The notes under the pieces were generated by a model, which was given only the letters and a program-made list of their open reading frames with translations, did not search any database and was not told the DNA's origin. From positions 1-64,000 of the forward strand of contig JASHON010000087.1 in the NCBI GenBank assembly GCA_030041095.1: a stretch of 64,000 bases of DNA, in the 5' to 3' direction. The DNA is from Terriglobia bacterium. Its GTDB lineage: Bacteria > Acidobacteriota > Terriglobia > UBA7540. Position numbers and translations under genes: made by a program. This document shows positions 1 through 64,000 of the stretch, one piece after another (the first letter of the stretch is position 1; each line of letters opens with the position of its first letter).

Positions 1-54
1 GGCCCTGAAGGCAATATGCGTACGATTCAGTTGGGCGTTCACCTTACGTTCTGA
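1..54 (+). CDS. C-terminal tail of a TonB-dependent outer-membrane receptor (partial)
   Basis: An open frame entering from the left edge ends at a TGA at 52-54 and reads NMRTIQLGVHLTF at its end. That ending is the usual last beta-strand of Oar-type receptors in Acidobacteriota, with alternating hydrophobic residues and a terminal aromatic Phe that serves as the outer-membrane assembly signal. Only 17 residues are visible, so the assignment rests on this pattern and on the neighbouring secreted galactanase. The rest of the gene lies outside the window. Confidence 0.5.
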   Translation, partial: GPEGNMRTIQLGVHLTF

Positions 55-169
55 TCGGAGCTGCCGGGCGGCGCGCCGGAGAACGACTGCCCGAAAATTG
101 GCGGCGAACAGGGCGGCTCTACCCCAGACCTGCTGACAGGCTTGCCTTTCTGCAGGCGCGATGGGTGCA

Positions 170-198
170 TTGTGCGACGCGCGATGAATTCATACAAT
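170..198 (+). promoter_or_regulatory. Possible sigma-70 promoter of the TPR gene
   Basis: TTGTGC (170-175) and TACAAT (193-198) are separated by 17 bases. The -10 element matches the consensus in five of six positions. Transcription would start near 205, leaving only about 8 bases before the ATG at 213, so the message would be almost leaderless. Confidence 0.4.
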
Positions 199-212
199 CG
201 TGAAGACCCGGC

Positions 213-1466
213 ATGGCTGAGCGGTTACATGAACCTCATCTTATCGAACCCCGCAAATCCCCATGGCGGACCAGCCTGAAAAGCGCGTCGCTCCTTCTGC
301 TCATCTCAACCCTTTCGATTGCAGGCTCGCTGCCGCAGTCGTCGCTCTCGACAACTTCTCAAGTTCAGACACATCTTGCGCGTGCGCAAGCCGCCTTGAG
401 AGCGCACGATACGGCTGCGGCCGTGAAAGAATTCAAGGAGGTTCTGGCCCTCGATCCGAAGAACGTGGATGCCTCTGTTAATTTGGGCGTGGTGGCGTTT
501 TTCCAGGGTCATTTCGCCCAGGCGGCGCCCTATCTGGGTCACGCCCTGGCCATTGATCCGTCGCTTGTGAAGGCGGAGGCGCTGCTCGGAATCTGTGAAG
601 CGAAACTCGGAAACAGCCGGGCTCAGGGTCTGCTCGAACGATCGTTCCGCGATTTGCACGACCGATCACTCCGCACCGAAACCGGTCTGATGTTGGCGAG
701 TCTTGATTACCGAAGAGGCGATCTTGACGGTGCGGTCACCGTGGTGCAGGCATTGGTGAATTTGAGTCCGGACAACCTGAACGTATTGTTCATGGCGCAG
801 CGCATTTACACCGACCTGGCCTACGACACAACGAACAAACTGGCCGTATTGGCTCCAGGATCAGCTCGAATGCAGGAAGTCATCGCAGAGCGGCTAGTCA
901 ATGCCGGCGACCTTCGCGGCGCGATCGAACATTACAGAAAAGCTCTTGCCATCGATCCAAATCTCGCCGACGTTCATTTCGAGCTCGGCGAGGCCATTTT
1001 GCAACTCGCGCCCTCGGACAGCCAAAGCCAGGCGGAAGCGAAACAGGAATTTGAAACGGCGATGAGAATGGAAGGCGATAGCGCTGCGATTGAATGTCAG
1101 CTTGCCGAGCTGGCGCTCCACCAATCGAAGCTCGCCGGTGCCCTCGCTCATTACCGGCGCGCGTTCGCCATGGATCCGGCCAGCTCGGACGCAAACCTCG
1201 GCGCCGGAAAGGCGCTCCTGGCCATGGGTAAATCTGCACGAGCGATTCCGTATCTTCAAACGGCGATTCGCTCCGACCCGCTCAACGGCCAGGCGCACTA
1301 TCAACTCGCAATTGCTTATCGAAACTTGCATCGAACCGGTCTTTCGCAAAACCAGATGCGAATCTTCAACGAAATCAACCAGAGCATGCAAGGCGTAAGG
1401 AAGCTTTACAGGGAAATGGCTCGCCCTGAATTTCCGGGGCTGCGGAATCAAGAACGCCGGCCGTAG
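213..1466 (+). CDS. TPR-repeat protein, membrane-anchored or exported
   Basis: This 417-residue protein has an N-terminal hydrophobic stretch (about residues 20-40, preceded by basic residues) that could be a signal peptide or anchor. Tetratricopeptide units follow: about residues 55-150 with the LDPKNVDASVNLGVVAFFQG pattern, and again about 225-375 (IDPNLADVHFELGEAIL, MDPASSDANLGAGKALLAMG). TPR proteins act as protein-protein scaffolds; no catalytic domain is seen. It lies 14 bases upstream of the GH53 gene, so the two are probably co-transcribed, which is common for TPR proteins next to secreted polysaccharide enzymes in this phylum. Its partner cannot be read from the sequence. Confidence 0.8.
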   Translation: MAERLHEPHLIEPRKSPWRTSLKSASLLLLISTLSIAGSLPQSSLSTTSQVQTHLARAQAALRAHDTAAAVKEFKEVLALDPKNVDASVNLGVVAFFQGHFAQAAPYLGHALAIDPSLVKAEALLGICEAKLGNSRAQGLLERSFRDLHDRSLRTETGLMLASLDYRRGDLDGAVTVVQALVNLSPDNLNVLFMAQRIYTDLAYDTTNKLAVLAPGSARMQEVIAERLVNAGDLRGAIEHYRKALAIDPNLADVHFELGEAILQLAPSDSQSQAEAKQEFETAMRMEGDSAAIECQLAELALHQSKLAGALAHYRRAFAMDPASSDANLGAGKALLAMGKSARAIPYLQTAIRSDPLNGQAHYQLAIAYRNLHRTGLSQNQMRIFNEINQSMQGVRKLYREMARPEFPGLRNQERRP

Positions 1467-1480
1467 CGAATGGAGGGATC

Positions 1481-2593
1481 TTGCGAAACGCCGCGACATC
1501 AGCTTGCAGGGAGAAAAACGGGTTTAGTGTGGCGCGATGGCTGCGCCCCGCTCGAATGATGCTTCTCTTCTTCCCACTAGCCCTTGGGCTTGCACCGCGC
1601 GCCCAGGGGCAATCCATCATCGGGGCAGATGTTTCCTTCCTGCAGCAGGCAGAGCAGCAAGGCACGGTGTTTAAGGATAACGGGCGTTCAGCGCCGGTGC
1701 TGCAAATACTGAGGGATCACGGCTTCAACTGGGTTCGGCTGCGGCTCTTTGTCAATCCCACCGTGTTGCCCAACAATCTTGCTTACACCATCGCTTCGGC
1801 GCAAGCGGCAAAGCGGCTGGGATTCAAGTTCCTGCTCGATCTGCACTATTCAGACACTTGGGCTGACCCGGGCAAGCAGTTCACACCCAAAGCCTGGGTT
1901 TCGATGACCCACGAGGAGTTGGTCAAGGCGGTGTATGATTACACCAAGGATACGATCGACGCGTTTCGCAAGGCCGGCGTACTGCCCGATATGGTGCAGA
2001 TTGGCAACGAAATCACCAACGGCATGATGTGGCCTGACGGCAAGCTTCCTGATCACTGGGCTCATTTTACCGATCTGGTCAAGGCCGGGGTCGAGGGCGT
2101 CGAAGCAGGGCATGGCGCCAATCCACAACCCAAGATCATGATCCACATTGACCGTGGCGGTGACAAAATTCGCACCCAATATTTCTTCGACCATTTGCTG
2201 GCGGCTCATGTTCGCTTCGACGTGATTGGACAGTCGTATTACCCTTGGTGGCAAGGCTCACTTAACGACCTGCGTCAGAACATGTATTTCATGGCAACGC
2301 GGTATCATAAGGAAATCGTTCTGGCGGAAGTGGCCTATCCGTGGCGTCCGGGGCCGTACAAAACGCCGCCTGGGCCGTTTCCGGAAACGCCGGATGGGCA
2401 AAGGCAGTTCCTAAAAGCGGTCTATCGGATCGTTCAGAATACGCCGGACAACTTGGGCAAGGGCCTGTTCTGGTGGGAGCCGGCGGTGCCGCGCAACCGG
2501 TTCGATTCGGACTTGGTCAGCCGAGGGTTCTTTGATGAATCGGGCAACGCCCTTCCCGTAGTAAGCGTGTTCGATGAATATACCCGACGTTGA
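1481..2593 (+). CDS. Secreted GH53 arabinogalactan endo-beta-1,4-galactanase
   Basis: GH53 enzymes cut beta-1,4-galactan, such as the side chains of pectin. Visible family landmarks, numbered from the TTG start, are GADVSFL (about 48-54), NWVRLRLFVNP (83-93), LLDLHYSDTWADP (118-130), the acid/base Glu177 in IGNEITNG and the nucleophile Glu283 in VLAEVAYPW. A signal peptide (MMLLFFPLALGLAPRAQG) lies at residues 26-43. The TTG at 1481 has a GGAGGG just upstream; the ATG at 1556 would give a more usual signal peptide but has no obvious ribosome-binding site. Length (370) is normal for a single-domain GH53. Neighbours are a receptor tail, a TPR protein and a sensor-kinase pair, suggesting a small galactan-sensing and degrading unit. 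Confidence 0.9.
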   Translation: MRNAATSACREKNGFSVARWLRPARMMLLFFPLALGLAPRAQGQSIIGADVSFLQQAEQQGTVFKDNGRSAPVLQILRDHGFNWVRLRLFVNPTVLPNNLAYTIASAQAAKRLGFKFLLDLHYSDTWADPGKQFTPKAWVSMTHEELVKAVYDYTKDTIDAFRKAGVLPDMVQIGNEITNGMMWPDGKLPDHWAHFTDLVKAGVEGVEAGHGANPQPKIMIHIDRGGDKIRTQYFFDHLLAAHVRFDVIGQSYYPWWQGSLNDLRQNMYFMATRYHKEIVLAEVAYPWRPGPYKTPPGPFPETPDGQRQFLKAVYRIVQNTPDNLGKGLFWWEPAVPRNRFDSDLVSRGFFDESGNALPVVSVFDEYTRR

Positions 2594-2604
2594 TTTCTTG
2601 TGTT

Positions 2605-2625
2605 CCCGGCAAATTCGTTGCCGGG
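2605..2625 (+). terminator. Intercistronic hairpin after the GH53 gene
   Basis: CCCGGCAA (2605-2612) and TTGCCGGG (2618-2625) form a perfect 8-bp stem around a 5-base loop, 11 bases after the galactanase stop codon. No run of T follows, so it is more likely an mRNA 3'-end stabiliser or partial attenuator than a full intrinsic terminator. Its presence argues that the kinase gene starts downstream of it. Confidence 0.35.
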
Positions 2626-2681
2626 CCCCATCATCCAGCTCCTCGTTGATTCCAAGGGATGAGGGGCGAAAGTGTTGGGTT

Positions 2682-5600
2682 GTGGGTCACGCACCCCCGT
2701 CTTTGCGCAATCCCCGAAGGAAGCGAGCCCGGTCTGGGTCAGGACTTTGTGTCGCGCTACTCCTTTCGTTTTTGATCTTAGCGCCTGCGTTGGCGTTCGC
2801 CCGTCTCAAGACAATCCTGGAGTATGAGCGCCGCGTCTGGCAGTCGCAGGACGGTCTGCCGGAAGAAACGGTTCAGGCTATCACTGAAACTCCCAACGGC
2901 TATCTTTGGATTGGCACAAGAATGGGCCTGGCGCGCTTTGACGGTGTTCAGTTCACTGTCTTCGATCGCTCGAACACAGTCGCATTTCACGACGATAGCG
3001 TTCTTTCGCTGTGCGCCACGAAGGGTGGGGCTCTATGGATCGGAACGGAAGGTGGCGGCCTGGTTCGTGACGTTCGCGGCGCCTTCACGTATTTCGGTGC
3101 GGCGAAGGGTCTGACCAATGGATTTGTAAGAGTCATTTACCAAGACCGGTCGGGAAATCTTCTGATTGGAACCGATCATGGGCTCTTTCGCAAAGCTGGA
3201 AACCGGTTCGTTCGGACCGACGGTCGCGGTGGACTTCCCTACGTCTCCGTTCACGCCATCATGGAAGATCGCGCTGGGCGGCTTTGGGTGGGGGGGTCCG
3301 GCTTGTACGTTCTGGACGGCGGTTCGGTCCGAAAGATCGTGCTCGCGCCCAGTGCTGCTGCCAACCAAATCAAATCGATCTTTCAATCTCGCGACGGGAC
3401 CATTTGGGTGGGCGCCTATGCCGGGTTGTATCGTCTGAAGGACGGCAAGATTCTACATACTCCCTTCGACCGCGATGTGGAAGCGGATATCTGCCAGGAC
3501 CAAACGGGCAACGTGTGGGTCGGCTGGGTCGGCGGCGGGTTAAGCCGCTTTTACGACGGCAAATTCCACACTTACCACGCTCCGGAAATTCTACCGAGCA
3601 ATACCGTACTCTCCATTTTCGAGGATTCGGAGCGCGATCTCTGGGTGGGCACGGAGAACGGTTTGCTCCGGCTCAGCGATACAGGCGTCAGCGTTCTCGA
3701 AAACAGGGATGGGGTGTCACTCGCCAATTCCAGCACGATCTACGAAAACGTCAGCACAATTTACCAGGCTCCCGGCGGCAAGCTCTGGATCGCCAACGGC
3801 CACCTCTACCAAATCAAGAGTTGGCAATTGATTCCTTATCGGCTCGCGCCGCAGGTGGCTGGCGTCAAGGTGCGGACGGTGTTCGTAAGCCGGAACGGCG
3901 CGCTGTGGCTCGGAACCGGAGGCCAGGGCGTCGTGGCCATTCGGCACGGCGTTGCAACACAGTACACCACTCGCCAGGGCCTGATCAATGATTTCATCCG
4001 TGCCTTTTGCCAGGATCGCGACGGGAATCTCTGGATTGGTACAGATGGCGGCTTGAGCCGCTGGGATGGGAAGCACTTCAAAAATTTCAATACGTCGAAC
4101 GGCCTTGCTTATCCAAGCGTACGCGCGATTGTTCAGGACGACGCCGGAAACGTTTGGGTGGGAACGGACGGCGGCTTAAGCCTTATTCGTCACGGAGGAT
4201 TCGTCCATATTCCCATCCTGAAGCGTCTCCGCGGAGACAAGATCTGGACAATCCACAACGGCCGGAACGAAGGCCTTTGGCTGGGAACGCGTGATGATGG
4301 CATCTACGAGCTGAAGCGCGGCAGGCTGATTCACTACACCACCCGGTGCGGCCTTCCGAACGACAATATCTATCAAATTCTTCAGGACTGGAAGGGCAAC
4401 TTCTGGTTCAGCAGCCGTGCCGGTATTTTCCAAATCTCCTTGAACAGTCTTGCCAAAGGCCAAGGCTGCAAACCGGGCATCCTTGCGCCAACGCTTTATG
4501 GTAATGCAGAGACTGCGGAAGCCGGAGAGACAGACGGAGGAGTTCAGCCGGCCGGGTCCAGCACTCGCTCGGGCGTGCTCTGGTTTCCAACCAGCCGGGG
4601 CGCTATACGCATCGAACCGGAGGAAGTGCGCTGGAGCCGTGTGCCCCGTGCTCTGATCGACCGCGTGGTTGCCGACGGCCGCAACGTCCCTGTCACCGGC
4701 CGATGCCGAATTGCTCCCGGAGAAGGCAGGTTGGAGATTTACTATACGGCGCCTTCTCTGCGTGCTCCTGAACGCGTTTACTTCCGTTATCGTCTCGTTG
4801 GCTTCGACCGTGAATGGACGAGCACCCCATCCCGCCGCGTTGCCTATTACACCAATCTGCCTCCGGGCCAATATCGATTCAGGCTCATCGCGTATTACAA
4901 TGGCGCGCCCGCCGGAGAAAGCACGGAGGCTGATTTCGCATTCACGTGGGAAGCTCACTTTTATCGGACCGCTTGGTTCTACCTTCTCTGCGGTGTGTGC
5001 GCGGGCGGGCTGGCGTGGTTTGGATTCCGGCTGCACGCGGCGCAGACCAAGGCGCGGTATGCGGCCGTACTTTCGGAGCGCAGCCGGCTTGCGCGCGAAA
5101 TGCACGACACGGTCATTCAAGGCTGCGTGGCTGTTTCCACGCTGCTCGAGGCCGTCTCCAGCCTTCAGCCAACGCCTCAAGGCATGGCGCGCGACCTTGT
5201 GGACCGCGCTCGTGCGCAGATTCGCCAAACCCTTCATGAAGCGCGAGACGCCGTATGGAATCTGCGATATACAACGCTCGAAGGCGACGACCTTGCCGCG
5301 ATACTAACTCATCTTGCCAGGCAGTTTTCCTCCCAAAGCGGGGTAAAAATCCAAACGGAAATTTCCGAAGCATCGTTCCCCTCCGATCAACGCGTCAAGA
5401 ACAATCTGCTTCTGGTGGCCCGCGAGGCCTTGAGAAATGCGCTTACCCACGCGAGGGCCAGAAATGTGCTCGTGCGGCTGGCGCTGGCCAAGGAAGGGCT
5501 CACGATGGAAGTGAAGGACGACGGCTGCGGCTTTGACGTTTTTTCTGCTGGCGCCTCGGAAAGAGGTCACTACGGCATTCTGGGCATGCGAGAGCGCATC

Positions 5601-5750
5601 GAGCAACTCGGAGGACAGTTGTCCTTGGTGAGTGATCGCGGCAAGGGAACGCAGGTCCTGGTGACGCTGCCTTTGCCAAGCCTTCGGACCATGTCCCATG
5701 CTGAGGAAGAACGTGAGCCAGCCATCACAAATCCGCGTTCTGGTGATTGA
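2682..5750 (+). CDS. Two-component sensor histidine kinase with periplasmic beta-propeller
   Basis: The product has a signal/anchor segment (SGLCVALLLSFLILAPALAF), then about 600 residues of repeated two-component-propeller motifs (forms of GNLWIGT-GGLSRWDG) building a periplasmic sensor, a Y_Y_Y domain (about FRYRLVGFDREWTSTP), a second membrane segment (AWFYLLCGVCAGGLAWFGF), a HisKA_3 domain with the phospho-acceptor His in REMHDTVIQ, and a HATPase domain with N box (REALRNALTHA), G1 (DDGCGFD) and G2 (YGILGMRERIEQLGG). The ligand is unknown; the adjacent galactanase suggests a polysaccharide breakdown product. The longest frame begins at 2574, inside the galactanase gene; I prefer the GTG at 2682 because a hairpin lies between. 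It overlaps the response-regulator gene by 53 bases. Confidence 0.9.
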   Translation: MGHAPPSLRNPRRKRARSGSGLCVALLLSFLILAPALAFARLKTILEYERRVWQSQDGLPEETVQAITETPNGYLWIGTRMGLARFDGVQFTVFDRSNTVAFHDDSVLSLCATKGGALWIGTEGGGLVRDVRGAFTYFGAAKGLTNGFVRVIYQDRSGNLLIGTDHGLFRKAGNRFVRTDGRGGLPYVSVHAIMEDRAGRLWVGGSGLYVLDGGSVRKIVLAPSAAANQIKSIFQSRDGTIWVGAYAGLYRLKDGKILHTPFDRDVEADICQDQTGNVWVGWVGGGLSRFYDGKFHTYHAPEILPSNTVLSIFEDSERDLWVGTENGLLRLSDTGVSVLENRDGVSLANSSTIYENVSTIYQAPGGKLWIANGHLYQIKSWQLIPYRLAPQVAGVKVRTVFVSRNGALWLGTGGQGVVAIRHGVATQYTTRQGLINDFIRAFCQDRDGNLWIGTDGGLSRWDGKHFKNFNTSNGLAYPSVRAIVQDDAGNVWVGTDGGLSLIRHGGFVHIPILKRLRGDKIWTIHNGRNEGLWLGTRDDGIYELKRGRLIHYTTRCGLPNDNIYQILQDWKGNFWFSSRAGIFQISLNSLAKGQGCKPGILAPTLYGNAETAEAGETDGGVQPAGSSTRSGVLWFPTSRGAIRIEPEEVRWSRVPRALIDRVVADGRNVPVTGRCRIAPGEGRLEIYYTAPSLRAPERVYFRYRLVGFDREWTSTPSRRVAYYTNLPPGQYRFRLIAYYNGAPAGESTEADFAFTWEAHFYRTAWFYLLCGVCAGGLAWFGFRLHAAQTKARYAAVLSERSRLAREMHDTVIQGCVAVSTLLEAVSSLQPTPQGMARDLVDRARAQIRQTLHEARDAVWNLRYTTLEGDDLAAILTHLARQFSSQSGVKIQTEISEASFPSDQRVKNNLLLVAREALRNALTHARARNVLVRLALAKEGLTMEVKDDGCGFDVFSAGASERGHYGILGMRERIEQLGGQLSLVSDRGKGTQVLVTLPLPSLRTMSHAEEEREPAITNPRSGD

Positions 5751-6342
5751 CGACCATCCGGTGGTACGTTTCGGTCTGGCAGCCATTGTGAGCACTCAGC
5801 CGGATATGTCTGTTGTTGCCCAGGCGGGCACCGGCGAGGAAGCCCTGGCGCTCCACCGGCAACATCAGCCGGATATCACGCTGATGGACTTGCGGCTGCC
5901 TTCGATGAGCGGACTCGAAGCCATCCGGCGTATTCGGAAAGAGTGTCCATCCAGCCGTTTCATCGTCCTCACCACTTACGAAGGCGACGAAGACATTTTC
6001 AAGGCGCTTGAGGCTGGCGCTCAGGCTTATTTGCTGAAGGGAATGTCGCAAAACGAGCTGCTCAAGGCGATTCGAGCGGTCTGCGCGGGATTGAAATACC
6101 TTCCGGCATCTGTCTCAAAAGCGCTTGAGGACCGCCCTCCGCGCTCTGAGTTGAGCCCGCGCGAGCTGCAGGTGCTGGAATTGATCGTCAAGGGGCAAAG
6201 CAACAAAGAGATTGCCGAGGCGCTGAAGATTACCGAAGGGACGGTGAAGTGGCACGTGAATATCATTCTCAGCCTGCTGAACGTCAGCGACCGCACGCAG
6301 GCTGCGGTTGCGGCCCTTCAGCGAGGCATCGTCCACATTTGA
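5698..6342 (+). CDS. NarL/FixJ-type response regulator
   Basis: This 214-residue regulator has a receiver domain (about 12-125) with the acidic pair in VIDDHP, the phospho-acceptor Asp in LMDLRLPSMSG, the Thr of VLTTYEGD and the Lys of AYLLKGMS. A LuxR-type helix-turn-helix follows (about 148-210: LSPRELQVLELIVKGQSNK, then EGTVKWHV in the recognition helix). It overlaps the 3' end of the kinase gene by 53 bases, which implies translational coupling, and is surely the kinase's partner. Likely targets are local polysaccharide genes, though no operator could be identified. It converges on the TonB receptor gene, with 53 bases between stop codons. Confidence 0.95.
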   Translation: MLRKNVSQPSQIRVLVIDDHPVVRFGLAAIVSTQPDMSVVAQAGTGEEALALHRQHQPDITLMDLRLPSMSGLEAIRRIRKECPSSRFIVLTTYEGDEDIFKALEAGAQAYLLKGMSQNELLKAIRAVCAGLKYLPASVSKALEDRPPRSELSPRELQVLELIVKGQSNKEIAEALKITEGTVKWHVNIILSLLNVSDRTQAAVAALQRGIVHI

Positions 6343-6395
6343 TTCCTCTGAATCGTGCGTTGCGGAAGGAAACCGCTTGCCTGGCGATGGTCTCA

Positions 6396-8954
6396 TCATT
6401 CCTTCTTCCCGCCCAGCGTAAACCGCACGCCAGCGCGAAAATTGAAAGGTAGGGCCGGATAACCAAACGCTGCCTGGTAGTGCTCGTCTAAAATGTTGCT
6501 CATGCTCGTGTAGAGCGTGATGTGCCGTTCGAGCTCGTACCATCCACTAAACCCGATAAGTTGATATCCCGCAAGCAAATCATGATTGGGAAGCAGGAGC
6601 GTATCTCCGAAAAAAGCATCCGTCAGAAACGTGCTGTCGTCGGCCGGGCCTGCCATAAGGCCGTTAAAGCCGAATCCGTAGCGTGGGTGCGGAGAATAAA
6701 GAAGCATGAAGCTTGCTGTATTCGCAGGACGGCGGAAGGGACGGCCACCCACGAGCGGAGCGTAAGCCCCGATCGGAACGTTTGGGAAGGCTGGATTGAT
6801 TGCGGGAAATAGCGCGCTGGATGAAAACGAACGGGTGACGATTGCGTCGAGATAAGTATAGGAGAGTTGCAGGCTGAGCCCTGGCGTGGGCCTGGCGGCG
6901 AATTCCAGTTCGGCTCCCTGGCTGCGATCGGCGTCGGAATTGAAATATGCGCCGTCAGGCACTTGAGCAGCGACGGACGGCGGCACGCCGAGCGTGGGCA
7001 GCGCAGTTTGAGGCACAAAGTCGATCAGATCGTAATTGCGGTTGTGAAAATACGTCGCTCCCAGCCGGATACGCTCTTTCCAAAATCCTTGCTCGGCGCC
7101 TGCGTCGAGGCTCGTGCTTCGCTCAGCGTCGATGGGAGAGATTGAATATTGGTGGATCAGCCCTGCGCCACCCGCCGTTTGAGAGAGGAGGGTATAGAGC
7201 GACGAGGCCTGCTCCAACAGGCTCGGCTCTTCGATTCCAGTCCCAAAATTGAATCGAAATTCAGTATGTCCAAACGAGGCGGCACTCTCCGGCCGGCGAA
7301 GATAATAAGCAAGGGAGGCGCGCGGTGTGGCGGCGAAACCGAAAACCGCATTGCTTTCGAATCCGATGCCTGCGGTTCCAAAGAGTCGTCGCCAGGCATT
7401 GGCCCGGGATTCGAGGAAGCCGTCGTAGTTGTTGCGCGCCGTCGTGGAGGCCGGCGTGCTCGAGTAGCCAGACTCGTTGATGTACTGGAAACCGCCGGTG
7501 GCCGCAACGTTTGAGGAGAATTGATAATCCGTCTGGCCGTAAACCGTGCGAACGGTGGTTAAGGAATTAAAAACCATCGGGTAGACGCCGCCGTAGTCGA
7601 GGACGGCCTGGCCGCTGGCGCAATAGCCGTTGGCCCCGCAGATCTTGACGTAGTCGCCCACATAATTCACACCGAAACCCGAAGCTGTCGACGGAATGCC
7701 GGCAGGCGCCGGCGTATCGAAAAGGTAATGGACATGCGCCGATGTCAGGCGCAGGGTATTGTGCCAGCGGGAGGTTGTTTGATCCTGCGCTGTCAGGCCC
7801 AGGTCCGTATCTTGTTCGCGCTGAAATGAATCGTCAGGAATGCCGTAGAGCGCCAAGGCGTTGGAGCTACCCAGGCCGGTGGCATCGTGGTGGATTGTGA
7901 AGCGGACGCTGGCGCTTGCGAGAGGTTGCCAGCCGAAATTGCCGGTATAGGTGGCGTTGTGAAACGAATTGTTGGGAAGGCTGTTTTGGGTATCAAACCG
8001 CATGAAATCCGAAAAGTAGTCGAAATTGCGAAATACGCCGCCGAGTGACGCTTCCTGCCGCAGGCTTTCGAAATTCCCGCCGTCAGCGGAGTAGGTGAAT
8101 TGTGGGGTCGCGGTTGACCCACGTTGGGTGGTTATATTGATGACGCCTGCCAACGCATCGCTGCCGTAAAGAATGCTGTCGGGGCCGCGATAAACTTCTA
8201 CCTGATCCACGCCGCTCGTGGCGAGATTTGAAAAGTCAAAGGCCCCGCCAATATCGTTGACGGCAATGCCATCTACAAGAACCTTATCGAAGTCGGAATC
8301 GCCCCCGCGCACATACACGGAGCCGAGGCTGCCACGCTCGCCTTCCTGGGTGACCTCAACGCCGGGCAGTAATCGCAGGGTATCGAGGACGTCCAGCTTG
8401 TTGAGCGCGTCGAGCTCGTTCGAGCTGAGAATGCTGACGGACGCTCCCACCTGCGTTTGCGGCACGTTGGTTCCGGTCGCGGTAACGGTGACACGCTGCC
8501 TCAGCGCTCCCAAGTGCAAACGCACGTTCAACCGAATGGTGCCTGCGGTGCGCAGAAAGGTCGAAGCGCTAAGGGCGGGCGTGAATCCCGGTGCGCTTAC
8601 GCCAACGCGGTAACGTCCTTCCGGAACGGAAGAAAACAGGAAATGGCCCTCAGCGTCTGAATACGTTCGCCGCGTGACCCGGCTCAGCCGGATTAGTGTT
8701 ACGGCGGCGCGCGCGATAGGCGCACCCAGAGGATCTGTAACCGTGCCCCTTACGCTTCCGGTCTGCCCAGCCCGGGCTGATGCGCAGAAGACCAGGACGA
8801 AAAAGGCAAACAGCGCGCACAGCTTACTTCTGAAGCTCGAAGCAGATTGCCGCGCGCGCCACTGCCGTGAGCTTAGAAGCTCATCCGGCGGAAGTGTGGT
8901 TTTGTGACGCGCGGAAACACGCGCAAACCTTAACCTGCTATAAGGGACGTCCAT
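6396..8954 (-). CDS. btuB-like: TonB-dependent receptor, probably a cobalamin (B12) importer
   Basis: The protein carries a signal peptide (LCALFAFFVLVFCASARAG), a carboxypeptidase-regulatory-like domain (GSVRGTVTDPLGAPIARAAV onward), a plug domain (ELDALNKLDVLDTLRLLPGV; VYVRGGDSDFDKVLVDGIAV; VEVYRGPDSILYGSDALAGV) and a long beta-barrel ending in FRAGVRFTLGGKKE. Substrate is inferred from the complete cobalamin riboswitch just upstream, the usual control of B12 receptors. The reading frame stays open into the riboswitch (to 9044), but that start would lie inside the aptamer. I prefer the ATG at 8954, preceded by GGGAGAG; 8966 is an alternative. About 852 residues. No btuCDF genes are nearby. 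Confidence 0.85.
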   Translation of the reverse strand: MDVPYSRLRFARVSARHKTTLPPDELLSSRQWRARQSASSFRSKLCALFAFFVLVFCASARAGQTGSVRGTVTDPLGAPIARAAVTLIRLSRVTRRTYSDAEGHFLFSSVPEGRYRVGVSAPGFTPALSASTFLRTAGTIRLNVRLHLGALRQRVTVTATGTNVPQTQVGASVSILSSNELDALNKLDVLDTLRLLPGVEVTQEGERGSLGSVYVRGGDSDFDKVLVDGIAVNDIGGAFDFSNLATSGVDQVEVYRGPDSILYGSDALAGVINITTQRGSTATPQFTYSADGGNFESLRQEASLGGVFRNFDYFSDFMRFDTQNSLPNNSFHNATYTGNFGWQPLASASVRFTIHHDATGLGSSNALALYGIPDDSFQREQDTDLGLTAQDQTTSRWHNTLRLTSAHVHYLFDTPAPAGIPSTASGFGVNYVGDYVKICGANGYCASGQAVLDYGGVYPMVFNSLTTVRTVYGQTDYQFSSNVAATGGFQYINESGYSSTPASTTARNNYDGFLESRANAWRRLFGTAGIGFESNAVFGFAATPRASLAYYLRRPESAASFGHTEFRFNFGTGIEEPSLLEQASSLYTLLSQTAGGAGLIHQYSISPIDAERSTSLDAGAEQGFWKERIRLGATYFHNRNYDLIDFVPQTALPTLGVPPSVAAQVPDGAYFNSDADRSQGAELEFAARPTPGLSLQLSYTYLDAIVTRSFSSSALFPAINPAFPNVPIGAYAPLVGGRPFRRPANTASFMLLYSPHPRYGFGFNGLMAGPADDSTFLTDAFFGDTLLLPNHDLLAGYQLIGFSGWYELERHITLYTSMSNILDEHYQAAFGYPALPFNFRAGVRFTLGGKKE

Positions 8955-8975
8955 CGACTCTCCCATCGAAGTCGA
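8954..8975 (-). promoter_or_regulatory. btuB-like: Hairpin enclosing the ribosome-binding site of the B12 receptor gene
   Basis: On the minus strand TCGACT (8975-8970) and AGTCGA (8959-8954) form a 6-bp stem around a 10-base loop holding GGGAG of the ribosome-binding site; the A of the ATG closes the stem. It lies 18 bases downstream of the riboswitch and could be its expression platform for translational control. Confidence 0.4.
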
Positions 8976-8992
8976 ATAGTACGACGAAGGGT

Positions 8993-9154
8993 GTCTGGCC
9001 GGTCTCCTGACTTGCGCCTCAACACGCCCGAGCTGCCTTCCCATCCCGCGTTTATCGGGACAGTGGCTACCTTGGCTCAGGCGCTCCGCGCTTACAGTGG
9101 CGGGGCCGTGCCGGATTCACACCGGCTTCCCAAAGGCATACAACTACGCCAGAC
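8993..9154 (-). promoter_or_regulatory. Cobalamin riboswitch
   Basis: Read on the minus strand, all hallmark blocks of the adenosylcobalamin-class aptamer occur in order: GGTGTGAATCCGGC, CGGCCCCGCCACTGTAA, GCCACTG, GGGAAGGC and AGTCAGGAGACC. The outer stem is closed by GTCTGGC (9154-9148) pairing with GCCAGAC (8999-8993). When cobalamin binds, such elements normally shut off the downstream gene, here the TonB receptor. No T-rich terminator follows, so control is more likely at translation. Confidence 0.95.
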
Positions 9155-9162
9155 AGTTTAAT

Positions 9163-9192
9163 TCTATACACCCGTGGCGGGGAGAATGTCAA
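9163..9192 (-). promoter_or_regulatory. Sigma-70-like promoter feeding the cobalamin riboswitch
   Basis: A perfect TTGACA (9192-9187) and TATAGA (9168-9163) are 18 bases apart on the minus strand, just after the stop codon of the HDOD gene. The predicted start near 9157 falls a few bases before the first riboswitch helix, so position and function agree. Confidence 0.55.
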
Positions 9193-9195
9193 ATC

Positions 9196-10038
9196 TCATT
9201 CAAGCGAGTTGATTCTCATGGCGACTTGAGTGGCAAGCTGTTCAGGATCGCTGCGGAACCGCAGCCGCTCCCGGTCGGGCAGAGTTCGTAGGACTTCTTG
9301 AAGTGAATGAGGCTCCTGCGGACGGACGGCTTCGAACCCGACCGCATCGGCCATGAGGCAGCCATAGTGCACGATCGACACAATATCGAATTTCCCGGAA
9401 GGCTTTTCGTGATGGTGAGTCGCGACCTCGACGAACGGCTTAGGAAGTTTCCACGCTTGTGTCAGCCAGGCTCCTGCGTGGCAATGGTCCATGCCGAAGA
9501 GCTCCCGCTCCTGTTCGAGGATATCAACTGGCTTTTCGTCGGCGGCAGCCAGGAGATTGGCATATTCCATCGGCTTGATCATTCCCAAAGCAAGCCTTCC
9601 CACATCATGCAGCAGGCCGGCGATATACGCGAACTCTTTTTCCATCAAGGCTGCCTTCGCAAGGTCCTCCGCCAAAAACGCGGAAGCGAGGCTGTGCCGC
9701 CAACAAGCAAGCAACGCGGGGATTTGGAAGGACTTCGTCAGATAGCCCTTCATCGCCACCGTAAGAGCGATCGCTTTTACGCGCTCGGCGCCCATGAGCG
9801 CCGTGGCCTGCAGGATATTTCTCACTTCCGACCGGAAGCCGAAGAGCGCGGAATTGGCAATAGTCAGGATTTCAAGTGACAGCGCAGGGTCGGCTTGGAT
9901 TTCGCGTGTCAGCTCCTTCATCCCGACGTCATCCTTGGAGAGCAGCTTCAACACCCTCATGGCGACCGCTGGAAAAGGAGGCAAATCAATGAGAGCCCAG
10001 GGTCGCTGGGCATGGGTACGCTGCAAAGTCACCGGCAT
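9196..10038 (-). CDS. HDOD-domain signalling protein
   Basis: The 280-residue protein is almost entirely one HDOD domain: LPPFPAVAMRVLKLLSKDD near the N-terminus, IQADPALSLEILTIANSALF, then the HD-like GLLHDVGRLALGM (about residues 140-152) and HCHAGAWLTQAWKLP. HDOD proteins are regulatory relatives of HD phosphohydrolases and usually bind partners or nucleotides rather than hydrolyse; here the His-Asp pair is kept, so catalysis is not excluded. It is cytoplasmic with no attached receiver or GGDEF domain. It lies upstream of the B12 receptor in the same direction but the receptor has its own promoter. Confidence 0.9.
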   Translation of the reverse strand: MPVTLQRTHAQRPWALIDLPPFPAVAMRVLKLLSKDDVGMKELTREIQADPALSLEILTIANSALFGFRSEVRNILQATALMGAERVKAIALTVAMKGYLTKSFQIPALLACWRHSLASAFLAEDLAKAALMEKEFAYIAGLLHDVGRLALGMIKPMEYANLLAAADEKPVDILEQERELFGMDHCHAGAWLTQAWKLPKPFVEVATHHHEKPSGKFDIVSIVHYGCLMADAVGFEAVRPQEPHSLQEVLRTLPDRERLRFRSDPEQLATQVAMRINSLE

Positions 10039-10525
10039 ACGCTAGATCTCCGACACCTAATTAAATCGGCAGCAAGAGCGTTTACTTTAATGATAACATT
10101 CTTAACGACGTAATGTCTTCAGCGAGCCGAAGAGAGCGAGCTCGTGGTTGATCAGGTTTGACCGTCAGGCGCGCCCGGCCTTCTTAACAATAATAGGCTA
10201 CATGCATATGACGGCGACGAACGCAAGACCAACTATCCCTGTTAGTTTATGAAGACAAGCTAGTTGTACGCATCTCCCCTGTGATATACCAGTAAATTGT
10301 TGAATAAAGGTGCGATAGACCAATATGAGAGGTTCGAAAATTGCCGAATCCTAAGAAGTTGTTGAAAGCGATTAAGTTAGTTGCGTGCGCCGCACGCGGC
10401 TTTCAGCAGCCCATGTGGCCCGTGACAACCGACGACGGATCGGACGCAAACGCTAGGCTCCGTCCGGTTGCTTGGGAGTGCACCGATTGATAAACTGTTG
10501 TAACGTTCAGCCATTCAGAACGACT
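10039..10525. other. Intergenic region between divergent HDOD and rsmI genes
   Basis: This stretch is visibly richer in A and T than its surroundings (notably 10050-10110 and 10190-10380). I see no convincing gene, RNA or repeat in it. As it separates two divergent genes it should hold both promoters, but no pair of boxes stands out. Confidence 0.4.
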
Positions 10526-11413
10526 ATGCCCACTCTCAATTCCGATAAAAATCATGCAGCCGATACCGTTCCCGGCGAGCTTTTTCTAGTCGCCACGCCC
10601 ATCGGGAATCTTGAAGACATCACCTTCCGGGCTGTGCGCACGCTGAAGGAAGCGGAATTGATCGCCTGTGAGGATACGCGGCGCACCAAAATCCTTTTGG
10701 ACCATTATGCAATCCAGGCCGAGCTCCTCAGCTATCACGAGCATAACGAATTGACCCGGGCGCCCGAGCTTGTCTTGCGGATGGAGGGCGGCGCACGCGT
10801 GGCGCTAGTTTCCGACGCTGGCATGCCGATTATTTCCGACCCGGGCTACCGGCTCGTCAAGCTGGCGCTACGCCACAACATCCGCGTGACGCCGATTCCA
10901 GGAGCTTCTGCCTTCGTTGCCACGCTGGCTGCGGCCGGTTTGCCGGTCGAGCCCTTCCGGTTTCTGGGTTTCCTTCCGAGCAAAAAGTCTCAGCGAATCG
11001 CACGTCTTCGGGAATTGGCGGGCGCTCGCGAAATGCTGGTCTTCTATGAAGCTCCGCATCGGGCAGTTGAAATGATCCGGGACTTGCTCGCTGTTCTGGG
11101 TGACCGGGAAACGGTTGTGGGACGTGAAGTGACCAAATTGCACGAAGAGTTCATTCGCGGGCGCTCATCGGCGGTGCTGGCTTTGCTCTCCAAAAAGCCG
11201 CTTAAGGGAGAGCTCACGATTCTTGTGGGCCCGCTGGAGAAAGGTGGCGCAAAGTCGGGTGCGGCTCCAGACGAGGTGCGGCTCCGGGCCCAGATTGCCG
11301 AGTTGATGACTAGCCGGCATCTTACCGAGCGAGAAGCGCTGAAAGCGTTAGCCAGGACCACCGGCGTTCCCAGAAGTGAACTTTACCGTCGATGGCAGTT
11401 ACTTAAACCATGA
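10526..11413 (+). CDS. rsmI: 16S rRNA (cytidine-1402 2'-O)-methyltransferase RsmI
   Basis: RsmI methylates the ribose of C1402 in 16S rRNA with S-adenosylmethionine. The family signature is complete: LFLVATPIGNLEDITFRAV, ACEDTRRTKILL, LVSDAGMPIISDPGYRLV, PIPGASAFVATLAAAGLP and FLGFLPSKKSQR. The C-terminal tail (SRHLTEREALKALARTTGVP) is the usual helical extension. The frame is open back to a TTG at 10472, but the ATG at 10526 gives the normal length of about 295 residues, so I use it. Its TGA overlaps, as ATGA, the first codon of the methyltransferase remnant. Confidence 0.95.
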   Translation: MPTLNSDKNHAADTVPGELFLVATPIGNLEDITFRAVRTLKEAELIACEDTRRTKILLDHYAIQAELLSYHEHNELTRAPELVLRMEGGARVALVSDAGMPIISDPGYRLVKLALRHNIRVTPIPGASAFVATLAAAGLPVEPFRFLGFLPSKKSQRIARLRELAGAREMLVFYEAPHRAVEMIRDLLAVLGDRETVVGREVTKLHEEFIRGRSSAVLALLSKKPLKGELTILVGPLEKGGAKSGAAPDEVRLRAQIAELMTSRHLTEREALKALARTTGVPRSELYRRWQLLKP

Positions 11414-11720
11414 TCCCTAACGACCTCAATGAGACCTTGCGCGCGTTTATGGAAAGCCGCGCAGCGCTCACGGCGCTTGAATTGGATATTTTCAGCGCCG
11501 TCGGCTCCTTCGAGCCTTATCGTTGGCCGCCGCGGGGATTGATTTGCGGCCGAAATCGAGCCAGCGCGCTTTTGCAGCTCAAGGTCGCGCCTCAGACTTC
11601 CTCGGGTTTAGCAAGTTGCGGAGAGGCGCCAATCTGTCCTGCTGAGCCAAGCGAAGCATCTCATTATTTGCTTGTATGGAAATGCTGGGATTCTTCTCTA
11701 TGCTTGGAATGGCGGGCTTC
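11410..11720 (+). pseudogene. Remnant of a SAM-dependent O-methyltransferase (N-terminal dimerisation part)
   Basis: The first 30 residues (ETLRAFMESRAALTALELDI and on) match the start of O-methyltransferases with an N-terminal dimerisation domain. The similarity then jumps to another frame (AAAGIDLRP followed by RASDFLGFSKLRRGANLS) and returns to the first with EASHYLL, so at least two frameshifts are present. The catalytic methyltransferase domain is absent: the 3' end of the opposite-strand receptor gene begins at 11821. The intact 4-base overlap with rsmI suggests the lost gene was once coupled to it. Confidence 0.5.
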
Positions 11721-11820
11721 GAGAGATTTCTTCAGCCACGTACTGAAAAGCTGCGGTATCCGCCCTGCCCGCAGGCAGACGGCTGGCAGGTTTCGATGCG
11801 AACGCCGCACTTTAGCCTCG

Positions 11821-14800
11821 CTACCAAATAAACTTCAACCCAAATTGGATCTGCCTTGACGGGGTGGTCGTGCTGCTGATAACGCCGGCGGTCGGCGATG
11901 GCGTCCCCGAGCTCGAGGTAAACACGATCGGATTTGGCACGTTGAAATTGGCGCGGTTGAGCACGTTGAAGAATTCCGCGCGAAACTGGAGCTGAACTCG
12001 CTCGGAAAGCGAGGTCGTCTTCAGAAGCCCGGCGTCGAGTGTCGCAAGCCCTGGACCGATCAGCGCGTCTCGGGCGACATTTTCATAAGTTCCATTGGGA
12101 GGAATGACGAAGGCCAGAGGGTTGAAGTATTCGGTGGGACCTCCCAAAATGATGTTTCCAGTAAACGCGGGATTGTAAGACGGCCTGATCGGATTCTTCG
12201 TGTCGCCATTGTTGGTCGGGTTGAAGCCGAGAAGTGTTGAGAACGGAATGCCGGATTGCATGCTGGCAATGCCGGTCAACGCCCATCCACTCACCAGCTT
12301 TCCCTGCCATCCTTGCGCCTGGCTGAATAAGGTATGCCCGCGCCCCGCGGGCAGATCGTAGGTGCTGTTGATGGCCGCCTGCTGCCTCACATCGAATGGG
12401 GAGGGTCCCCAATCGAGCATCGGATTGCCGGGATACATCACGTAGGCGGCCGTATTGGCGGAAACGCTGGGAAGCCAGGACGCGCCGTCATCCAGGCTCT
12501 TCGAATAGGTGTAGACACCGCGCACTTGCAATCCGCGCTCGAAGTGGTGGTTGACATCCACCTGGAGCGCATTGTAAGCGCTGAGGCCTTCCGAGAACCA
12601 GGTGGTCGAGTTGGCGACGGCCGGGTTGGCAAGCGGCGCACCTTTCCGGTAGTAAATGGTTCCAGCGGGCAGCGTGGCCGGGCAGGGCGCGTTCGGGCAA
12701 ACAGTCGGGAATGGCTCATTGGCGTCCAGAAGCAGCATCTCATGATAGCCCCGCGAACCGACGTAGCCCAGGCTCAGGAGTGTCTTCGGAGCGATCTCCT
12801 GCTCGATTTTAAATGAATACTCCACCACGCCGGGCGTTTGCGCGTTGGGTTGGATGCCTCCCGGACTCACGAGTTCGCCCGAAGAAAGAGTGGCGCCCGG
12901 CGTGATATGCAGCGATGAGACAGCCTGGTTTTCCAGGACCAGGGTCGTATTGAACGGAGCATTCTGATCGAAGCGAACGCTGAGATTATCGAGCAGGGTG
13001 TAATACACGCCGGCGCCGGCGTGAATCACCGTTTTCCCTTTGCCGAATGGATCCCAAGCCAGGCCGATACGAGGCTCCGGGAGAAAGCGGGCGTTATTCA
13101 CCGTGAAAACCGAACTGCCAATGCGCGGCTGAGTGTCAATGACGCCGCCCGGTCCGAAGAGATAATTGGAGGCCCTCCCGAAGGCTTCATTCCAGCCATT
13201 TGTGAACTCGTCGCGCAATCCCACGGTCAGCTCCAGATTTGGCCTCAGCTTCATGGCGTCTTTTAAGTAAAGAGCGCCGTCGAGGGAACGCCAGCTCATG
13301 GGCGTGGGAGCGGGTGTGGCCGTGAAACTTGATACCGCGCCTTGCAACAAGCCGGTGACGCTGTTGAAGGACGCGATGCCGTATTGATTGGTCACCATCG
13401 TATCGTTTGCTTGAATCCGCTGCAACCATCCGCCGGCGCTGAGCAGATGAACGCCTTGGGTCCAATCGACGTGATCCTGGTAAGTGAACAGATTGCGGGC
13501 AGCAATCATCGGGCCGGAAGTCGCGCCTGCGGTAGAAAGCTGCGACGATCCCCTCGTCGTCGCTCCACCGCCAACAACGAGTGAACCAACCGGCTTTCCC
13601 TCGACGAAGCCGGGCGCAGTGACCGTGGAGAGGCCCGCAAAATAAAGGCTCCCGCGCGAAAAACCAACCTCCGCCACATTCACGGCATGCGGCGTAAGAA
13701 CATGAGTTTCCTGGAGGCTTACCACCTGCTCGCGAAGCGCTTCTTGAACGATGCTGAAGGGGTCCGCGAGGGGCGTCCAGTCGGCGCTATCGTCCACCGT
13801 ATAGGCACCCACGAGCATGTCTTTTTCGTCGAACGTACGGTCCAGACGCACGGTTCCGAAATCCTCGCGAATGGTTTGGCGGGGATGGCTGAAAGCTTCG
13901 CCCACGCCGCCGCCGAGGTCCGGTCCGTTCTGCGCGGGCCAGAGAGCAAGTAGCGGCGCAACGCCCGGCGCGAGGCCAACGTTCACCAGCGTCCCATTTG
14001 GACCAGGCAGGAGACCAAGCCGGGCATTATTGTCTGGCACGAGCGTGACGTCACTCAGCCCCAGACTCTGCCGAAAGCCTTCGTAATTGCCAAAAATGAA
14101 GGTTTTGTTTTTCTGGATGGGGCCGCCCAGCGCACCACCAAACTCGTTGCGCTCGAACCCGGGAATTGCTCCCTCATCGAAAAAGTTGCGCGCATCCAGC
14201 GCGCTATTGCGGAGAAAATCATAGGCCGTGCCGTGGACGTCGTCGCTGCCGGACTTGGTGACGATGTTCACCTGCGCTCCGGAGCGTTTGCCATATTGTG
14301 CGCCGTAAGTATCCGATAGGACGTTGAATTCGCGGACAGCATCCACCCCCAGCAGCTCACCGCTGCTGCCGCCAGGCGTTACATTCATTTCGCTCACGCT
14401 CGTATATTCAACGCCGTTGAGAAGAAAAAGATTTTCCTGTGGCCGCCGGCCTGAGACCGCGAACATATTGGCTACCGCGGAAGGGCTTGCGCCGAGGCCG
14501 CCACTTCGTTGGGCGCTGTAGTTGACGATGCCGGGATTCAACGTCAAGAGTTCATCGTAGCTTCGCCCATTGAGAGGCAACTCCTGAAGTTGGCGCTCGC
14601 CCACAAGGCCGGCCGTAGCCTGCGACGTGGTGTTCACCACCGGCAATTCCTCCTTGACCGTCACCACCTGCTTTACGGCGCTCGGTCGCAGCCTGACGTT
14701 GACGACTTCCCGCTGGCCCACGATCAACGTCACTCCCGTCACCGTTTCCGTATCAAATCCGTGCTTGTGCGCGGTCACGGTATATTGGCCCAATTCGAGC

Positions 14801-15045
14801 GAAGGAGCGTAGTACACGCCGGAGCTATCGGTCGTAACCGAGCGGCTGATGCGCTTGGCCACGTTCGTTATGACGACAGTCGCATTGGGAACGACGGCGC
14901 CCGAAGGATCTGTTACGGTTCCGTTGATGGACCCGCCAGCTTGTCCCTTGGCCGAGATCGCGAGAGCGAAGATCAGCGAAACGGCCAGCAGCGTCTCGTG
15001 TAAGATCACTTCAAGCTGGTTTCGTTTGCCAGGATTTACGTTCAT
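11821..15045 (-). CDS. Oar-like TonB-dependent outer-membrane receptor
   Basis: This 1074-residue protein starts after a good AGGAGAAG ribosome-binding site. It has a signal peptide (about 14-35), a carboxypeptidase-regulatory-like domain (GSINGTVTDPSGAVVPNATV), a plug (QLQELPLNGRSYDELLTLNP; VAGRRPQENLFLLNGVEYTS-like region; GAQYGKRSGAQVNIVTKSG) and a large barrel containing the family's typical DFLRNSALDARNFFD. It ends in RQIQFGLKFIW with a terminal aromatic. Such receptors import or bind large substrates with TonB energy. No SusD partner is present, as is usual for this receptor type. The substrate cannot be inferred, since flanking genes are unrelated. Confidence 0.92.
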   Translation of the reverse strand: MNVNPGKRNQLEVILHETLLAVSLIFALAISAKGQAGGSINGTVTDPSGAVVPNATVVITNVAKRISRSVTTDSSGVYYAPSLELGQYTVTAHKHGFDTETVTGVTLIVGQREVVNVRLRPSAVKQVVTVKEELPVVNTTSQATAGLVGERQLQELPLNGRSYDELLTLNPGIVNYSAQRSGGLGASPSAVANMFAVSGRRPQENLFLLNGVEYTSVSEMNVTPGGSSGELLGVDAVREFNVLSDTYGAQYGKRSGAQVNIVTKSGSDDVHGTAYDFLRNSALDARNFFDEGAIPGFERNEFGGALGGPIQKNKTFIFGNYEGFRQSLGLSDVTLVPDNNARLGLLPGPNGTLVNVGLAPGVAPLLALWPAQNGPDLGGGVGEAFSHPRQTIREDFGTVRLDRTFDEKDMLVGAYTVDDSADWTPLADPFSIVQEALREQVVSLQETHVLTPHAVNVAEVGFSRGSLYFAGLSTVTAPGFVEGKPVGSLVVGGGATTRGSSQLSTAGATSGPMIAARNLFTYQDHVDWTQGVHLLSAGGWLQRIQANDTMVTNQYGIASFNSVTGLLQGAVSSFTATPAPTPMSWRSLDGALYLKDAMKLRPNLELTVGLRDEFTNGWNEAFGRASNYLFGPGGVIDTQPRIGSSVFTVNNARFLPEPRIGLAWDPFGKGKTVIHAGAGVYYTLLDNLSVRFDQNAPFNTTLVLENQAVSSLHITPGATLSSGELVSPGGIQPNAQTPGVVEYSFKIEQEIAPKTLLSLGYVGSRGYHEMLLLDANEPFPTVCPNAPCPATLPAGTIYYRKGAPLANPAVANSTTWFSEGLSAYNALQVDVNHHFERGLQVRGVYTYSKSLDDGASWLPSVSANTAAYVMYPGNPMLDWGPSPFDVRQQAAINSTYDLPAGRGHTLFSQAQGWQGKLVSGWALTGIASMQSGIPFSTLLGFNPTNNGDTKNPIRPSYNPAFTGNIILGGPTEYFNPLAFVIPPNGTYENVARDALIGPGLATLDAGLLKTTSLSERVQLQFRAEFFNVLNRANFNVPNPIVFTSSSGTPSPTAGVISSTTTPSRQIQFGLKFIW

Positions 15046-15497
15046 GGTCTTCTCCTAACAGGTTGCCGAAAGGCTTTCCGGAAGGCCGTCATGCTGCGCT
15101 GAGAGATGCGGCCAGCGCCCGTCTATCAGACGGCGGGCGAGGACCCATCAACGGTACATTTTGGCATGCGGAATTTTCTGGAAGCTGTGACGCGGCTCAC
15201 GCCGTTATGCGAGTGAGATCGGTTCATTGGCGGACACCTTCTCATGATCTCTCGTGGCGGGAATAACGCATCCCTTAAACACGGACGAACTGGGGCTGCA
15301 AAAGCCTTATCGCTATTGTGCGCGCGAACTGCGCGGCGAGAGGGTTAAATGTCCGTAAAAAGAGGGCGTACACCGTTTTTACGGCCTTGGGATTAACAGG
15401 GATCGTTATGCCGGGACAAGGTGGCAGAGAACGAAATCATAGGGACCACCGTCCCAACCGCCGTGGCCGGCGAGACGCAAGCGCTGCAAGGTTTTCG
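15046..15497. other. Intergenic region with a perfect A5/T5 inverted repeat (15353-15384)
   Basis: CCGTAAAAA (15353-15361) and TTTTTACGG (15376-15384) form a perfect 9-bp stem with a 14-base loop. It sits downstream of the ABC genes and upstream of the receptor gene, all on the minus strand, so it could be the ABC operon's terminator, although the T run is inside the stem rather than after it. The receptor promoter should lie between it and 15046; no clear boxes seen. Nothing else recognisable. Confidence 0.4.
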
Positions 15498-16337
15498 CTA
15501 TCGTACGACGTTCGGGTAAAGCCGGGCGGTCACTAACACAAGCGCGGCAAAAATACCCAATTGAACGTAGAGGTCGGCGGTGAGGCCGAACACCGATTGT
15601 CCTCCGACCACCATCAAAGCCCGAAGCGCATCGACCTGGTAGCTGAGTGGATTGACACGCGCCAAGACCCGAAGCCACGCAGGCATGACGCTCAGCGGGT
15701 AGATGGCGTTGCTCGCAAAGAAGAGCGGCATGGTGAGCACTTGTCCGATGCCCATGAAGCGCTCGCGCGTCTTGACGAGGCACGCGACGGCGAGGGAAAA
15801 AGTAGAAAACAGCGCCGAGCTGAGAATGACGAACCCCATCACTCCGGCGATGGCGCCAACGCTGAATCGGATGGGAACGCGTAAGAGAACGGCGAGGACA
15901 TAAACAATCACACCCTGGGAAATGCCGCGCACTCCTGCTGAAACAGCCTTGCCCAGGACCAAGGCGCTCCGCGCGGCCGGAGTGACCATGAGCTTTTGAA
16001 GGATGCCGAGGTCGCGCTCCCAGATGATGCTGATGCCATAAAAGATGGCGATGAAGAGGACGCTCTGCGCAAGGATTCCCGGAACCATAAACGTCAGGTA
16101 GCTCAACCCCCCCGTGGGGAACGCCCGCGAGCGGCCAAAAACCTGCCCGAAGACGAGCAGCCAGAGTGTCGGCTGAATGGCTCGCGTCAGCAGCTCGATG
16201 GGATCGCGTCTGAGCTTGCGCAGCTCCACTTCCGCAAGCGCTGAAACATCCCGAAAAAAAGCCCCGATCGCCGGCTCGTCAATTAAGGCGCTGTGCGGTC
16301 CGGCGGGTGCGGGCGATGTCAGTAAATCTTCCGCCAT
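15498..16337 (-). CDS. ABC-2 type transporter permease (DrrB-like)
   Basis: About 280 residues with six predicted membrane segments typical of ABC-2 permeases: QPTLWLLVFGQVFG, YLTFMVPGILAQSVLFIAIF, the conserved IWERDLGILQKLMVTPAARS loop, then GVIVYVLAVLLRVPI, GFVILSSALFSTFSLAVACL and a last segment near the C-terminus (LGIFAALVLVTARLYP). Together with the ATPase encoded just upstream it should form an exporter of the drug or lipid class. The start overlaps the ATPase gene by about 60 bases; a longer form begins at 16358. The exported compound cannot be told from sequence. Confidence 0.87.
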   Translation of the reverse strand: MAEDLLTSPAPAGPHSALIDEPAIGAFFRDVSALAEVELRKLRRDPIELLTRAIQPTLWLLVFGQVFGRSRAFPTGGLSYLTFMVPGILAQSVLFIAIFYGISIIWERDLGILQKLMVTPAARSALVLGKAVSAGVRGISQGVIVYVLAVLLRVPIRFSVGAIAGVMGFVILSSALFSTFSLAVACLVKTRERFMGIGQVLTMPLFFASNAIYPLSVMPAWLRVLARVNPLSYQVDALRALMVVGGQSVFGLTADLYVQLGIFAALVLVTARLYPNVVR

Positions 16338-17130
16338 TCTCGATGGAACCTCCTGCAAAATGAACGAAGACCTCGTTGAGATCTGCTGCAGGCGATACCT
16401 GAGCCTTCAGGGTTGCAGGCGCCCCGATGGCTACAGCCTCGCCCAAATGCATGATGGCGATGGTATCGCAGAGCTCGTCTGCCTCCTCCATATCGTGGGT
16501 GGTCATCAGCACGGTCGTCCTGAATTCGTCTCGAAGCCCGCGCAAGTGCTCCCACACGGCATGGCGCGCCATGGGATCTAATCCCACGGTTGGCTCGTCG
16601 AGAAAAAGCACGATAGGATGGTGCATCATAGATTGCGCGATCTCGAGCTTCCGAATCATTCCTCCTGAATAGTTCCGGACCAGAGTGTTTGCAGCATCGC
16701 TGAGAGCCATGTGATGCAACGCTTCGTCGATACGTGCTCGTCTGAACCGGCGCTCGATGCCGTATAACCGGGCGAAAAGTTGCAGGTTCTCGAACCCTGT
16801 CAACGCGCCATCGGCGGAAATCATCTGAGAGACATATCCAATGCTGCGCCGGACACGCACGGCGTCTCGCACGATGTCGAAGCCTGCCACCTGGGCCGTG
16901 CCGGCGCTTGGGGCCAAAACTGTGGTCAACATTTTGACGGTTGTTGTCTTGCCGGCGCCGTTCGGTCCTAGCAAGCCGAAGATGCAGCCACGGGGCACGC
17001 GCAACGACAATGATTTAACGGCAGTCAACGAGCCAAACCGACGGGTAAGATTCTGCGTAGCCACCGCGGGCGGCCGATCGAGCTGCCTCCCGGCATGAGC
17101 CTCCGTTTCGTCGCCGTATTGATCCGCCAT
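16279..17130 (-). CDS. ABC transporter ATP-binding protein (DrrA-like)
   Basis: A 283-residue single nucleotide-binding domain. Walker A is GLLGPNGAGKTTT, the Q-loop region is YVSQMIS, the signature is YSGGMIRKLEIA, Walker B is VLFLDEPTVGLDP and the switch His is in LMTTHDMEEAD. The C-terminal extension after about residue 215 is typical of the daunorubicin-exporter group. It is the first gene of a two-gene operon and overlaps the permease gene, which indicates coupled translation. Confidence 0.93.
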   Translation of the reverse strand: MADQYGDETEAHAGRQLDRPPAVATQNLTRRFGSLTAVKSLSLRVPRGCIFGLLGPNGAGKTTTVKMLTTVLAPSAGTAQVAGFDIVRDAVRVRRSIGYVSQMISADGALTGFENLQLFARLYGIERRFRRARIDEALHHMALSDAANTLVRNYSGGMIRKLEIAQSMMHHPIVLFLDEPTVGLDPMARHAVWEHLRGLRDEFRTTVLMTTHDMEEADELCDTIAIMHLGEAVAIGAPATLKAQVSPAADLNEVFVHFAGGSIENGGRFTDIARTRRTAQRLN

Positions 17131-17221
17131 ACCTGAAGCTTCAGGGTAGGCGTCACCTTGCCTGACGGGCTGTGACGGCCGTCACCTTCAATGCCCCAGG
17201 GATCATCTTGGGAAGCGCTTG

Positions 17222-18277
17222 TCAGTGCACCAGGCAGCCGCGATTGTGGAAGGATTCGTTATGGCTGGAGGGCGGATCGGCAATGTGGAATTGCTCATCC
17301 GTATTGAAGAGTGCAGCGAAGAATTGATCCACGCGGTCGAGAACCTCGCCGGTGGTCTGAGCGCTCTGAACGCGCCGGCGCAGGTCCGTCCCATTCCGGA
17401 CACCGTGGGTGAACCAACTTGCGAATTGTTTCATCTTGCCGATGGCGCCGGGCTGGCTTTCCTCAACCAGCATGGCGTAATAGGAGCGTATAAGCTGATA
17501 ACGGTCAGCGTCTGACGGTTCGGTAAAGGTTCCCGTCGCAAAGTAGTCCATCATTTGTCTGAAGATCCAGGGGTTTGCCGGTGCAGCGCGGCCGATCATC
17601 ACCGCGTCGCAGTGAGTACGCTCCCAAAGGGCGGATGCGGCTTGGGGCGTGGTGACATCGCCGTTGCCGATGACGGGAATGCGAACGCTCTCTTTCACTT
17701 GCTGGATGATTTCCCAGTTTGCGGCCCCGCTATAACCCTGCATGCGGGTACGGGGATGAACGGCAACGGCCTCCACGCCGCATTCTTCTGCCATGCGGGC
17801 CACGGGGACCGCAACGATTTCGTCATCGCTCCATCCTGAGCGGATCTTGGCCGTGAACGGAATGCGGACGGACGAACGGATCCGGCTGAAAATCCGGCCG
17901 AGCAGCGGTAAGTCGCGCAGGAGCCCCGATCCTCCGCACTTCACAACTTTTTTCGCAGGACAACCCAGGTTGAGGTCGATGAGGTCAAAGCCGAGGTCTT
18001 CGATCATTCGAGCTGCTTCAGACAAATGGTCGGGATCGGCGCCGAAGATTTGCGCGGAGATCGGCCGCTCCTCATCCTTGTAATAAAGAAAGCGCTGCGA
18101 CTTCAGGTTCTGCCGGATCATGCCTTCGCTCGATACGAACTCCGTCATGATCAGGCCGCACCCTCTGAGCTGCTTGATGAAGCGGCGGAAGACTGTGTCG
18201 GTGATTCCGGCCATCGGCGCGAGGATGTGAGCCGGCCGAATGCTGGCGTTCCGAATTCTCAGTTCGTCGAAGACCAT
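17222..18277 (-). CDS. dus: tRNA-dihydrouridine synthase
   Basis: Dus enzymes reduce uridine to dihydrouridine in the D-loop of tRNA using FMN and NADPH. Visible are the FMN-binding start ILAPMAGITDTVFR, LIMTEFVSSEGM, the active-site Cys in DLNLGCPAKKVVKCGGSG, the substrate motif VAVHPRTRMQGYSG, and the C-terminal FMN motif IPVIGNGDV followed by DAVMIGRAAPANPWIF. Length (351) is normal and the pattern is closest to the DusB group. It lies 36 bases downstream of the FabZ-like gene in the same direction and may be the last gene of that operon. Confidence 0.93.
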   Translation of the reverse strand: MVFDELRIRNASIRPAHILAPMAGITDTVFRRFIKQLRGCGLIMTEFVSSEGMIRQNLKSQRFLYYKDEERPISAQIFGADPDHLSEAARMIEDLGFDLIDLNLGCPAKKVVKCGGSGLLRDLPLLGRIFSRIRSSVRIPFTAKIRSGWSDDEIVAVPVARMAEECGVEAVAVHPRTRMQGYSGAANWEIIQQVKESVRIPVIGNGDVTTPQAASALWERTHCDAVMIGRAAPANPWIFRQMMDYFATGTFTEPSDADRYQLIRSYYAMLVEESQPGAIGKMKQFASWFTHGVRNGTDLRRRVQSAQTTGEVLDRVDQFFAALFNTDEQFHIADPPSSHNESFHNRGCLVH

Positions 18278-18313
18278 GGGATCAGAACTAAGAAGCAGGA
18301 GACGAGAGAAATC

Positions 18314-18769
18314 TTAAGATGCTGGCCGCGCCCACACGTCGCCCGCTGGCGCGATGGCGAATCGCATGTGCCCGTTGGCGATGATTTCCCGTCCGCGAAA
18401 AACCGTCCCTTGCAGTTCCCCAAGATTTCCCCTTAGCTTCAGCACCTCAGCCTCTGCGCGGAGCACGTCGCCAGCGTAGGCGGGCACACGCATTTCGGCG
18501 AGCGGAATATGAAGGATGAGTGGGATTCTTCCTTCCATTCCGGCACGCTCCATCACCAGCACCGCGCCCAGTTGCGTGGTCATTTCCAGCAGGATCCCGC
18601 AGGGAACAAGCGGTGCGCCGGGAAAATGACCGGAGGCGTAGCATTCATCGGCGGTGAAGGTCTTGAGCCCTGAGATTCGCCTCTCTGGAACAAATTCGGT
18701 AATCCGGTCGATGAGCAGGAACGGGTAGCGGTGCGGAAGAACGCGCCGGATATCGGGCTGTTCCATCAT
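18314..18769 (-). CDS. FabZ-like (3R)-hydroxyacyl-ACP dehydratase
   Basis: A 151-residue hot-dog-fold protein. HRYPFLLIDRI near the N-terminus, the catalytic His in GHFPGAP and the catalytic Glu in GILLEMTTQ match the FabZ active site. The usual proline-glycine turn is altered (VPCGILLE), so it could be a divergent paralogue rather than the housekeeping enzyme; no other fatty-acid genes are nearby. It starts by ATGA overlap with the upstream nuclease gene, so the two are coupled. FabZ would dehydrate beta-hydroxyacyl-ACP in the cytoplasm. Confidence 0.8.
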   Translation of the reverse strand: MMEQPDIRRVLPHRYPFLLIDRITEFVPERRISGLKTFTADECYASGHFPGAPLVPCGILLEMTTQLGAVLVMERAGMEGRIPLILHIPLAEMRVPAYAGDVLRAEAEVLKLRGNLGELQGTVFRGREIIANGHMRFAIAPAGDVWARPAS

Positions 18770-19827
18770 GACTTCTCGAGCGCCAGTGCCCTTTGTTGGG
18801 CGGCAGCTCCTGTCGCAGCCTGAGCCTTAGAAACCCCGCTCGGGCGGGGCGCTTTGTCTCCGGCGTCTCGTCGCTCGTCTTTGGACTCTGCCTTCAACAG
18901 TTCGCGCCCCAGCGCGCGGTTGCGGCTGGTCCAATCGCCCGGCCGGTCCCGTTCCGCCTCGTATTGCGCCCGCACGCTTTCTAACTTGGAATCCAGCTCG
19001 TCAAGATAATGGAGCGCCAATGCTTCGGCGAACATGGGCTCTTTGGGAGAGCCAAATTCGAGTTTCCCATGATGGGACAGGATCATGTGCTCTACCTGGG
19101 CTTTTAGCATTGCCGGAAATCCAGGAATGGCCCTGATCTTTTCCTGCACCATCTCGACTGCCATGGAAATATGACCCAGCAGTTGTCCACGTGTCGAATA
19201 ACGGAAAGCCCGCTGAAAACTGAGCTCTTCGATCTTGCCCAAGTCGTGGAGCACAATTCCTGCAAGAATCAAGGAACGATTGAGCCAAGGATAATGATCC
19301 GCCAACATGTCCCCGAGCTGCCAAAGCGAGCTTACATGTTCGAGCAATCCTCCGAGATAAGCATGGTGCAGAACCATGGCCGCGGGCGCCAGCTTGTATT
19401 TGGCAGCGAGAGCCGGGTCCTCCAGAACGGCCAGCAGCAACTGCTTGAGCGGTCCTTCGGGCTCCCTCCGCACGCGCTCGAGGAGGGCCTCGTACATCTC
19501 TTCCGGGTCCTGGGTGCATTTCGGAAGAAAATCACGCAAATCGATTGGCTCGTCGCGGCAGGCGCGAATATCGCGGACGGCGATTTGGAGCACGTTTTGA
19601 TAGCGCTCGACGGCCCCTTCAATGTGCACCACGTCATCCACATCGAAGTCTGCTGTAATCCGGTCGCAGTCCCACAATTTGCCTTTGATCGTGCCGCTTG
19701 AGTCGCGCAACTCGAGGTCGAGGTAGGCGCTGCCCGTGCGCGCATTCTTCCGCTCCTTTCCCTGCAACAGGAACTCAGAACTCACGCGACGGCCGGCCTC
19801 AAGGTCCGCGATAAAGGCTTTTTTCAT
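18766..19827 (-). CDS. YhaM-like OB-fold/HD-domain 3'-5' exoribonuclease
   Basis: The N-terminal region (about 1-95) is an OB-fold nucleic-acid binder with the typical LLQGKERKNARTGSAYLDLE. A HD phosphohydrolase domain (about 150-290) follows: HHAYLGGLLEH, GIVLHDLGKIEEL, then the ILSHHG and LHYLDELDSK metal ligands. This architecture defines the YhaM/CBF1 family, which trims RNA or single-stranded DNA from the 3' end. The last 50 residues are a low-complexity Ala/Lys/Glu tail. The gene overlaps its upstream (SurA-like) and downstream (FabZ-like) neighbours by 4 bases each, so all three are translated together. Confidence 0.82.
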   Translation of the reverse strand: MKKAFIADLEAGRRVSSEFLLQGKERKNARTGSAYLDLELRDSSGTIKGKLWDCDRITADFDVDDVVHIEGAVERYQNVLQIAVRDIRACRDEPIDLRDFLPKCTQDPEEMYEALLERVRREPEGPLKQLLLAVLEDPALAAKYKLAPAAMVLHHAYLGGLLEHVSSLWQLGDMLADHYPWLNRSLILAGIVLHDLGKIEELSFQRAFRYSTRGQLLGHISMAVEMVQEKIRAIPGFPAMLKAQVEHMILSHHGKLEFGSPKEPMFAEALALHYLDELDSKLESVRAQYEAERDRPGDWTSRNRALGRELLKAESKDERRDAGDKAPRPSGVSKAQAATGAAAQQRALALEKS

Positions 19828-20882
19828 TCACCCCCTTCGGCGGTAGTAGTGCCGTTCTGGGGAGCCGCTCCGGCGTCGACAAACCCTGGGGCAATCCAGA
19901 TGTAGCTTTCCGTTCGAAGCTTCGTCAGATAGTCGTGAAGGGCGGGTTGCATCTTTTGGTTGTATAGAAGATTGTCCACTTGCTCTTCAACTTCTTGAAA
20001 CTTGGGCGGGCCGGGGCTCCGCTCATCCAGGACTTTCACAATAACGTAGCCAGCGGAAAGGGAGATAACTTTGGAAATGTCCCCGGGGTCAAGACTCTTG
20101 ATGGCGTCGGAGATGACCGGCAGCAGCGATCCGGCCGGGAAGAAGCCCACGTCGCCGTCATTCTTCTGGGGCCCATCCGAGTATTTCTTGAGCACATCGC
20201 TCCAGTTCGCTCCTCCCAGCGCCATCTCGTATGCCGCTTGGGCGCGCTTCTCTGCTCCCGTTCCCCATTTGTCTTTCGAAACTTGAATCTCCGCCAATTC
20301 TACGCCCGCCGGGCTTTGGAACTCATTTTTGTGCGCTTCGAAGTATTTCTTCGCTTCAGACTGCGTCACCGTGATCAAGGAGCCCACCCGCTGCTCGACG
20401 ACCTGCTGGGTTAGAAACCTTTTCCGGATATTGCTTTCATAGTCTTCCCAAATCAAGCCGTTTTTCTCAACCAGCATCTGAAGATCGTAGATGGATGCAA
20501 GGCCCATTTGCTTCCGAATCTGGTCGAGATATTCCACGACGTTGGCATCGACGTTGATGTTCAAATCCTTCGCCTTCTGGACGAGCAAATCCTGGTCGAT
20601 CATCTGTTCCAGCAAGTCACGCTGTTCAGTGTTGTATCGATCTTCGAGCTCAGCCCCCGAGTATTTTTGGGCCAGGGTGTCGTGGAGTTGTTCTTTGGCC
20701 AGGTCATACTGCCGCTCCGTAATGATCTTTTCGTTGACACGAGCGATGATGCGGTCGATCAGGACTTCGCGCGCAAACGCCGGCGCCGCCACGGCAACGA
20801 TTGCGGCGGCGAGAAGAGGCAACAGCAAGCGCCTGTTACGAGCGTTGCGATGAAGATTCGACTGTGCGGTATGGCTTCTCAT
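19824..20882 (-). CDS. SurA-like periplasmic peptidyl-prolyl isomerase
   Basis: 352 residues with a signal peptide (LLLPLLAAAIVAVAAPAFA, about 19-37), a SurA_N-type chaperone helix bundle starting VLIDRIIARVNEKIITERQ, and one parvulin domain (about 195-300: GVELAEIQVSKD, then KKYSDGP and GDVGFFPAGSL). Only one rotamase domain is present, fewer than in E. coli SurA. It should help fold outer-membrane proteins, which fits a genome with many TonB receptors. It is first in the overlapping SurA/YhaM/FabZ set. The 178-base gap upstream separates it from mfd on the same strand. Confidence 0.87.
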   Translation of the reverse strand: MRSHTAQSNLHRNARNRRLLLPLLAAAIVAVAAPAFAREVLIDRIIARVNEKIITERQYDLAKEQLHDTLAQKYSGAELEDRYNTEQRDLLEQMIDQDLLVQKAKDLNINVDANVVEYLDQIRKQMGLASIYDLQMLVEKNGLIWEDYESNIRKRFLTQQVVEQRVGSLITVTQSEAKKYFEAHKNEFQSPAGVELAEIQVSKDKWGTGAEKRAQAAYEMALGGANWSDVLKKYSDGPQKNDGDVGFFPAGSLLPVISDAIKSLDPGDISKVISLSAGYVIVKVLDERSPGPPKFQEVEEQVDNLLYNQKMQPALHDYLTKLRTESYIWIAPGFVDAGAAPQNGTTTAEGGE

Positions 20883-21060
20883 AATTTTTCCTCGCCTCGG
20901 ATTTCAAGGCATCTCAAAGCCGCCCAGCACCATGAGACTGCCACGCAAAACCGAAAACTACTCCAGGCAACCCCGCGCCTGCAATCTCGCTTCCCCAGGC
21001 AGCCCCGTGACACCCATTCGCTTTCGTCTGCTACCGGCGGCCTTGTACCTGAGACTTATC

Positions 21061-24000
21061 TTAGTTCCGTCCGCTCAATTCGCGCAATACGCTCGCGATT
21101 TCCGAAGTTGGGTCGGGCAAAGTGGAGGGAAAGACCAAAATCCCGCCTGGACGAAGGCGGGAGCCGCGGCGTTTGTGAACGAACCGCATCAGACTCTCGG
21201 GTGAGAGAGGGGTTTGCGAGTCGAACCGGACCCACACCTCGCTGGCTTTGCGATCAATCGAGACGATCATCATCGACTCGGCCAGCGATTTTAGGATCGC
21301 GTATTTCAGCAGCGTGTGAACCGACTCCGGCAGCGGGCCATAGCGATCCGTCATTTCGGCCTCCACTTCCGCTACGTCCTGCTCGTGGCGCAACCCGGAA
21401 ATCCGCTTATACATGCGGAGCCGCTGGCTTTCATCTGAGATGTAGTCGCCGGGGATGCGAATATCGGCGCCCAGATTCAGCGTGGTATGTGTCTCCGGGC
21501 GCGGCGGTTCTCCCTTCAACTCTTCCACGGTCTGATCGAGCATCTTGAGATACAAATCGAGCCCGATCGAAGCCAGGTGGCCGGATTGTTCCGCTCCCAG
21601 AATATTTCCGGCGCCGCGCAGTTCCAGGTCGAGCCCTGCCAGCCGAAATCCGGCGCCTAAATCAGAGAACTCTTTGAGCGCGGCGAGCCGTCGCCGGGCG
21701 ATCGGCGTGAGAGAATCCTCGTCCGAAATCAAGAAGTAGGCGTAAGCCCGGCGGTCCGAGCGTCCGACGCGCCCACGAAGCTGATACAGCTCCGCCAGTC
21801 CAAAACGATCCGCGCGATTGACGATGAGCGTGTTGGCGCGGGCAATATCCAATCCGTTCTCGATGATCGAGGTTGAAACCAGGACGTCGTATTGGTTTTC
21901 GACGAATTTGAGCATCACTCTCTCAAGCTCCCCCTCGCCCATCTGCCCATGGGCCACTCCCAGGCGAGCGTTGGGAACAAGGCGTTGAATCATCGCAGCA
22001 ATGTTGAAGATGGATTCGACCCGGTTGTGAACGAAATAGACCTGACCCTGCCGCTCGATCTCCTGAAGAATAGCGGACTGGATGAGCCGCGGCGTGAAAG
22101 CCGCCACAGTCGTCTGAATGGCCAGACGGCCGCGGGGGGGGGATTCGATCACGGAAAGGTCTCTTAGGCCTCCAAGGGACATATGAAGAGTGCGCGGAAT
22201 GGGCGTGGCGGACATGGTTAACACGTCCACGTTAGCTTTCAGGCGTTTCAACTTTTCCTTGGCCGCCACGCCAAAACGCTGCTCTTCGTCGACAACGAGC
22301 AATCCCAAGTCCCGAAATTGGACATCTTTCGACAGCATGCGGTGAGTTCCGATCAGAACGTCCACCTTGCCATCGGCAACATCAGCAAGAATTTGATTCT
22401 GCTGTGCGGCAGACCGAAACCGGCTGAGCATTTCGATGGAGAGAGGAAAGGCTGCCATCCGCCGCCGGAACGTATTGTAGTGCTGGAAAGCCAGGACCGT
22501 GGTGGGAGCAAGCACAGCCACCTGCTTGCTGCCTTGCACGACCTTGAACGCGGCGCGCATGGCTAATTCGGTCTTGCCATATCCCACGTCGCCGCAGAGC
22601 AGCCGGTCCATGGGCTGAGGGCTTTCGAGATCGGACTTGATTTCTTCCAGCGCCTTGAGCTGGTCCGGCGTCTCCTCGAACTCGAAAGCTTCTTCAAACT
22701 CTTTTTGCCACGGAGTGTCAGGCGGAGCGCCCGCACCGCCGCTCATCTTGCGTTCCGCGTAAAGACGCAGGAGTTCCTCGGTCATATCACGCAGAGCGCG
22801 CTTCACCCTGATCTTCGTTCGTACCCAAGCGGTTCCCCCCAACCGGTCGAGTGAAGGCTTGGCGCCGTCTTGCCCGGAGCCCGACCGGTATTTATCCACC
22901 AGATCCAGCCTCTCGAGCGGAACATAGAGCTTGGCGTCATCCTGGTACGTGAGCAACATGAAGTCGCGATCGCTACCATCGACGGCGATCTGCCTCAAAC
23001 CCTGGTAGAGCCCGACTCCGTGATCGACGTGGACGACATAATCTCCAACCCTGAGATCGCTCAGGTCTGAGATAAAGCGGGAAATGGCGGATTTTCCGCG
23101 GATGCGAGCCGCAGTCCATTCTGCGCGGCCGAAGAGGTCGTTTTCGCAAAACAGCGATAGCCGCACGTCCGGGAACATGACCCCCTCATCCAGGCTGCCG
23201 CGAACAATTCGCAGCGGGCGGGCGTCTGGCGGGTTCACTCCGGGCGCGAAGGGCGCTGCCGTGAGACCGGTCTGAGGATGGGGCGAGCCAGAACCTTTCG
23301 CGAGTTCGCCGGGCAGGACAGTTTCGTAAGGCAGAGAATACTCTTGCAGCGTTTCACAGAGCCGGTCGATTTCGCCAGCAGTCGACGCGGCTACTGCCAC
23401 GTTCTCTCCCGCCTGGCGCCGCTTCTGGAGATCTTCCACCCACGCTTTCAGATTCCCCCGAAACTGGGGTGCTGGCTGCGTGCGCAGGGTGAAGCGTGAG
23501 TGCCTGCGACTCGAGTCTGCGTCAGCGGTAGGGGAAATCTCCGCCTCTTGGATTTCCAATTCTTGAACTGTAAGTTGGGCTAGCGGCGCCAGGGCACGTT
23601 GGAATTCCTCGCTTTGATAGAGGAGATCCTCCGGACGCACGCGAGGTGGGACCACGTCGCGAACTTCGTCGTAAGCGGCAGCCCAAGCCTCCCTCAAAGT
23701 TTGTATCTGGTTCCGGGCTTCAGCCGGTTCATCCCAAACCACGACAGGGCGGTCGAAAAGAGAAAACAGCGTGTAGGGATGTGGCTCCGCCAACCATGCG
23801 AAAAACTCCCAACCGGGAAACATGGCGGAGTATTCCGGCGCCCACGCAGGCTCCTCATCGGGCTTGCCGGTCTCGCGCGTCCGTGCTTCGAGAGCCCGAA
23901 CGAGCGAGTGAAACATGCGGGGCGAAACCCGATGCTCGACAAGCGGAAAGATGCGAATCGATTTGATGGGTTTGCGGGAGCGTTGTGTCTCCGGATCATA

Positions 24001-24648
24001 TTCCCTTATTGAGTCAATCTGGTCTGCCGAGAACTCGATCCGTACAGGCCACTCTGCCCGCGGCGAGAATAGATCGATAATACCGCCCCGGGCGGAATAC
24101 CCGCCCACGCTTTCCACAGGCTCGTGAATTTCGTAACCGACACCAGCCAAGTGCTCGCTCAGGTCCTCCATCGCCAGCTCATCACCCACGGCAAGGGAAA
24201 GGACGAGCGAACGGTAATAATCGGCGCTGCGAAAGCGCCCGAGAACTGCGATGGATGGCGTAAACAAGATCTGAGTCGTTCGCTCGGCGATTTTCGAGAG
24301 AGTGATCGCACGCCGCTCGGCAATTTCCGGATGCGGCGACCGGCCTTCATAAGGAGTCACATCGAAGAAGGGAAGCGCGTCAACGGAATCCTCCGCTCCA
24401 CCGAGCCACCGCTTGAATGTTGCGGTGGAGCGCCTCAACGTATCGGCGCGCTCGTTGTCGGTCGTGAGAACCAGAAGAGGCCGCGCCAGCTTTTGCGACA
24501 GGGCAGCGAAGAGCGCGGCCTTCCCGGTGCTCGTCAGCCCGTAAATCCCGGCCGATCGGGGGCCTTCTCCCTCTGTGGTGCCCAGGACATCGGCGACGGC
24601 CCGTATTGAAGGATGGTCGAGGATTTGTTTCAACAAGGAATGCATCAA
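21061..24648 (-). CDS. mfd: Transcription-repair coupling factor Mfd
   Basis: The 1195-residue protein shows the whole Mfd plan: a UvrB-like N-terminal part (LVLTTDNERADTLRRS; FDVTPYEGRSPHPEI), the RNA-polymerase-interacting domain (VGDYVVHVDHGVGLYQGL), and the RecG-like translocase with Walker A LLCGDVGYGKTELAMRA, the DEEQ box LLVVDEEQRFGV, motif III LTMSATPIPRTLHMSL and the TRG/motif VI region QLRGRVGRSDRRAYAYFL, then the C-terminal regulatory domain. Mfd displaces polymerase stalled at DNA damage and recruits UvrA. Length is normal and all motifs are intact. It lies 36 bases after the adenylyltransferase gene. Confidence 0.97.
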   Translation of the reverse strand: MMHSLLKQILDHPSIRAVADVLGTTEGEGPRSAGIYGLTSTGKAALFAALSQKLARPLLVLTTDNERADTLRRSTATFKRWLGGAEDSVDALPFFDVTPYEGRSPHPEIAERRAITLSKIAERTTQILFTPSIAVLGRFRSADYYRSLVLSLAVGDELAMEDLSEHLAGVGYEIHEPVESVGGYSARGGIIDLFSPRAEWPVRIEFSADQIDSIREYDPETQRSRKPIKSIRIFPLVEHRVSPRMFHSLVRALEARTRETGKPDEEPAWAPEYSAMFPGWEFFAWLAEPHPYTLFSLFDRPVVVWDEPAEARNQIQTLREAWAAAYDEVRDVVPPRVRPEDLLYQSEEFQRALAPLAQLTVQELEIQEAEISPTADADSSRRHSRFTLRTQPAPQFRGNLKAWVEDLQKRRQAGENVAVAASTAGEIDRLCETLQEYSLPYETVLPGELAKGSGSPHPQTGLTAAPFAPGVNPPDARPLRIVRGSLDEGVMFPDVRLSLFCENDLFGRAEWTAARIRGKSAISRFISDLSDLRVGDYVVHVDHGVGLYQGLRQIAVDGSDRDFMLLTYQDDAKLYVPLERLDLVDKYRSGSGQDGAKPSLDRLGGTAWVRTKIRVKRALRDMTEELLRLYAERKMSGGAGAPPDTPWQKEFEEAFEFEETPDQLKALEEIKSDLESPQPMDRLLCGDVGYGKTELAMRAAFKVVQGSKQVAVLAPTTVLAFQHYNTFRRRMAAFPLSIEMLSRFRSAAQQNQILADVADGKVDVLIGTHRMLSKDVQFRDLGLLVVDEEQRFGVAAKEKLKRLKANVDVLTMSATPIPRTLHMSLGGLRDLSVIESPPRGRLAIQTTVAAFTPRLIQSAILQEIERQGQVYFVHNRVESIFNIAAMIQRLVPNARLGVAHGQMGEGELERVMLKFVENQYDVLVSTSIIENGLDIARANTLIVNRADRFGLAELYQLRGRVGRSDRRAYAYFLISDEDSLTPIARRRLAALKEFSDLGAGFRLAGLDLELRGAGNILGAEQSGHLASIGLDLYLKMLDQTVEELKGEPPRPETHTTLNLGADIRIPGDYISDESQRLRMYKRISGLRHEQDVAEVEAEMTDRYGPLPESVHTLLKYAILKSLAESMMIVSIDRKASEVWVRFDSQTPLSPESLMRFVHKRRGSRLRPGGILVFPSTLPDPTSEIASVLRELSGRN

Positions 24649-24684
24649 ACCTGCAGTATTCAGGGCGGGTCAGAGGAAGCCAAA

Positions 24685-25179
24685 CTATTCCGCGCTCCCG
24701 ACGATGCGGCGGAGGACCGCAGATGTGGAATATCCCTTTACGACGGGGATTGAGACAACCTGTCCTCCGGCCGCTTGAACTTCTTCCCTACCCACGATCC
24801 CCTCCAGGGTCCAATCGGCGCCTTTAACCAGTACAGCCGGCAGAACGGCGGAGATCAGGTTGCGCGGCGTGAGGTCGTCGAAAATGGTGACGTAATCCAC
24901 AGCCGCCAGCGCTTCGAGTAATTCCGCTCGTTCTTTTTCAGGAAAGATCGGCCGCTTCGGACCCTTCAACTCCCTCACGGTGCGATCGCTGTTGATGGCT
25001 ACCAGCAGCCGGTCGCCCAGTTTTCTTGCTTCGCACAAATATCGCGTGTGGCCGGGGTGAAGAAGATCAAAGCATCCGTTAGTGAAGACGAGCCGCAGTC
25101 CCTCCCGCTTGAGCGTGGCTGCCACTTCGATCGCATTTTCAATCGTAAGAATTTTACCGCGCTCCGCGTCTTCGGCCAT
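24685..25179 (-). CDS. rfaE2: D-glycero-beta-D-manno-heptose 1-phosphate adenylyltransferase
   Basis: A stand-alone nucleotidyltransferase domain: [17 protein letters not shown] holds the HxGH nucleotide-binding motif and [11 protein letters not shown] the C-terminal ISTT-like motif. It corresponds to the C-terminal half of E. coli HldE, which makes ADP-heptose for lipopolysaccharide core. I use the ATG at 25179 (MAEDAERG); the frame extends to 25212. It follows the flippase and aminotransferase genes on the same strand, which supports a cell-envelope sugar role. The kinase half is not in the window. Confidence 0.87.
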
Positions 25180-25228
25180 GATCGAAGGGCGCCTACACCG
25201 CGATTTTACCACGCGTTTCGACGCCGGC

Positions 25229-26755
25229 TTACCGGCTGAGCGTGCCGCGAATGGCTTCGACCAACCGAGCCTTCGCCTTCAACCCGAGTGGATCTCGCGT
25301 CAGGACGAACCACAGAACGAGGGCGCCGTAAACCAAGCCGCCGGCACCGGCCTGAACGGCCAGCGTCAAGACGCCAGGCTTCGGAAATAGCTCTTTGAGT
25401 GCAAGGAGTGCAGCGCCGAACGGAACGCAAAACGCCAGCGGCGGAAGAAAGGCGCGGGTGAGGAACGTGGCTAGAGGAGTTTTCAGAATGCGACAGAGAT
25501 GGGGCGGGTAATAAAACAGCGCGCTCAATGTCATTGGGATCGCGGTTCCAAGCGCGACGCCAAGAATCCCGAACCAATGGAGCATCAAAACGCTCAGCAC
25601 GACGTTGGCGCTTCCTTCGGCGATTCGGAGATAGGCGAGTGGGCGATGGCGGGCCATGCCCTGGAGAATATACCGGAGAGTCTCCTCCGAGCGTGTCAGG
25701 CCGACGGCGACGATCAAGACGGCCAGAATGGAGTAGCTCGAAAGATATCGCGCACCCACCCATACTTGGATGATGGGCTTGCCCAGGATGAGAAACAAAA
25801 CGATCAGGGGGAAAGAAGTGAACGCGCAGGCCCGGCTCCCATCGATCAAAATCTTCCGCTGCCCTTCCATATCCTCGGTCGCGTCGTAATGGCTCGACAG
25901 CGGACCGAACATACTGCCCACGGCATCGGTAAAGCTTGTGGAGTATCGGACGATCCTTGCCCCGACGGCAAAATACGCCACCGACGCGGCTGAGATGAAC
26001 ATTCCCGTGATAGCTTCATCCGAAGCAAAGAAAAGCTGGCTCCCCAAGCTGAACACGAAAACCGGCAGGCTGTAGTTGACCATAAGCCGGAAGCTTTTGC
26101 GGTCCACAAACTTCCAGTGGAAACGCAACGGAAGAGCGCGGAGAACCAACACCACGTAAACGCACGGCACGAGCGTACGCACGCCCACGGTCACCAGGGA
26201 AACAGCCAGCAGGCCAAGCCCGTGAGTGAGAACAACCACCACCAGCGCTGCCCGCACCAACGTGCCTGCCGTCCCAGTCAGATCGACTGTCGGAAACCTC
26301 TGCAGTCCTTCCAGGATTCCCCCGAAAATTCCAAGAGGAAAGCCGAGGGCAACCCCTGTTCCTACGATGAGGAAGAGCCATTGCGCAGATTGGTGGTACG
26401 CTGGCGCGACGCGGAAGATGTGATCGACGTAAACTGTTCCGATCATCGTGATGACCAACGTGACGATTCCCACTAGGCAATATATGAAAAACGCGGTGTT
26501 GACGTAGCGGTTGACATTCTCGTCTTCGTTCCGCGCTACGAACCAGGCAACGTAACGTTGCACGGATGCGGTGATGCCCAGATCGAAAAGGCCGAAATAG
26601 CCCGTCAGCGAGAAAACGAGGACGTACAGTCCCCATCCCTCATCACCCAAACGATGCAGAACAAACGGCGTGAGAAAGATACCGACCAGAACGCCGGTAC
26701 CCAGGCGAAGCCAGCGTGTGCTCACTCCTCGAAGCAGACGGACCCGTGCTCTCAT
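25229..26755 (-). CDS. Polysaccharide flippase (Wzx/MATE-like)
   Basis: About 508 residues with roughly 12 to 14 hydrophobic segments. The N-terminal pattern ([20 protein letters not shown], then [19 protein letters not shown]) is that of polysaccharide-biosynthesis flippases, which move lipid-linked oligosaccharides or sugars across the inner membrane. A TTG at 26770 that overlaps the aminotransferase stop codon is a possible coupled start; the ATG at 26755 is used here. With the DegT aminotransferase and heptose adenylyltransferase it forms a small surface-glycan operon. No glycosyltransferases or polymerase are adjacent. Confidence 0.87.
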
Positions 26756-26766
26756 GGCGGATGGGC

Positions 26767-27960
26767 TCAACGCGCGGCCGCTCCGCTGTCCTGGCCATAA
26801 AACCGGGCAATCGCCTCAACGACCCTGGCCTGCCGATGAGCGGGAAGCTCCGGATAAATGGGCAGAGCCAGCGCCTCCCGGCTTGCAGCTTCAGCCTCGG
26901 GAAACTGGCCGCGCCTGTATTTCATATCGGAAAAAGCGGGCTGCAGATGAAGAGGAGAAGGATAATAAACCTGCGTGGGGATGCCCCGTCGGGAGAGGAA
27001 CTCTTGCAGCCGGTCGCGTTCGGGGCAGCGGATGACGAACTGATGATACACGTGCGTGCAACCCTCCGGCACGGAAGGAAGCCGGAGTTGTTGCTCCAAC
27101 TGAAAGTCCGCAAAGAGCTGGCGATAAACGGCAGCCCGCGCCTGCCGCTCGGTAGTCCATTGGGCGAGATAGCCTAATTTCACTCGCAGGATGGCGGCCT
27201 GGACAGCGTCCAGGCGGCTGTTGGTTCCGCGTATCTCGTAGCGATATCGATCGCGGCTGCCGTGCACGCGCATCAGCCGGAGCCGCTCCGCCAGCTCAGT
27301 CCGGGAAGTTGCGATCAACCCTCCGTCGCCCGCCCCACCCAAATTCTTCGAAGGGAAGAAGCTGAAGCAGCCCAGGTCGCCCAGGCTACCCACGAACTTG
27401 CCGTAATACACGGCGCCGAGCGCCTGGGAGGCATCCTCAACAATGGCAACACCGCGTTTTCCGGCGAAGTGCAGAATCGGATCCATGCGGGCGGGCAGGC
27501 CGAAAAGGTGGACGGGAATGACGGCGCGTGTTTTCGATGATACTGCCTCATCGAGCAGCGCCGGATTCAAGTTGAACGTGTCTGGCTCGATATCGATAAA
27601 AACGGGCTGCGCCCCGGCTCTTAGGACGGCGCCCGCGGTGGCCACGAAAGTGAACGGCGTGGTAATCACTTCGTCGCCGTGCCCGATATCCAGCGCTTCG
27701 ATCGAAAGCTCCAGAGCCGCAGTTCCCGATGCGCAACTGACCGCTTCCCGCGCGCCCGTCCAAGGCGTGATTTCACGCTCAAACGCTTCCACTTCCTCGC
27801 CCAGAATGAATTGCTGGCGCTCCAAAACTCCAGTTACCGCGCGCACGATGTCATCGCGCAGAGAAGCGTACTGAGCCTTGAGGTCAACAAAAGGGAAAGG
27901 CTGCGCGTCTTCAAGCCTGGAGGCAAGCTTGGCGGAAACGTGATCGTGGCTTCCGGACAT
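26767..27960 (-). CDS. DegT/DnrJ/EryC1-type sugar aminotransferase
   Basis: The 397-residue protein is a PLP-dependent sugar-nucleotide aminotransferase. It has FVDLKAQYASLRDDI at the start, the phosphate-binding SCASGTAALELSIEAL, ITTPFTFVATA, the cofactor-stacking VEDASQALGA and the Schiff-base Lys in FSFFPSKNLGGAGDGG, with NSRLDAVQAAIL near the dimer interface. Members make amino sugars for surface polysaccharides. It heads the minus-strand operon with the flippase and heptose adenylyltransferase. The exact sugar cannot be told. Confidence 0.92.
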   Translation of the reverse strand: MSGSHDHVSAKLASRLEDAQPFPFVDLKAQYASLRDDIVRAVTGVLERQQFILGEEVEAFEREITPWTGAREAVSCASGTAALELSIEALDIGHGDEVITTPFTFVATAGAVLRAGAQPVFIDIEPDTFNLNPALLDEAVSSKTRAVIPVHLFGLPARMDPILHFAGKRGVAIVEDASQALGAVYYGKFVGSLGDLGCFSFFPSKNLGGAGDGGLIATSRTELAERLRLMRVHGSRDRYRYEIRGTNSRLDAVQAAILRVKLGYLAQWTTERQARAAVYRQLFADFQLEQQLRLPSVPEGCTHVYHQFVIRCPERDRLQEFLSRRGIPTQVYYPSPLHLQPAFSDMKYRRGQFPEAEAASREALALPIYPELPAHRQARVVEAIARFYGQDSGAAAR

Positions 27961-28289
27961 TGTTTGCGGAGAGCGGATGGGCCACTGTGCTGATCGCCCG
28001 TCCTAGTTTACTCCGGAAAGCGAGCTTCTGCCAAAAACAGAGAGCCTTAGCCGGCCCGCGGGCCGCTTACGCGCTGGCGGTATCGTTCGCTTCCTGTCAT
28101 GGAGGAGACTCCGAAAATGCGTCCCTTCGAAACGTCATCCGCCCGGGAGCTGAGTCCTCCCTTTGCTGGCGTTCTCAGCTCAATCTGGCCTTTAAGAAGC
28201 ACAAACAAACGGCTCGCGGGCATTCTCTCCGTCCGTACGGTTGTGCTAAGGTGAGCGCCGCGCGTAGAATTGCAACGAGCGAGAGGCCC
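27961..28289. other. Divergent intergenic region between DegT and Sua5/TsaC genes
   Basis: A 329-base region between oppositely directed genes. It contains the Sua5 promoter candidate at 28241-28270 and a perfect 12-base palindrome GGCCCGCGGGCC at 28053-28064 of unknown meaning. The frame of the Sua5 gene is open throughout, but no family similarity is seen before the ATG at 28290, so I treat the region as non-coding. Confidence 0.45.
28241..28270 (+). promoter_or_regulatory. Possible sigma-70 promoter of the Sua5/TsaC gene
   Basis: TTGTGC (28241-28246) and TAGAAT (28265-28270) are 18 bases apart. The predicted start is about 12 bases before the ATG at 28290, with a GAGAGG ribosome-binding site between. 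The -35 is the same hexamer as that proposed for the TPR gene at 170. Confidence 0.35.
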
Positions 28290-28919
28290 ATGGCTGAGCT
28301 GGTGAAGATCAAGAGCGCGGACTGGCCGGACGTACTGGAGCGCGCCGCTCGGCTGATCGAGGCCGGAAAGGTTTTGGCATTTCCGACTGATACAGTCTAC
28401 GGGCTGGGCGCCGATCCGTTCAATCTGGCTGCGGTAGCCGAGGTTTATCGCATCAAGGGAAAAGCGTTCAATCGCCCACTCCCGCTACTCGTGGGCTGCC
28501 TGGACCAGGCGATCGATTTGATCAAGCAACCGCCCAGCCTGTTTTTCGCATTGGCTGAAAAATACTGGCCCGGGCCGTTGACGCTGGTGGTTCCCGCGGC
28601 GGAGCGCATCCCTTTGAAGGTGACAGGGAACACTCGGAATGTGGGAGTGCGATGGCCGCGCTCCCCCGTTGCTGAGTCCTTGATTACCGCCGCTGCGCGC
28701 CCTCTGACAGGAACCAGCGCTAACCGCTCACACTACCCGGCATGCTGGACCGCAGAAGAGGTGAACGTTCAGATTGGCGCGAAAGTCCCGCTGATTCTCG
28801 ATGGAGGTCCGTCGGAGCATCAGGTCTCCTCGACCGTCGTCGATCTCTCCGTCCCATGCCCGCGCATTTTGCGGCACGGTCCCATAACTGAAGACGATTT
28901 GAAGGAGTTCCTGAGCTGA
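28290..28919 (+). CDS. tsaC: L-threonylcarbamoyladenylate synthase (Sua5/YrdC/TsaC family)
   Basis: The enzyme makes threonylcarbamoyl-AMP from threonine, bicarbonate and ATP, the first step of t6A modification of tRNA. The family motifs are present: GGKVLAFPTDTVYGLGADP-like segment (EAGKVLAFPTDTVYGLG), IKGKAFNRPLPLLV with the conserved KxRP-type loop, KYWPGPLTLVVP, VGVRWPRSP and TGTSANRS. At 209 residues it is the short TsaC form without the Sua5 C-terminal domain. A longer frame exists to 27960 but carries no similarity. Its stop overlaps the probable start of the YdcF-type gene. Confidence 0.88.
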   Translation: MAELVKIKSADWPDVLERAARLIEAGKVLAFPTDTVYGLGADPFNLAAVAEVYRIKGKAFNRPLPLLVGCLDQAIDLIKQPPSLFFALAEKYWPGPLTLVVPAAERIPLKVTGNTRNVGVRWPRSPVAESLITAAARPLTGTSANRSHYPACWTAEEVNVQIGAKVPLILDGGPSEHQVSSTVVDLSVPCPRILRHGPITEDDLKEFLS

Positions 28920-29524
28920 AAGGCCGGCACTTCATACGCTGGGTTCTGCTGGCCGCGCTGGCGGCGTGTGTGTGGATGGCGCTTGCCGAGCGCTCCCTGT
29001 ACCAGTCGATCCGGCGGGAGGCCTCAACCGAAGAAGCCCGGCCTGCGGGCGCCATTGTTGTCCTGGGCGCAGCGGAGTTTGACGGCCACCCCTCGCCTGT
29101 CTACCAGGCACGCTTGGACCATGCGTTCGAACTTCAACAGAAGGGCTTCGCCCCTTGGATCATCACTACGGGCGGCAGCGGCGGCGAGCGGCGCTTCACC
29201 GAGGCTGGCGTGGGGCGGGATTATCTGGTTCAGGAAGGCATGGATCCGGGCAGGATTCTCTCGGAAACCCATGGGGAGACAACCTACCAGAGCGTGCAAG
29301 CCGCGTCAGGCATCCTGCACAAGCTCGGTGTCGGCACTTGCATTGCCGTGAGCGACGGCTTCCACCTCTATCGCGTCAAAACCATGTTTGCCGCGTTCGG
29401 CATCGCCGCCTATGGCTCTCCCGTGCCGCACAGCTCGATTGAGAGTGATCCCTATCTGCGCACGATGTACACTCTGCGGGAAATGGCGAACCTTACGCTC
29501 TGGCACTTAGGCATTCGTGTATAA
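28916..29524 (+). CDS. YdcF/ElyC-type DUF218 membrane-anchored protein
   Basis: The DUF218 core shows AIVVLGAAEFDGHPSP, the basic-acidic Y-ARLDHAFEL helix, WIITTGGSGGER, ETHGETTYQS and VSDGFHLYRVKTMF. ElyC-like members influence envelope polysaccharide metabolism; the biochemical reaction is unsettled. With the GTG at 28970 the protein would lose its membrane anchor. A CTG at 28916, eight bases after a strong AAGGAG and overlapping the Sua5 stop codon, would add KGRHFIRWVLLAALAACVW, a complete anchor, so I take it as the start. Next gene is 24 bases downstream. Confidence 0.78.
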   Translation: MKGRHFIRWVLLAALAACVWMALAERSLYQSIRREASTEEARPAGAIVVLGAAEFDGHPSPVYQARLDHAFELQQKGFAPWIITTGGSGGERRFTEAGVGRDYLVQEGMDPGRILSETHGETTYQSVQAASGILHKLGVGTCIAVSDGFHLYRVKTMFAAFGIAAYGSPVPHSSIESDPYLRTMYTLREMANLTLWHLGIRV

Positions 29525-29548
29525 AACAGCGCAGCAGGTGAGGCAAAC

Positions 29549-30685
29549 ATGCGAGCTTTGGCCGCTGTGACCGGATTGGCGCTTGTCGCCGTCATCCTGT
29601 TCGACGCCTTTGAAACGATTATTCTTCCCAGACGGGTGACCCGGCCGTTTCGGTTCACGCGTCTCTTTTATCGCCTGACGTGGTCCCCCTGGGCGGCCTG
29701 GGCGCGCCGGATGCGGCCAGGCAAGGCGCGCGATAGCTTTCTGAGCTATTACGGCCCCCTTTCCCTGCTGCAGCTCTTTTCTCTTTGGACGGTTGGCTTG
29801 ATGCTCGCCTTCGCGCTATTGCAGTGGGCGGCAGGCTCGTCTATAAGAACCCAGGGCGCATCTCCCTCTTTTGCGACTGACCTTTACCTGAGCGGCACCA
29901 CCTTCTTCACATTGGGTCTTGGCGACGTCACACCGCGCTCCGGATGGGCAAAGCTCATCACTGTGGCCGAGTCCGGCACAGGATTCGGTTTGCTCGCCAT
30001 CGTCATTGCCTACTTGCCCGTACTCTACGGAGCGTTTTCGCAGCGTGAGGTCAATATTACACTTATGGACGCGCGTGCCGGGTCGCCGCCCACAGCCGGC
30101 GAGCTATTGCGAAGGCACGCCCGGGCTCCCGGACCAGCGGCGCTGGTAGAATACCTGAGCGGCTGGGAACGCTGGGCTTCGGAGCTCATGGAAAGCCATC
30201 TTTCCTACCCGGTACTGCTGATGTTCCGGTCCCAGCACCATAACCAATCCTGGCTGGCCTCGCTCGCAGCCATTTTGGACGCCTGCGCTTTTCTGATGAC
30301 CTATGGAGAAGGAAACCTGCAGTGGCAGGCGCAGCTTACTTTTGCCATGTCGCGGCACGCCGTGGTGGATTTGTCACAGGTGGTCTACACTCCACCGCGC
30401 GACCCGGTCGTGGACCGTCTTCCGGCTCCTGCTCTGGAACACCTGAAGAACTTGCTCGAAGCGGCCGGCATGCCCATCAACCAGAAGGTGGCGCCGGAAG
30501 CGCTCCGGAAGCTGAGGCATGCCTACGAGCCTTACCTGCACGGATTATCTCATCAGTTTCTTTCACCGCTCCCCCCGTGGTCATTTGACCAGCAGTCGCT
30601 GGATAACTGGGAGCGGAGTGCGTGGAAACAGTTTCGATCCCCAAGGCGCGATGGTGCGGTGCAATCGGATGATCCGGAGCGGTAA
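29549..30685 (+). CDS. Potassium-channel-like membrane protein
   Basis: A 378-residue protein with an N-terminal membrane helix (AAVTGLALVAVILFDAF), a second one (LSLLQLFSLWTVGLMLAFAL) and a pore loop TTFFTLGLGDVTPRS followed by a membrane helix (FGLLAIVIAYLPVLYGAF). The filter reads TLGLGD where most K+ channels have TVGYGD, so selectivity may differ. The last 200 residues are cytoplasmic, helix-rich and without an RCK domain. It is followed by the magnesium-riboswitch operon, which has its own promoter. Ion selectivity is unproven. Confidence 0.8.
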   Translation: MRALAAVTGLALVAVILFDAFETIILPRRVTRPFRFTRLFYRLTWSPWAAWARRMRPGKARDSFLSYYGPLSLLQLFSLWTVGLMLAFALLQWAAGSSIRTQGASPSFATDLYLSGTTFFTLGLGDVTPRSGWAKLITVAESGTGFGLLAIVIAYLPVLYGAFSQREVNITLMDARAGSPPTAGELLRRHARAPGPAALVEYLSGWERWASELMESHLSYPVLLMFRSQHHNQSWLASLAAILDACAFLMTYGEGNLQWQAQLTFAMSRHAVVDLSQVVYTPPRDPVVDRLPAPALEHLKNLLEAAGMPINQKVAPEALRKLRHAYEPYLHGLSHQFLSPLPPWSFDQQSLDNWERSAWKQFRSPRRDGAVQSDDPER

Positions 30686-30760
30686 GAGGAGCCTGGAGGA
30701 CCAAGCGTAGCATGATGGTTATGTCGCGCGCTGAAAACCGCGTTTGCAGCCGCTTTTTTC

Positions 30761-30789
30761 TTGACAAAATTTGAGCCGGCTCGTACAAA
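30761..30789 (+). promoter_or_regulatory. Sigma-70 promoter of the M-box operon
   Basis: A perfect TTGACA (30761-30766), 17-base spacer and TACAAA (30784-30789) lie 55 bases upstream of the riboswitch. Transcription would begin near 30797, giving a leader of about 290 bases before the first gene. Confidence 0.6.
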
Positions 30790-30844
30790 GGATTAGAGGT
30801 TGGTCAGCAAGTCACTCTCAGGAGGGCAATTCATCGGGGATTAA

Positions 30845-31008
30845 GACCTCGTTAGGCGAGGTTACCGCGCGAACAAAAGCGCCTGCCCGGAAACCCGGAG
30901 ACGGGCCAACGGGCGAACAGGCTTGGCCGGATTAAGGCTTGGCCTATGGCAGCTTTCTCCAACACGGAAGAATACGTTGCGCGGAGCCAAAGCTCACACC
31001 AGGAGGAT
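30845..31008 (+). promoter_or_regulatory. M-box (ykoK) magnesium riboswitch
   Basis: The conserved M-box blocks occur in order: CGTTAGGCGAGG (30850-30861), CCGGAAACCCGGAGACGGGC, CCAACGGGCGAACAGGC, ATTAAGGC, CCTATGGCAG and CCAAAGCTCAC. The outer stem can close with CCTC (30847-30850) and GAGG (31003-31006). M-box RNAs fold when Mg2+ is plentiful and stop expression of Mg2+ transporter genes. An intrinsic terminator follows at 31046-31080 just before a MgtE-related gene, so genetic context agrees. The yybP-ykoY manganese element was considered because an Nramp gene is in the operon, but its conserved blocks are missing. Confidence 0.9.
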
Positions 31009-31045
31009 CAGTGGCGTCGCGTTCGCTCGCAATTTCACTTATTCC

Positions 31046-31080
31046 ACCCCGTGAGGGCTGCGGCTCGCACGGGGTTTTTT
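31046..31080 (+). terminator. Intrinsic terminator acting as the M-box expression platform
   Basis: ACCCCGTG (31046-31053) pairs with CACGGGGT (31068-31075), and six T follow (31075-31080). It lies 38 bases after the riboswitch and 4 bases before the ATG at 31085. The GGGG of its 3' arm is 10 bases from the ATG and is the only visible ribosome-binding candidate, so the hairpin may block both transcription and translation. Confidence 0.88.
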
Positions 31081-31084
31081 GTTT

Positions 31085-32326
31085 ATGATCTACTTCACCG
31101 AGCTCGATCGCCTGCCCGTTTTTGACGCCAAAGGACGTTTTCTGGGGAAACTGGAAGACCTGGACGTCGATCCCGGCCAGACGGCATTCCGCGTGGCAGC
31201 CTTTCGGGTGAAGACGCCGAAAGCGGCGCTGTTGTGCATCACGCACGAGCAGGTGCAATCGGTGTCGATGAGCGCCGCGCAAACCAGCGTCTCTGAGCCG
31301 TATATCCGTTGCTATTCGCCCAACGAAGGCCTTATTTCCGTGAGAAAAGACATCCTCGATCAGCAGATTATTGACGTGAATCAGCGTAAGGTAGAGCGCG
31401 TGAACGATGTCGATTTTGACATCGAGCCCGTTAACGGACATACCGAACTTCGGGTGCTCGCCGTTAACGTCGGCCTGGCAGGAGGGGTCCGGCGGCTTCT
31501 GCAGGGGATTATCGCAAAGCGCAGAATTCGGTCACTCACTCGACGCCTTCCCACCCATGCGATTCCGTGGCAATTCGTCAACTTGATCGAGCCCGATCCC
31601 GCACGTCGTGTGAAACTACGGATCTCCTACGAGCGCCTCGCCGGCCTCCATCCGGCGGATATCGCCGATATTCTGGAAGAATTGAGCCGGGACGACCAAA
31701 AAGCGGTGATCGAATCACTCGACGACGAGACGGCCGCGCAGGCGATTTCAGAGATCCCGACGCGCATGCAGGCAGCGCTGCTCGAAAGCATACCGCCGGA
31801 TAAAGCTGCGGACATTGTGGAAGAAATGCCGCCTGACGAAGCCGCGGATGTGCTCCAGGAGATGCAGCCGGACGCTTCGGCGGAGTTGTTGGCGGGCATG
31901 GAGAAGGACGAGGCCGAAGAAGTGCAGGACCTGCTCGAATACAGGGCAAAGACCGCTGGCGCGCTGATGACCACCGATTTGATTGTGGTTAGCGAGTCTG
32001 TGACGGCCGAGGCGGCGGTTCAGGCGCTCAAGAGCTTCGAGGGAGATGTGGAGCAGGTGCATCAAATCTACCTGGTCGGAGGCGATCAGGTTCTCACAGG
32101 CGAGGTAACTCTCGCCCGGCTGCTGCTCGCGGAAGCGCAAACTCCGGTCAAGGATCTTTCCGGCGATCCGCCCATTTCGGTCCTGGCAGACTCTGGCGAG
32201 AGAGAAGTGGTGGACCTGTTCCAGAAGTACAACCTGGTCGCCCTGCCCGTGGTGAACGAGAGCGGAAAGCTCCTGGGGGAAGTCACTGCGGATGACGTTC
32301 TGGAATTAGTGGTAAGTCACCGGTAA
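31085..32326 (+). CDS. Soluble PRC-barrel/MgtE-N/CBS protein, probable Mg2+ sensor subunit
   Basis: Three parts are visible: a PRC-barrel-like N-terminus (about 1-150; FTELDRLPVFDAKGRFLGKL), a MgtE intracellular N domain (about 185-290; LHPADIADILEELSRDD followed by repeated PPDKAADIVEEMPPDEAADV units) and a CBS pair (about 290-410; KTAGALMTTDLIVV, YLVGGDQVLTGEV, NLVALPVVNESGKLLGEV). In MgtE channels the N and CBS domains bind Mg2+ and gate the pore, but this 413-residue protein has no membrane segment. It is controlled by an M-box and precedes an Nramp-family gene by 111 bases, so it may regulate that transporter. A TTG at 31079 is a less likely start. Confidence 0.85.
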   Translation: MIYFTELDRLPVFDAKGRFLGKLEDLDVDPGQTAFRVAAFRVKTPKAALLCITHEQVQSVSMSAAQTSVSEPYIRCYSPNEGLISVRKDILDQQIIDVNQRKVERVNDVDFDIEPVNGHTELRVLAVNVGLAGGVRRLLQGIIAKRRIRSLTRRLPTHAIPWQFVNLIEPDPARRVKLRISYERLAGLHPADIADILEELSRDDQKAVIESLDDETAAQAISEIPTRMQAALLESIPPDKAADIVEEMPPDEAADVLQEMQPDASAELLAGMEKDEAEEVQDLLEYRAKTAGALMTTDLIVVSESVTAEAAVQALKSFEGDVEQVHQIYLVGGDQVLTGEVTLARLLLAEAQTPVKDLSGDPPISVLADSGEREVVDLFQKYNLVALPVVNESGKLLGEVTADDVLELVVSHR

Positions 32327-32343
32327 GCAAAAGCCTGTCTTAT

Positions 32344-32385
32344 ACCTGTAACCTGAGACTTGGAACCTGTCGCCTAAGACCTGGA
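32344..32385 (+). repeat. Two 21-bp tandem units between the MgtE-N and Nramp genes
   Basis: ACCTGTAACCTGAGACTTGGA (positions 32344-32364, 21 bases) is followed directly by a second unit (32365-32385) that differs at four or five positions. The unit resembles other short ACCTG-AGACTTGG tracts such as the one near 21040. Function unknown; it sits in the only gap of the operon. Confidence 0.5.
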
Positions 32386-32437
32386 ACTCAGAAAGTCGAG
32401 CTCCGGGCCGCGAGCCTCGGGTTATTACACGCCTGCC

Positions 32438-33718
32438 ATGCCAGCCGTCACCATGGATCGTCAACGGATGAGACATCTGCGGAGGAATCTGCTTATTTTT
32501 CTCGCCGTTGTCGGCCCCGGCATCATTACGGCCAATGTGGATAACGATGCCGGGGGCATCTTCACTTATTCACTGGCCGGCGCAGCCTACGGTTATACGC
32601 TTCTCTGGACTTTGATTCCGGTCACAGTCGCCCTCATCGTCGTTCAGGAAATGGTGGCGCGGATGGGTGTGGTAACGGGTAAAGGCCTGGCGGACCTGAT
32701 CCGGGAAGAATACGGATTTCGTACTACGTTTCTTTTGATGATCTGCCTCATCGCAGCCGACCTGGGAAACACCATGTCGGAATTCGCCGGTTTGGCGTCC
32801 GGCATGTCCGTCCTGCACGTCGTGCGTTACATCGCTGTGCCTTTAGGCGCGTTCCTGGTGTGGGCGTTGGTCGTGAAGGGAACTTATCGCGCAGTCGAGC
32901 GGGTGTTTCTGGTGGCTTGCGTCTTCTACATCGCGTACCCGTTGTCCTGCTTCCTTGCGCATCCGCATTGGGGACATGCACTGGCGCAGACGTTCGTGCC
33001 GTCGTTTCATCTCGATTCCGGATACATTTTCATGATGATTGGGGTCGTCGGCACGACGATTGCCCCATGGATGCAGTTTTATCTTCAATCGGCCGTCGTG
33101 GAAAAGGGAGTGAAGCTCCGGGACTACGCTTACTGCAAGTGGGACGTGATCGTGGGCTGCATTGGCACGGACGTCGTCGCGTTCTTTATCATTGTCGCGT
33201 GCGCGGCCACAATTTTCGTGAGCGGTCATCACAACATTAGCGATGCCGGGGAGGCTGCGGTAGCGCTCAGGCCGCTGGCAGGCCGTGCGGCAAGCTATCT
33301 TTTCGCCTTTGGCCTTTGCAATGCATCGCTTTTTTCCGCGTCCATCCTGCCGCTGGCTACCGCATATTACGTGTGCGAGGGATTGGGACTAGAGGCGGGC
33401 ATCAACAAGCGGGTTCGCGAGGCGCCCGCGTTTTACTCCCTATATACCGGCCTCATTGTTGTCGGCGCTCTGGCGGTCATTCTGCTCCAAGCTTCGGCGC
33501 AGGTTCCCATCATGATCATCTCTCAGGTGATTAACGGCATCCTCCTGCCGTTTGTACTCATCTTCATGCTACGCCTCATCAATCGCAAGGATTTGATGGG
33601 TGAGTACACCAACGGCGGTGTATTCAACGCGGTGGCCTGGGCCACCACCTTCACTATGATTGCGTTGACGGCTGTTGGCGCCCTCAGCGCGATTTTCCCA
33701 CACGGGTTTCACTTCTGA
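32438..33718 (+). CDS. Nramp-superfamily transporter with atypical metal site (NRMT-like Mg2+ transporter?)
   Basis: A 426-residue protein with about 11 membrane helices and the Nramp fold pattern. The first helix reads NVDNDAGG (Asp35-Asn36-Asp37) where Mn/Fe Nramp transporters have DPGN. The sixth-helix segment reads GTTIAPWMQFY (Ala209-Pro210-Trp211) where they have MPH, so the metal-binding Met is absent. Loss of this Met is the mark of Nramp-related magnesium transporters (NRMT), which carry hydrated Mg2+. The M-box upstream supports Mg2+ over Mn2+ or Fe2+. It is downstream of the soluble MgtE-N/CBS gene in the same operon. Confidence 0.88.
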   Translation: MPAVTMDRQRMRHLRRNLLIFLAVVGPGIITANVDNDAGGIFTYSLAGAAYGYTLLWTLIPVTVALIVVQEMVARMGVVTGKGLADLIREEYGFRTTFLLMICLIAADLGNTMSEFAGLASGMSVLHVVRYIAVPLGAFLVWALVVKGTYRAVERVFLVACVFYIAYPLSCFLAHPHWGHALAQTFVPSFHLDSGYIFMMIGVVGTTIAPWMQFYLQSAVVEKGVKLRDYAYCKWDVIVGCIGTDVVAFFIIVACAATIFVSGHHNISDAGEAAVALRPLAGRAASYLFAFGLCNASLFSASILPLATAYYVCEGLGLEAGINKRVREAPAFYSLYTGLIVVGALAVILLQASAQVPIMIISQVINGILLPFVLIFMLRLINRKDLMGEYTNGGVFNAVAWATTFTMIALTAVGALSAIFPHGFHF

Positions 33719-33853
33719 CCGTCCGAACTCTACCACGCGCGTTCCCACCTGCCGGGCATGCCGTAAGCAACATGGCGGGCTACGACGCGGCTTCCCATCC
33801 AGTCGGGATATACTAAGCACCGAACCGTAAACGGGCGATGGAGAGAAGGTGGC

Positions 33854-34549
33854 ATGAATAAGCTGTATGAAACGGCGGACGGGGCGGTCGCCGGCGTGAC
33901 GGACGGCTCATCCATCCTCGTGGGCGGTTTCGGATTATGTGGCATCCCGGAGAACCTTATTGCGGCGCTGCTCCGCAAGGGCGTCAAGAATCTGACAATC
34001 ATCAGCAATAATGCCGGCGTTGATGGCTTCGGCCTGGGATTGCTGCTCGAGGCAGGCCAGATTAGGAAGCTCATCGGCTCTTACGTGGGGGAGAACAAGC
34101 ACCTCGAGCGCTTGGTTCTAGAGGGCAAACTCGAGATGGAGCTGACTCCGCAGGGAACGTTCGCGGAGCGCATCCGCGCCGGGGGCGCTGGGATTCCCGC
34201 GTTTTACACTGCAACCGGCGCGGGAACCGTGGTGGCCGAAGGGAAGGAAGCGCGGCAGTTCGATGGGCGTTTGTATCTCCTGGAGCGCGCCATTACCGCG
34301 GATTTTGCCCTGGTCAAAGCGTGGAAAGGGGATCGATGGGGAAACTTGATCTACCGGAAGACCGCGCGGAATTTCAATCCGATGATGGCCACAGCCGCCA
34401 AAACCACGGTTGCGGAGGTCGAAGAATTGGTCGAGTTGGGCCAGCTCGATCCGGATTCGATCGTCACACCAGGAATCTACGTGAAGCGAATTGTCCAAGG
34501 CGCCAGCTACGCCAAAAAGATCGAGAGGAGAACGATACGCGCCCGATGA
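33854..34549 (+). CDS. scoA: 3-oxoacid CoA-transferase subunit A
   Basis: This 231-residue subunit pairs with the B subunit at 34921 to move CoA from succinyl-CoA to acetoacetate or a similar acid. It shows the family's [22 protein letters not shown], the [11 protein letters not shown] loop, [13 protein letters not shown] and [10 protein letters not shown]. The start follows GAGAGAAGGTGG. Length is normal for a separate A subunit. Unusually, about 370 bases with two small ORFs separate it from the B subunit gene, which normally follows at once. Confidence 0.93.
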
Positions 34550-34642
34550 CCGGCTTTATATCACACCATTGGGGCGACGGAGCACGGCCGGCCTAGCGAT
34601 CAGCATTTGGGTGCTGATTATTGCCCGAAAGGCGAGGCAGAC

Positions 34643-34774
34643 ATGAGACGATTGAGCGAAGCCGAGCGCCGGGAAGCGATCGACCCCCAGTTGGCGGGCA
34701 CCAATCAGCTCAGTTCTGTCGTCGGGAAATTACGACGGACCGAAGAAAGAGGGTTACCGAATGAACGAGGTTGA
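34643..34774 (+). CDS. Small ORF 1 between scoA and scoB
   Basis: A 43-codon ORF (MRRLSEAERREAIDPQLAG at the start) with a GAGG five bases before its ATG. It is highly charged with no hydrophobic segment. Its end overlaps the second small ORF by 14 bases in another frame. I do not recognise it; it could be a real small protein or a leader. Support is limited to the ribosome-binding site and position. Confidence 0.3.
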   Translation: MRRLSEAERREAIDPQLAGTNQLSSVVGKLRRTEERGLPNERG

Positions 34775-34910
34775 CAAGAGGGTTGAGTTGGCCCGGCAGC
34801 TTGTGGCAGAGACGAGGCTGGTTTCCCACATGTTCGACCTGGCGTGCCGCAATGCCCTGCATGTAGACAACGCAATCGATGAAACCCTGCAGGGGCTGAG
34901 AAGAAGCTGA
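34761..34910 (+). CDS. Small ORF 2 between scoA and scoB
   Basis: A 49-codon ORF ([20 protein letters not shown] at the start) with AGAGGG eight bases upstream and ending 10 bases before scoB. The predicted product is one amphipathic alpha helix or helical hairpin with a Cys and two His in the middle ([15 protein letters not shown]). The close spacing to scoB suggests translational coupling. No family recognised. Confidence 0.42.
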
Positions 34911-34920
34911 AGGCCCGTTC

Positions 34921-35574
34921 ATGGACAAGCGCGAAATCATCGCCCGTCGAGCTGCGTGCGAGTTGAGGGACGGTTATTACGTCAACCTCGGCATTGGCAT
35001 TCCGACGCTTGTCGCAAACTTCATTCCAGCGGGCATCGAGGTGGTTCTGCAATCCGAAAATGGGATGCTCGGCGTTGGCCCCTATCCGTTCGAAGGAGAA
35101 GAGGACCCGGATTTGATTAATGCGGGCAAAGAAACGGTCACCGGATTGCCGGGAACGGTCTATTTCTCCAGCGCCGACTCCTTCGCCATGATTCGAGGCG
35201 GACACATTGACCTGACCGTGCTGGGTGCGATGGAAGTGGACGAAACGGGAAGCCTGGCAAGCTGGATGATTCCGGGGAAAATGGTGAAGGGCATGGGCGG
35301 CAGCATGGATTTGGTGGCTGGCGCAAAGCGAGTGATCGTGGCGATGGAACACACCACGCGCGACGGCCGACCCAAAATCCTCAAACGCTGCTCGCTACCA
35401 CTCACCGGCACAGGCGTAGTTCATACGATTGTGACGGAGCTTGGAGTGACTGACGTCACTCCTGACGGCCTGGTGCTCGCGGAGATCGCTCCCGGGATTT
35501 CGGTAGAAGCAGTGCGGCAGGTGACCCAAGCCAACCTCAAGGTGGATCCCCATTTGAAAGCGATGCGCGTTTAG
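34921..35574 (+). CDS. scoB: 3-oxoacid CoA-transferase subunit B
   Basis: 217 residues with the catalytic Glu in [14 protein letters not shown], which forms the CoA thioester, plus [14 protein letters not shown], the [15 protein letters not shown] segment and [11 protein letters not shown]-like glycine loop ([19 protein letters not shown]). It forms the active site with subunit A. Predicted role: ketone-body or short-chain acid activation in the cytoplasm. Its stop codon is followed immediately by a palindromic mobile repeat. Confidence 0.95.
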
Positions 35575-35698
35575 CAGGTTGATGAAAAACTTGCCGGAGG
35601 GTGCCGTTCTGAGCGCAGCGAAGAATCCCGGCTGGTGTTTTCCAGGAAACATAGCGATGCTTCGCTCAGTGTGACAGACTGGCATTTTCAACAATCTG
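35575..35698. repeat. MITE-like palindromic repeat with terminal inverted repeats
   Basis: The ends CAGGTTGATGAAAA (35575-35588) and TTTTCAACAATCTG (35685-35698) are inverted copies matching at 12 of 14 positions. The interior is also self-complementary (TTCTGAGCGCAGCGAAGAAT against the complement of GATGCTTCGCTCAGTGTGAC). It is about 124 bp, non-coding, and begins right after the scoB stop codon. Its left end resembles the ends of the element at 44545-44674. Confidence 0.65.
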
Positions 35699-35753
35699 TC
35701 AGGCTTGGCTCAACGCGTCCGGGAGGAGAAGGTCAATCGAGCTGAACTCCATC

Positions 35754-36044
35754 GTGATTGTCAGCCTTGCGAGCCCGCGCGAGGTGCTCTGGGGCCAGCT
35801 TCTCGCGTTGCGGCCGGAAGGTGTGACGTTGCGCGGCATTCCGCTGGATGCGTTTGAGGATTTCATTCGCCAGATTCTTCATCCATCGGCCAATCCCGTC
35901 AACATGACAACGGCCTTTTATCCAATGCACCGCGTGGAACGGATCGCGTGCGATGAGGCTTGCGCCGGCATTCCGTCGCTGGCGGATCGATTTCAGGAAG
36001 AAGTGGGATCGTCAATCGAAGATTATTTGAGGACCACGAAGTAG
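35754..36044 (+). CDS. Small conserved protein of unknown function
   Basis: A 96-residue cytoplasmic protein (MIVSLASPREVLWGQLLALR at the start) with the segments GVTLRGIPLDAFEDFIRQI, YPMHRVERIACDEACAGIP and SLADRFQEEVG. I recall similar small proteins in Acidobacteriota but know of no function. The GTG start at 35754 is 21 bases from the strong GGAGGAGAAGG site; a CTG at 35742 in the same frame is better placed and may be the real start. Confidence 0.6.
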   Translation: MIVSLASPREVLWGQLLALRPEGVTLRGIPLDAFEDFIRQILHPSANPVNMTTAFYPMHRVERIACDEACAGIPSLADRFQEEVGSSIEDYLRTTK

Positions 36045-36163
36045 GTGGCGCTCTACCGGGCTGGCGTTCTTGACAGGATATGGGGTGGATGGCAACATAA
36101 GATTCCTGGCCGCCACCCCCAAGTGCCATCGCATTCGGGCGGCGTGCTTCGTTTCTCATCCCT

Positions 36164-36250
36164 GCCGAAGTGGCGGAACTGGCAGACGCGCTACATTCAG
36201 GGTGTAGTACCCGCAAGGGTGTGGAGGTTCGAGTCCTCTCTTCGGCACCA
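36164..36250 (+). tRNA. tRNA-Leu (anticodon CAG)
   Basis: The 7-bp acceptor stem GCCGAAG pairs with CTTCGGC, followed by a discriminator A and an encoded CCA. The anticodon arm is CTACA-TTCAGGG-TGTAG with anticodon CAG. A long variable arm (ACCCGCAAGGGT) marks it as class II, and the T arm contains TTCGAGT. A TTGACA at 36070-36075 may belong to its promoter. Confidence 0.96.
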
Positions 36251-36265
36251 TGATTCGCGAATAGG

Positions 36266-36295
36266 GGCTGCAACGAAGGCAAGCCTTTTGCAGCC
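36266..36295 (+). terminator. Strong hairpin downstream of tRNA-Leu
   Basis: GGCTGCAA (36266-36273) pairs with TTGCAGCC (36288-36295), and an inner stem AAGGC/GCCTT continues it around an AA loop, giving 13 pairs with a two-base CG bulge. It begins 16 bases after the tRNA. A T run is absent, so it may be a processing or termination signal. Confidence 0.5.
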
Positions 36296-36433
36296 GCTGT
36301 TGAACCAATCGCGTTCTTCAGAAAGTTGCGTCATGAATCTTTTGTCATAGGCGTTACCTCACAGGCCGCGCTTCGACGCACTTCAAGTAACCTTCTCCAA
36401 TCAGCAAGCCCACGTCTCAGTCCGCGGCAGGTG

Positions 36434-36463
36434 TTGACTTTAGGAAAGGCAAAGCGGTTTACT
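36434..36463 (+). promoter_or_regulatory. Possible promoter of the Gfo/Idh/MocA gene
   Basis: TTGACT (36434-36439) and TTTACT (36458-36463) are 18 bases apart; TACTAT two bases later is an alternative -10. The gene's GGAGGAG and ATG at 36493 follow about 30 bases downstream. Confidence 0.4.
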
Positions 36464-36492
36464 ATGGAGCGGCGTAAACGCCGGGAGGAGCT

Positions 36493-37926
36493 ATGAGCAA
36501 CGATACAGAGAATAACAGCTTGAGCCGTCGCAATTTCTTGAAGCTTGGGGCAGGCACGACGGCGGCCGGTCTGGCTGCCGCGCGCGGATGGGCCGAGATC
36601 GTGCCCCCCAGAGTTTTGGCGGCAAACGACCGCGTCCGTGTCGCCGTGGTGGGGCTGCACGATCGCGGCCAAGACCACATCCACGCCTTTGCAAGGATCC
36701 CGAACGTGGAGATCGCGGCCCTATGCGATGTTTATGAGCCAATCCTCAATCAACGGCGGGCTGAGGTTCAGAAGCTGGGCCGGCCCGAGCCGAAAGGCTA
36801 TCAGGACGTTCGCGAGCTGCTTGACGATAAGTCAATCGATGCCGTGAGCATTGCGACGCCCAACCATTGGCATTCGCTCATGGGAATCTGGGCGTGCCAG
36901 GCCGGCAAGGACGTCTATGTCGAGAAGCCGTGCTCGCATAATCTGTGGGAGGGCCGGCAGTTGGTGCGCGCGGCTCAAAAATACAACCGCATGGTGCAGC
37001 ACGGCACTCAAATACGCTCATCGGTAGCTATTCGCCACGCGATGGAAAAGCTGCATAGTGGCTTGATTGGTGAAGTTTATTTAGCGCGTGGCCTGTGTTT
37101 TAAGTGGCGCAATACGATCGGTCATGCGCCACCCAGCCCGGTGCCGCCTGGCCTTGATTACGACTTATGGCAGGGCCCGGCGCCCCAACACGTCTTCACC
37201 CGAAATCGTTTTCTGTACAACTGGCATTGGTTCTGGTGGTATGGCAATGGAGACCTCGGCAATCAAGGCGTCCATCAAGTTGACGCGGCGCGCTGGGGTC
37301 TGGGCCTTGGACTTCCGAACAAGATCTCTGCGATCGGTGGACACTTCATGTTTGACGACGATCAGCAAACCCCCAACACTCTTAACTGCGCGTTTGAATA
37401 TTACGTCCCCAACGCCAAGCCTAAAATGCTGGAGTTTGAAGTGCGACATTGGATCACGAACCACGAAGCGGGAATTGGAACGCCGGCACTGGGAACTCAG
37501 GCGCCTGAGCGGCTTGTGAAGCAATCCAGCCTCATGCCTCCCTCTGATGCCCCCTCAACGGTAGGCGACATTTTTTACGGTTCGAAGGGTTATTTGGCTA
37601 TGGGTGACGAAGACGCTGATATGTATCGAACCTGGCTTGGAGAAGAACAGGAACCCGGTCCGAGCGAACACCAACGCGGAAATCATTTCCAGAATTTCAT
37701 TGATTGCGTCCGCTCGCGCCGTGCCCAGGATTTGCACGCGCCGATCGAAGAGGGTCACATCTCAGCGGGGTTGGTGCACCTGGCGAACGCTTCCTACCGC
37801 TTGGGAAGAACGTTGAAATTCGATCCCGAAGCCGAACAGGCAATTGGCGACGCGGAAGCCAACCTGATGCTACGCGACGGCGGACGTGGCTATCGAGCGC
37901 CCTTCGTTGTCCCGGAAACTGTTTGA
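36493..37926 (+). CDS. Tat-exported Gfo/Idh/MocA-family oxidoreductase
   Basis: The 477-residue protein opens with a twin-arginine signal (LSRRNFLKLGAGTTAAGLAA) and then a Rossmann domain (RVAVVGLHDRGQDH; IAALCDVYEP; ATPNHWHSLMGIWACQAGKD) with the conserved EKP catalytic motif in VEKPCSHN. The C-terminal alpha/beta domain has GNGDLGNQGVHQVDAARW, where the His/Asp pair is typical for sugar substrates. Family members oxidise, reduce or hydrolyse sugars with NAD(P). Export of an NAD-binding enzyme by Tat is common for this subgroup, as cofactor is bound before transport. It starts the glycan region and is 40 bases before GH92. Confidence 0.9.
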   Translation: MSNDTENNSLSRRNFLKLGAGTTAAGLAAARGWAEIVPPRVLAANDRVRVAVVGLHDRGQDHIHAFARIPNVEIAALCDVYEPILNQRRAEVQKLGRPEPKGYQDVRELLDDKSIDAVSIATPNHWHSLMGIWACQAGKDVYVEKPCSHNLWEGRQLVRAAQKYNRMVQHGTQIRSSVAIRHAMEKLHSGLIGEVYLARGLCFKWRNTIGHAPPSPVPPGLDYDLWQGPAPQHVFTRNRFLYNWHWFWWYGNGDLGNQGVHQVDAARWGLGLGLPNKISAIGGHFMFDDDQQTPNTLNCAFEYYVPNAKPKMLEFEVRHWITNHEAGIGTPALGTQAPERLVKQSSLMPPSDAPSTVGDIFYGSKGYLAMGDEDADMYRTWLGEEQEPGPSEHQRGNHFQNFIDCVRSRRAQDLHAPIEEGHISAGLVHLANASYRLGRTLKFDPEAEQAIGDAEANLMLRDGGRGYRAPFVVPETV

Positions 37927-37966
37927 GCCGGAGTTGGGACGGAAGGTCCGATCGGGTTGCAACAGA

Positions 37967-40363
37967 ATGAGTGAGACGCAGGCTCGCAAACTGCAACGGC
38001 GCAAGTTCCTTCGTCTCTGTGCCACTGATTTGGCCAGCCTCGTTGCGATGGGGACGGCCTTACCGGCCCTGGCGTCACGCCCGGTCGAATTACTTTTCCT
38101 TGGGAAGGGTGAGGAAGCCCTTGCGGGTGCGCTGGCTCGGAACGTAAATCCATTCGTCGGCACCGATGCACATGGCCACACGTTTCCGGGCGCTACTCTG
38201 CCCTTCGGGCTTGTCCAACTGAGCCCGGACACTGCCGGACCAAATCATCCGAGATACCAATGGTATGCGTGGGACCATTGTTCCGGCTACCACTATCCTG
38301 ACAACGTGATCGAAGGTTTCAGCCACACACATCTTTCCGGGACCGGTGGTTCCGATCTCGGCGATGTGCTGATCATGCCTGCCGTAGGCGCAACCGCATG
38401 GCAGCCCGGATCGCCCGGACGCGGCTTTGCCTCGCGTTTCAGCCATCGTAACGAGCTGGCGACGCCAGCCTATTACAGCGTGTTCCTGCAAGATCCGCGC
38501 GTCAGAGCCGAGCTGTGCGCAACGACGCGCTGCGGAATGCATCGCTATACTTTTCCGTCACGCCCCGCCGGGATGAACGCACACGTCATGGTGGACCTGG
38601 TGCACGGGCTCAGCGAAAGGGTTTACCAGGCTGAGTTACGAGCCGAAAGCAGTCGCATCCTTAGCGGTTACCGTCTGACGCACGGATGGGCAGCGAACCG
38701 CGCCGTCTATTTTGTGATCGAATTTTCAGAGCCTTTTGCCGAGCTCGAAATCAACGTGGACGAAAAGGTCGTACATGCCCGGAAAGAGCCTCTGAGGGGA
38801 GTCGAGCTACGGGCAGCCGCATCGTTCCCAAGACTCCGTGCAAAGGTACTCGTTCTGAAAGTGGGCATCTCGGGCACGAGCGTTGAGAATGCCAGGACAA
38901 ATCTGGCAGCCGAAATCCCCGATTTTGACTTTGACAACGTTCGCCATCGCGCTGCGGACGCATGGAATCGAGCTCTGGATTGCCTCGTGGCGGATATCTC
39001 GGATGCCAACAGCCGGCGAACCTTCTATAGCGGCATGTATCACGGACTTGTTTCGCCCACAACTTATAGCGACGTGGATGGAAGCTATCGGGGCCAGGAC
39101 GGAAGAAACCGTAAGGATTCCACGTTCATCAAGTACACTGCTCTGTCGATTTGGGACATCTACCGCAGCCAATTTCCCTTCCTCACGATCTTTCGCCCGC
39201 CGATCGTGAAAGATATCATGAGGACTTTCCTGGCCGACTACCGCCAGCTCAACCAGCAGAGCCTTCCAGATTGGCCGTTGTGGGCCAATGAGACGTGGTC
39301 GATGACCGGATTTCATTGCGCCGGCATGGTTGTCGCGGCTTACACCCGCGGCCTTCGCGACTGGGATGCTGAGGCAATGTACGCGGCGCTCAAGGTCACG
39401 GCGATGAACGATCGCAACTATCAAGGCCAGTTCCGCAAGTACGGCTTCATTCCCACCGGCTCCGGTGGCCTCACCGGCCCGCGAGCGGGAAAGCAAGCCG
39501 TCTCCCGAACGCTTGATTACGCTTATGACTATTGGTGCGTGGGTGCGTTCGCTGAGCTGCTTGGAAAACACGAGGACTCGGCCTATTTCTACAAATTGGG
39601 TCAAAATTACCGCAACCTTTTCGATTCGAAAACAGGTTTCATGCGTGGTAAGTATCTGGATGGTCGCTGGCGTGAGCCGTTCAACCCGCGAACAGAATAT
39701 TGGTATGACTACACGGAATCCGACGCCTGGCAGGCGACGTTCAATGTGATGCAGGACGTTCAAGGACTCATCGACCTGTACGGCGGTGACGACGCGTTCA
39801 TTGCCAAGCTCGACGCCTTGTTTAAGGCCCCGTCAAAAATCTATAACTCCCCGCCGGATATCACCGGACTTGTGGGACAAGACGCTCAGGGTAACGAGCC
39901 CAGCGATCACATTCCCTATTTGTATACCTTTGCAGGAGCGGCCTGGAAAACTCAATACTGGGTGAGGCAGGTGGCTTTGCGCGTGTATGACAGCGGGCCG
40001 GGCGGCCTTCCCGGAAATGACGATTGCGGCAACCAGTCTTCCTGGTATGTCTTTGCGGCCTTGGGATTCTATCCGGTGAACGCGGCCACCAGTGTTTATG
40101 TGATTGGCAGCCCGATGGTGGATCGCGCCGTCATCCGCAACGAGGCCGCTAAGACAACATTCCGCATCACGGCGCATAACAACAAGCGGGAAAACTGCTA
40201 TATCGCCCGCGCATCGCTGAACGGCCAGCGGCTTGACCGTTCATGGATAAGCCATCGCGAGATTATAGCCGGCGGCGAGCTCGTCTTCGACATGTCCGCC
40301 ATGCCAAATAAAGAGTGGGCAACAGCTCCGAAAGACCGGCCGCCGTCTGCATTGATTAAGTGA
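37967..40363 (+). CDS. GH92 alpha-mannosidase, Tat-exported
   Basis: GH92 enzymes are Ca2+-dependent exo-alpha-mannosidases acting on N-glycan and mannan. The family pattern runs through the protein: NPFVGTDAHGHTFPGATLPF, WDHCSGYHYPDN, FSHTHLSGTGGSD, FYSGMYHGLVSPTTYSDVDG, ALSIWDIYRSQFPFLTIF, ESDAWQATFNVMQDV and GNDDCGNQSSWYVFAALGF. The start at 37967 gives 798 residues with a twin-arginine signal (QRRKFLRLCATDLASLVAMG). The frame extends upstream to 37886 inside the oxidoreductase gene, but without a signal. It lies directly downstream of the Gfo/Idh/MocA gene, in the same direction. Confidence 0.93.
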   Translation: MSETQARKLQRRKFLRLCATDLASLVAMGTALPALASRPVELLFLGKGEEALAGALARNVNPFVGTDAHGHTFPGATLPFGLVQLSPDTAGPNHPRYQWYAWDHCSGYHYPDNVIEGFSHTHLSGTGGSDLGDVLIMPAVGATAWQPGSPGRGFASRFSHRNELATPAYYSVFLQDPRVRAELCATTRCGMHRYTFPSRPAGMNAHVMVDLVHGLSERVYQAELRAESSRILSGYRLTHGWAANRAVYFVIEFSEPFAELEINVDEKVVHARKEPLRGVELRAAASFPRLRAKVLVLKVGISGTSVENARTNLAAEIPDFDFDNVRHRAADAWNRALDCLVADISDANSRRTFYSGMYHGLVSPTTYSDVDGSYRGQDGRNRKDSTFIKYTALSIWDIYRSQFPFLTIFRPPIVKDIMRTFLADYRQLNQQSLPDWPLWANETWSMTGFHCAGMVVAAYTRGLRDWDAEAMYAALKVTAMNDRNYQGQFRKYGFIPTGSGGLTGPRAGKQAVSRTLDYAYDYWCVGAFAELLGKHEDSAYFYKLGQNYRNLFDSKTGFMRGKYLDGRWREPFNPRTEYWYDYTESDAWQATFNVMQDVQGLIDLYGGDDAFIAKLDALFKAPSKIYNSPPDITGLVGQDAQGNEPSDHIPYLYTFAGAAWKTQYWVRQVALRVYDSGPGGLPGNDDCGNQSSWYVFAALGFYPVNAATSVYVIGSPMVDRAVIRNEAAKTTFRITAHNNKRENCYIARASLNGQRLDRSWISHREIIAGGELVFDMSAMPNKEWATAPKDRPPSALIK

Positions 40364-40666
40364 TCGCGCTGGAAGAATCGCTTCCGCGCAAAGTGTCCGG
40401 CAGGCCAAGCTGGTGCCTGCGGCCGCCGCACAATTTCTATTTTCTTGCTTGCTGAGATCTGGTGGCTCCGAAGGCGGTTCGGAGCCTTGCTTCGCGCTCG
40501 CGTGGCCGATACTCGCCACGATGAATGCAGAAAGGATTAATACAGGTAACACTCGCCTCGAGAAGGCGAGCTACCTCCTTCTTGCGCGGCGAGGACATCA
40601 GAGCATTGCCAACCCGGAACATCTGCGAACGCGAAGAAGCCGGGCTAACGGCGGGACTTTGCAAGC
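40364..40666. other. Intergenic region between convergent GH92 and LamG-like genes
   Basis: About 300 bases with no recognisable gene. CTCGCCT and AGGCGAG near 40553-40573 form a small hairpin without a T run that may help end transcription of one of the two converging genes. Confidence 0.4.
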
Positions 40667-41374
40667 CTAGTTGTTTGGCGTCGGTTCCGGGCAGCCTGCA
40701 TCGTTCGAGCGTAACCGAATGTCGGCAAAATCCCCTGTCTCATCGAACGATCCAAGCCCCACTTCTCCGCACCTGAACGTGCGGTCCATCACATGGAAAA
40801 GAGCCTGCCGCCGGCCATCCATGAACACTTCGATTGAACCCGTGCGAACGTTCCTGAGGATTCGCACGGTATGCCAGCCGTGGTCCGGCAGGGCGGGCGC
40901 AGCCAGTTTACCTGCGATACGGCGCCGCGGTCCGCCATTTACAATGAAAATGCCGTTGTGAACTGAGACCGCGGTTCCCCGGTCGCGCGAGAGATGGGCA
41001 TAATAAAAATGCAGCGTGTCCACATAATTGAAGACGACAATGATGGACTTCTGATCGCGGCGCACTCGTGCCTGGAGGTCGAAGCTGCCGAAGCGGATAT
41101 TTTTGATGCGGGCAAACTGCAGCGGCCGGCGAGGGATTCCGGGAGGCCGCGGCCTGATCATGTGAAGATAGCGAAGGCCACCCTGAGAGAGAACTTCCCA
41201 ATCTTCGGGAAACGGCATGGCCCAGCCATCCAGACGTCCCGAGTGAAAGTTGTCAACCCAGTCCAGTCTTCGGGGCGTGGCGTTGCTGGGCGCGCGCCGG
41301 GGCGATGCTACCACCGACCCGCTTACGCAAAGCCCCGCAGCAAGGAGGACGCCGGGAAGTCCCAATAGTTTCAT
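40667..41374 (-). CDS. Secreted concanavalin-like (LamG/DUF1080-type) protein
   Basis: 235 residues with a signal peptide (LGLPGVLLAAGLCVSGSVVA) and one beta-sandwich-like domain: WVDNFHSGRLDGWAMPFPED, FGSFDLQARVRRDQKSIIVV, the family-like HGWHTVRILRNVRTGSIEVF and GEVGLGSFDETGDFADIRL. This is the pattern of DUF1080/LamG sugar-binding or hydrolase domains found in glycan loci; no catalytic residue can be named. Transcribed towards GH92. Its exact role is unknown. Confidence 0.62.
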   Translation of the reverse strand: MKLLGLPGVLLAAGLCVSGSVVASPRRAPSNATPRRLDWVDNFHSGRLDGWAMPFPEDWEVLSQGGLRYLHMIRPRPPGIPRRPLQFARIKNIRFGSFDLQARVRRDQKSIIVVFNYVDTLHFYYAHLSRDRGTAVSVHNGIFIVNGGPRRRIAGKLAAPALPDHGWHTVRILRNVRTGSIEVFMDGRRQALFHVMDRTFRCGEVGLGSFDETGDFADIRLRSNDAGCPEPTPNN

Positions 41375-41448
41375 GAGCGGTACCCCTGCGGGTCAACCTG
41401 AGTCCGGCCCCGGCCCCAATGCCCATTCGAGCCGGTTATGATGAAGAA

Positions 41449-41580
41449 CTACTGAGCCGGAACCAACGACGCCGTTTGGAGAGCAGTCCTGCCAGGAACA
41501 GCCCTATGCTTGAAAGCCATCGCCGGCACAAGAACAACGGCGCTGGCCGTCGCCGCGACCGTGAGTCGCTTTATTGTCAT
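41449..41580 (-). CDS. Small ORF downstream of the beta-helix gene
   Basis: A 43-codon ORF whose first half resembles a signal peptide (MTIKRLTVAATASAVVLVPA). No clear ribosome-binding site. Another frame over the same bases reads SSIGLFLAGLLSKRRRW, which looks like a C-terminal membrane sorting tag, so this may be leftover coding sequence instead of a gene. Confidence 0.22.
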   Translation of the reverse strand: MTIKRLTVAATASAVVLVPAMAFKHRAVPGRTALQTASLVPAQ

Positions 41581-41638
41581 TTTTGTTGTCTCGCCTGGTC
41601 AAGAGAAATCTGCCAATACACGGTCGATCCCCGGGCCG

Positions 41639-44380
41639 CTACGGCAGCGCCACCTGGAAGCCCGCACTTGAGCTGCCGCCGGTATAGGTTGCAACAATTA
41701 TAAGAGCTACGTGACTTCCCGCTGCGCCGGAAGAAGCGGGAAAGTCCACTATGGCAGTTTCTTGCGAGCCGTTGGCAATACTCCCCACGGCCAGCGGGAG
41801 CGCTCCGGAAGTCTGGGTGACACCCAGCCACGCCCCGGCGATCTCCACGTTTTGCGCTCCCGTGCTGCCCGTGTTTGTGATGTTGAGCGTGGCAACGTAG
41901 ACATCGCTGCCTGGATTGAACGTCAAAGATTGGAGTGTTGTCACCAGGAGGACGCCGCTCGCGGGATACGCGGCCGGGTAGCAGTTCGAGGCATTGTAGA
42001 GCAGGATATTCGGATAATTAACTGTCCCGCTGGCCGCGTACGTTCCGGGGTTCGTGGGCAGAGCATAGCTTACGCTCGTGGCTGTTGTGGCCGTAACTTC
42101 GAACGTCCCGTCATAGCCGGCAGGGCTGACGCCTGACACCGTCAGCGTATCGAATTTCTGAAGAGTATTCGGCGCCGTGCTCAAGGTGGCCGTTCCGCCG
42201 GACCAGGTTGCGCCTGCGACGCTGATCGCACGCTGATAGGACGAATCCACGGGCGTGTTTAACTCGCAAAGCTGCGCCGGGATGTAGTAGGAATATCCGC
42301 TCACGCCGTCGGCAGGAGTATTGCAATCCTCGCCGGCTGCCGAACTGCAGTTCACGTCAGGGCCGATAGCCGGCCATGGTGGTGTACCCCAGAATGTTTG
42401 CCAGAAGGCTGGCTGCGCCGAAAGGTAAAACGAAGCGGGAAGCGTGGTCGTCGAGGGAACCTCGTTCCCATTGAAGAAGGTGATTCCGGTGTTCGGAACT
42501 TCCGAGGCGCTCCCGCAAGAGCTGGACCATCCGGGATCAGAAGAGTCACCGCACCAGCGCACCGCCCCTGTTACCGTGTCGTAGTTTCCCCAGCGCAGCA
42601 GACTTTCACTCACCACCGGGTCGTTCCGCACGCTGTAATTTTCAGCTTGCGAGTTGAGGTCCCAGATATAGCCGGACGGATTGAGGCCCGTTGATTGATA
42701 GCGCGTCTCCGCTCCCGGCGTTCCGAGGACATTTGCCACAAAGCTTTCTGCCCGGTTATAGGCGTTGTCCGTCACAGCCACCAGGCTGTTGGTTTTAGCA
42801 GGAGTGTCCTGGCCGCGCAGGCGATTGCGAAAAACCGTTTCAGCGGCCCCGGTTCCATGCACGTTGTCGAGATCCACCCCGCTGCTGTCGTTGCCCTCGA
42901 ACAAGTTCATAAAGGAGTAGTCGTGGTTCATGTTGACGAGTGGCATTAACCAATCCGATGTGTAATAGCCGCTGTCCAAGGAGTAGTTATAGGCATAGAC
43001 CGATCCGTTGGCCTGGCCGGTCATTACGCACGTCACCACGTGCTGGCAAATGTTGTTTTCAACCAGATTGTCCGAACCGCCATACGTCTCAACTCCATAG
43101 CTCAGGTCTTCAGATCCCTTGTTGCCAAAGAAATAGCTGTCCACAACCTCGATTCGCGCGGATTGGACAATCCAGATGTCGTTTCGGCTTGCCTTGATGC
43201 CGCGCACGTTCCTGGCCCAGCATTCATAAGCATTCTTGAAGTCGATTCCCGCCGAGTCTGTGTTTCCTCCGTCGGCCGTCATGTCGTAGGTGAGGTCTTC
43301 GATGCCGTCCATGGTGTCGTAGTTCTTTCCCGTCCACCATATTGCTGGCGACCGTGAAGCCCTCCAATTGGTCAGTTCGATCGGCGGATCGATCGTGATT
43401 TGATTTCCGTCTATTGCCGTGACTCGTTTGATCTCCCACTGTGGCCGCCGGCTGATCTCGCCGGGCGCGCAGGAGGGATCGCCCGAGTCCGGACAGGTTC
43501 TCTGAAGCAATGGGCTCTCCTCCGTCACAAGGTTGGCAATGCCGCTGAGGTAATCGCCGCCTGTATCTTCAGTGACGTATCCCCCGCCGCTGGCAGCCAG
43601 GCCGGTGGCAGCATCTGTGTATTGAAAGCTCGCAGGGCTCGGAACGGCTGTGATGGTAAACCAGCCTCGATATCCCGCGTATGCGGTTCCGCCAACTCCG
43701 ACGGTTTGACCTACGCTGTAGCCGTGCGGGATGGATGTGGTGATGGTCACCGTGCTGCCGCTTTCCGTCGCTCCGCTGACGCCGGAGCAGTTGTCGATAC
43801 CGCCGGATGCGGGACACATCGCAATCTCATCGCTGCGCTGGTCGAGAATGATGATCTGCCCGGCGCTAAGACCCGTCGTGCTTCCCACGGTGAGGGTGCT
43901 CGTGCCCTGGGCGTAGCCCCCTGTCCACGTTGTTGAGCGCGCGTAATTATCGGCCCATCCTTCGTTGCCCATCACGCAAATGTCCACACGGGGTCCTCCG
44001 CAATCGTAGAGGCCCGTGAAAATCAGTTTTGTCTTGTCAGGCCCCGCGCCGCGCAGGGTGACGTTGCTCACGCCGCCAAACGTCAGGCCTTGCGTGATGG
44101 TGTAAGTCCCTGCCTCAAGCTGCACGACTTCGCCGGAATCGCAGTTAGCGATGGCGGCATCGATATCATCCATGTCTGTGGAATCAGTAAGGCCGGATGG
44201 CGCTACGGTTTGGCAAATAGTCGAACGGCTTGGTATGCCGCCCGGAATGCCGGCCTGGGTCCAATCCGTGGCGCGACTCGGATCGAGAATTCCGGCCCAG
44301 TTTTGCGTAAACGCCGGAGCGGAGAGAGCCATGGTTATTGCCAATAGGCACAATGCCTCAACTAGCTTCCTGTTCCACAT
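41639..44380 (-). CDS. Large secreted right-handed beta-helix (pectate-lyase-fold) protein
   Basis: About 913 residues from an ATG preceded by GGAGGGG. It has a signal peptide (LVEALCLLAITMALSAPAFT), a pectin-lyase-like start (DDIDAAIANCDSGEVVQLEA, then GTYTITQGLTFGGVSNVTLR) and many parallel beta-helix rungs (NARNV-GIKASRNDIWIVQSAR-like turns; NLVENNICQHVVTC). Two ubiquitin-like sheets or Ig-like inserts interrupt it (SGSTVTITTSIPHGYSVGQT). The C-terminal 100 residues form a beta-sandwich (VYVATLNITNTGSTGAQNVE). Such proteins are often polysaccharide lyases or adhesins, but no catalytic triad could be assigned. The frame begins at 44422, without a signal. Confidence 0.75.
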   Translation of the reverse strand: MWNRKLVEALCLLAITMALSAPAFTQNWAGILDPSRATDWTQAGIPGGIPSRSTICQTVAPSGLTDSTDMDDIDAAIANCDSGEVVQLEAGTYTITQGLTFGGVSNVTLRGAGPDKTKLIFTGLYDCGGPRVDICVMGNEGWADNYARSTTWTGGYAQGTSTLTVGSTTGLSAGQIIILDQRSDEIAMCPASGGIDNCSGVSGATESGSTVTITTSIPHGYSVGQTVGVGGTAYAGYRGWFTITAVPSPASFQYTDAATGLAASGGGYVTEDTGGDYLSGIANLVTEESPLLQRTCPDSGDPSCAPGEISRRPQWEIKRVTAIDGNQITIDPPIELTNWRASRSPAIWWTGKNYDTMDGIEDLTYDMTADGGNTDSAGIDFKNAYECWARNVRGIKASRNDIWIVQSARIEVVDSYFFGNKGSEDLSYGVETYGGSDNLVENNICQHVVTCVMTGQANGSVYAYNYSLDSGYYTSDWLMPLVNMNHDYSFMNLFEGNDSSGVDLDNVHGTGAAETVFRNRLRGQDTPAKTNSLVAVTDNAYNRAESFVANVLGTPGAETRYQSTGLNPSGYIWDLNSQAENYSVRNDPVVSESLLRWGNYDTVTGAVRWCGDSSDPGWSSSCGSASEVPNTGITFFNGNEVPSTTTLPASFYLSAQPAFWQTFWGTPPWPAIGPDVNCSSAAGEDCNTPADGVSGYSYYIPAQLCELNTPVDSSYQRAISVAGATWSGGTATLSTAPNTLQKFDTLTVSGVSPAGYDGTFEVTATTATSVSYALPTNPGTYAASGTVNYPNILLYNASNCYPAAYPASGVLLVTTLQSLTFNPGSDVYVATLNITNTGSTGAQNVEIAGAWLGVTQTSGALPLAVGSIANGSQETAIVDFPASSGAAGSHVALIIVATYTGGSSSAGFQVALP

Positions 44381-44446
44381 TTGGAATCCCCTCCATGGAA
44401 TATTGATAGCTAGCCGTATCATCGGTATTTATATCGTCGGTCATTA

Positions 44447-44456
44447 ACTACGTAGT
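44447..44456. promoter_or_regulatory. Palindrome upstream of the beta-helix gene
   Basis: ACTACGTAGT is a perfect 10-base palindrome in an A/T-rich region, 67 bases upstream of the beta-helix start codon. It could be an operator for that gene. There is no second copy nearby to support this. Confidence 0.25.
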
Positions 44457-44544
44457 AATATCCAATGCCGCGACGTTCCACTTATGCGCAAATCGGTAGT
44501 CGAGGTTGGATTGCCAATCCTCTTGCGGGCCGGTGTCCGCCTAA

Positions 44545-44674
44545 ACAGGCTGCGGAAAAAATCTTTCGGGAGTTGACGTAGCGCCGGCTTCCAGCCGGCA
44601 ACTCGCTTCAATTCAACGGAGGCCGGCAAGATGCCAGCGCACCACTCGCGGTGTCGAGTTTTTCCGCAACCTGT
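44545..44674. repeat. REPIN-like mobile repeat with paired REP hairpins
   Basis: The ends ACAGGCTGCGGAAAAA (44545-44560) and TTTTTCCGCAACCTGT (44659-44674) are inverted copies matching at 15 of 16 bases. Inside are two REP-type hairpins in opposite orientation: GCCGGC-TTCCA-GCCGGC (44583-44599) and GCCGGC-AAGAT-GCCAGC (44622-44638). Both resemble the hairpin at 61400-61416 beside the REP-associated transposase remnant. The rest of the 44381-44747 gap shows nothing else. Confidence 0.62.
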
Positions 44675-44747
44675 TCATCCGCCTGTGCGGCGCCGGCAAA
44701 GCCATTGACAAAGCTTCACGCAACGGGTTTAGCTGTTTGAGGGAAAC

Positions 44748-46163
44748 ATGCGGAAATCGCGGAACTGGCGCTGTTCGCGGCGAGAGTTTTTCTCTACACT
44801 CACGAAGTGTGTTCCGTCTCTGGCCTTGGGAAAAGGTGTTTTCGGGTCTGCGCAGAAAATCCCTGGTCCCGTGTCATATCAAGGATCGAGCGATCGTCCA
44901 ATCAACCCTTCGACGCTCTGGAAGAACCGTTTTCTCACGGTGGCCACAGTTATTCGTGTGAACCAGATTGAAGCCACTCGCACCAAAAGTCTGGGCCAAG
45001 ACGAGAAAGCCCTGAACACACCCGAAAACGTCGAAGCTTTCCGCAAGGCCTTCGCTCGAGGCTGGCCCGGCGGCCGGCTCACCTGGGCGCTCAGTTGGCT
45101 CGCTCTTAATAATCAATCAGAGCCATACAAGGCAGTCCGCAAACTGGTGGCTGAATACCACGCACGCTTTGGCGACGAAGTCACATTCATTCCCGGAGGA
45201 TACTTCGCCAATGTTTACAACTCGCGCCAGCAAGTGAATCGTGACCTGCACGATGGCCTGGCCCTCGCTTCAGCCATCGTTGGCCCGGAGTATAGGCCGG
45301 ATTGCGTTGTCGCAGGCTTCCTCGCGGCTGAAAATCTACAATTCCTTGCTGAGGAGGAAGACATTCACGTATGCCAAGGCAATATCTGGAGCCAGTACGG
45401 CATCGACAACCTGGATGACGATGGATCGATTTCTTATCCTTATTACCCTTCCAAAGAGGACTCATTGAAGCCCGCGCAGAGCCACGCAGATTTAATCGAT
45501 TGCGTGGATTTGGACGGCTGGACTTGCGATTTTCTGGCTGCGCGCCGGCCTGGTTTCGCCGGAGGATTCAACAGCCGCATGGGAGTTGGTCCAATCGAAA
45601 CCATCCACCGCTATGGGCTGAAAGAGGGGCTGAGAGAAATGTTGCACACCACCGCCATCCACTTTGACCAGGGTTTCGATCTGAACGGCTTCGCTTGGGT
45701 TACCAATATATGGGAGGTCTCAATCGGCTCCTACGGACTCGCTGAGTGGTTAAGCGCCGTGCGGCGAAGGTGGCCGGATACCTGCTGCGTCACGCATGGC
45801 GAGTTCGGTCTTCTCTGGCGCCGGCAGTTTAGAAGCAACTCGCGGCTCAATTATCGCTTCGTCGAGCGTGGCTCCGGGATCGGTGGATCGGACGTGGATA
45901 AGGAAATCCGTTGGTTGATGAACCAGCAATTTCGCCTCGCTCTCCTGCGTAAGATTCCCCACGGCCAGGAACGCGTGATCGATTTTACGAACTACGGCCT
46001 TCCGGCTCACGAACCCAAGGGGCTGACCCGTGATTGGTGCTTAATGGGAGAAATCAATCAGAAGGAAACGCGGCCGCAGGATACGCCAAAGCCTTTCAGC
46101 GAGCTTCCTGCCGAAGACCGGAGGATGATCTTCGAGAAGTGTCCCGACCTGCATTTTCGATGA
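44748..46163 (+). CDS. Tat-exported protein of unknown function (DUF3863-like)
   Basis: 471 residues beginning with a twin-arginine-like signal (CSRREFFSTLTKCVPSLALG). The mature part contains NRFLTVATVIRVNQIEATRT, FGDEVTFIPGGYFANVYNSR, VAGFLAAENLQFLAEEEDIH, CQGNIWSQYGIDNLDDDGS and RPGFAGGFNSRMGVGPIETI. From memory this fits the DUF3863/DUF3864 family, whose fold may be related to polysaccharide deacetylase-like barrels; I cannot confirm this. The surrounding glycosidases suggest a carbohydrate role. No catalytic motif can be named with confidence. Confidence 0.6.
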   Translation: MRKSRNWRCSRREFFSTLTKCVPSLALGKGVFGSAQKIPGPVSYQGSSDRPINPSTLWKNRFLTVATVIRVNQIEATRTKSLGQDEKALNTPENVEAFRKAFARGWPGGRLTWALSWLALNNQSEPYKAVRKLVAEYHARFGDEVTFIPGGYFANVYNSRQQVNRDLHDGLALASAIVGPEYRPDCVVAGFLAAENLQFLAEEEDIHVCQGNIWSQYGIDNLDDDGSISYPYYPSKEDSLKPAQSHADLIDCVDLDGWTCDFLAARRPGFAGGFNSRMGVGPIETIHRYGLKEGLREMLHTTAIHFDQGFDLNGFAWVTNIWEVSIGSYGLAEWLSAVRRRWPDTCCVTHGEFGLLWRRQFRSNSRLNYRFVERGSGIGGSDVDKEIRWLMNQQFRLALLRKIPHGQERVIDFTNYGLPAHEPKGLTRDWCLMGEINQKETRPQDTPKPFSELPAEDRRMIFEKCPDLHFR

Positions 46164-46528
46164 GCTTCGTTCCTGACGTATAATTACCTGCCGGACAGGA
46201 GAACGTTCGGAGGGTGACGCACGGTACGTTCCGCCTCAGTGAATAACATGACCCATATTTTCGGCCCATGGCAATTGAACGGCATCGTGAGTTTGATCTC
46301 CGGCATCCCGTATAGGACACTCGTGGCAACCGTCGCGTTCTAACCCGAGGCTGCCACGGCCACTTTAATACCACAAAGGGCTCTCTCGCTTCTTGGGGTT
46401 CTGGTATAAAAAGGGAAGAAGCCTGATTGCAACGGCAATCCGGCTAAGGGAAACACAAGAAAGCCTCGATTGCGTGGAGCGAGGGAACATGAGAAAGTCT
46501 TTGCGAAAATTTAGTTAACCGGAGGCCG
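46164..46528. other. Intergenic region upstream of the first GH29 gene
   Basis: A 365-base gap. A TATAAA occurs at 46405-46410 and a small hairpin GATTGC-AACG-GCAATC at 46425-46440; either could belong to the promoter region of the GH29 gene, but no -35 fits. Otherwise nothing recognised. Confidence 0.35.
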
Positions 46529-48379
46529 GTGATGCGTCGTCGCAAATTTTTCCACTTACTGGGCGGTTTGGCCGCGGGGTCCACTCTCTGGTCTTCGTCC
46601 GGCGCAAAAGGAGGCGCAGCGCCTCTCTTGAGTTCTGCGACCGCCCGCGCGCCCGGCTTCGACCACTACACCGAAGATTACGCCCGCTTTTGCGCGACTC
46701 CGGCAAATGAGCGCGTCTTTTATGCCTTGAAGAACGGTCAGATCGTCGCGGAGCGCCTGAACGGCGCAGACTGGAAGCCGACGGGCTGGGGAAATTCGCC
46801 GAAGCTGCCTGTTCCGGGAGGCTCGCATGACGGCGTGCCTATGATCTCGCCAATCCCGGACCTGGCAGGCGACGGACCCTACAAGCCCACCTGGGATTCT
46901 CTGCTTCAGTACGATTGCCCCGAATGGTACCGCGACGCCAAATTCGGCATCTGGAACCATTGGAGCCCACAGTGCGTTCCGGAAGACGGTGACTGGTACG
47001 CGCGCAATATGTATATGCAGGGCTCCCCCCAGAACAAATTCCAGGTTGCCCGATACGGCCCTCCGTCCCTCTTCGGATACAAGGACCTTTGCCCGCAATG
47101 GACGCTCTTGAATTGGGAGCCCTCCGAGCTCATGGACCTGTACGTCAGCGCCGGCGCGCGGCTTTTCTTCGCGCTGGCCAACCATCACGACGGTTTTGAC
47201 ACCTGGAAATCGAAACACCATTCATGGAACGCGACGAATATTGGTCCCCACCGGGACGTAGTTGGGACGTGGGCAGCCGAGGTGCGCAAGCGGAATTTGC
47301 ATTTAGGCGTGACCGTGCACCAACCGCGAAATTGGTGGTGGTTCCAGACCAGCCACGGCGCCGACGCTACCGGCTCCCTGGCCGGTGTTCCTTACGATGG
47401 TGACCTTATCCTGGCCGAGGGTGATAAGCAATGGTGGCAGGGTTACGACCCGCAGCAGCTTTATGGCCCCAAGCACCCTCACGACGCGCTGCCGGACGTC
47501 TCCTACGTTAAGAACTTTTATGATCGCACCCGCGACCTGGTCGACCAGCACAACCCTGATTTGCTTTATTTCGATAACCCGCTCTTTCCCTTAGGCTGGG
47601 GCGGGATGAACATTGGAGCTTATTTTTACAACCATAGTCTTGCTCTTAACGGCGGCAAAATGGGAGGCGTCATCACCATTAAGGAAGTTCCGCCTAAGTG
47701 GGCAAAATCCGTCGTGGCCGATATCGAGCGCGGCATTGCCGCTGACCTCCTGCCCTATCCCTGGCAATCCGAGACTTGCATCGGAGACTGGCACTACCAA
47801 CGCGCCTTGTACGAGTGGCCGGGTGAATACGGCCGTTACCTGCCGCCGCGCGCCGTCATCCATTGGCTGGTGGATGTGGTCAGCAAAAACGGAACCTTCA
47901 TCCTGAACATTCCCGGCAAGCCCGACGGCACAATTGACTCCAAGGAGCGCTTGATTCTCGAGCGCATCGGCGAATGGTTCAAGATCAACGGCGAAGCGAT
48001 TTACGCCACGCGTCCCTGGATGGTATTCGGTGAAGGACCACACATGGTGAAGGCTGGCTCTTTTCAAGGCCAATCCGTTGACCAGCTTGACGCGAGCGAT
48101 ATCCGATACACGCGCAGCAAAGCCGGCAGTGCGGTCTATGCCATCGTGCTGGGCTGGCCCACCCCGGAGTCTGGGCCGCCCCGGTCCGGACGGGGCTTGC
48201 TCCTGAAATCGTTCGGCGCGTCGGCCGCTAAGCCTGTAAACGTGGCCAACGTTGAACTGCTCGGTTCGCCGGAAAAAATGCGCTTCACGCAGACAAACGA
48301 AGGTTTACGCATCGAGTGGCCTCGGATGATGATGCCACCTTCGGACATTGCCGTCGCTTTCAAGGTTAGCCTCTCCTGA
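46529..48379 (+). CDS. GH29 alpha-L-fucosidase (divergent), Tat-exported
   Basis: 616 residues with a twin-arginine signal (RRRKFFHLLGGLAAGSTLW). GH29 marks are CPEWYRDAKFGIWNHWSPQC, LFFALANHHDGFDTWKSKHH, the probable nucleophile Asp in PDLLYFDNPLFP, and SKNGTFILNIPGKPDG late in the barrel domain. The N-terminal 120 residues before the barrel are longer than usual and unassigned. GH29 enzymes release terminal L-fucose with retention of configuration. The gene is preceded by GGAGG and starts a plus-strand run with the FucD-like gene, a second GH29 gene and the mutarotase gene. It is clearly more divergent than the two other GH29 proteins here. Confidence 0.88.
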   Translation: MMRRRKFFHLLGGLAAGSTLWSSSGAKGGAAPLLSSATARAPGFDHYTEDYARFCATPANERVFYALKNGQIVAERLNGADWKPTGWGNSPKLPVPGGSHDGVPMISPIPDLAGDGPYKPTWDSLLQYDCPEWYRDAKFGIWNHWSPQCVPEDGDWYARNMYMQGSPQNKFQVARYGPPSLFGYKDLCPQWTLLNWEPSELMDLYVSAGARLFFALANHHDGFDTWKSKHHSWNATNIGPHRDVVGTWAAEVRKRNLHLGVTVHQPRNWWWFQTSHGADATGSLAGVPYDGDLILAEGDKQWWQGYDPQQLYGPKHPHDALPDVSYVKNFYDRTRDLVDQHNPDLLYFDNPLFPLGWGGMNIGAYFYNHSLALNGGKMGGVITIKEVPPKWAKSVVADIERGIAADLLPYPWQSETCIGDWHYQRALYEWPGEYGRYLPPRAVIHWLVDVVSKNGTFILNIPGKPDGTIDSKERLILERIGEWFKINGEAIYATRPWMVFGEGPHMVKAGSFQGQSVDQLDASDIRYTRSKAGSAVYAIVLGWPTPESGPPRSGRGLLLKSFGASAAKPVNVANVELLGSPEKMRFTQTNEGLRIEWPRMMMPPSDIAVAFKVSLS

Positions 48380-48581
48380 TCCTCAGACGGCCGCAGCCCG
48401 CTATTCTACGGATCGCCAGATTGTTAATGGCTTGCGGAGATTTGTCCGGCGTGTCAGGCGCTTCCCGCCCGTAGTAACGTGTGGAGACGGCGGCGCCCTT
48501 TTCCTCGGGCCTACCTGCTTTCTGAAAGGGTCCTTCAGCCCGCCGAAACGAGGAGCGCTTCAACGGATCAGATTCAACCAA

Positions 48582-49832
48582 ATGAAGACCTCCGTGATCC
48601 AGTCCGTTGGAGCGAGGGACATTCGATTTCCTCTCCCACCCGCTGCCGGCACTGACGCGGTCCATTCAATTTCCGAATACGCTTACGCGATCACAATTCC
48701 TCGCGATAGCCTCGGACAGCAAGGGTTGGGTTTAGCCCTGACATTAGGCAAGGGAAATCAATTGGTATGCGATGCGATCCGGCTTTTAGGAGAACTGTTA
48801 GATGGGCTGGAAATTGAAGAGTTGATGGCTGATTTTGGTGCGAGTTTTCGTAAGCTCGCCGATCATCCTCAGCTTCGTTGGCTTGGACCCCATAAAGGGG
48901 CCATCCACCTTGCTCTCGCTTCCATCACAAACGCTTGTTTTGACCTCTGGGCCAAGACCCGCGGCGTCCCGCTCTGGCGTCTCCTGCTCGATCTCACTCC
49001 TGAGGAGATTGTCCACCTTTTAGATCTCAGTTATCTTGAGGAGATCCTGACACCGCGAGACGCGCTCTCACTACTTCATCAGCAATCTCCAAACAGGGCA
49101 GAGCGCATGTCGATCCTTCGCGATGGCTATCCAGGCTACGACACTTCGGTTGGCTGGTTTCAATACGACGATGTAAAGGTGAAGGACGAGGCGTTACGCG
49201 CTTTTGAGCAAGGCTTCCACTCCTTCAAGCTCAAGGTCGGATCGAGGGAGGGTGAGCGGGATGTCAGGCGGGCTTTTCTGTTGAGAAATGCGCTTGGCCC
49301 GGAGGCACGCATCATGCTGGATGCGAACCAGCAATGGACGCTTCCCCAAGCCTTGGAAATGTGCGGTTTTCTGCACCCGATGTCGCCCTACTGGATCGAA
49401 GAACCGACTCATCCAGACGATATTTCCGCACACAAGATTCTCGCTGAGGCGATTGCTCCCGTTCCTATTGCTTTGGGCGAACACGTTCCCAACCGGGTTG
49501 TCTTTAAGAATTTCATGGAAGCGCGGGCGGTACAAATTGTTCAGGTGGATTGTACCCGGGTGGGAGGGGTGAGCGAATTTCTGACCGTCAGCTTGCTTGC
49601 CCGAAAGTTCGGTTTGCCCGTCGTTCCTCACGTGGGTGATATGGGCCAGATTCATCAGCATCTGGTCCTATTCAATCATATTGCCCTTGGCCATGAACGG
49701 CTGTTTCTGGAATATATACCCCACCTGAAGGATTATTTCGTGCGCCCTGCGCTGGTCCGCGATGGAGTTTACCAGTGCCCGCAGGAACCCGGAAGCAGTT
49801 GTGATCTGAAGGAAGCTATTTCTCTTAATTGA
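48582..49832 (+). CDS. L-fuconate dehydratase-like enolase-superfamily enzyme
   Basis: The mandelate-racemase-type enzyme has the KxK motif in HSFKLKVGS, Mg2+ ligands in IMLDANQQW, YWIEEPTHPDD and IALGEHVPNRV, and the base His in VVPHVGDMGQIHQHL. N-terminal capping domain: LGQQGLGLALTLGKGNQL and WLGPHKGAIHLALASITNAC. The order GYPGYDTSVGW, VGGVSEFLTVSLLARKFGLP and LKDYFVRPALVRDGVYQCP fits L-fuconate dehydratase, which makes 2-keto-3-deoxy-L-fuconate. Lying between two fucosidase genes strongly supports this. The start at 48582 (416 residues) removes 78 codons of unrelated upstream frame. Confidence 0.83.
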   Translation: MKTSVIQSVGARDIRFPLPPAAGTDAVHSISEYAYAITIPRDSLGQQGLGLALTLGKGNQLVCDAIRLLGELLDGLEIEELMADFGASFRKLADHPQLRWLGPHKGAIHLALASITNACFDLWAKTRGVPLWRLLLDLTPEEIVHLLDLSYLEEILTPRDALSLLHQQSPNRAERMSILRDGYPGYDTSVGWFQYDDVKVKDEALRAFEQGFHSFKLKVGSREGERDVRRAFLLRNALGPEARIMLDANQQWTLPQALEMCGFLHPMSPYWIEEPTHPDDISAHKILAEAIAPVPIALGEHVPNRVVFKNFMEARAVQIVQVDCTRVGGVSEFLTVSLLARKFGLPVVPHVGDMGQIHQHLVLFNHIALGHERLFLEYIPHLKDYFVRPALVRDGVYQCPQEPGSSCDLKEAISLN

Positions 49833-49844
49833 AAGGGAGATCTT

Positions 49845-51287
49845 ATGAAGGCGCAAAAGGGAGGGAGCCTTGGACGGCGTGATGTGTTTCGGATGATGGG
49901 AGCCGGGGGCGCGGCGGCGTTTTCGGCCAGCGTCGGCCTCGCCGCGAAGAGCCCGCGTTCAACCACCCGGGCGACCTCAGTAGCCTGGCGCGAAGTGAAT
50001 GGCGTGGATGCTGAGCGGCACGACTTATGGCAACAGCGGATGGATTGGTGGCTGGACGCCAAGTTTGGAATGTTTATTCACTGGGATCCGTCTTCGCTCG
50101 CCAGCGTCGAGATCTCCTGGCCTATTATGGCGCCGAGTCCAAAGTGGCCCATTTCGCAAGAGGAATACGTCAACCTTTATCAGCGATTCAATCCGGTGAA
50201 TTATAATCCTGACGATTGGGTGAAGCTGGCCAAATCGGCCGGCCAGCGCTACATGGTTTTTACTACCAAGCATCATGACGGCTTCTGCATGTTCGATTCT
50301 GCCTTTACGGATTATAAAATTACGAATACGCCTTACCGGAAGGATGTACTGATGATGTTGGTGGAAGCCTGCCGCCGGCATGACATGCCGCTGGGCTACT
50401 ATTACTCGCCGCCCGACATGCATCATCCCGCTTACAGGGATACATCGAAGCTGGCGAAGGAGAACTGGCAAGGTGAGCCGGCGCGCCCGCAATGGCCGGT
50501 CTACCTCCAATATATGCAGTTGCAACTGAGGGAGTTGGCCACTCGGTACGGTGAGCCCAGCGTCTTCTGGTTTGACGGACTGAACGACCAGGCAAAGTTC
50601 GATGGCGATCATGTTGAGCGGATGCTTCGAGAAATCTCCCCCAGCTCTCTGTTTAACAATAGACTTGGAACGCCGGGCGACTATGAGACCCCGGAGCAGT
50701 TTGTCCCGGACCGCATTCCGGTGAAAGGGATTCGGATTGCGGGAACCAACCCGGAGGAAGAGAACAGGCTGCCTTCCGGCCTCCCACGTCCCGGAGAGTT
50801 CAAGCCCTGGGAAACCTGTATGACCATCAACGACACCTGGGCGTATGACAAGAACGATCACAACTTCAAATCCACAAAAGAACTGATCCAAACGCTCGTG
50901 AACGTGGCGAGTAAAGGTGGAAACTTTCTCCTCGACGTTGGCCCGAGCCCGCACGGCGACATTGAACACGAATTTCAAGGGCGTCTACGCGACGTCGGGA
51001 AATGGCTGGCGATTAATGGGGAGTCGATTTACGGAACCACTTACGGGCCGTTGCAGGATCTCTCAATCGGCAAGACGACAGCTAAAGGGGGAACTACTTA
51101 TCTCCACATTTTCGATTGGCCGCAAGAGAGTGTTGAAATCAGCGGCGTGGGGCGCGTGTCCCGAGTGAGTTTGCTAGCTCGTGGGGATATCCTGGAGTTC
51201 AAGCGGAGCGGGAACGGTGTGACCGTTCAACTGCCGGCTCAGGCGCCGGACCCTTATGACAGCGTGCTGAAAATCGAAACCAGTTGA
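49845..51287 (+). CDS. GH29 alpha-L-fucosidase, Tat-exported
   Basis: 480 residues starting 12 bases after the dehydratase gene. Twin-arginine-type signal (GRRDVFRMMGAGGAAAFSAS), then WWLDAKFGMFIHWDPSSLAS, YMVFTTKHHDGFCMFDSAFT, RHDMPLGYYYSPPDMHHPAY, the nucleophile Asp in SVFWFDGLNDQ, CMTINDTWAYDKNDHNFKS and GGNFLLDVGPSPHGDI. All usual GH29 barrel motifs are intact; a short C-terminal beta domain follows. It should release L-fucose from glycans in the periplasm or outside, feeding the dehydratase pathway encoded beside it. Confidence 0.93.
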   Translation: MKAQKGGSLGRRDVFRMMGAGGAAAFSASVGLAAKSPRSTTRATSVAWREVNGVDAERHDLWQQRMDWWLDAKFGMFIHWDPSSLASVEISWPIMAPSPKWPISQEEYVNLYQRFNPVNYNPDDWVKLAKSAGQRYMVFTTKHHDGFCMFDSAFTDYKITNTPYRKDVLMMLVEACRRHDMPLGYYYSPPDMHHPAYRDTSKLAKENWQGEPARPQWPVYLQYMQLQLRELATRYGEPSVFWFDGLNDQAKFDGDHVERMLREISPSSLFNNRLGTPGDYETPEQFVPDRIPVKGIRIAGTNPEEENRLPSGLPRPGEFKPWETCMTINDTWAYDKNDHNFKSTKELIQTLVNVASKGGNFLLDVGPSPHGDIEHEFQGRLRDVGKWLAINGESIYGTTYGPLQDLSIGKTTAKGGTTYLHIFDWPQESVEISGVGRVSRVSLLARGDILEFKRSGNGVTVQLPAQAPDPYDSVLKIETS

Positions 51288-51404
51288 CCATTGTTTAACT
51301 TTCAGTGATCGGGAACCGCAATACCGTTGTGTTGCGATTCAGGTTCGGTCTCGCGGGCCTGAGAGCGGGGCATCGTGGCCGCACAATCCTGCTTCCGAAG
51401 AAGA

Positions 51405-51490
51405 AGGAGTTTCGTCCGGAAAGGCAAGCCTTTCCGCACGTCAGGCGGCAGAGCCGCGGGGTAGCTGAGCGGCCCTCCTAAGAAACTCCT
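51405..51490. repeat. Structured inverted-repeat element
   Basis: AGGAGTTTC (51405-51413) and GAAACTCCT (51482-51490) are perfect inverted ends. Inside are the hairpins GGAAAGGC-AA-GCCTTTCC (51418-51435) and GCGGC-AGA-GCCGC (51445-51457). The element is 86 bp and non-coding. It occupies the middle of the 325-base gap before the mutarotase gene; the rest of the gap shows nothing recognisable. Confidence 0.42.
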
Positions 51491-51612
51491 GTGCCGAGCT
51501 GGAGGGCTGGGATTCCAAGAAGTAGGATTCGAAACGGTGGGGTTGTTTGCGTTTTGGTTTTTGGCTTGCAAAGCTACTCGACGATCAGAGAACTCAGCCC
51601 AAAGGAGAAGAC

Positions 51613-51936
51613 GTGAAACGATACGGACAAGTTATCCTGCTGCAGCCGGTGGCAAAGGATGAATACGTAAAATATCATTCCAAGGTGTGGCCTGAGGTAC
51701 TGAAAACGATTCACGATTGCAACATCCGCAATTACTCGATCTTTTTGAAAGACGACACGCTGTACGCCTATTTCGAGTATGTGGGAAGTGATTTTGACGC
51801 CGACATGGCCAAGATGGCCGCGGACCCCAAAACACAGGAGTGGTGGGCGATTATGGGACCCATGCAGCAGCCCGTATCCACTCGGAAAGAGGGAGAGTGG
51901 TGGGCCAATATGGAAGAGGTCTTCCACACCGATTGA
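51613..51936 (+). CDS. rhaM-like: L-rhamnose mutarotase-family protein
   Basis: A 107-residue dimeric ferredoxin-like protein. The catalytic His lies in VKYHSKVWPEVLK, and NIRNYSIFLKDDTLYAYFEY and the tryptophan pair of EWWAIMGPMQQP complete the family pattern. RhaM enzymes interconvert alpha and beta anomers of L-rhamnose. No rhamnose genes are nearby, while fucosidases and a fuconate dehydratase are, so the substrate may be L-fucose. The GTG at 51613 follows an excellent AAAGGAG; the frame upstream of it is not conserved. Confidence 0.9.
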   Translation: MKRYGQVILLQPVAKDEYVKYHSKVWPEVLKTIHDCNIRNYSIFLKDDTLYAYFEYVGSDFDADMAKMAADPKTQEWWAIMGPMQQPVSTRKEGEWWANMEEVFHTD

Positions 51937-51938
51937 TC

Positions 51939-53372
51939 TCAGGACCAGCTCACACCAACCTTGATGCGCTCTCGGTGCTCACGAACATAAAGGCTGTTGA
52001 CGACAGGTTCTGACTCGCACTCCGCCTCAATCACGGTTACAGGGTCGTCGGGAGCATTGGCTGGCAGACCAGCAAACTGCACGGAAATATCGTCCTGCCG
52101 GAAATCGACCTTTTTGCCGGAGGCAAACAGCTTGGCCGACAGCACTTTGGTCTGCAATCCTCCAATCGCTACGACGGTCTGCGGCCGGAAGAACGAGAGC
52201 CAGTTCGCCGCCGCCGTATCGCCGGGCCAGAAGTGCACGTGGATATAAAGCGTATTTCCTTTGCGTGTGAAATTGGCGTAGTTTGTCGCCCCGGCCTGAC
52301 AGCGTTCGGCCTCGTAAATTGTGGGACCGTTCTTGCCCATCCACTTCCCGACAGCTTCCAGCACGCGAACTTCTTCTTCCGGTACCGAACCATCCGGCTT
52401 GGGGCCAACGTTGAGCAGAAAGTTTCCGCCTCCCCTGGCGCACTCGACAAGATCGCGCACAATGGTCTTGGGTGACTTGAAATCGTCGTCGGCCTTCTGA
52501 TAACCCCAACTGTCATTGATGGTCATGCACGTTTCCCACGCCCGGCCTTTTTCCGAGGCTTGGACGTGCTGTTCGGGGGTTGAAAAGTCGCCGAGCAGAC
52601 CATTGCGGTTGTTGACAATGATGTCTGGCTGCAGTGTGAACACCATGTCATTCATCTTTTTTGATTCCCACCCCTCGGGCGTCAGCGGCCAATCCACGTC
52701 GTACCAAAGAATATCCACCTTGCCGTAGTTCGTCATCAGCTCGCGAATCAGGCCGTGCGTGTAGGCGACAAAGCGCCGGCGCGCCGCTTCGTTCGTGGCG
52801 CAGAGCGCGCCATCGGGATGATGCCAGTCCATCAGAGAATAATAGAATCCTACCCGCAGTCCTTCGGCGCGCGCGGCCTCCACATACTCTTTCACCAGAT
52901 CGCGGCCGCAAGCCTGCTGGGGCGCGCAATAATTCGTCAGCTTGGTATTGAAGTTGCAAAATCCCTCGTGATGCTTCGTCGTCATCACCATGTACTTCTG
53001 TCCGGCCTGCTTGGCCAGCCCGGCCCACTCACGCGCGAAGCCCGGTTTGGGAATAAAGTGTTTGGCCAGCAGTTCGTATTGAGGAATGGGTATTCCTTCG
53101 AGTTCCATGGCCCATTCGTGTTGGCCGATCAAGGCGTAAAGCCCGAAGTGGATGAACATGCCGAATTTCGCCGCGTGCCACCACTTCATGCGTCTTGCGC
53201 GATCAGCGATGGCCGAGGCAGGCTCGCCCGGCGCTTCCTCCGTCGGCGCCTGCTTCGGCGCCGGTTTCTGAGCTGAGGTGCAGGCTGAGGTCGCACCCAC
53301 CGCTGCGGCCAGCGTGCCGCTCGTTCCCATAAGCTTTAAGTAATCCCGCCTGGTCATACGATTTTCTCGCAC
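51939..53372 (-). CDS. GH29 alpha-L-fucosidase, Tat lipoprotein-like
   Basis: About 477 residues. The signal is twin-arginine (TRRDYLKLMGTSGTLAAAVG) and ends in ATSACTS, a possible lipobox. The barrel shows WWHAAKFGMFIHFGLYALIG, YMVMTTKHHEGFCNFN, LRVGFYYSLMDWHHPDG, the nucleophile Asp in VDILWYDVDWPL, MTINDSWGYQKADDDFKS and GGNFLLNVGPKPDGSV. The GGAAGGAGG site best serves the GTG at 53372; an ATG at 53378 is too close to it. It is opposite in direction to the rest of the fucose genes, with only two bases between its stop and that of the mutarotase. Confidence 0.92.
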   Translation of the reverse strand: MRENRMTRRDYLKLMGTSGTLAAAVGATSACTSAQKPAPKQAPTEEAPGEPASAIADRARRMKWWHAAKFGMFIHFGLYALIGQHEWAMELEGIPIPQYELLAKHFIPKPGFAREWAGLAKQAGQKYMVMTTKHHEGFCNFNTKLTNYCAPQQACGRDLVKEYVEAARAEGLRVGFYYSLMDWHHPDGALCATNEAARRRFVAYTHGLIRELMTNYGKVDILWYDVDWPLTPEGWESKKMNDMVFTLQPDIIVNNRNGLLGDFSTPEQHVQASEKGRAWETCMTINDSWGYQKADDDFKSPKTIVRDLVECARGGGNFLLNVGPKPDGSVPEEEVRVLEAVGKWMGKNGPTIYEAERCQAGATNYANFTRKGNTLYIHVHFWPGDTAAANWLSFFRPQTVVAIGGLQTKVLSAKLFASGKKVDFRQDDISVQFAGLPANAPDDPVTVIEAECESEPVVNSLYVREHRERIKVGVSWS

Positions 53373-53487
53373 GGTCATCCTCCTTCCTGGCATCCGAGGA
53401 AACTCAACATGATAGCATTCCTTTCTGAGAAAGCAGCCGACTGCCTGCGCTTTTTGTGTCACGCTCCGTGCTCGGTGGGATTTGATC

Positions 53488-53753
53488 CCGCCGATGGGAG
53501 AGCGACAGGATGCGGAACCATAAGTTGGCCGTATGCCCGTGGGGCAGAGTGAGGAATCGGCTGTTATGGACCATCAGCTTCCGGTGGCTCGTGTACTGGG
53601 GAAACGACCAACCGAGCCAGAGATCGCGCGGCGTACACTTCACGGCGGAGGCAGAAAAACTCAACAGGGCCACCAGTCCTCGCGCCATGTAGCGACAACC
53701 CAAAGGGTCTCACTGACGTTGCGCCAGGCACCCAGGTAATGATACGGGCGCAT
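53488..53753 (-). pseudogene. Remnant of a DUF4338 (DruA-like) mobile-element protein
   Basis: One frame reads MRPYHYLGAWRNVSETLWVV and a second continues with VALLSFSASAVKCTPRDLWL, GWSFPQYTSHRKLMVHNSRF and LTLPHGHTANLWFRILSL. In DUF4338 proteins these segments are adjacent (HYLG, then RD-WIGW, NN-RFLILPWV-V-NLASR-L). A frameshift at about 53690 and the missing N-terminus make it a pseudogene. Such proteins are mostly transposon-borne. The rest of the 590-base gap (53373-53963) shows nothing else. Confidence 0.62.
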
Positions 53754-53963
53754 GAATAGCGTGATTTGAAGCCTGCTTACTGTGCTCCCCCGATTTTCGG
53801 ATTGCAAACCGCTTGCGCACTCGGCCAATATCATCGAAGTGGAATCTGCCGGGCGTCGCCGCGGGCGGCGCGAGACGAGTTGGGGGGAATCCACTCCTTG
53901 CTGAGGCGAGCCTCTCCAACAGTCCTGTGAAGGCGAACCCGAGCGAGGAAAGGCCAAGCTGAT

Positions 53964-55373
53964 TTGACTGAATCTGAATCAAACCTACCGAAACCGGGCG
54001 CGCTGTTGCAGGCGCCCTTGCCTACGCTGCCACGCGCGATTGGCGTCGTAGGAGCAACGGTCATCGTGATCGGCACGATCATCGGCTCCGGCATTTTTTT
54101 GGTTCCGCATAATGTTGCGCTTGAAGTGGGCGGCATCCGCAGTCTTTACCTGGTCTGGATTGTGGGAGGCATTCTCGCCCTTGCGGGAGCGCTTTCCCTT
54201 GCAGAACTTGGAGCGGCCATTCCGGAGGCGGGAGGAGTTTACGTTTATCTGCGAGAAGCTTATGGCCGGCCGATAGCGTTTCTCTTTGGTTGGGCTTCTC
54301 TGCTGGTGATTGATGCGGGATCAGCCGCGACGCTGGCTGTAGCTTTTGGAATCTACAGCGCCACGCTGATTCCCGTCACCGCCCTCGAACAGAAACTGAT
54401 CGGCGCCGCGGTGATCGCCATTCTCACACTCATCAATTTACTGGGCGTCCGAAAGGGGACGGCCGTTCAGGCCATCTTCACCGTGGCCAAACTCGGGGGA
54501 CTGGGCATCATCGTCGGCTGCGCCCTCTATTTTCATCGTGCGACCCGGCCAGGCCCGGTCGGGCGGCTGCCCACCGCTCATACTACGCTGAACTCATTTG
54601 GCATTGCGCTGATTGGCGTGCTGTGGGCCTATCAAGGATGGCACCAGCTTTCTTACAGCGCCGGCGAGATCAGGAAACCATCGCGAAACCTGCCGCTCGG
54701 TTTTCTGCTCGGGACGCTGGTGGTCATGGCCGCGTATCTCATTGCCAACTTCGCCTACCTGCGCACGCTGTCTCTCGATGTGCTGGCCAAACACCAGCGC
54801 GTTGCCGCCGTCACCATGCAGATCCTCGTGGGTCCGCAAGGCGCTGCTTTTGTTTCGATCTTGATTTTGTGCTCGATATTCGGCGCGCTCAACGGCACCT
54901 TGCTCACCTCTTCCCGCGTGTACTACGCCATGGCGCGTGACAAGATCTTCTTTGCGTGGGTATCGAAAATCCACACGCGCTACCGGACACCGGCCTCCGC
55001 GCTGTTGGTCTTGGGAGGCTGGTCCACGCTGCTTGCCCTGAGTGGAACGTACGAACAGCTTTATACTTACGTCGTATTCACGATGTGGACGTTTTCGGCT
55101 GCAGCCATTTTTGCAGTGATTGTGTTACGTCGTAAGATGCCCGGCCTCGCGCGTCCCTATCGAGTGATTGGGTATCCCATACTTCCCCTAGCCTTTGTTC
55201 TTGCGGCGATGCTCATTGTCGTGAACACGGCGGTAGCTGAGCCGGCGGAATCCGCGATCGGGCTTGGCATTGTGTTGACGGGAGTTCCACTCTTCTATCT
55301 GTGGCAGCGCAAGTCCGCGCGCGGAAATCCGTCATACGCGCCATCGAGCGATACGGCCAAACCTGGTGAATGA
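53964..55373 (+). CDS. APC-family amino-acid permease
   Basis: 469 residues with 12 predicted membrane segments. The first helix contains VIVIGTIIGSGIFLVP, the glycine-rich substrate loop of the APC family, followed by AGALSLAELGAAIPEAGGVY and YVYLREAYGRPIAFLFGW. The pattern is that of the LAT/AAT exchangers and of bacterial serine/threonine-type transporters. It starts at a TTG with AGGAAAGG ten bases upstream. Why an amino-acid transporter lies in a fucose/mannose region is unclear; export or uptake direction cannot be told. It precedes the F5/8C-domain protein gene by 59 bases. Confidence 0.9.
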   Translation: MTESESNLPKPGALLQAPLPTLPRAIGVVGATVIVIGTIIGSGIFLVPHNVALEVGGIRSLYLVWIVGGILALAGALSLAELGAAIPEAGGVYVYLREAYGRPIAFLFGWASLLVIDAGSAATLAVAFGIYSATLIPVTALEQKLIGAAVIAILTLINLLGVRKGTAVQAIFTVAKLGGLGIIVGCALYFHRATRPGPVGRLPTAHTTLNSFGIALIGVLWAYQGWHQLSYSAGEIRKPSRNLPLGFLLGTLVVMAAYLIANFAYLRTLSLDVLAKHQRVAAVTMQILVGPQGAAFVSILILCSIFGALNGTLLTSSRVYYAMARDKIFFAWVSKIHTRYRTPASALLVLGGWSTLLALSGTYEQLYTYVVFTMWTFSAAAIFAVIVLRRKMPGLARPYRVIGYPILPLAFVLAAMLIVVNTAVAEPAESAIGLGIVLTGVPLFYLWQRKSARGNPSYAPSSDTAKPGE

Positions 55374-55432
55374 AGCGATGAGTCGGGATGATTTGAATTC
55401 CAACCCTCCAGGTGGTATTGAGAAAGGTTTCT

Positions 55433-57688
55433 ATGCGGAAGCGATTCAAGGCAGGCGAGAAGGGGATCTCACGGCGGCGATTTCTTGTGGATGCAGGCGC
55501 TGCGGCGGCTTGTGCCGTAACCTCGCGCCCGGGCAAGGCATCAAACGCTCCGAGCGGCGCCGCGTCGCACGTGGACCTTGTGAGTGTAGAGGCCGGGCCC
55601 GGCCGATCCACGCATTCTTTTATTCCCAATCGTGCTCTCGGGACTTCGATCGATATTCTCCATTCCTCCGCTTCACCAAACTCCACCTGTTGCCCGAACG
55701 GGGCCGTGGACGAGTTGTACGTCGAATCGACGATCAAGCAGTGTCTATCGGCCGGTTGGGGACCGATGACATACCGTCAAAACACCGAGCTTCAAATGGC
55801 GGCATGGCACTGGAATCAGCACGGCACGTGGAGCGACGCGGCAAACAAGCAAGGTTACTTCACCGGCAGCGCGGAGCCGGCAGATTTCCTCCGGCATTCT
55901 TACGGCTACCCGTTGCCACATAGCGGGAATGCTGGCAACGGTGGTTCCACGAACGAGTTTTCCCGCCTGACCGACGGCAACCCCCAAAGCTATTGGAAGA
56001 GCAACCCCTATCTCACATCCCGCTACACCGGCGAAGATGATTCGCTGCACCCGCAATGGGTGGTGATTGACCTCAACAAAGTGGAAGGCATTAACGCCGT
56101 TCGGATCGCCTGGGCCAATCCGTACGCCACGAAATATGAAGTCCAATACTGGACTGGCTCGGACGCCATGGACGAGCCGACGAAGGGGGAGTGGAACGCG
56201 TTTCCGCGAGGAATCGTAGAGGATGGGCGCGGCGGTACGGTCACCTTGAATCTCGCCGCAGAACCGGTCGAAGCGCGCTTCCTTCGCATCCTGATGTCCC
56301 ATTCCTCCAATACGGCAGGAACACATGGTCCAGACGACCCTCGCAACTCCGCAGGCTACGCCATTCACGAAGTCTATGCAGGGACGTTGAGCCGGACCGG
56401 TGAGTTCATCGACCTCATCAGCCACTCTCCGGATTCGAACCAGACGCCAACTCATTGTTCGTCCATCGATCCGTGGCACTCGGAAAGCGACCTCAACCTG
56501 AGAGTTGGAGATCAGACAGGTTTCGATCTTTTCTTCACGAGCGGGGTGACGAATAACCTTCCCGCCATCGTGCCCATCGCGATGCTTTATGGCACGCCTG
56601 AGGATGCGGCGGCGGAAGTGGCCTATCTTTACCGCAGGAAATATCCGGTGGCTTATGTGGAGATGGGAGAAGAGCCGGACGGGCAATACATCTTGCCCGA
56701 AGATTACGCGGCACTCTACGTGCAGTTTGCCGAAGCCATTCACCGCCTGGTCCCTGACGCCAAGCTCGGCGGGCCTGTCTTCCAGGGAGTGAATGAAGAC
56801 ATCAAGGTGTGGCCGGATGCTGAGGGCCGCACGTCGTGGCTTGGGCGATTCCTTGATTATTTGAAGTCGCACGGCCGCATGTCCGATCTCGCCTTCATGT
56901 CGTTTGAGCACTATCCGTTCGATCCTTGCACGGTCACTTGGAGCGATCTTTATCGTGAGCCGGAGCTCGTGAGCCACATTCTCGAGGTGTGGCGTGAAGA
57001 CGGCCTGCCCGAAAATATCCCAAGGTTCATCACGGAAAGTAACCTCTCGTGGGGCGTGGATCAAGCCTTCGTTGATATCTTTGGCGCGCTCTGGCTGGCC
57101 GATTACGCGGGAGCTTTTCTCACCGCCGGGGGCGACGCGCTTTATTACTACCAATTCTTCCCCTGGCCGGTATTTTCCGGCTGTCACGGCTGGGGAACGT
57201 TTGGCATGTTCACCGCCGGCCCGGATTTCAAGATCCGGCAGTACACCTCACAATATTTTGCGGCGCGGCTCATCAACCTGGAGTGGGTAAAGCCTGGCGG
57301 CGATTTGCACCGCCTCTATCGCGCTTCATGCGACGCAACCGACGCGGATGGGCATCGCCTGGTGACGGTCTATGCCGTGGAGCGGCCCGACGGGATGTGG
57401 GGATTGATGCTCGTGAACCGTGACCAGGAAAACGCACACACCGTGAAGATCGCCTTTCGGGACGAGAGCGAAGGACGGGACGGCTTCTTTTCGGGGCCGG
57501 TCGCTATGATCACGTTCGGCCAAGAGCAGTACGAATGGCACGAGAACGGTGCAGACGGCCATCCCGCACCGGACGGCCCGCCTGTGACCCAGACGGTTTC
57601 CGGAGGCTCCCAAGCCATTTTTACTCTTCCCAGAGCCTCCGTTACGGTCCTGCGCGGAAAGGCCGAGGGCTTGGTGTCGCATCCTTGA
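55433..57688 (+). CDS. Tat-exported F5/8C-domain protein with GH-A-like barrel
   Basis: About 751 residues. A twin-arginine signal (SRRRFLVDAGAAAACAVTS) is followed by a discoidin-type carbohydrate-binding domain (about 165-320: RLTDGNPQSYWKSNPYLTS, PQWVVIDLNKVEGINAVRIA, ARFLRILMSHSSNTAG). The remainder looks like a (beta/alpha)8 barrel: YVEMGEEPDGQYILPEDYAA may hold the acid/base Glu, and RFITESNLSWGVDQ the nucleophile, as in clan GH-A families such as GH39. The family number is uncertain. The ATG at 55433 has GAAAGG upstream; a GTG at 55412 is the alternative. Confidence 0.72.
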   Translation: MRKRFKAGEKGISRRRFLVDAGAAAACAVTSRPGKASNAPSGAASHVDLVSVEAGPGRSTHSFIPNRALGTSIDILHSSASPNSTCCPNGAVDELYVESTIKQCLSAGWGPMTYRQNTELQMAAWHWNQHGTWSDAANKQGYFTGSAEPADFLRHSYGYPLPHSGNAGNGGSTNEFSRLTDGNPQSYWKSNPYLTSRYTGEDDSLHPQWVVIDLNKVEGINAVRIAWANPYATKYEVQYWTGSDAMDEPTKGEWNAFPRGIVEDGRGGTVTLNLAAEPVEARFLRILMSHSSNTAGTHGPDDPRNSAGYAIHEVYAGTLSRTGEFIDLISHSPDSNQTPTHCSSIDPWHSESDLNLRVGDQTGFDLFFTSGVTNNLPAIVPIAMLYGTPEDAAAEVAYLYRRKYPVAYVEMGEEPDGQYILPEDYAALYVQFAEAIHRLVPDAKLGGPVFQGVNEDIKVWPDAEGRTSWLGRFLDYLKSHGRMSDLAFMSFEHYPFDPCTVTWSDLYREPELVSHILEVWREDGLPENIPRFITESNLSWGVDQAFVDIFGALWLADYAGAFLTAGGDALYYYQFFPWPVFSGCHGWGTFGMFTAGPDFKIRQYTSQYFAARLINLEWVKPGGDLHRLYRASCDATDADGHRLVTVYAVERPDGMWGLMLVNRDQENAHTVKIAFRDESEGRDGFFSGPVAMITFGQEQYEWHENGADGHPAPDGPPVTQTVSGGSQAIFTLPRASVTVLRGKAEGLVSHP

Positions 57689-58542
57689 ACGAGCTTGCGC
57701 TGGTGGCGTTCGCCAGACCTCCCTTCTGCTCGCGAAAACCTCTCTCCTCACATACTGCCCTTACTTAAGTTTTCGAAGGGCTTGGCGATCAGTGGCGTCC
57801 TGACATCCCTTTCAGAGTCAACAACTTACTGGGATAGGATGCAACGAATTCTTATAACTAATTTGTTATCAACACGTTGCTGGGTTTGTTGGTATTGGCT
57901 CCCACTGCCGTTATTTGTTTTCAGCAAGTTACTGGGTTTGTTGGTCATTGTTTTTGGCGCCGCCTATCTTCAATAACCTACCAAAGTTGGTTCCATGGTC
58001 TCGGTTCATTCCGGCGTTTTCAACCGGCTCGATGGGGTGACCGGCGCCGCCCATTCATCCATTCCTCCTTGGCTTCAGGCACGACTTCTCCTGTGGCTCG
58101 AAAGTCCGCATCCGCTTCACTTCCTGCGCCCGCTGGTTGCGCTCAAGCTGCAAGCGCAACTTTGTGACCGTCTCGCCCGGCCGGAGTGGAACTGCGGGCC
58201 CCGCCCCCCGCCCACGGGGGCGGGAACGGGCCTGATCCTGCCTCCCGGGGGCGCAGCGCGCAAGAGTGGGAGCTTACCCGGAACAGTATACTATAGTAGC
58301 CTATTAATTTCAAGCAGCCGGAAGCAGGCCGCTTCATCGCCGGGGGTTCAAAAAGGCGTCAAAAAGTTGAAAATCATGGCACGCGCGCGACTGTGCCTAT
58401 GGGTTATCAAGAACGGGAGGGAAGAGCGCAGGTCAAGTTGCTGAGCCAGCCTGCGGGGCGGAAAGAGCACGGAGCCGTTCGGACCTGCGCGCCCTCCCGT
58501 GCCGGTGTTTGCCGCAATCGCGCGATGTGTTACGTTTGAAGA
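57689..58542. other. Long gene-poor region after the glycan locus
   Basis: 854 bases without a recognisable gene. The part 57760-57960 is A/T-rich and carries three degenerate 52-bp units (see separate entry). A very stable hairpin CCCGCCC-ACGG-GGGCGGG lies at 58207-58224, and AGTATACT, a palindrome, near 58287. Several open frames cross the region but none shows family similarity or a good ribosome-binding site. Confidence 0.5.
57825..57945 (+). repeat. Three degenerate tandem units of about 52 bp
   Basis: CTTACTGGG (57825), GTTGCTGGGTTTGTTGGT (57876-57893) and GTTACTGGGTTTGTTGGT (57928-57945) recur at intervals of 51 and 52 bases. The last two differ at one of 18 bases. Unit ends also match in part (TTTGTTATCAACA against TTTGTTTTCAGCA). 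The tract is far richer in A and T than the genes around it. Confidence 0.48.
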
Positions 58543-59562
58543 ATGATGAGTAGCCAAAAACGAAAGTGCGCGAGCAAGGAATCAGAACCGGACGCCCGGC
58601 GGCGCTCGAGAGTAAGGGCCGGTGTGGCCGCCCTTGTCCTCACCATGCTGATGTGCTGCCCTACGCTCACTCGCTCTCAGGACGTGGTGAGCGATGCGGT
58701 TGCCTGGCTACCTCCCGGCACGATCGCGCTGGAGTATTCTGACGCTACCGCCTTACGCGGCCTGCCTGATTACCAGACCCTTCGACGGCACTTCCTTGGC
58801 CGGAACTTGCAATCGCTCGAGAATTCGTTGGCGACTATCGGCATCGCCGAAAGCGATATCAACCAACTGGTGCTGGCGTGGCAGTCGGGGAACGGAAAGG
58901 CGTTCCAGCTCGAAGGCCTGGCCACAGGAACTTTTGACCCTGACGTAATGGCCCAGCGCGCCTCCGCCGCGGGGATCAAGCCGGCAAATGTGGACGGCAG
59001 CAAGGCCTATTGCGTCGCCGCGGGCTCCAGCCAGACGTGCGTTGTTGTTCTTCAGGGGTCACTCGGCATCTTCGGTCCTCTGCCCGTCCTCAACGCGATG
59101 CTCCAGGCTAGAGCGGGTACAGGCTCAGGACTGGCAGGAGGCGGAAACCTTGCCGCGCTTGTCCAGGGCGCGCGAGCGAATGCGCCGATCTGGGGCGTCG
59201 CGCTCGGCTCTGCCGTCTCCAAGTGGTTCGAGTCATGGATGCCGGCGGGAAATAGTCTGCAAATGAACTGGGGTACGGCGTTTCGAGACGTGAGCTCACT
59301 CTCGTATCGGGTGAACGCCGGCGACGACATCGACCTTCGCGTCAAACTGATGTGTGCTTCGGATCAGGCTGCCGCCAGCTTGAGTCAACTGATGCAAGGT
59401 CTGAAGCTCATTCAGAGCATGGCGTGGCAGCGCGCCCACCCTTCACAATCCAACCCTTTCAGTGACCTGGATATTGAGGCGGCGGACAATCAAGTTACGT
59501 TCCACCTTACGGCAAGCTATGCCGCACTGGCAAACCCGGGAATGCTGGGGAAGCAGCCGTGA
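58543..59562 (+). CDS. Secreted or membrane-anchored protein of unknown function
   Basis: 339 residues with an N-terminal hydrophobic segment (AGVAALVLTMLMCCPTLTRS) after a long basic start, so exported or anchored. The mature part holds VAWLPPGTIALEYSDATALR, LENSLATIGIAESDINQLVL and VVVLQGSLGIFGPLPVLNAM. I recall related secreted proteins in Acidobacteriota but no function. The C-terminal half has a two-layer alpha/beta feel with Ala/Ser-rich helices. Its stop codon is the first base of the purine-rich repeat tract bordering the decayed defence island. Confidence 0.65.
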   Translation: MMSSQKRKCASKESEPDARRRSRVRAGVAALVLTMLMCCPTLTRSQDVVSDAVAWLPPGTIALEYSDATALRGLPDYQTLRRHFLGRNLQSLENSLATIGIAESDINQLVLAWQSGNGKAFQLEGLATGTFDPDVMAQRASAAGIKPANVDGSKAYCVAAGSSQTCVVVLQGSLGIFGPLPVLNAMLQARAGTGSGLAGGGNLAALVQGARANAPIWGVALGSAVSKWFESWMPAGNSLQMNWGTAFRDVSSLSYRVNAGDDIDLRVKLMCASDQAAASLSQLMQGLKLIQSMAWQRAHPSQSNPFSDLDIEAADNQVTFHLTASYAALANPGMLGKQP

Positions 59563-59621
59563 GAGGCAGAGACGAGAGACAAGAGGCGAGAGACATGAGG
59601 TAAGAGACGAGCAGGCCTGTC
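59561..59621. repeat. Purine-rich GAGAC repeat tract, left copy
   Basis: About 60 bases built from GAGAC, GAGGC and AAGAGAC words, ending in GCAGGCCTGTCTTT. The same words and a similar end (GCAAGCCTGGCTTT) make up the longer tract at 62295-62422 in the same orientation. The two tracts bracket the decayed defence island. Confidence 0.65.
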
Positions 59622-59768
59622 TTTGCACCGGAGGACAACCGGTTCTTCGTTCACCTCGCGCAGGTACATCTCGATGCGGGTTTTGAGCTCCTCCTTCGAC
59701 TTCACCCGTATCCCACGCAGCAGGGTTTTCGCCATTTTCCCAAAGAGTGATTCAACCAGGTTCGGCCA
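59619..59768 (-). pseudogene. Remnant of an IS630-type transposase C-terminus
   Basis: The frame reads NLVESLFGKMAKTLLRGIRV, then KSKEELKTRIEMYLREVNEE and PVVLR. This matches the end of IS630-family transposases (WLN-VE-FF-KM-R--LRGIRV-SK-EL--RI---I-E-N--PVVFRW), including the region after the last catalytic Glu. The rest of the transposase is absent or shifted in frame upstream (59770-59870). It lies directly after the DUF499 remnant. Confidence 0.6.
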
Positions 59769-59877
59769 AATTCTGCGGGAGTCCCCGCTTTGTGCCAAAG
59801 CTCCACTTGCCGGCAGACGTGAAGCACCTGCTCCATCTTCCCATCGAACTCAGCGGCGCGCCTTGCGGAATCCCTCG

Positions 59878-59961
59878 CGCAATAGCAAATTCGTCAGGAT
59901 TAAACGAGCGGCCTTCGCGGACTTCGGATCGCGGTGTTGTAACTTTGTACCAGGGTTCCAT
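59878..59961 (-). pseudogene. N-terminal remnant of a DUF499 ATPase
   Basis: 28 residues read MEPWYKVTTPRSEVREGRSF followed by NPDEFAIA. The start of DUF499 proteins, large AAA-type ATPases of predicted anti-phage operons, has the pattern PWYKV-TPR-D-REGR---SEFA. It starts 17 bases after the DUF1828/1829 stop, an operon-like spacing. Similarity stops abruptly after the Ala at about 59878; the other 900 or more residues are gone. Confidence 0.58.
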
Positions 59962-59977
59962 AAACACGCCTTGTCAG

Positions 59978-60751
59978 CTAGCCGGCCAGGGCATCCACAT
60001 ATGTGGAGCGTTGTGACCAGATGGCTGGGGCCACGCTGTAAGCATTGAGAGCCTCAACCACATCACCGCCGACCGGCTGCTCCTGATCGTTTAAGAATGC
60101 GAAAGCCTCGGCCTTTGATTCTCCCGCTCGTGCGGCTCGCGTGTCGCTCAGAGTCCAGAGGTAGGCGAAAATATTGTCCTTCTTTGGGGTGGAGATTGCC
60201 TGCAAAATCCGCTCAGGACGCCGTCGAGATTTGGGAATCAGGAAGTCGATTCCGTGATCGTAGCCACTCTTGCCGGCGAGCTTTACCCTGGGCGTGTAGC
60301 GGATGTCATGGCTATCCAGAAAGTTCCGAACCTCCTCAAAGAAGAAACTGGCAACCCGAGGCTGGGCCATCACAAACATATCGTTGACAGCCAGCATCGC
60401 CTGAGCCAGCGAATGTAGCCGCTGGCCAAGATTGGCATCAGACGCTTCGACTACTAGCTGCCGATTTTCTACACGCACTCCCAAACCCTTGAGTACGCTA
60501 TCGAGAACCATCTTCCGTTTCGGGGTATCGAGCTCGAGGCCGCTTGTTCTCAGGTCAGACAGGATGTACCCGTCGTCCGATAGCATAATGTTTCCGTTGC
60601 GTCGTGTTGCGTACACCTGAAGGTGATCGTTATGCCGGTCAAGGAAGGGTGTTGTTAACTCACAGGTTTCCCCCATCTCTTCGGCAGAGAGTCCCTGGCG
60701 AAGCCAGCCTACATATGCATCGATCAGTTTCTGGCACTCTGCCCTATTCAC
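59978..60751 (-). CDS. DUF1828/DUF1829 protein
   Basis: An intact 257-residue protein. The N-terminal DUF1828 part (about 1-95) contains CELTTPFLDRHNDHLQVYAT, NIMLSDDGYILSDLRTSGLE and KRKMVLDSVLKGLGVRVEN. The DUF1829 part (about 110-250) has RYTPRVKLAGKSGYDHGIDF, LIPKSRRRPERILQAISTPK and FAYLWTLSDTRAARAGESKA. The basic and Asp/Lys-rich second part resembles restriction-like nuclease folds (D-----IDF---K pattern), an inference only. The GTG start overlaps the DUF6978 stop as GTGA. It sits inside the remains of a DUF1156-DUF499 defence operon yet keeps a full frame. Confidence 0.8.
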   Translation of the reverse strand: MNRAECQKLIDAYVGWLRQGLSAEEMGETCELTTPFLDRHNDHLQVYATRRNGNIMLSDDGYILSDLRTSGLELDTPKRKMVLDSVLKGLGVRVENRQLVVEASDANLGQRLHSLAQAMLAVNDMFVMAQPRVASFFFEEVRNFLDSHDIRYTPRVKLAGKSGYDHGIDFLIPKSRRRPERILQAISTPKKDNIFAYLWTLSDTRAARAGESKAEAFAFLNDQEQPVGGDVVEALNAYSVAPAIWSQRSTYVDALAG

Positions 60752-61182
60752 ACGATCACCCCCTGAACAGGCGGCGGTGACTCAATGCTACAGAACGCGC
60801 AGAACTCATGGAACGTCGTTCCTGGATCCGTCAACAGCCTGAAACTGTTGCTGTCCACAGGGTAAGCCCACCTATCATCGAAGCCTTCCCTGAACAAATG
60901 CATGTGGGTACCCGACAGCCGCTGGCCATCAGGATTGGTGTGGGGCGCCCCATCTATGTCCAGACGTGCCAGTACAACCACAGTTTGCACCCTGTTTTGA
61001 AACCTGAGCTTGGTGAGGCGCAGCATACCTCGCCAGATGTCCAGCAGGAATGTCTCTCTGTCGCTGGGGTCGGCAAGCTCAAACGTTTCGTCGATCCCTG
61101 GAGAAATGGCGATCGAGGCCGGGGCGCGCACAAAATGCTTTACTACCCGCATAAGATGATCGGCTTCTTCTTGTGTCAGCAT
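60748..61182 (-). CDS. DUF6978-like protein, partner of the DUF1828/1829 protein
   Basis: 144 residues: MLTQEEADHLMRVVKHFVRA, then ETFLLDIWRGMLRLTKLRFQ, VVVLARLDIDGAPHTNPDGQ, GTHMHLFREGFDDRWAYPVD and FHEFCAFCSIESPPPVQG. From memory this is the DUF6978 family. The DIDGAPHTNPDG---THMHLF run with three His residues could bind metal or be catalytic, but no reaction is known to me. It overlaps the next gene by 4 bases, so the two are made together, as in toxin-antitoxin or two-subunit effector pairs. Ten bases upstream ends the DUF1156 remnant. Confidence 0.67.
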   Translation of the reverse strand: MLTQEEADHLMRVVKHFVRAPASIAISPGIDETFELADPSDRETFLLDIWRGMLRLTKLRFQNRVQTVVVLARLDIDGAPHTNPDGQRLSGTHMHLFREGFDDRWAYPVDSNSFRLLTDPGTTFHEFCAFCSIESPPPVQGVIV

Positions 61183-61191
61183 TCTGAAACT

Positions 61192-61389
61192 CTACCTTGG
61201 TACGACTAGCAGCATAGCATCAAGAAGGCGTTTTTCCTCGCTGTCCTTGGGATAAAGCGCCGAAAGGGCATTGGCGAGGCGGAGGAAATCGGGGCTGCGC
61301 TGGGTTTCGGCCTCGAGCGTGGCGCGCAACGCCGCAGCCTGGCCGCCTGCCTGGAGAAGCATCGCGGCATGAACGTGGTCGAGCGTTGT
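61192..61389 (-). pseudogene. C-terminal remnant of a DUF1156 DNA methyltransferase
   Basis: The last 65 codons of the frame read TTLDHVHAAMLLQAGGQAAA, LRATLEAETQRSPDFLRLAN, ALSALYPKDSEEKRLLDAML and LVVPR, then a stop. This is the usual end of DUF1156 adenine methyltransferases of anti-phage operons (LDRVHAAML---G---ALR, RLA-ALSALYP-GSEEKR-LD). The upstream 800 or more residues are missing: the REP-transposase unit begins within 12 bases of the first recognisable residue. Confidence 0.62.
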
Positions 61390-61399
61390 CGCCTGTGGC

Positions 61400-61423
61400 G
61401 CAGGCATCCTGCCTGCTTTTTTT
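61400..61423 (+). repeat. REP hairpin at the end of the transposase remnant
   Basis: GCAGGC-ATCCT-GCCTGC (61400-61416) is a perfect 6-bp stem, followed on the plus strand by seven T. It lies at the 3' end of the REP-associated transposase remnant, where such palindromes are expected. It shares the form GCGC-N-GGC-(A/T)TC-NN-GCC with the hairpins in the element at 44545-44674. Confidence 0.62.
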
Positions 61424-61908
61424 CGTCGGCTGAAACCCCGCGCCATACCAGTAAGGAAATTCCTCGGCATCCTTGCACAATCCCGCCTTAACGGGATTGT
61501 TCCTGATGTACTCGCGAATCCGGAGAAAATCGTTATCGTCCCGCACCAGGTGGTCGTACGACTCCCGCTGCCAGAATTCCTGTCCCGCACGGCCGAGTAT
61601 TTTATTGGCTTCGTTGCCGGTATAGGACTTCCAGTTGTGCAGGACCGAGGAGAGGGTGTGTGGCTTCACCGGTGTTACCTGGACGTACACATGGTTGGGC
61701 ATCACCACATAATCATGGAGTTGATAGCGCTCGCCGTCGAAATGCCGCAAGGCCGTCTCGACGATACCTGCAATGGCAGGCCGCTCGAGCCAACGCGGCC
61801 CACGCCTTGGTCCAAGTAGTTGTCAATCTTCAAGGAGCGGTTTTCATTGAGCTTTTCCAACTCTCGCTCCGGAACCTGTTGATGCTGCCGGCACGTGGCG
61901 CTAGGCAT
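61417..61908 (-). pseudogene. REP-associated tyrosine transposase (RAYT), frameshifted and mutated
   Basis: The Y1-type HUH transposase reads PERELEKLNENRSLKIDNYL in one frame, then PRWLERPAIAGIVETALRHF and DGERYQLHDYVVMPNHVYVQ in another, and continues to REYIRNNPVKAGL with the catalytic Tyr region. There is a frameshift near 61815. The HUH motif, normally NHVHV, is NHVYV, so one metal-binding His is lost. The N-terminus is short. The element separates the helicase and methyltransferase remnants and is associated with the hairpin at its 3' end. Confidence 0.77.
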
Positions 61909-62113
61909 GAACGATTTCGGTGGTGTCGGCTGGGAGAGGCAGGCCCTTTTCGGAGTATTCTTCCGCGAGCAACTGGAAGACGTTCGAGAGCTCCTCTAGC
62001 GCCGCCTCGCGGGTCGGCATCAGCGCGTAGCAGCCGGAGATAGCCGGTATCTCCGCTACCCAGGAACCGTCTTGCTGACGATACAAAACCGTCTTGTACT
62101 CCTCAAGCTTCAT
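61901..62113 (-). CDS. hicB-like: HicB-family antitoxin, orphan
   Basis: 70 residues: MKLEEYKTVLYRQQDGSWVA, EIPAISGCYALMPTREAALE, then ELSNVFQLLAEEYSEKG. This is the partially degraded RNase-H-like fold of HicB antitoxins, which neutralise HicA mRNA-cleaving toxins. No HicA gene is on either side; the downstream position holds the transposase remnant. The frame is open to 62425, but the upstream part codes for helicase remnant and repeat tract, so I use the ATG at 62113. It has no strong ribosome-binding site. Confidence 0.76.
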   Translation of the reverse strand: MKLEEYKTVLYRQQDGSWVAEIPAISGCYALMPTREAALEELSNVFQLLAEEYSEKGLPLPADTTEIVHA

Positions 62114-62140
62114 GAGCCGTACCGTTCTTGACGCCAGTTT

Positions 62141-62290
62141 AGCATGAAAGCCAAAAGCAATTCCCAGGGAATAAGCCTGAATGCCAAGTCGGAGGAGATT
62201 CCCTTCGCCTTGAGACGACGGAGTCGATTGCAGGATGTTGAGCTCTGCCAAGTCAGCAGCCGACAATGAGACGCTACGAAACTTCTCCGT
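62141..62290 (-). pseudogene. Remnant of an SNF2-type defence helicase (N-terminal region)
   Basis: The frame reads STEKFRSVSLSAADLAELNI, LQSTPSSQGEGNLLRLGIQA and YSLGIAFGFHA. In SNF2-type helicases of DUF1156/DUF499 operons the same run (FRSV-LSAADLA-L-ILQ-TPSSQGEGNLLRLGIQA-SLGIAYEFDPYF) comes just before the helicase core. Here the similarity breaks after GIAFGF and the core is absent. The 5' side ends in the purine-rich repeat. It is in the same direction as the other remnants, matching the usual operon order. Confidence 0.6.
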
Positions 62291-62294
62291 CGAC

Positions 62295-62422
62295 AAGGGA
62301 TGAGAGGCGAGAGACAAGAGGCAAGAGACAAGAGACGAGAGGCAAGAGACGAGAGACAAGAGACGAGAGGCAAGAGACGAGGGACGAGGGACAAGCGACA
62401 AGGGACGGGCAAGCCTGGCTTT
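62295..62422. repeat. Purine-rich GAGAC repeat tract, right copy
   Basis: About 128 bases of near-pure purine on the plus strand, built from repeated AAGAGAC, GAGAGAC, GAGGC and GAGGGAC words, ending GCAAGCCTGGCTTT. It is a longer copy, in the same orientation, of the tract at 59561-59621. All six-frame translations are low complexity, so it is not coding. Confidence 0.87.
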
Positions 62423-62508
62423 CAACTCTGGATTATCTTCACCCAGCGTTTCTTTCCTCTCGTCTCTGGTCTCTCGTCTCTAACTTCACGTTTTCCAGCT
62501 CTCGCCCA

Positions 62509-64000
62509 TCAATTAATTGACTTCAAGTAGAGCAGGGTCATATCGTCCTGGGCTTCGTCACTGCCCGTCCAGTCGGTAATGCGGCGGTAGATTTCAGCAG
62601 CCATCAGGTGGGGCGGGGAATCGAGCGCCTGGCGCGCGGCCTCTGCCAGCCTCATTTCTCCAAACTCCTCACCATAAGCGTTTTCAGGCTCAGTCATGCC
62701 GTCCGTGAAGGCGAGAACGATATCGCCCGGCTCGAGCGCGACTTGGGCTTGCTCGAAGCCGGCATTGGGGAACAGGCCAATGACGGTGCCGCCGCAGTCC
62801 AGCCGCAGTATCGTATCGCGGCGAAAGAGGAAGGGAGCAGGATGACCCGCGTTGGTATAGGTGAGAACGCGGGACGCGCGGTCGTAGTCCGCATAGAAGA
62901 AGGTAACGTACTTGGCGTCCGGCGTGTTGGCATAAAGCTGCCGATTGAGCCTGGCCACGACGCTGGCCGGGTTCTGTAGTCCGGCGCTCATCAATCCAGT
63001 CTGGCCGGTCTGGCCGTCGTAGAGTTGAGCTCGGACGGCAGACTGGATTCCCGCCATCAGAAGCGCGGCGAAAATACCTTTCCCGCTGACGTCGCCGAGC
63101 GCCAGGGCAACACGGTGGTCGTCGGTGAGGAGGAAATCGTAGTAGTCGCCGCTCACTTCGCGCGCAGGACGGCACGTGCCGAACAGTTGCAACCCAGGAG
63201 AATCCGGCACCGCCTGTGGAAAAAGCTGGCTTTGCACTTCCCGGGCTATCTTCAGCTCACCTTCCAGCCGCGTTTTTTCACGGGATTCAGCGAGGAGGCG
63301 CTCGACGGATGCGGTCATCGAATCGAAGGCCACGCCCAGGGCGCTGATCTGGTCGCGGGGAGGCAGGCCAACGCGGTAGGAGAAATCCCCGGCGCTCACA
63401 CGTTCCGTGGCCTTTTGCAGACGGTTAACCGTGAAGGTGATAGTTCGCGTGAGCGTGATGCCGATGATGAGAGCGATCAATTCAATGAGCAGAAACACCA
63501 CGCTGGCCGCCATAAAGATATAGACCGGAATGTTGGGAAAGCCCGTGATTAAATGGAGAAGTTGCCCGTCCAGCGACACGATTCGCGAGCTGACAAAAAC
63601 CAGAATCGGCTCACGCCGCAGGTTAAAGCCGGAAGAGTTCCACTCGATGGGATTGAGTGCAGAATAACCCTCCACCTCAACGTCGTACCACGCGGTGCGG
63701 GGGGGAAGTGGAACGGATGCTGAGCTGATGATGCCGCCCGTCACTCCGGACGACGAGCGAAGTTGAGCGCGGGAACCTTCACCCGTTACGCGAATCGTTA
63801 CATTTCCCCTCCCGAGCATCACGTGGACCGGGCCGATTCCTCTTCCTGCCCGGTCGAGCAGGGGAGAGGACAACGGCACTGATACCACGGAAGTCAGCGC
63901 TCCTGCGGCCGTCTGCCTCTTGCTCGCGGCGAGCAGAAAGAACGCGCCACGATCCTCCACGACTCCCGCAAACCCCTTTTCCGTGAGCCACGTTGGAACC
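62509..64000 (-). CDS. HAMP/SpoIIE (PP2C)-type serine phosphatase, 5'-truncated by the window
   Basis: The frame remains open past the right edge (residues before GTG 63960 read WLTEKGFAGV), so the start lies outside. Visible are an extracytoplasmic part, a membrane helix (IPVYIFMAASVVFLLIELIA), a HAMP domain (RTITFTVNRLQKATERVSAG), a short coiled coil (LLAESREKTRLEGELKIARE) and a SpoIIE/RsbU phosphatase domain: SGDYYDFLLTDD, LALGDVSGKGIFAALLMAG, YTNAGHPAPFLFRRD, IVLAFTDGMTEPENAYGEEF and DDMTLLYLK. It probably dephosphorylates an anti-sigma antagonist in a general stress cascade. Metal-binding Asp residues are intact. Confidence 0.92.
   Translation of the reverse strand, partial: VPTWLTEKGFAGVVEDRGAFFLLAASKRQTAAGALTSVVSVPLSSPLLDRAGRGIGPVHVMLGRGNVTIRVTGEGSRAQLRSSSGVTGGIISSASVPLPPRTAWYDVEVEGYSALNPIEWNSSGFNLRREPILVFVSSRIVSLDGQLLHLITGFPNIPVYIFMAASVVFLLIELIALIIGITLTRTITFTVNRLQKATERVSAGDFSYRVGLPPRDQISALGVAFDSMTASVERLLAESREKTRLEGELKIAREVQSQLFPQAVPDSPGLQLFGTCRPAREVSGDYYDFLLTDDHRVALALGDVSGKGIFAALLMAGIQSAVRAQLYDGQTGQTGLMSAGLQNPASVVARLNRQLYANTPDAKYVTFFYADYDRASRVLTYTNAGHPAPFLFRRDTILRLDCGGTVIGLFPNAGFEQAQVALEPGDIVLAFTDGMTEPENAYGEEFGEMRLAEAARQALDSPPHLMAAEIYRRITDWTGSDEAQDDMTLLYLKSIN

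Follow-up and report, generated by a model that had tools for sequence, protein, structure and literature searches.

We found that the window, the whole stretch of 64,000 nucleotides analysed here, carries on its minus strand two complete genes, A and B, which encode a DUF6978 protein and a DUF1828-DUF1829 protein, respectively. Our best explanation, to which we give about even chances, is that the two genes form an autonomous and portable phage-defence module, which was formerly cargo of an Hma (BREX-related) operon and is its only intact remainder here, with A as catalytic effector or toxin and B as its holder and sensor. Gene A (60748..61182, minus strand; 144 aa) matches PF22398 (E=2.4e-36) and the PADLOC model PDLC04538 for PDC-M24A (E=1.2e-44). 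Gene B (59978..60751, minus strand; 257 aa) matches PF08861 (1.3e-26), PF08862 (6.3e-23) and the PADLOC model PDLC04539 for PDC-M24B (3.9e-92); Pfam places DUF1828 at residues 34-122 and DUF1829 at residues 160-248. The stop of A overlaps the start of B by 4 bp (60748..60751, minus strand). The pair is not new: it is already catalogued in PADLOC-DB as PDC-M24, where PDC stands for phage defence candidate and is defined by 'guilt-by-embedding' in other defence systems (PMC10855318, PMC12255303). Both window proteins match the PDC-M24 models, and the pair is embedded between remnants of HmaB and HmaC, an arrangement with an intact counterpart in a relative, L021; no feature examined here distinguishes the window pair from PDC-M24, but its host operon is dead. 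NCBIfam yielded no relevant family, and an Rfam search of positions 57500-64000 gave no match. The original prediction was right in stating that no function is established for the pair, although it is an already listed candidate; in the literature, we found no published assay of PDC-M24 and no toxicity, defence or interaction data for DUF6978. What is new here is an evolutionary frame for PDC-M24, based on 80 loci, in which a two-gene cassette repeatedly enters hsdS-hsdR and HmaB-HmaC slots and also stands alone.

The operon around the pair survives in pieces. Upstream of gene A lie the last 67 residues and the stop of HmaB, a DUF1156 methyltransferase (61192..61395, minus strand; tblastn with residues 931-997 of L021 HmaB, match 61195-61395, 77.6% identity, E=4e-25), as the end of an open frame that stops at 61192, 9 bp from the DUF6978 start. 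On the other side, HmaC, a DUF499 ATPase, is represented by its N-terminal residues 9-36 (28 residues; 59881..59964, minus strand; tblastn with L021 HmaC, 85.7% identity, E=5e-11) and starts at 59967 (GTG) or 59961 (ATG), 10-16 bp from the pair. Residues 42-91 of the helicase HmaA are found further upstream (62147..62296, minus strand; tblastn with L021 HmaA, 50% identity, E=7e-10), and all three remnants lie on the minus strand in preserved order. The helicase, DUF1156 methyltransferase and DUF499 ATPase of an intact Hma or BREX-related system are thus reduced to fragments of 50, 67 and 28 residues. At the place of the missing HmaB part, and abutting the HmaB remnant, we found a Y1/RAYT-type transposase remnant (61496..61729, minus strand), whose PF01797 match (E=4e-5) is just above the cut-off. 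Between the RAYT-type and HmaB remnants, at 61400-61416, there is a perfect hairpin (GCAGGCATCCTGCCTGC) with a T run after it; this hairpin resembles a REP element of the RAYT. On either flank of the dead operon, at a distance of about 2.7 kb from each other, are tandem repeat arrays with 7/14-bp units of the AGAGACGAGAGACA type, one around the HmaA remnant (62292-62407) and the other beyond the HmaC remnant (59562-59611); this unit on both flanks could mark a rearrangement of the region.

In L021, Pfam and PADLOC recover the complete operon in the order HmaA (helicase)-UvrD helicase-HmaB-A-B-HmaC. Nucleotide homology between L021 and the window is continuous across the HmaB/A junction; hence, the Hma setting of the pair was inherited and is not a new insertion. 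The Hma neighbours are truncated genes that have lost most of their length and show no visible erosion by point mutation, while the surviving pieces of HmaA, HmaB and HmaC are still open and share 50-86% identity with the intact relative. As the lost pieces are large and the remaining ones open, the collapse of the operon looks like deletion plus insertion and not like slow erosion. The claim of the original prediction that an intact pair sits between two decayed neighbours is therefore right, but needs the qualification that these neighbours were truncated in large pieces and not point-mutated. A decayed Hma operon also occurs in G460 (locus L163), a genome from the family of the window genome, in which A is gone and the N-terminal half of B is lost. 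There, at L163:66-851 (minus strand), HmaB is fused in frame at residue ~888 to residue ~142 of B, which yields a methyltransferase-DUF1829 fusion directly before HmaC that retains the last ~115 residues of B; the HmaB frame is broken further upstream. This fusion may be a product of decay or an artefact of the metagenome-assembled genome (MAG).

To place the pair in a wider context, we relied on a census of 80 loci from many phyla, which stem from one scan of genome contigs, many of them from MAGs. They are the hits that agreed best with a single peptide pattern, thus a non-random sample, and their genes were called by a simple longest-ORF rule. B directly follows A in 76/76 loci with enough sequence (the other 4/80 stop at contig ends), and among these 76 loci we found none with A in absence of B. 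The 4-bp overlap of the two genes recurs in 75/88 homologous pairs. A and B are thus an obligate overlapping gene pair, as the expected two-component module implied, and share this feature with type II toxin-antitoxin systems, which consist of two small operon genes that usually overlap.

Defence operons turned out to be a frequent setting, as had been anticipated. Type I restriction-modification (RM) genes, which were recognised in representative loci by their Pfam domains (N6_Mtase/HsdM_N, Methylase_S, HSDR_N, T1RH-like_C), lie on the same strand with 43/76 pairs, a lower bound where contigs end. In 30/76 loci the pair is located between Hsd genes of the same strand, typically in the order hsdM-hsdS-[A-B]-hsdR, while in 13 further loci Hsd genes of the same strand flank it on one side, in many cases since the contig stops there. 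As background, none of 12 control windows (20 kb each) contained Type I RM genes. In 149 genomes of the phylum, we counted 148 Methylase_S matches at ~2 per gene, i.e. about one hsdS per 6 Mb; hence, by chance 76 loci should include fewer than 0.3 neighbourhoods of this kind. Abi_C, TIR, Fic, KwaB, PDC-M02 and PDC-S23 are the known or candidate defence genes co-embedded in the slot. In L061, L071, L075, L078 and L058, a gene for Abi_C (abortive infection C-terminus) directly follows the pair and precedes hsdR, so that two accessory modules share one slot. Another modification-based host is seen in an Acidobacteriota-like genome of the same class, in which the pair lies directly behind a single-gene N6_N4_Mtase-Mrr_cat fusion (L155:3118-4773, minus strand), and in L101 and L102 it lies behind a truncated methyltransferase. 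Temperate phages carry the pair in their lysogeny region as well: in Staphylococcus phage 37 it is flanked by repressor and integrase, and in Streptococcus phage MissF it lies in the region at the integrase end. It also occurs on plasmids, and free-standing copies are common. An Hma setting was found only in L021, where the host is intact, in the window and in G460. The more specific proposal that the pair belongs to the Hma methyltransferase/ATPase system thus did not hold, and we rejected the pair as a specific Hma component given the 43/76 pairs with Type I RM; with Hma in three cases only and free-standing copies common, it rather appears as itinerant cargo.

This mobility is reflected in the divergence of the proteins. 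Across 19 RM-embedded loci, distances correlate with r 0.92 between A and B and 0.98 between HsdM and HsdR, whereas r is 0.14-0.18 for A or B against HsdM or HsdR; these correlations ignore species kinship, which tends to raise all values. In a quick A+B tree, starred branches carry at least 11 changes of the RM label. The window falls inside a free-standing group, with L021 and its intact Hma operon just outside. The pairs most closely related to that of the window (L017-L020 and L022; 66-74% in A and 79-81% in B) are free-standing in unrelated contexts, and when they are compared with each other, nucleotide homology stops at the pair edges. Since A and B co-diverge with each other and not with HsdM or HsdR, and since homology of free-standing copies ends with the pair itself, we conclude that the pair is a portable module.

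Purifying selection acts on this module across relatives: pairwise dN is 0.10-0.21, dS is saturated, and dN/dS, where computable, is 0.03-0.09, also among free-standing pairs without Hma. The window proteins deviate at 1/34 and 1/57 conserved columns, as live homologues do. The module has thus been constrained over the long term, and relaxation is not evident in the window; these data do not date the constraint to after the death of the operon. Hence, the claim that selection holds the pair stands for the family, but not for upkeep after operon death; G460, from the same family, lost DUF6978 and the N-terminal half of B. Survival beside dead genes is a weak argument, and we rejected it as proof of selection: the neighbours disappeared in large pieces, and dS towards relatives is saturated. 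Taken by itself, the local contrast also argues only weakly for selection, because the neighbours are truncated and their surviving pieces still 50-86% identical to the intact relative.

In protein A, the residues R64, R73, N83, D85, H93, H95, E99 and G100 are invariant across 64 aligned homologues. H81, H93 and H95 are kept even in A partners of only 15-26% identity that are located in front of distant DUF1828 genes, which bears out the histidine motif pointed out in the first protein, and DUF6978 is probably much wider than PF22398. The structure of A was predicted with pLDDT 91 and pTM 0.85 from an alignment from which rows of plasmid and phage records were left out. The predicted fold has no match in Foldseek searches of PDB and BFVD or with VIA-align, and sequence searches of solved structures with the family profiles of A and B gave nothing significant. 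From its secondary structure alone, a RelE/BECR-like arrangement of DUF6978 came into consideration, but we do not claim it.

Protein B was predicted with pLDDT 92 and a pTM of 0.57, at which the placement of its domains is uncertain. Structure comparison matches its part from residue ~130 to 257 with PD-(D/E)XK enzymes at Z 8-11.7 overall (AF1548 11.7, Can2 11.5, PspGI 11.0, BstEII 10.5, Card1 9.9), and the alpha-beta-beta-beta-alpha-beta core of this fold is present in the predicted model. The catalytic pattern, a D followed by (D/E)xK in the next strand, is missing: by positions placed from secondary structure and spacing and not from superposed coordinates, D169 is kept in 58/63 sequences, while in most of them 184 is Q, R or K and 186 is I or V. 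The nuclease-like character ascribed to the second protein thus applies to its fold, but not to its catalytic motif. The acidic residues E139, E/D140, D169 and D203 are conserved, and DUF1829 could have a non-canonical active site formed by them. Residues 14-131 match secretion-chaperone and YbjN-like proteins (Z 7.7-9.6), a suggestive likeness by which DUF1828 may be secretion-chaperone-like in the predicted model.

We suggest the following mechanism. A would be the catalytic effector or toxin, a role for which its conserved residues are the argument, and B, with its secretion-chaperone-like DUF1828 and pseudo-nuclease DUF1829, would hold A inactive. B might further sense infection or inhibition of the host system and then release A, which would lead to abortive infection in the way of PrrC and DarTG from Type I RM loci. 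The toxin-antitoxin guard that had been proposed for the pair is a plausible reading. If confirmed, it would add a two-protein guard to the few effectors that shield restriction systems from phage anti-restriction; the residues to mutate first are H81, H93 and H95 in DUF6978. PrrC is a single anticodon nuclease that is held by the RM complex itself. In EcoprrI, its gene lies inside the Type I RM locus and the effector fires upon inhibition of the enzyme (PMC12707154); it shares the embedding with our pair, but is a single protein without DUF6978 or DUF1828. DarTG2 from an EPEC island is a two-gene toxin-antitoxin module embedded between hsdS and hsdR of a Type I RM system (PMC12255303), and hence occupies the same slot, but with unrelated proteins, an ADP-ribosyltransferase and a glycohydrolase. 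HipAD (DS-6) is a validated system, in which DUF1829 is part of the HipA-partner protein (DUF3037-DUF1829), modelled to bind effector and DNA (PMC13092281). As a defence module, it resembles the pair in its two genes and in the DUF1829 of the second protein, but its effector is the HipA kinase, whereas the partner of B is DUF6978, and its DUF3037 replaces DUF1828. For Hma itself, a DUF499-centred BREX-related system, three core genes have been described (PMC12839542); its operon is the dead host in the window and the intact one in L021, but the pair is outside these core genes (PMC12839542).

Other explanations have to be weighed against the proposed guard. The roles could be reversed, with B as effector nuclease that cuts DNA by a non-canonical PD-(D/E)XK site and A as its inhibitor or activator. 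We consider this unlikely: DUF1829 does match the folds of restriction enzymes and of CRISPR ancillary nucleases (Can2, PspGI, BstEII and Card1, Z 9.9-11.5) and its acidic residues 139, 140, 169 and 203 are highly conserved, but position 186, the lysine of (D/E)xK, is I or V in nearly all sequences, position 184 is Q, R or K (R or N in phage homologues), and it is A and not B that carries the residues invariant in the most diverged pairs. Still less probable to us is that the pair is no independent entity, but an accessory that tunes or extends the enzyme of its host operon, for example as regulator of HsdR or of methylation. In several loci it fits tightly into the hsdS-hsdR slot and overlaps one or both of its neighbours by 4 bp, and is thus probably co-translated with the RM operon, and the HmaB-HmaC slot is of the same type. 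Against such an accessory speak the free-standing and prophage copies, of which the former are also under purifying selection; moreover, the divergence of A and B does not follow that of HsdM or HsdR, and many unrelated defence genes occupy the hsdS-hsdR slot (PMC12255303).

A different question is whether the copy in the window still functions. It may have been left over passively when the operon recently collapsed and lack a present function, a reading that is compatible with any mechanism of the family and that we regard as a serious possibility, albeit somewhat improbable. The neighbours were removed in large pieces with open remainders, no promoter-like site stands out for the window pair, and in the similar Hma operon of G460 the pair decayed as well, which is also a point against our best explanation. 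On the other side, the window proteins are off at only 1/34 and 1/57 conserved positions, an observation with little power if the collapse was recent.

Going beyond the autonomous defence module, a bolder proposal, which we hold to be rather unlikely, is that DUF6978 represents the first family of a toxin fold without structural match here; its active site would be H...HxH, and a chaperone-like/pseudo-nuclease partner able to detect anti-restriction proteins would keep it in check. The pair would then be a two-protein guard recruited by unrelated modification-based defence systems, namely Type I RM and Hma. Distant DUF1828 genes of the same class (L140-L148) are each preceded by a gene of 146-172 aa that keeps the H...HxH signature and is often missed by Pfam.
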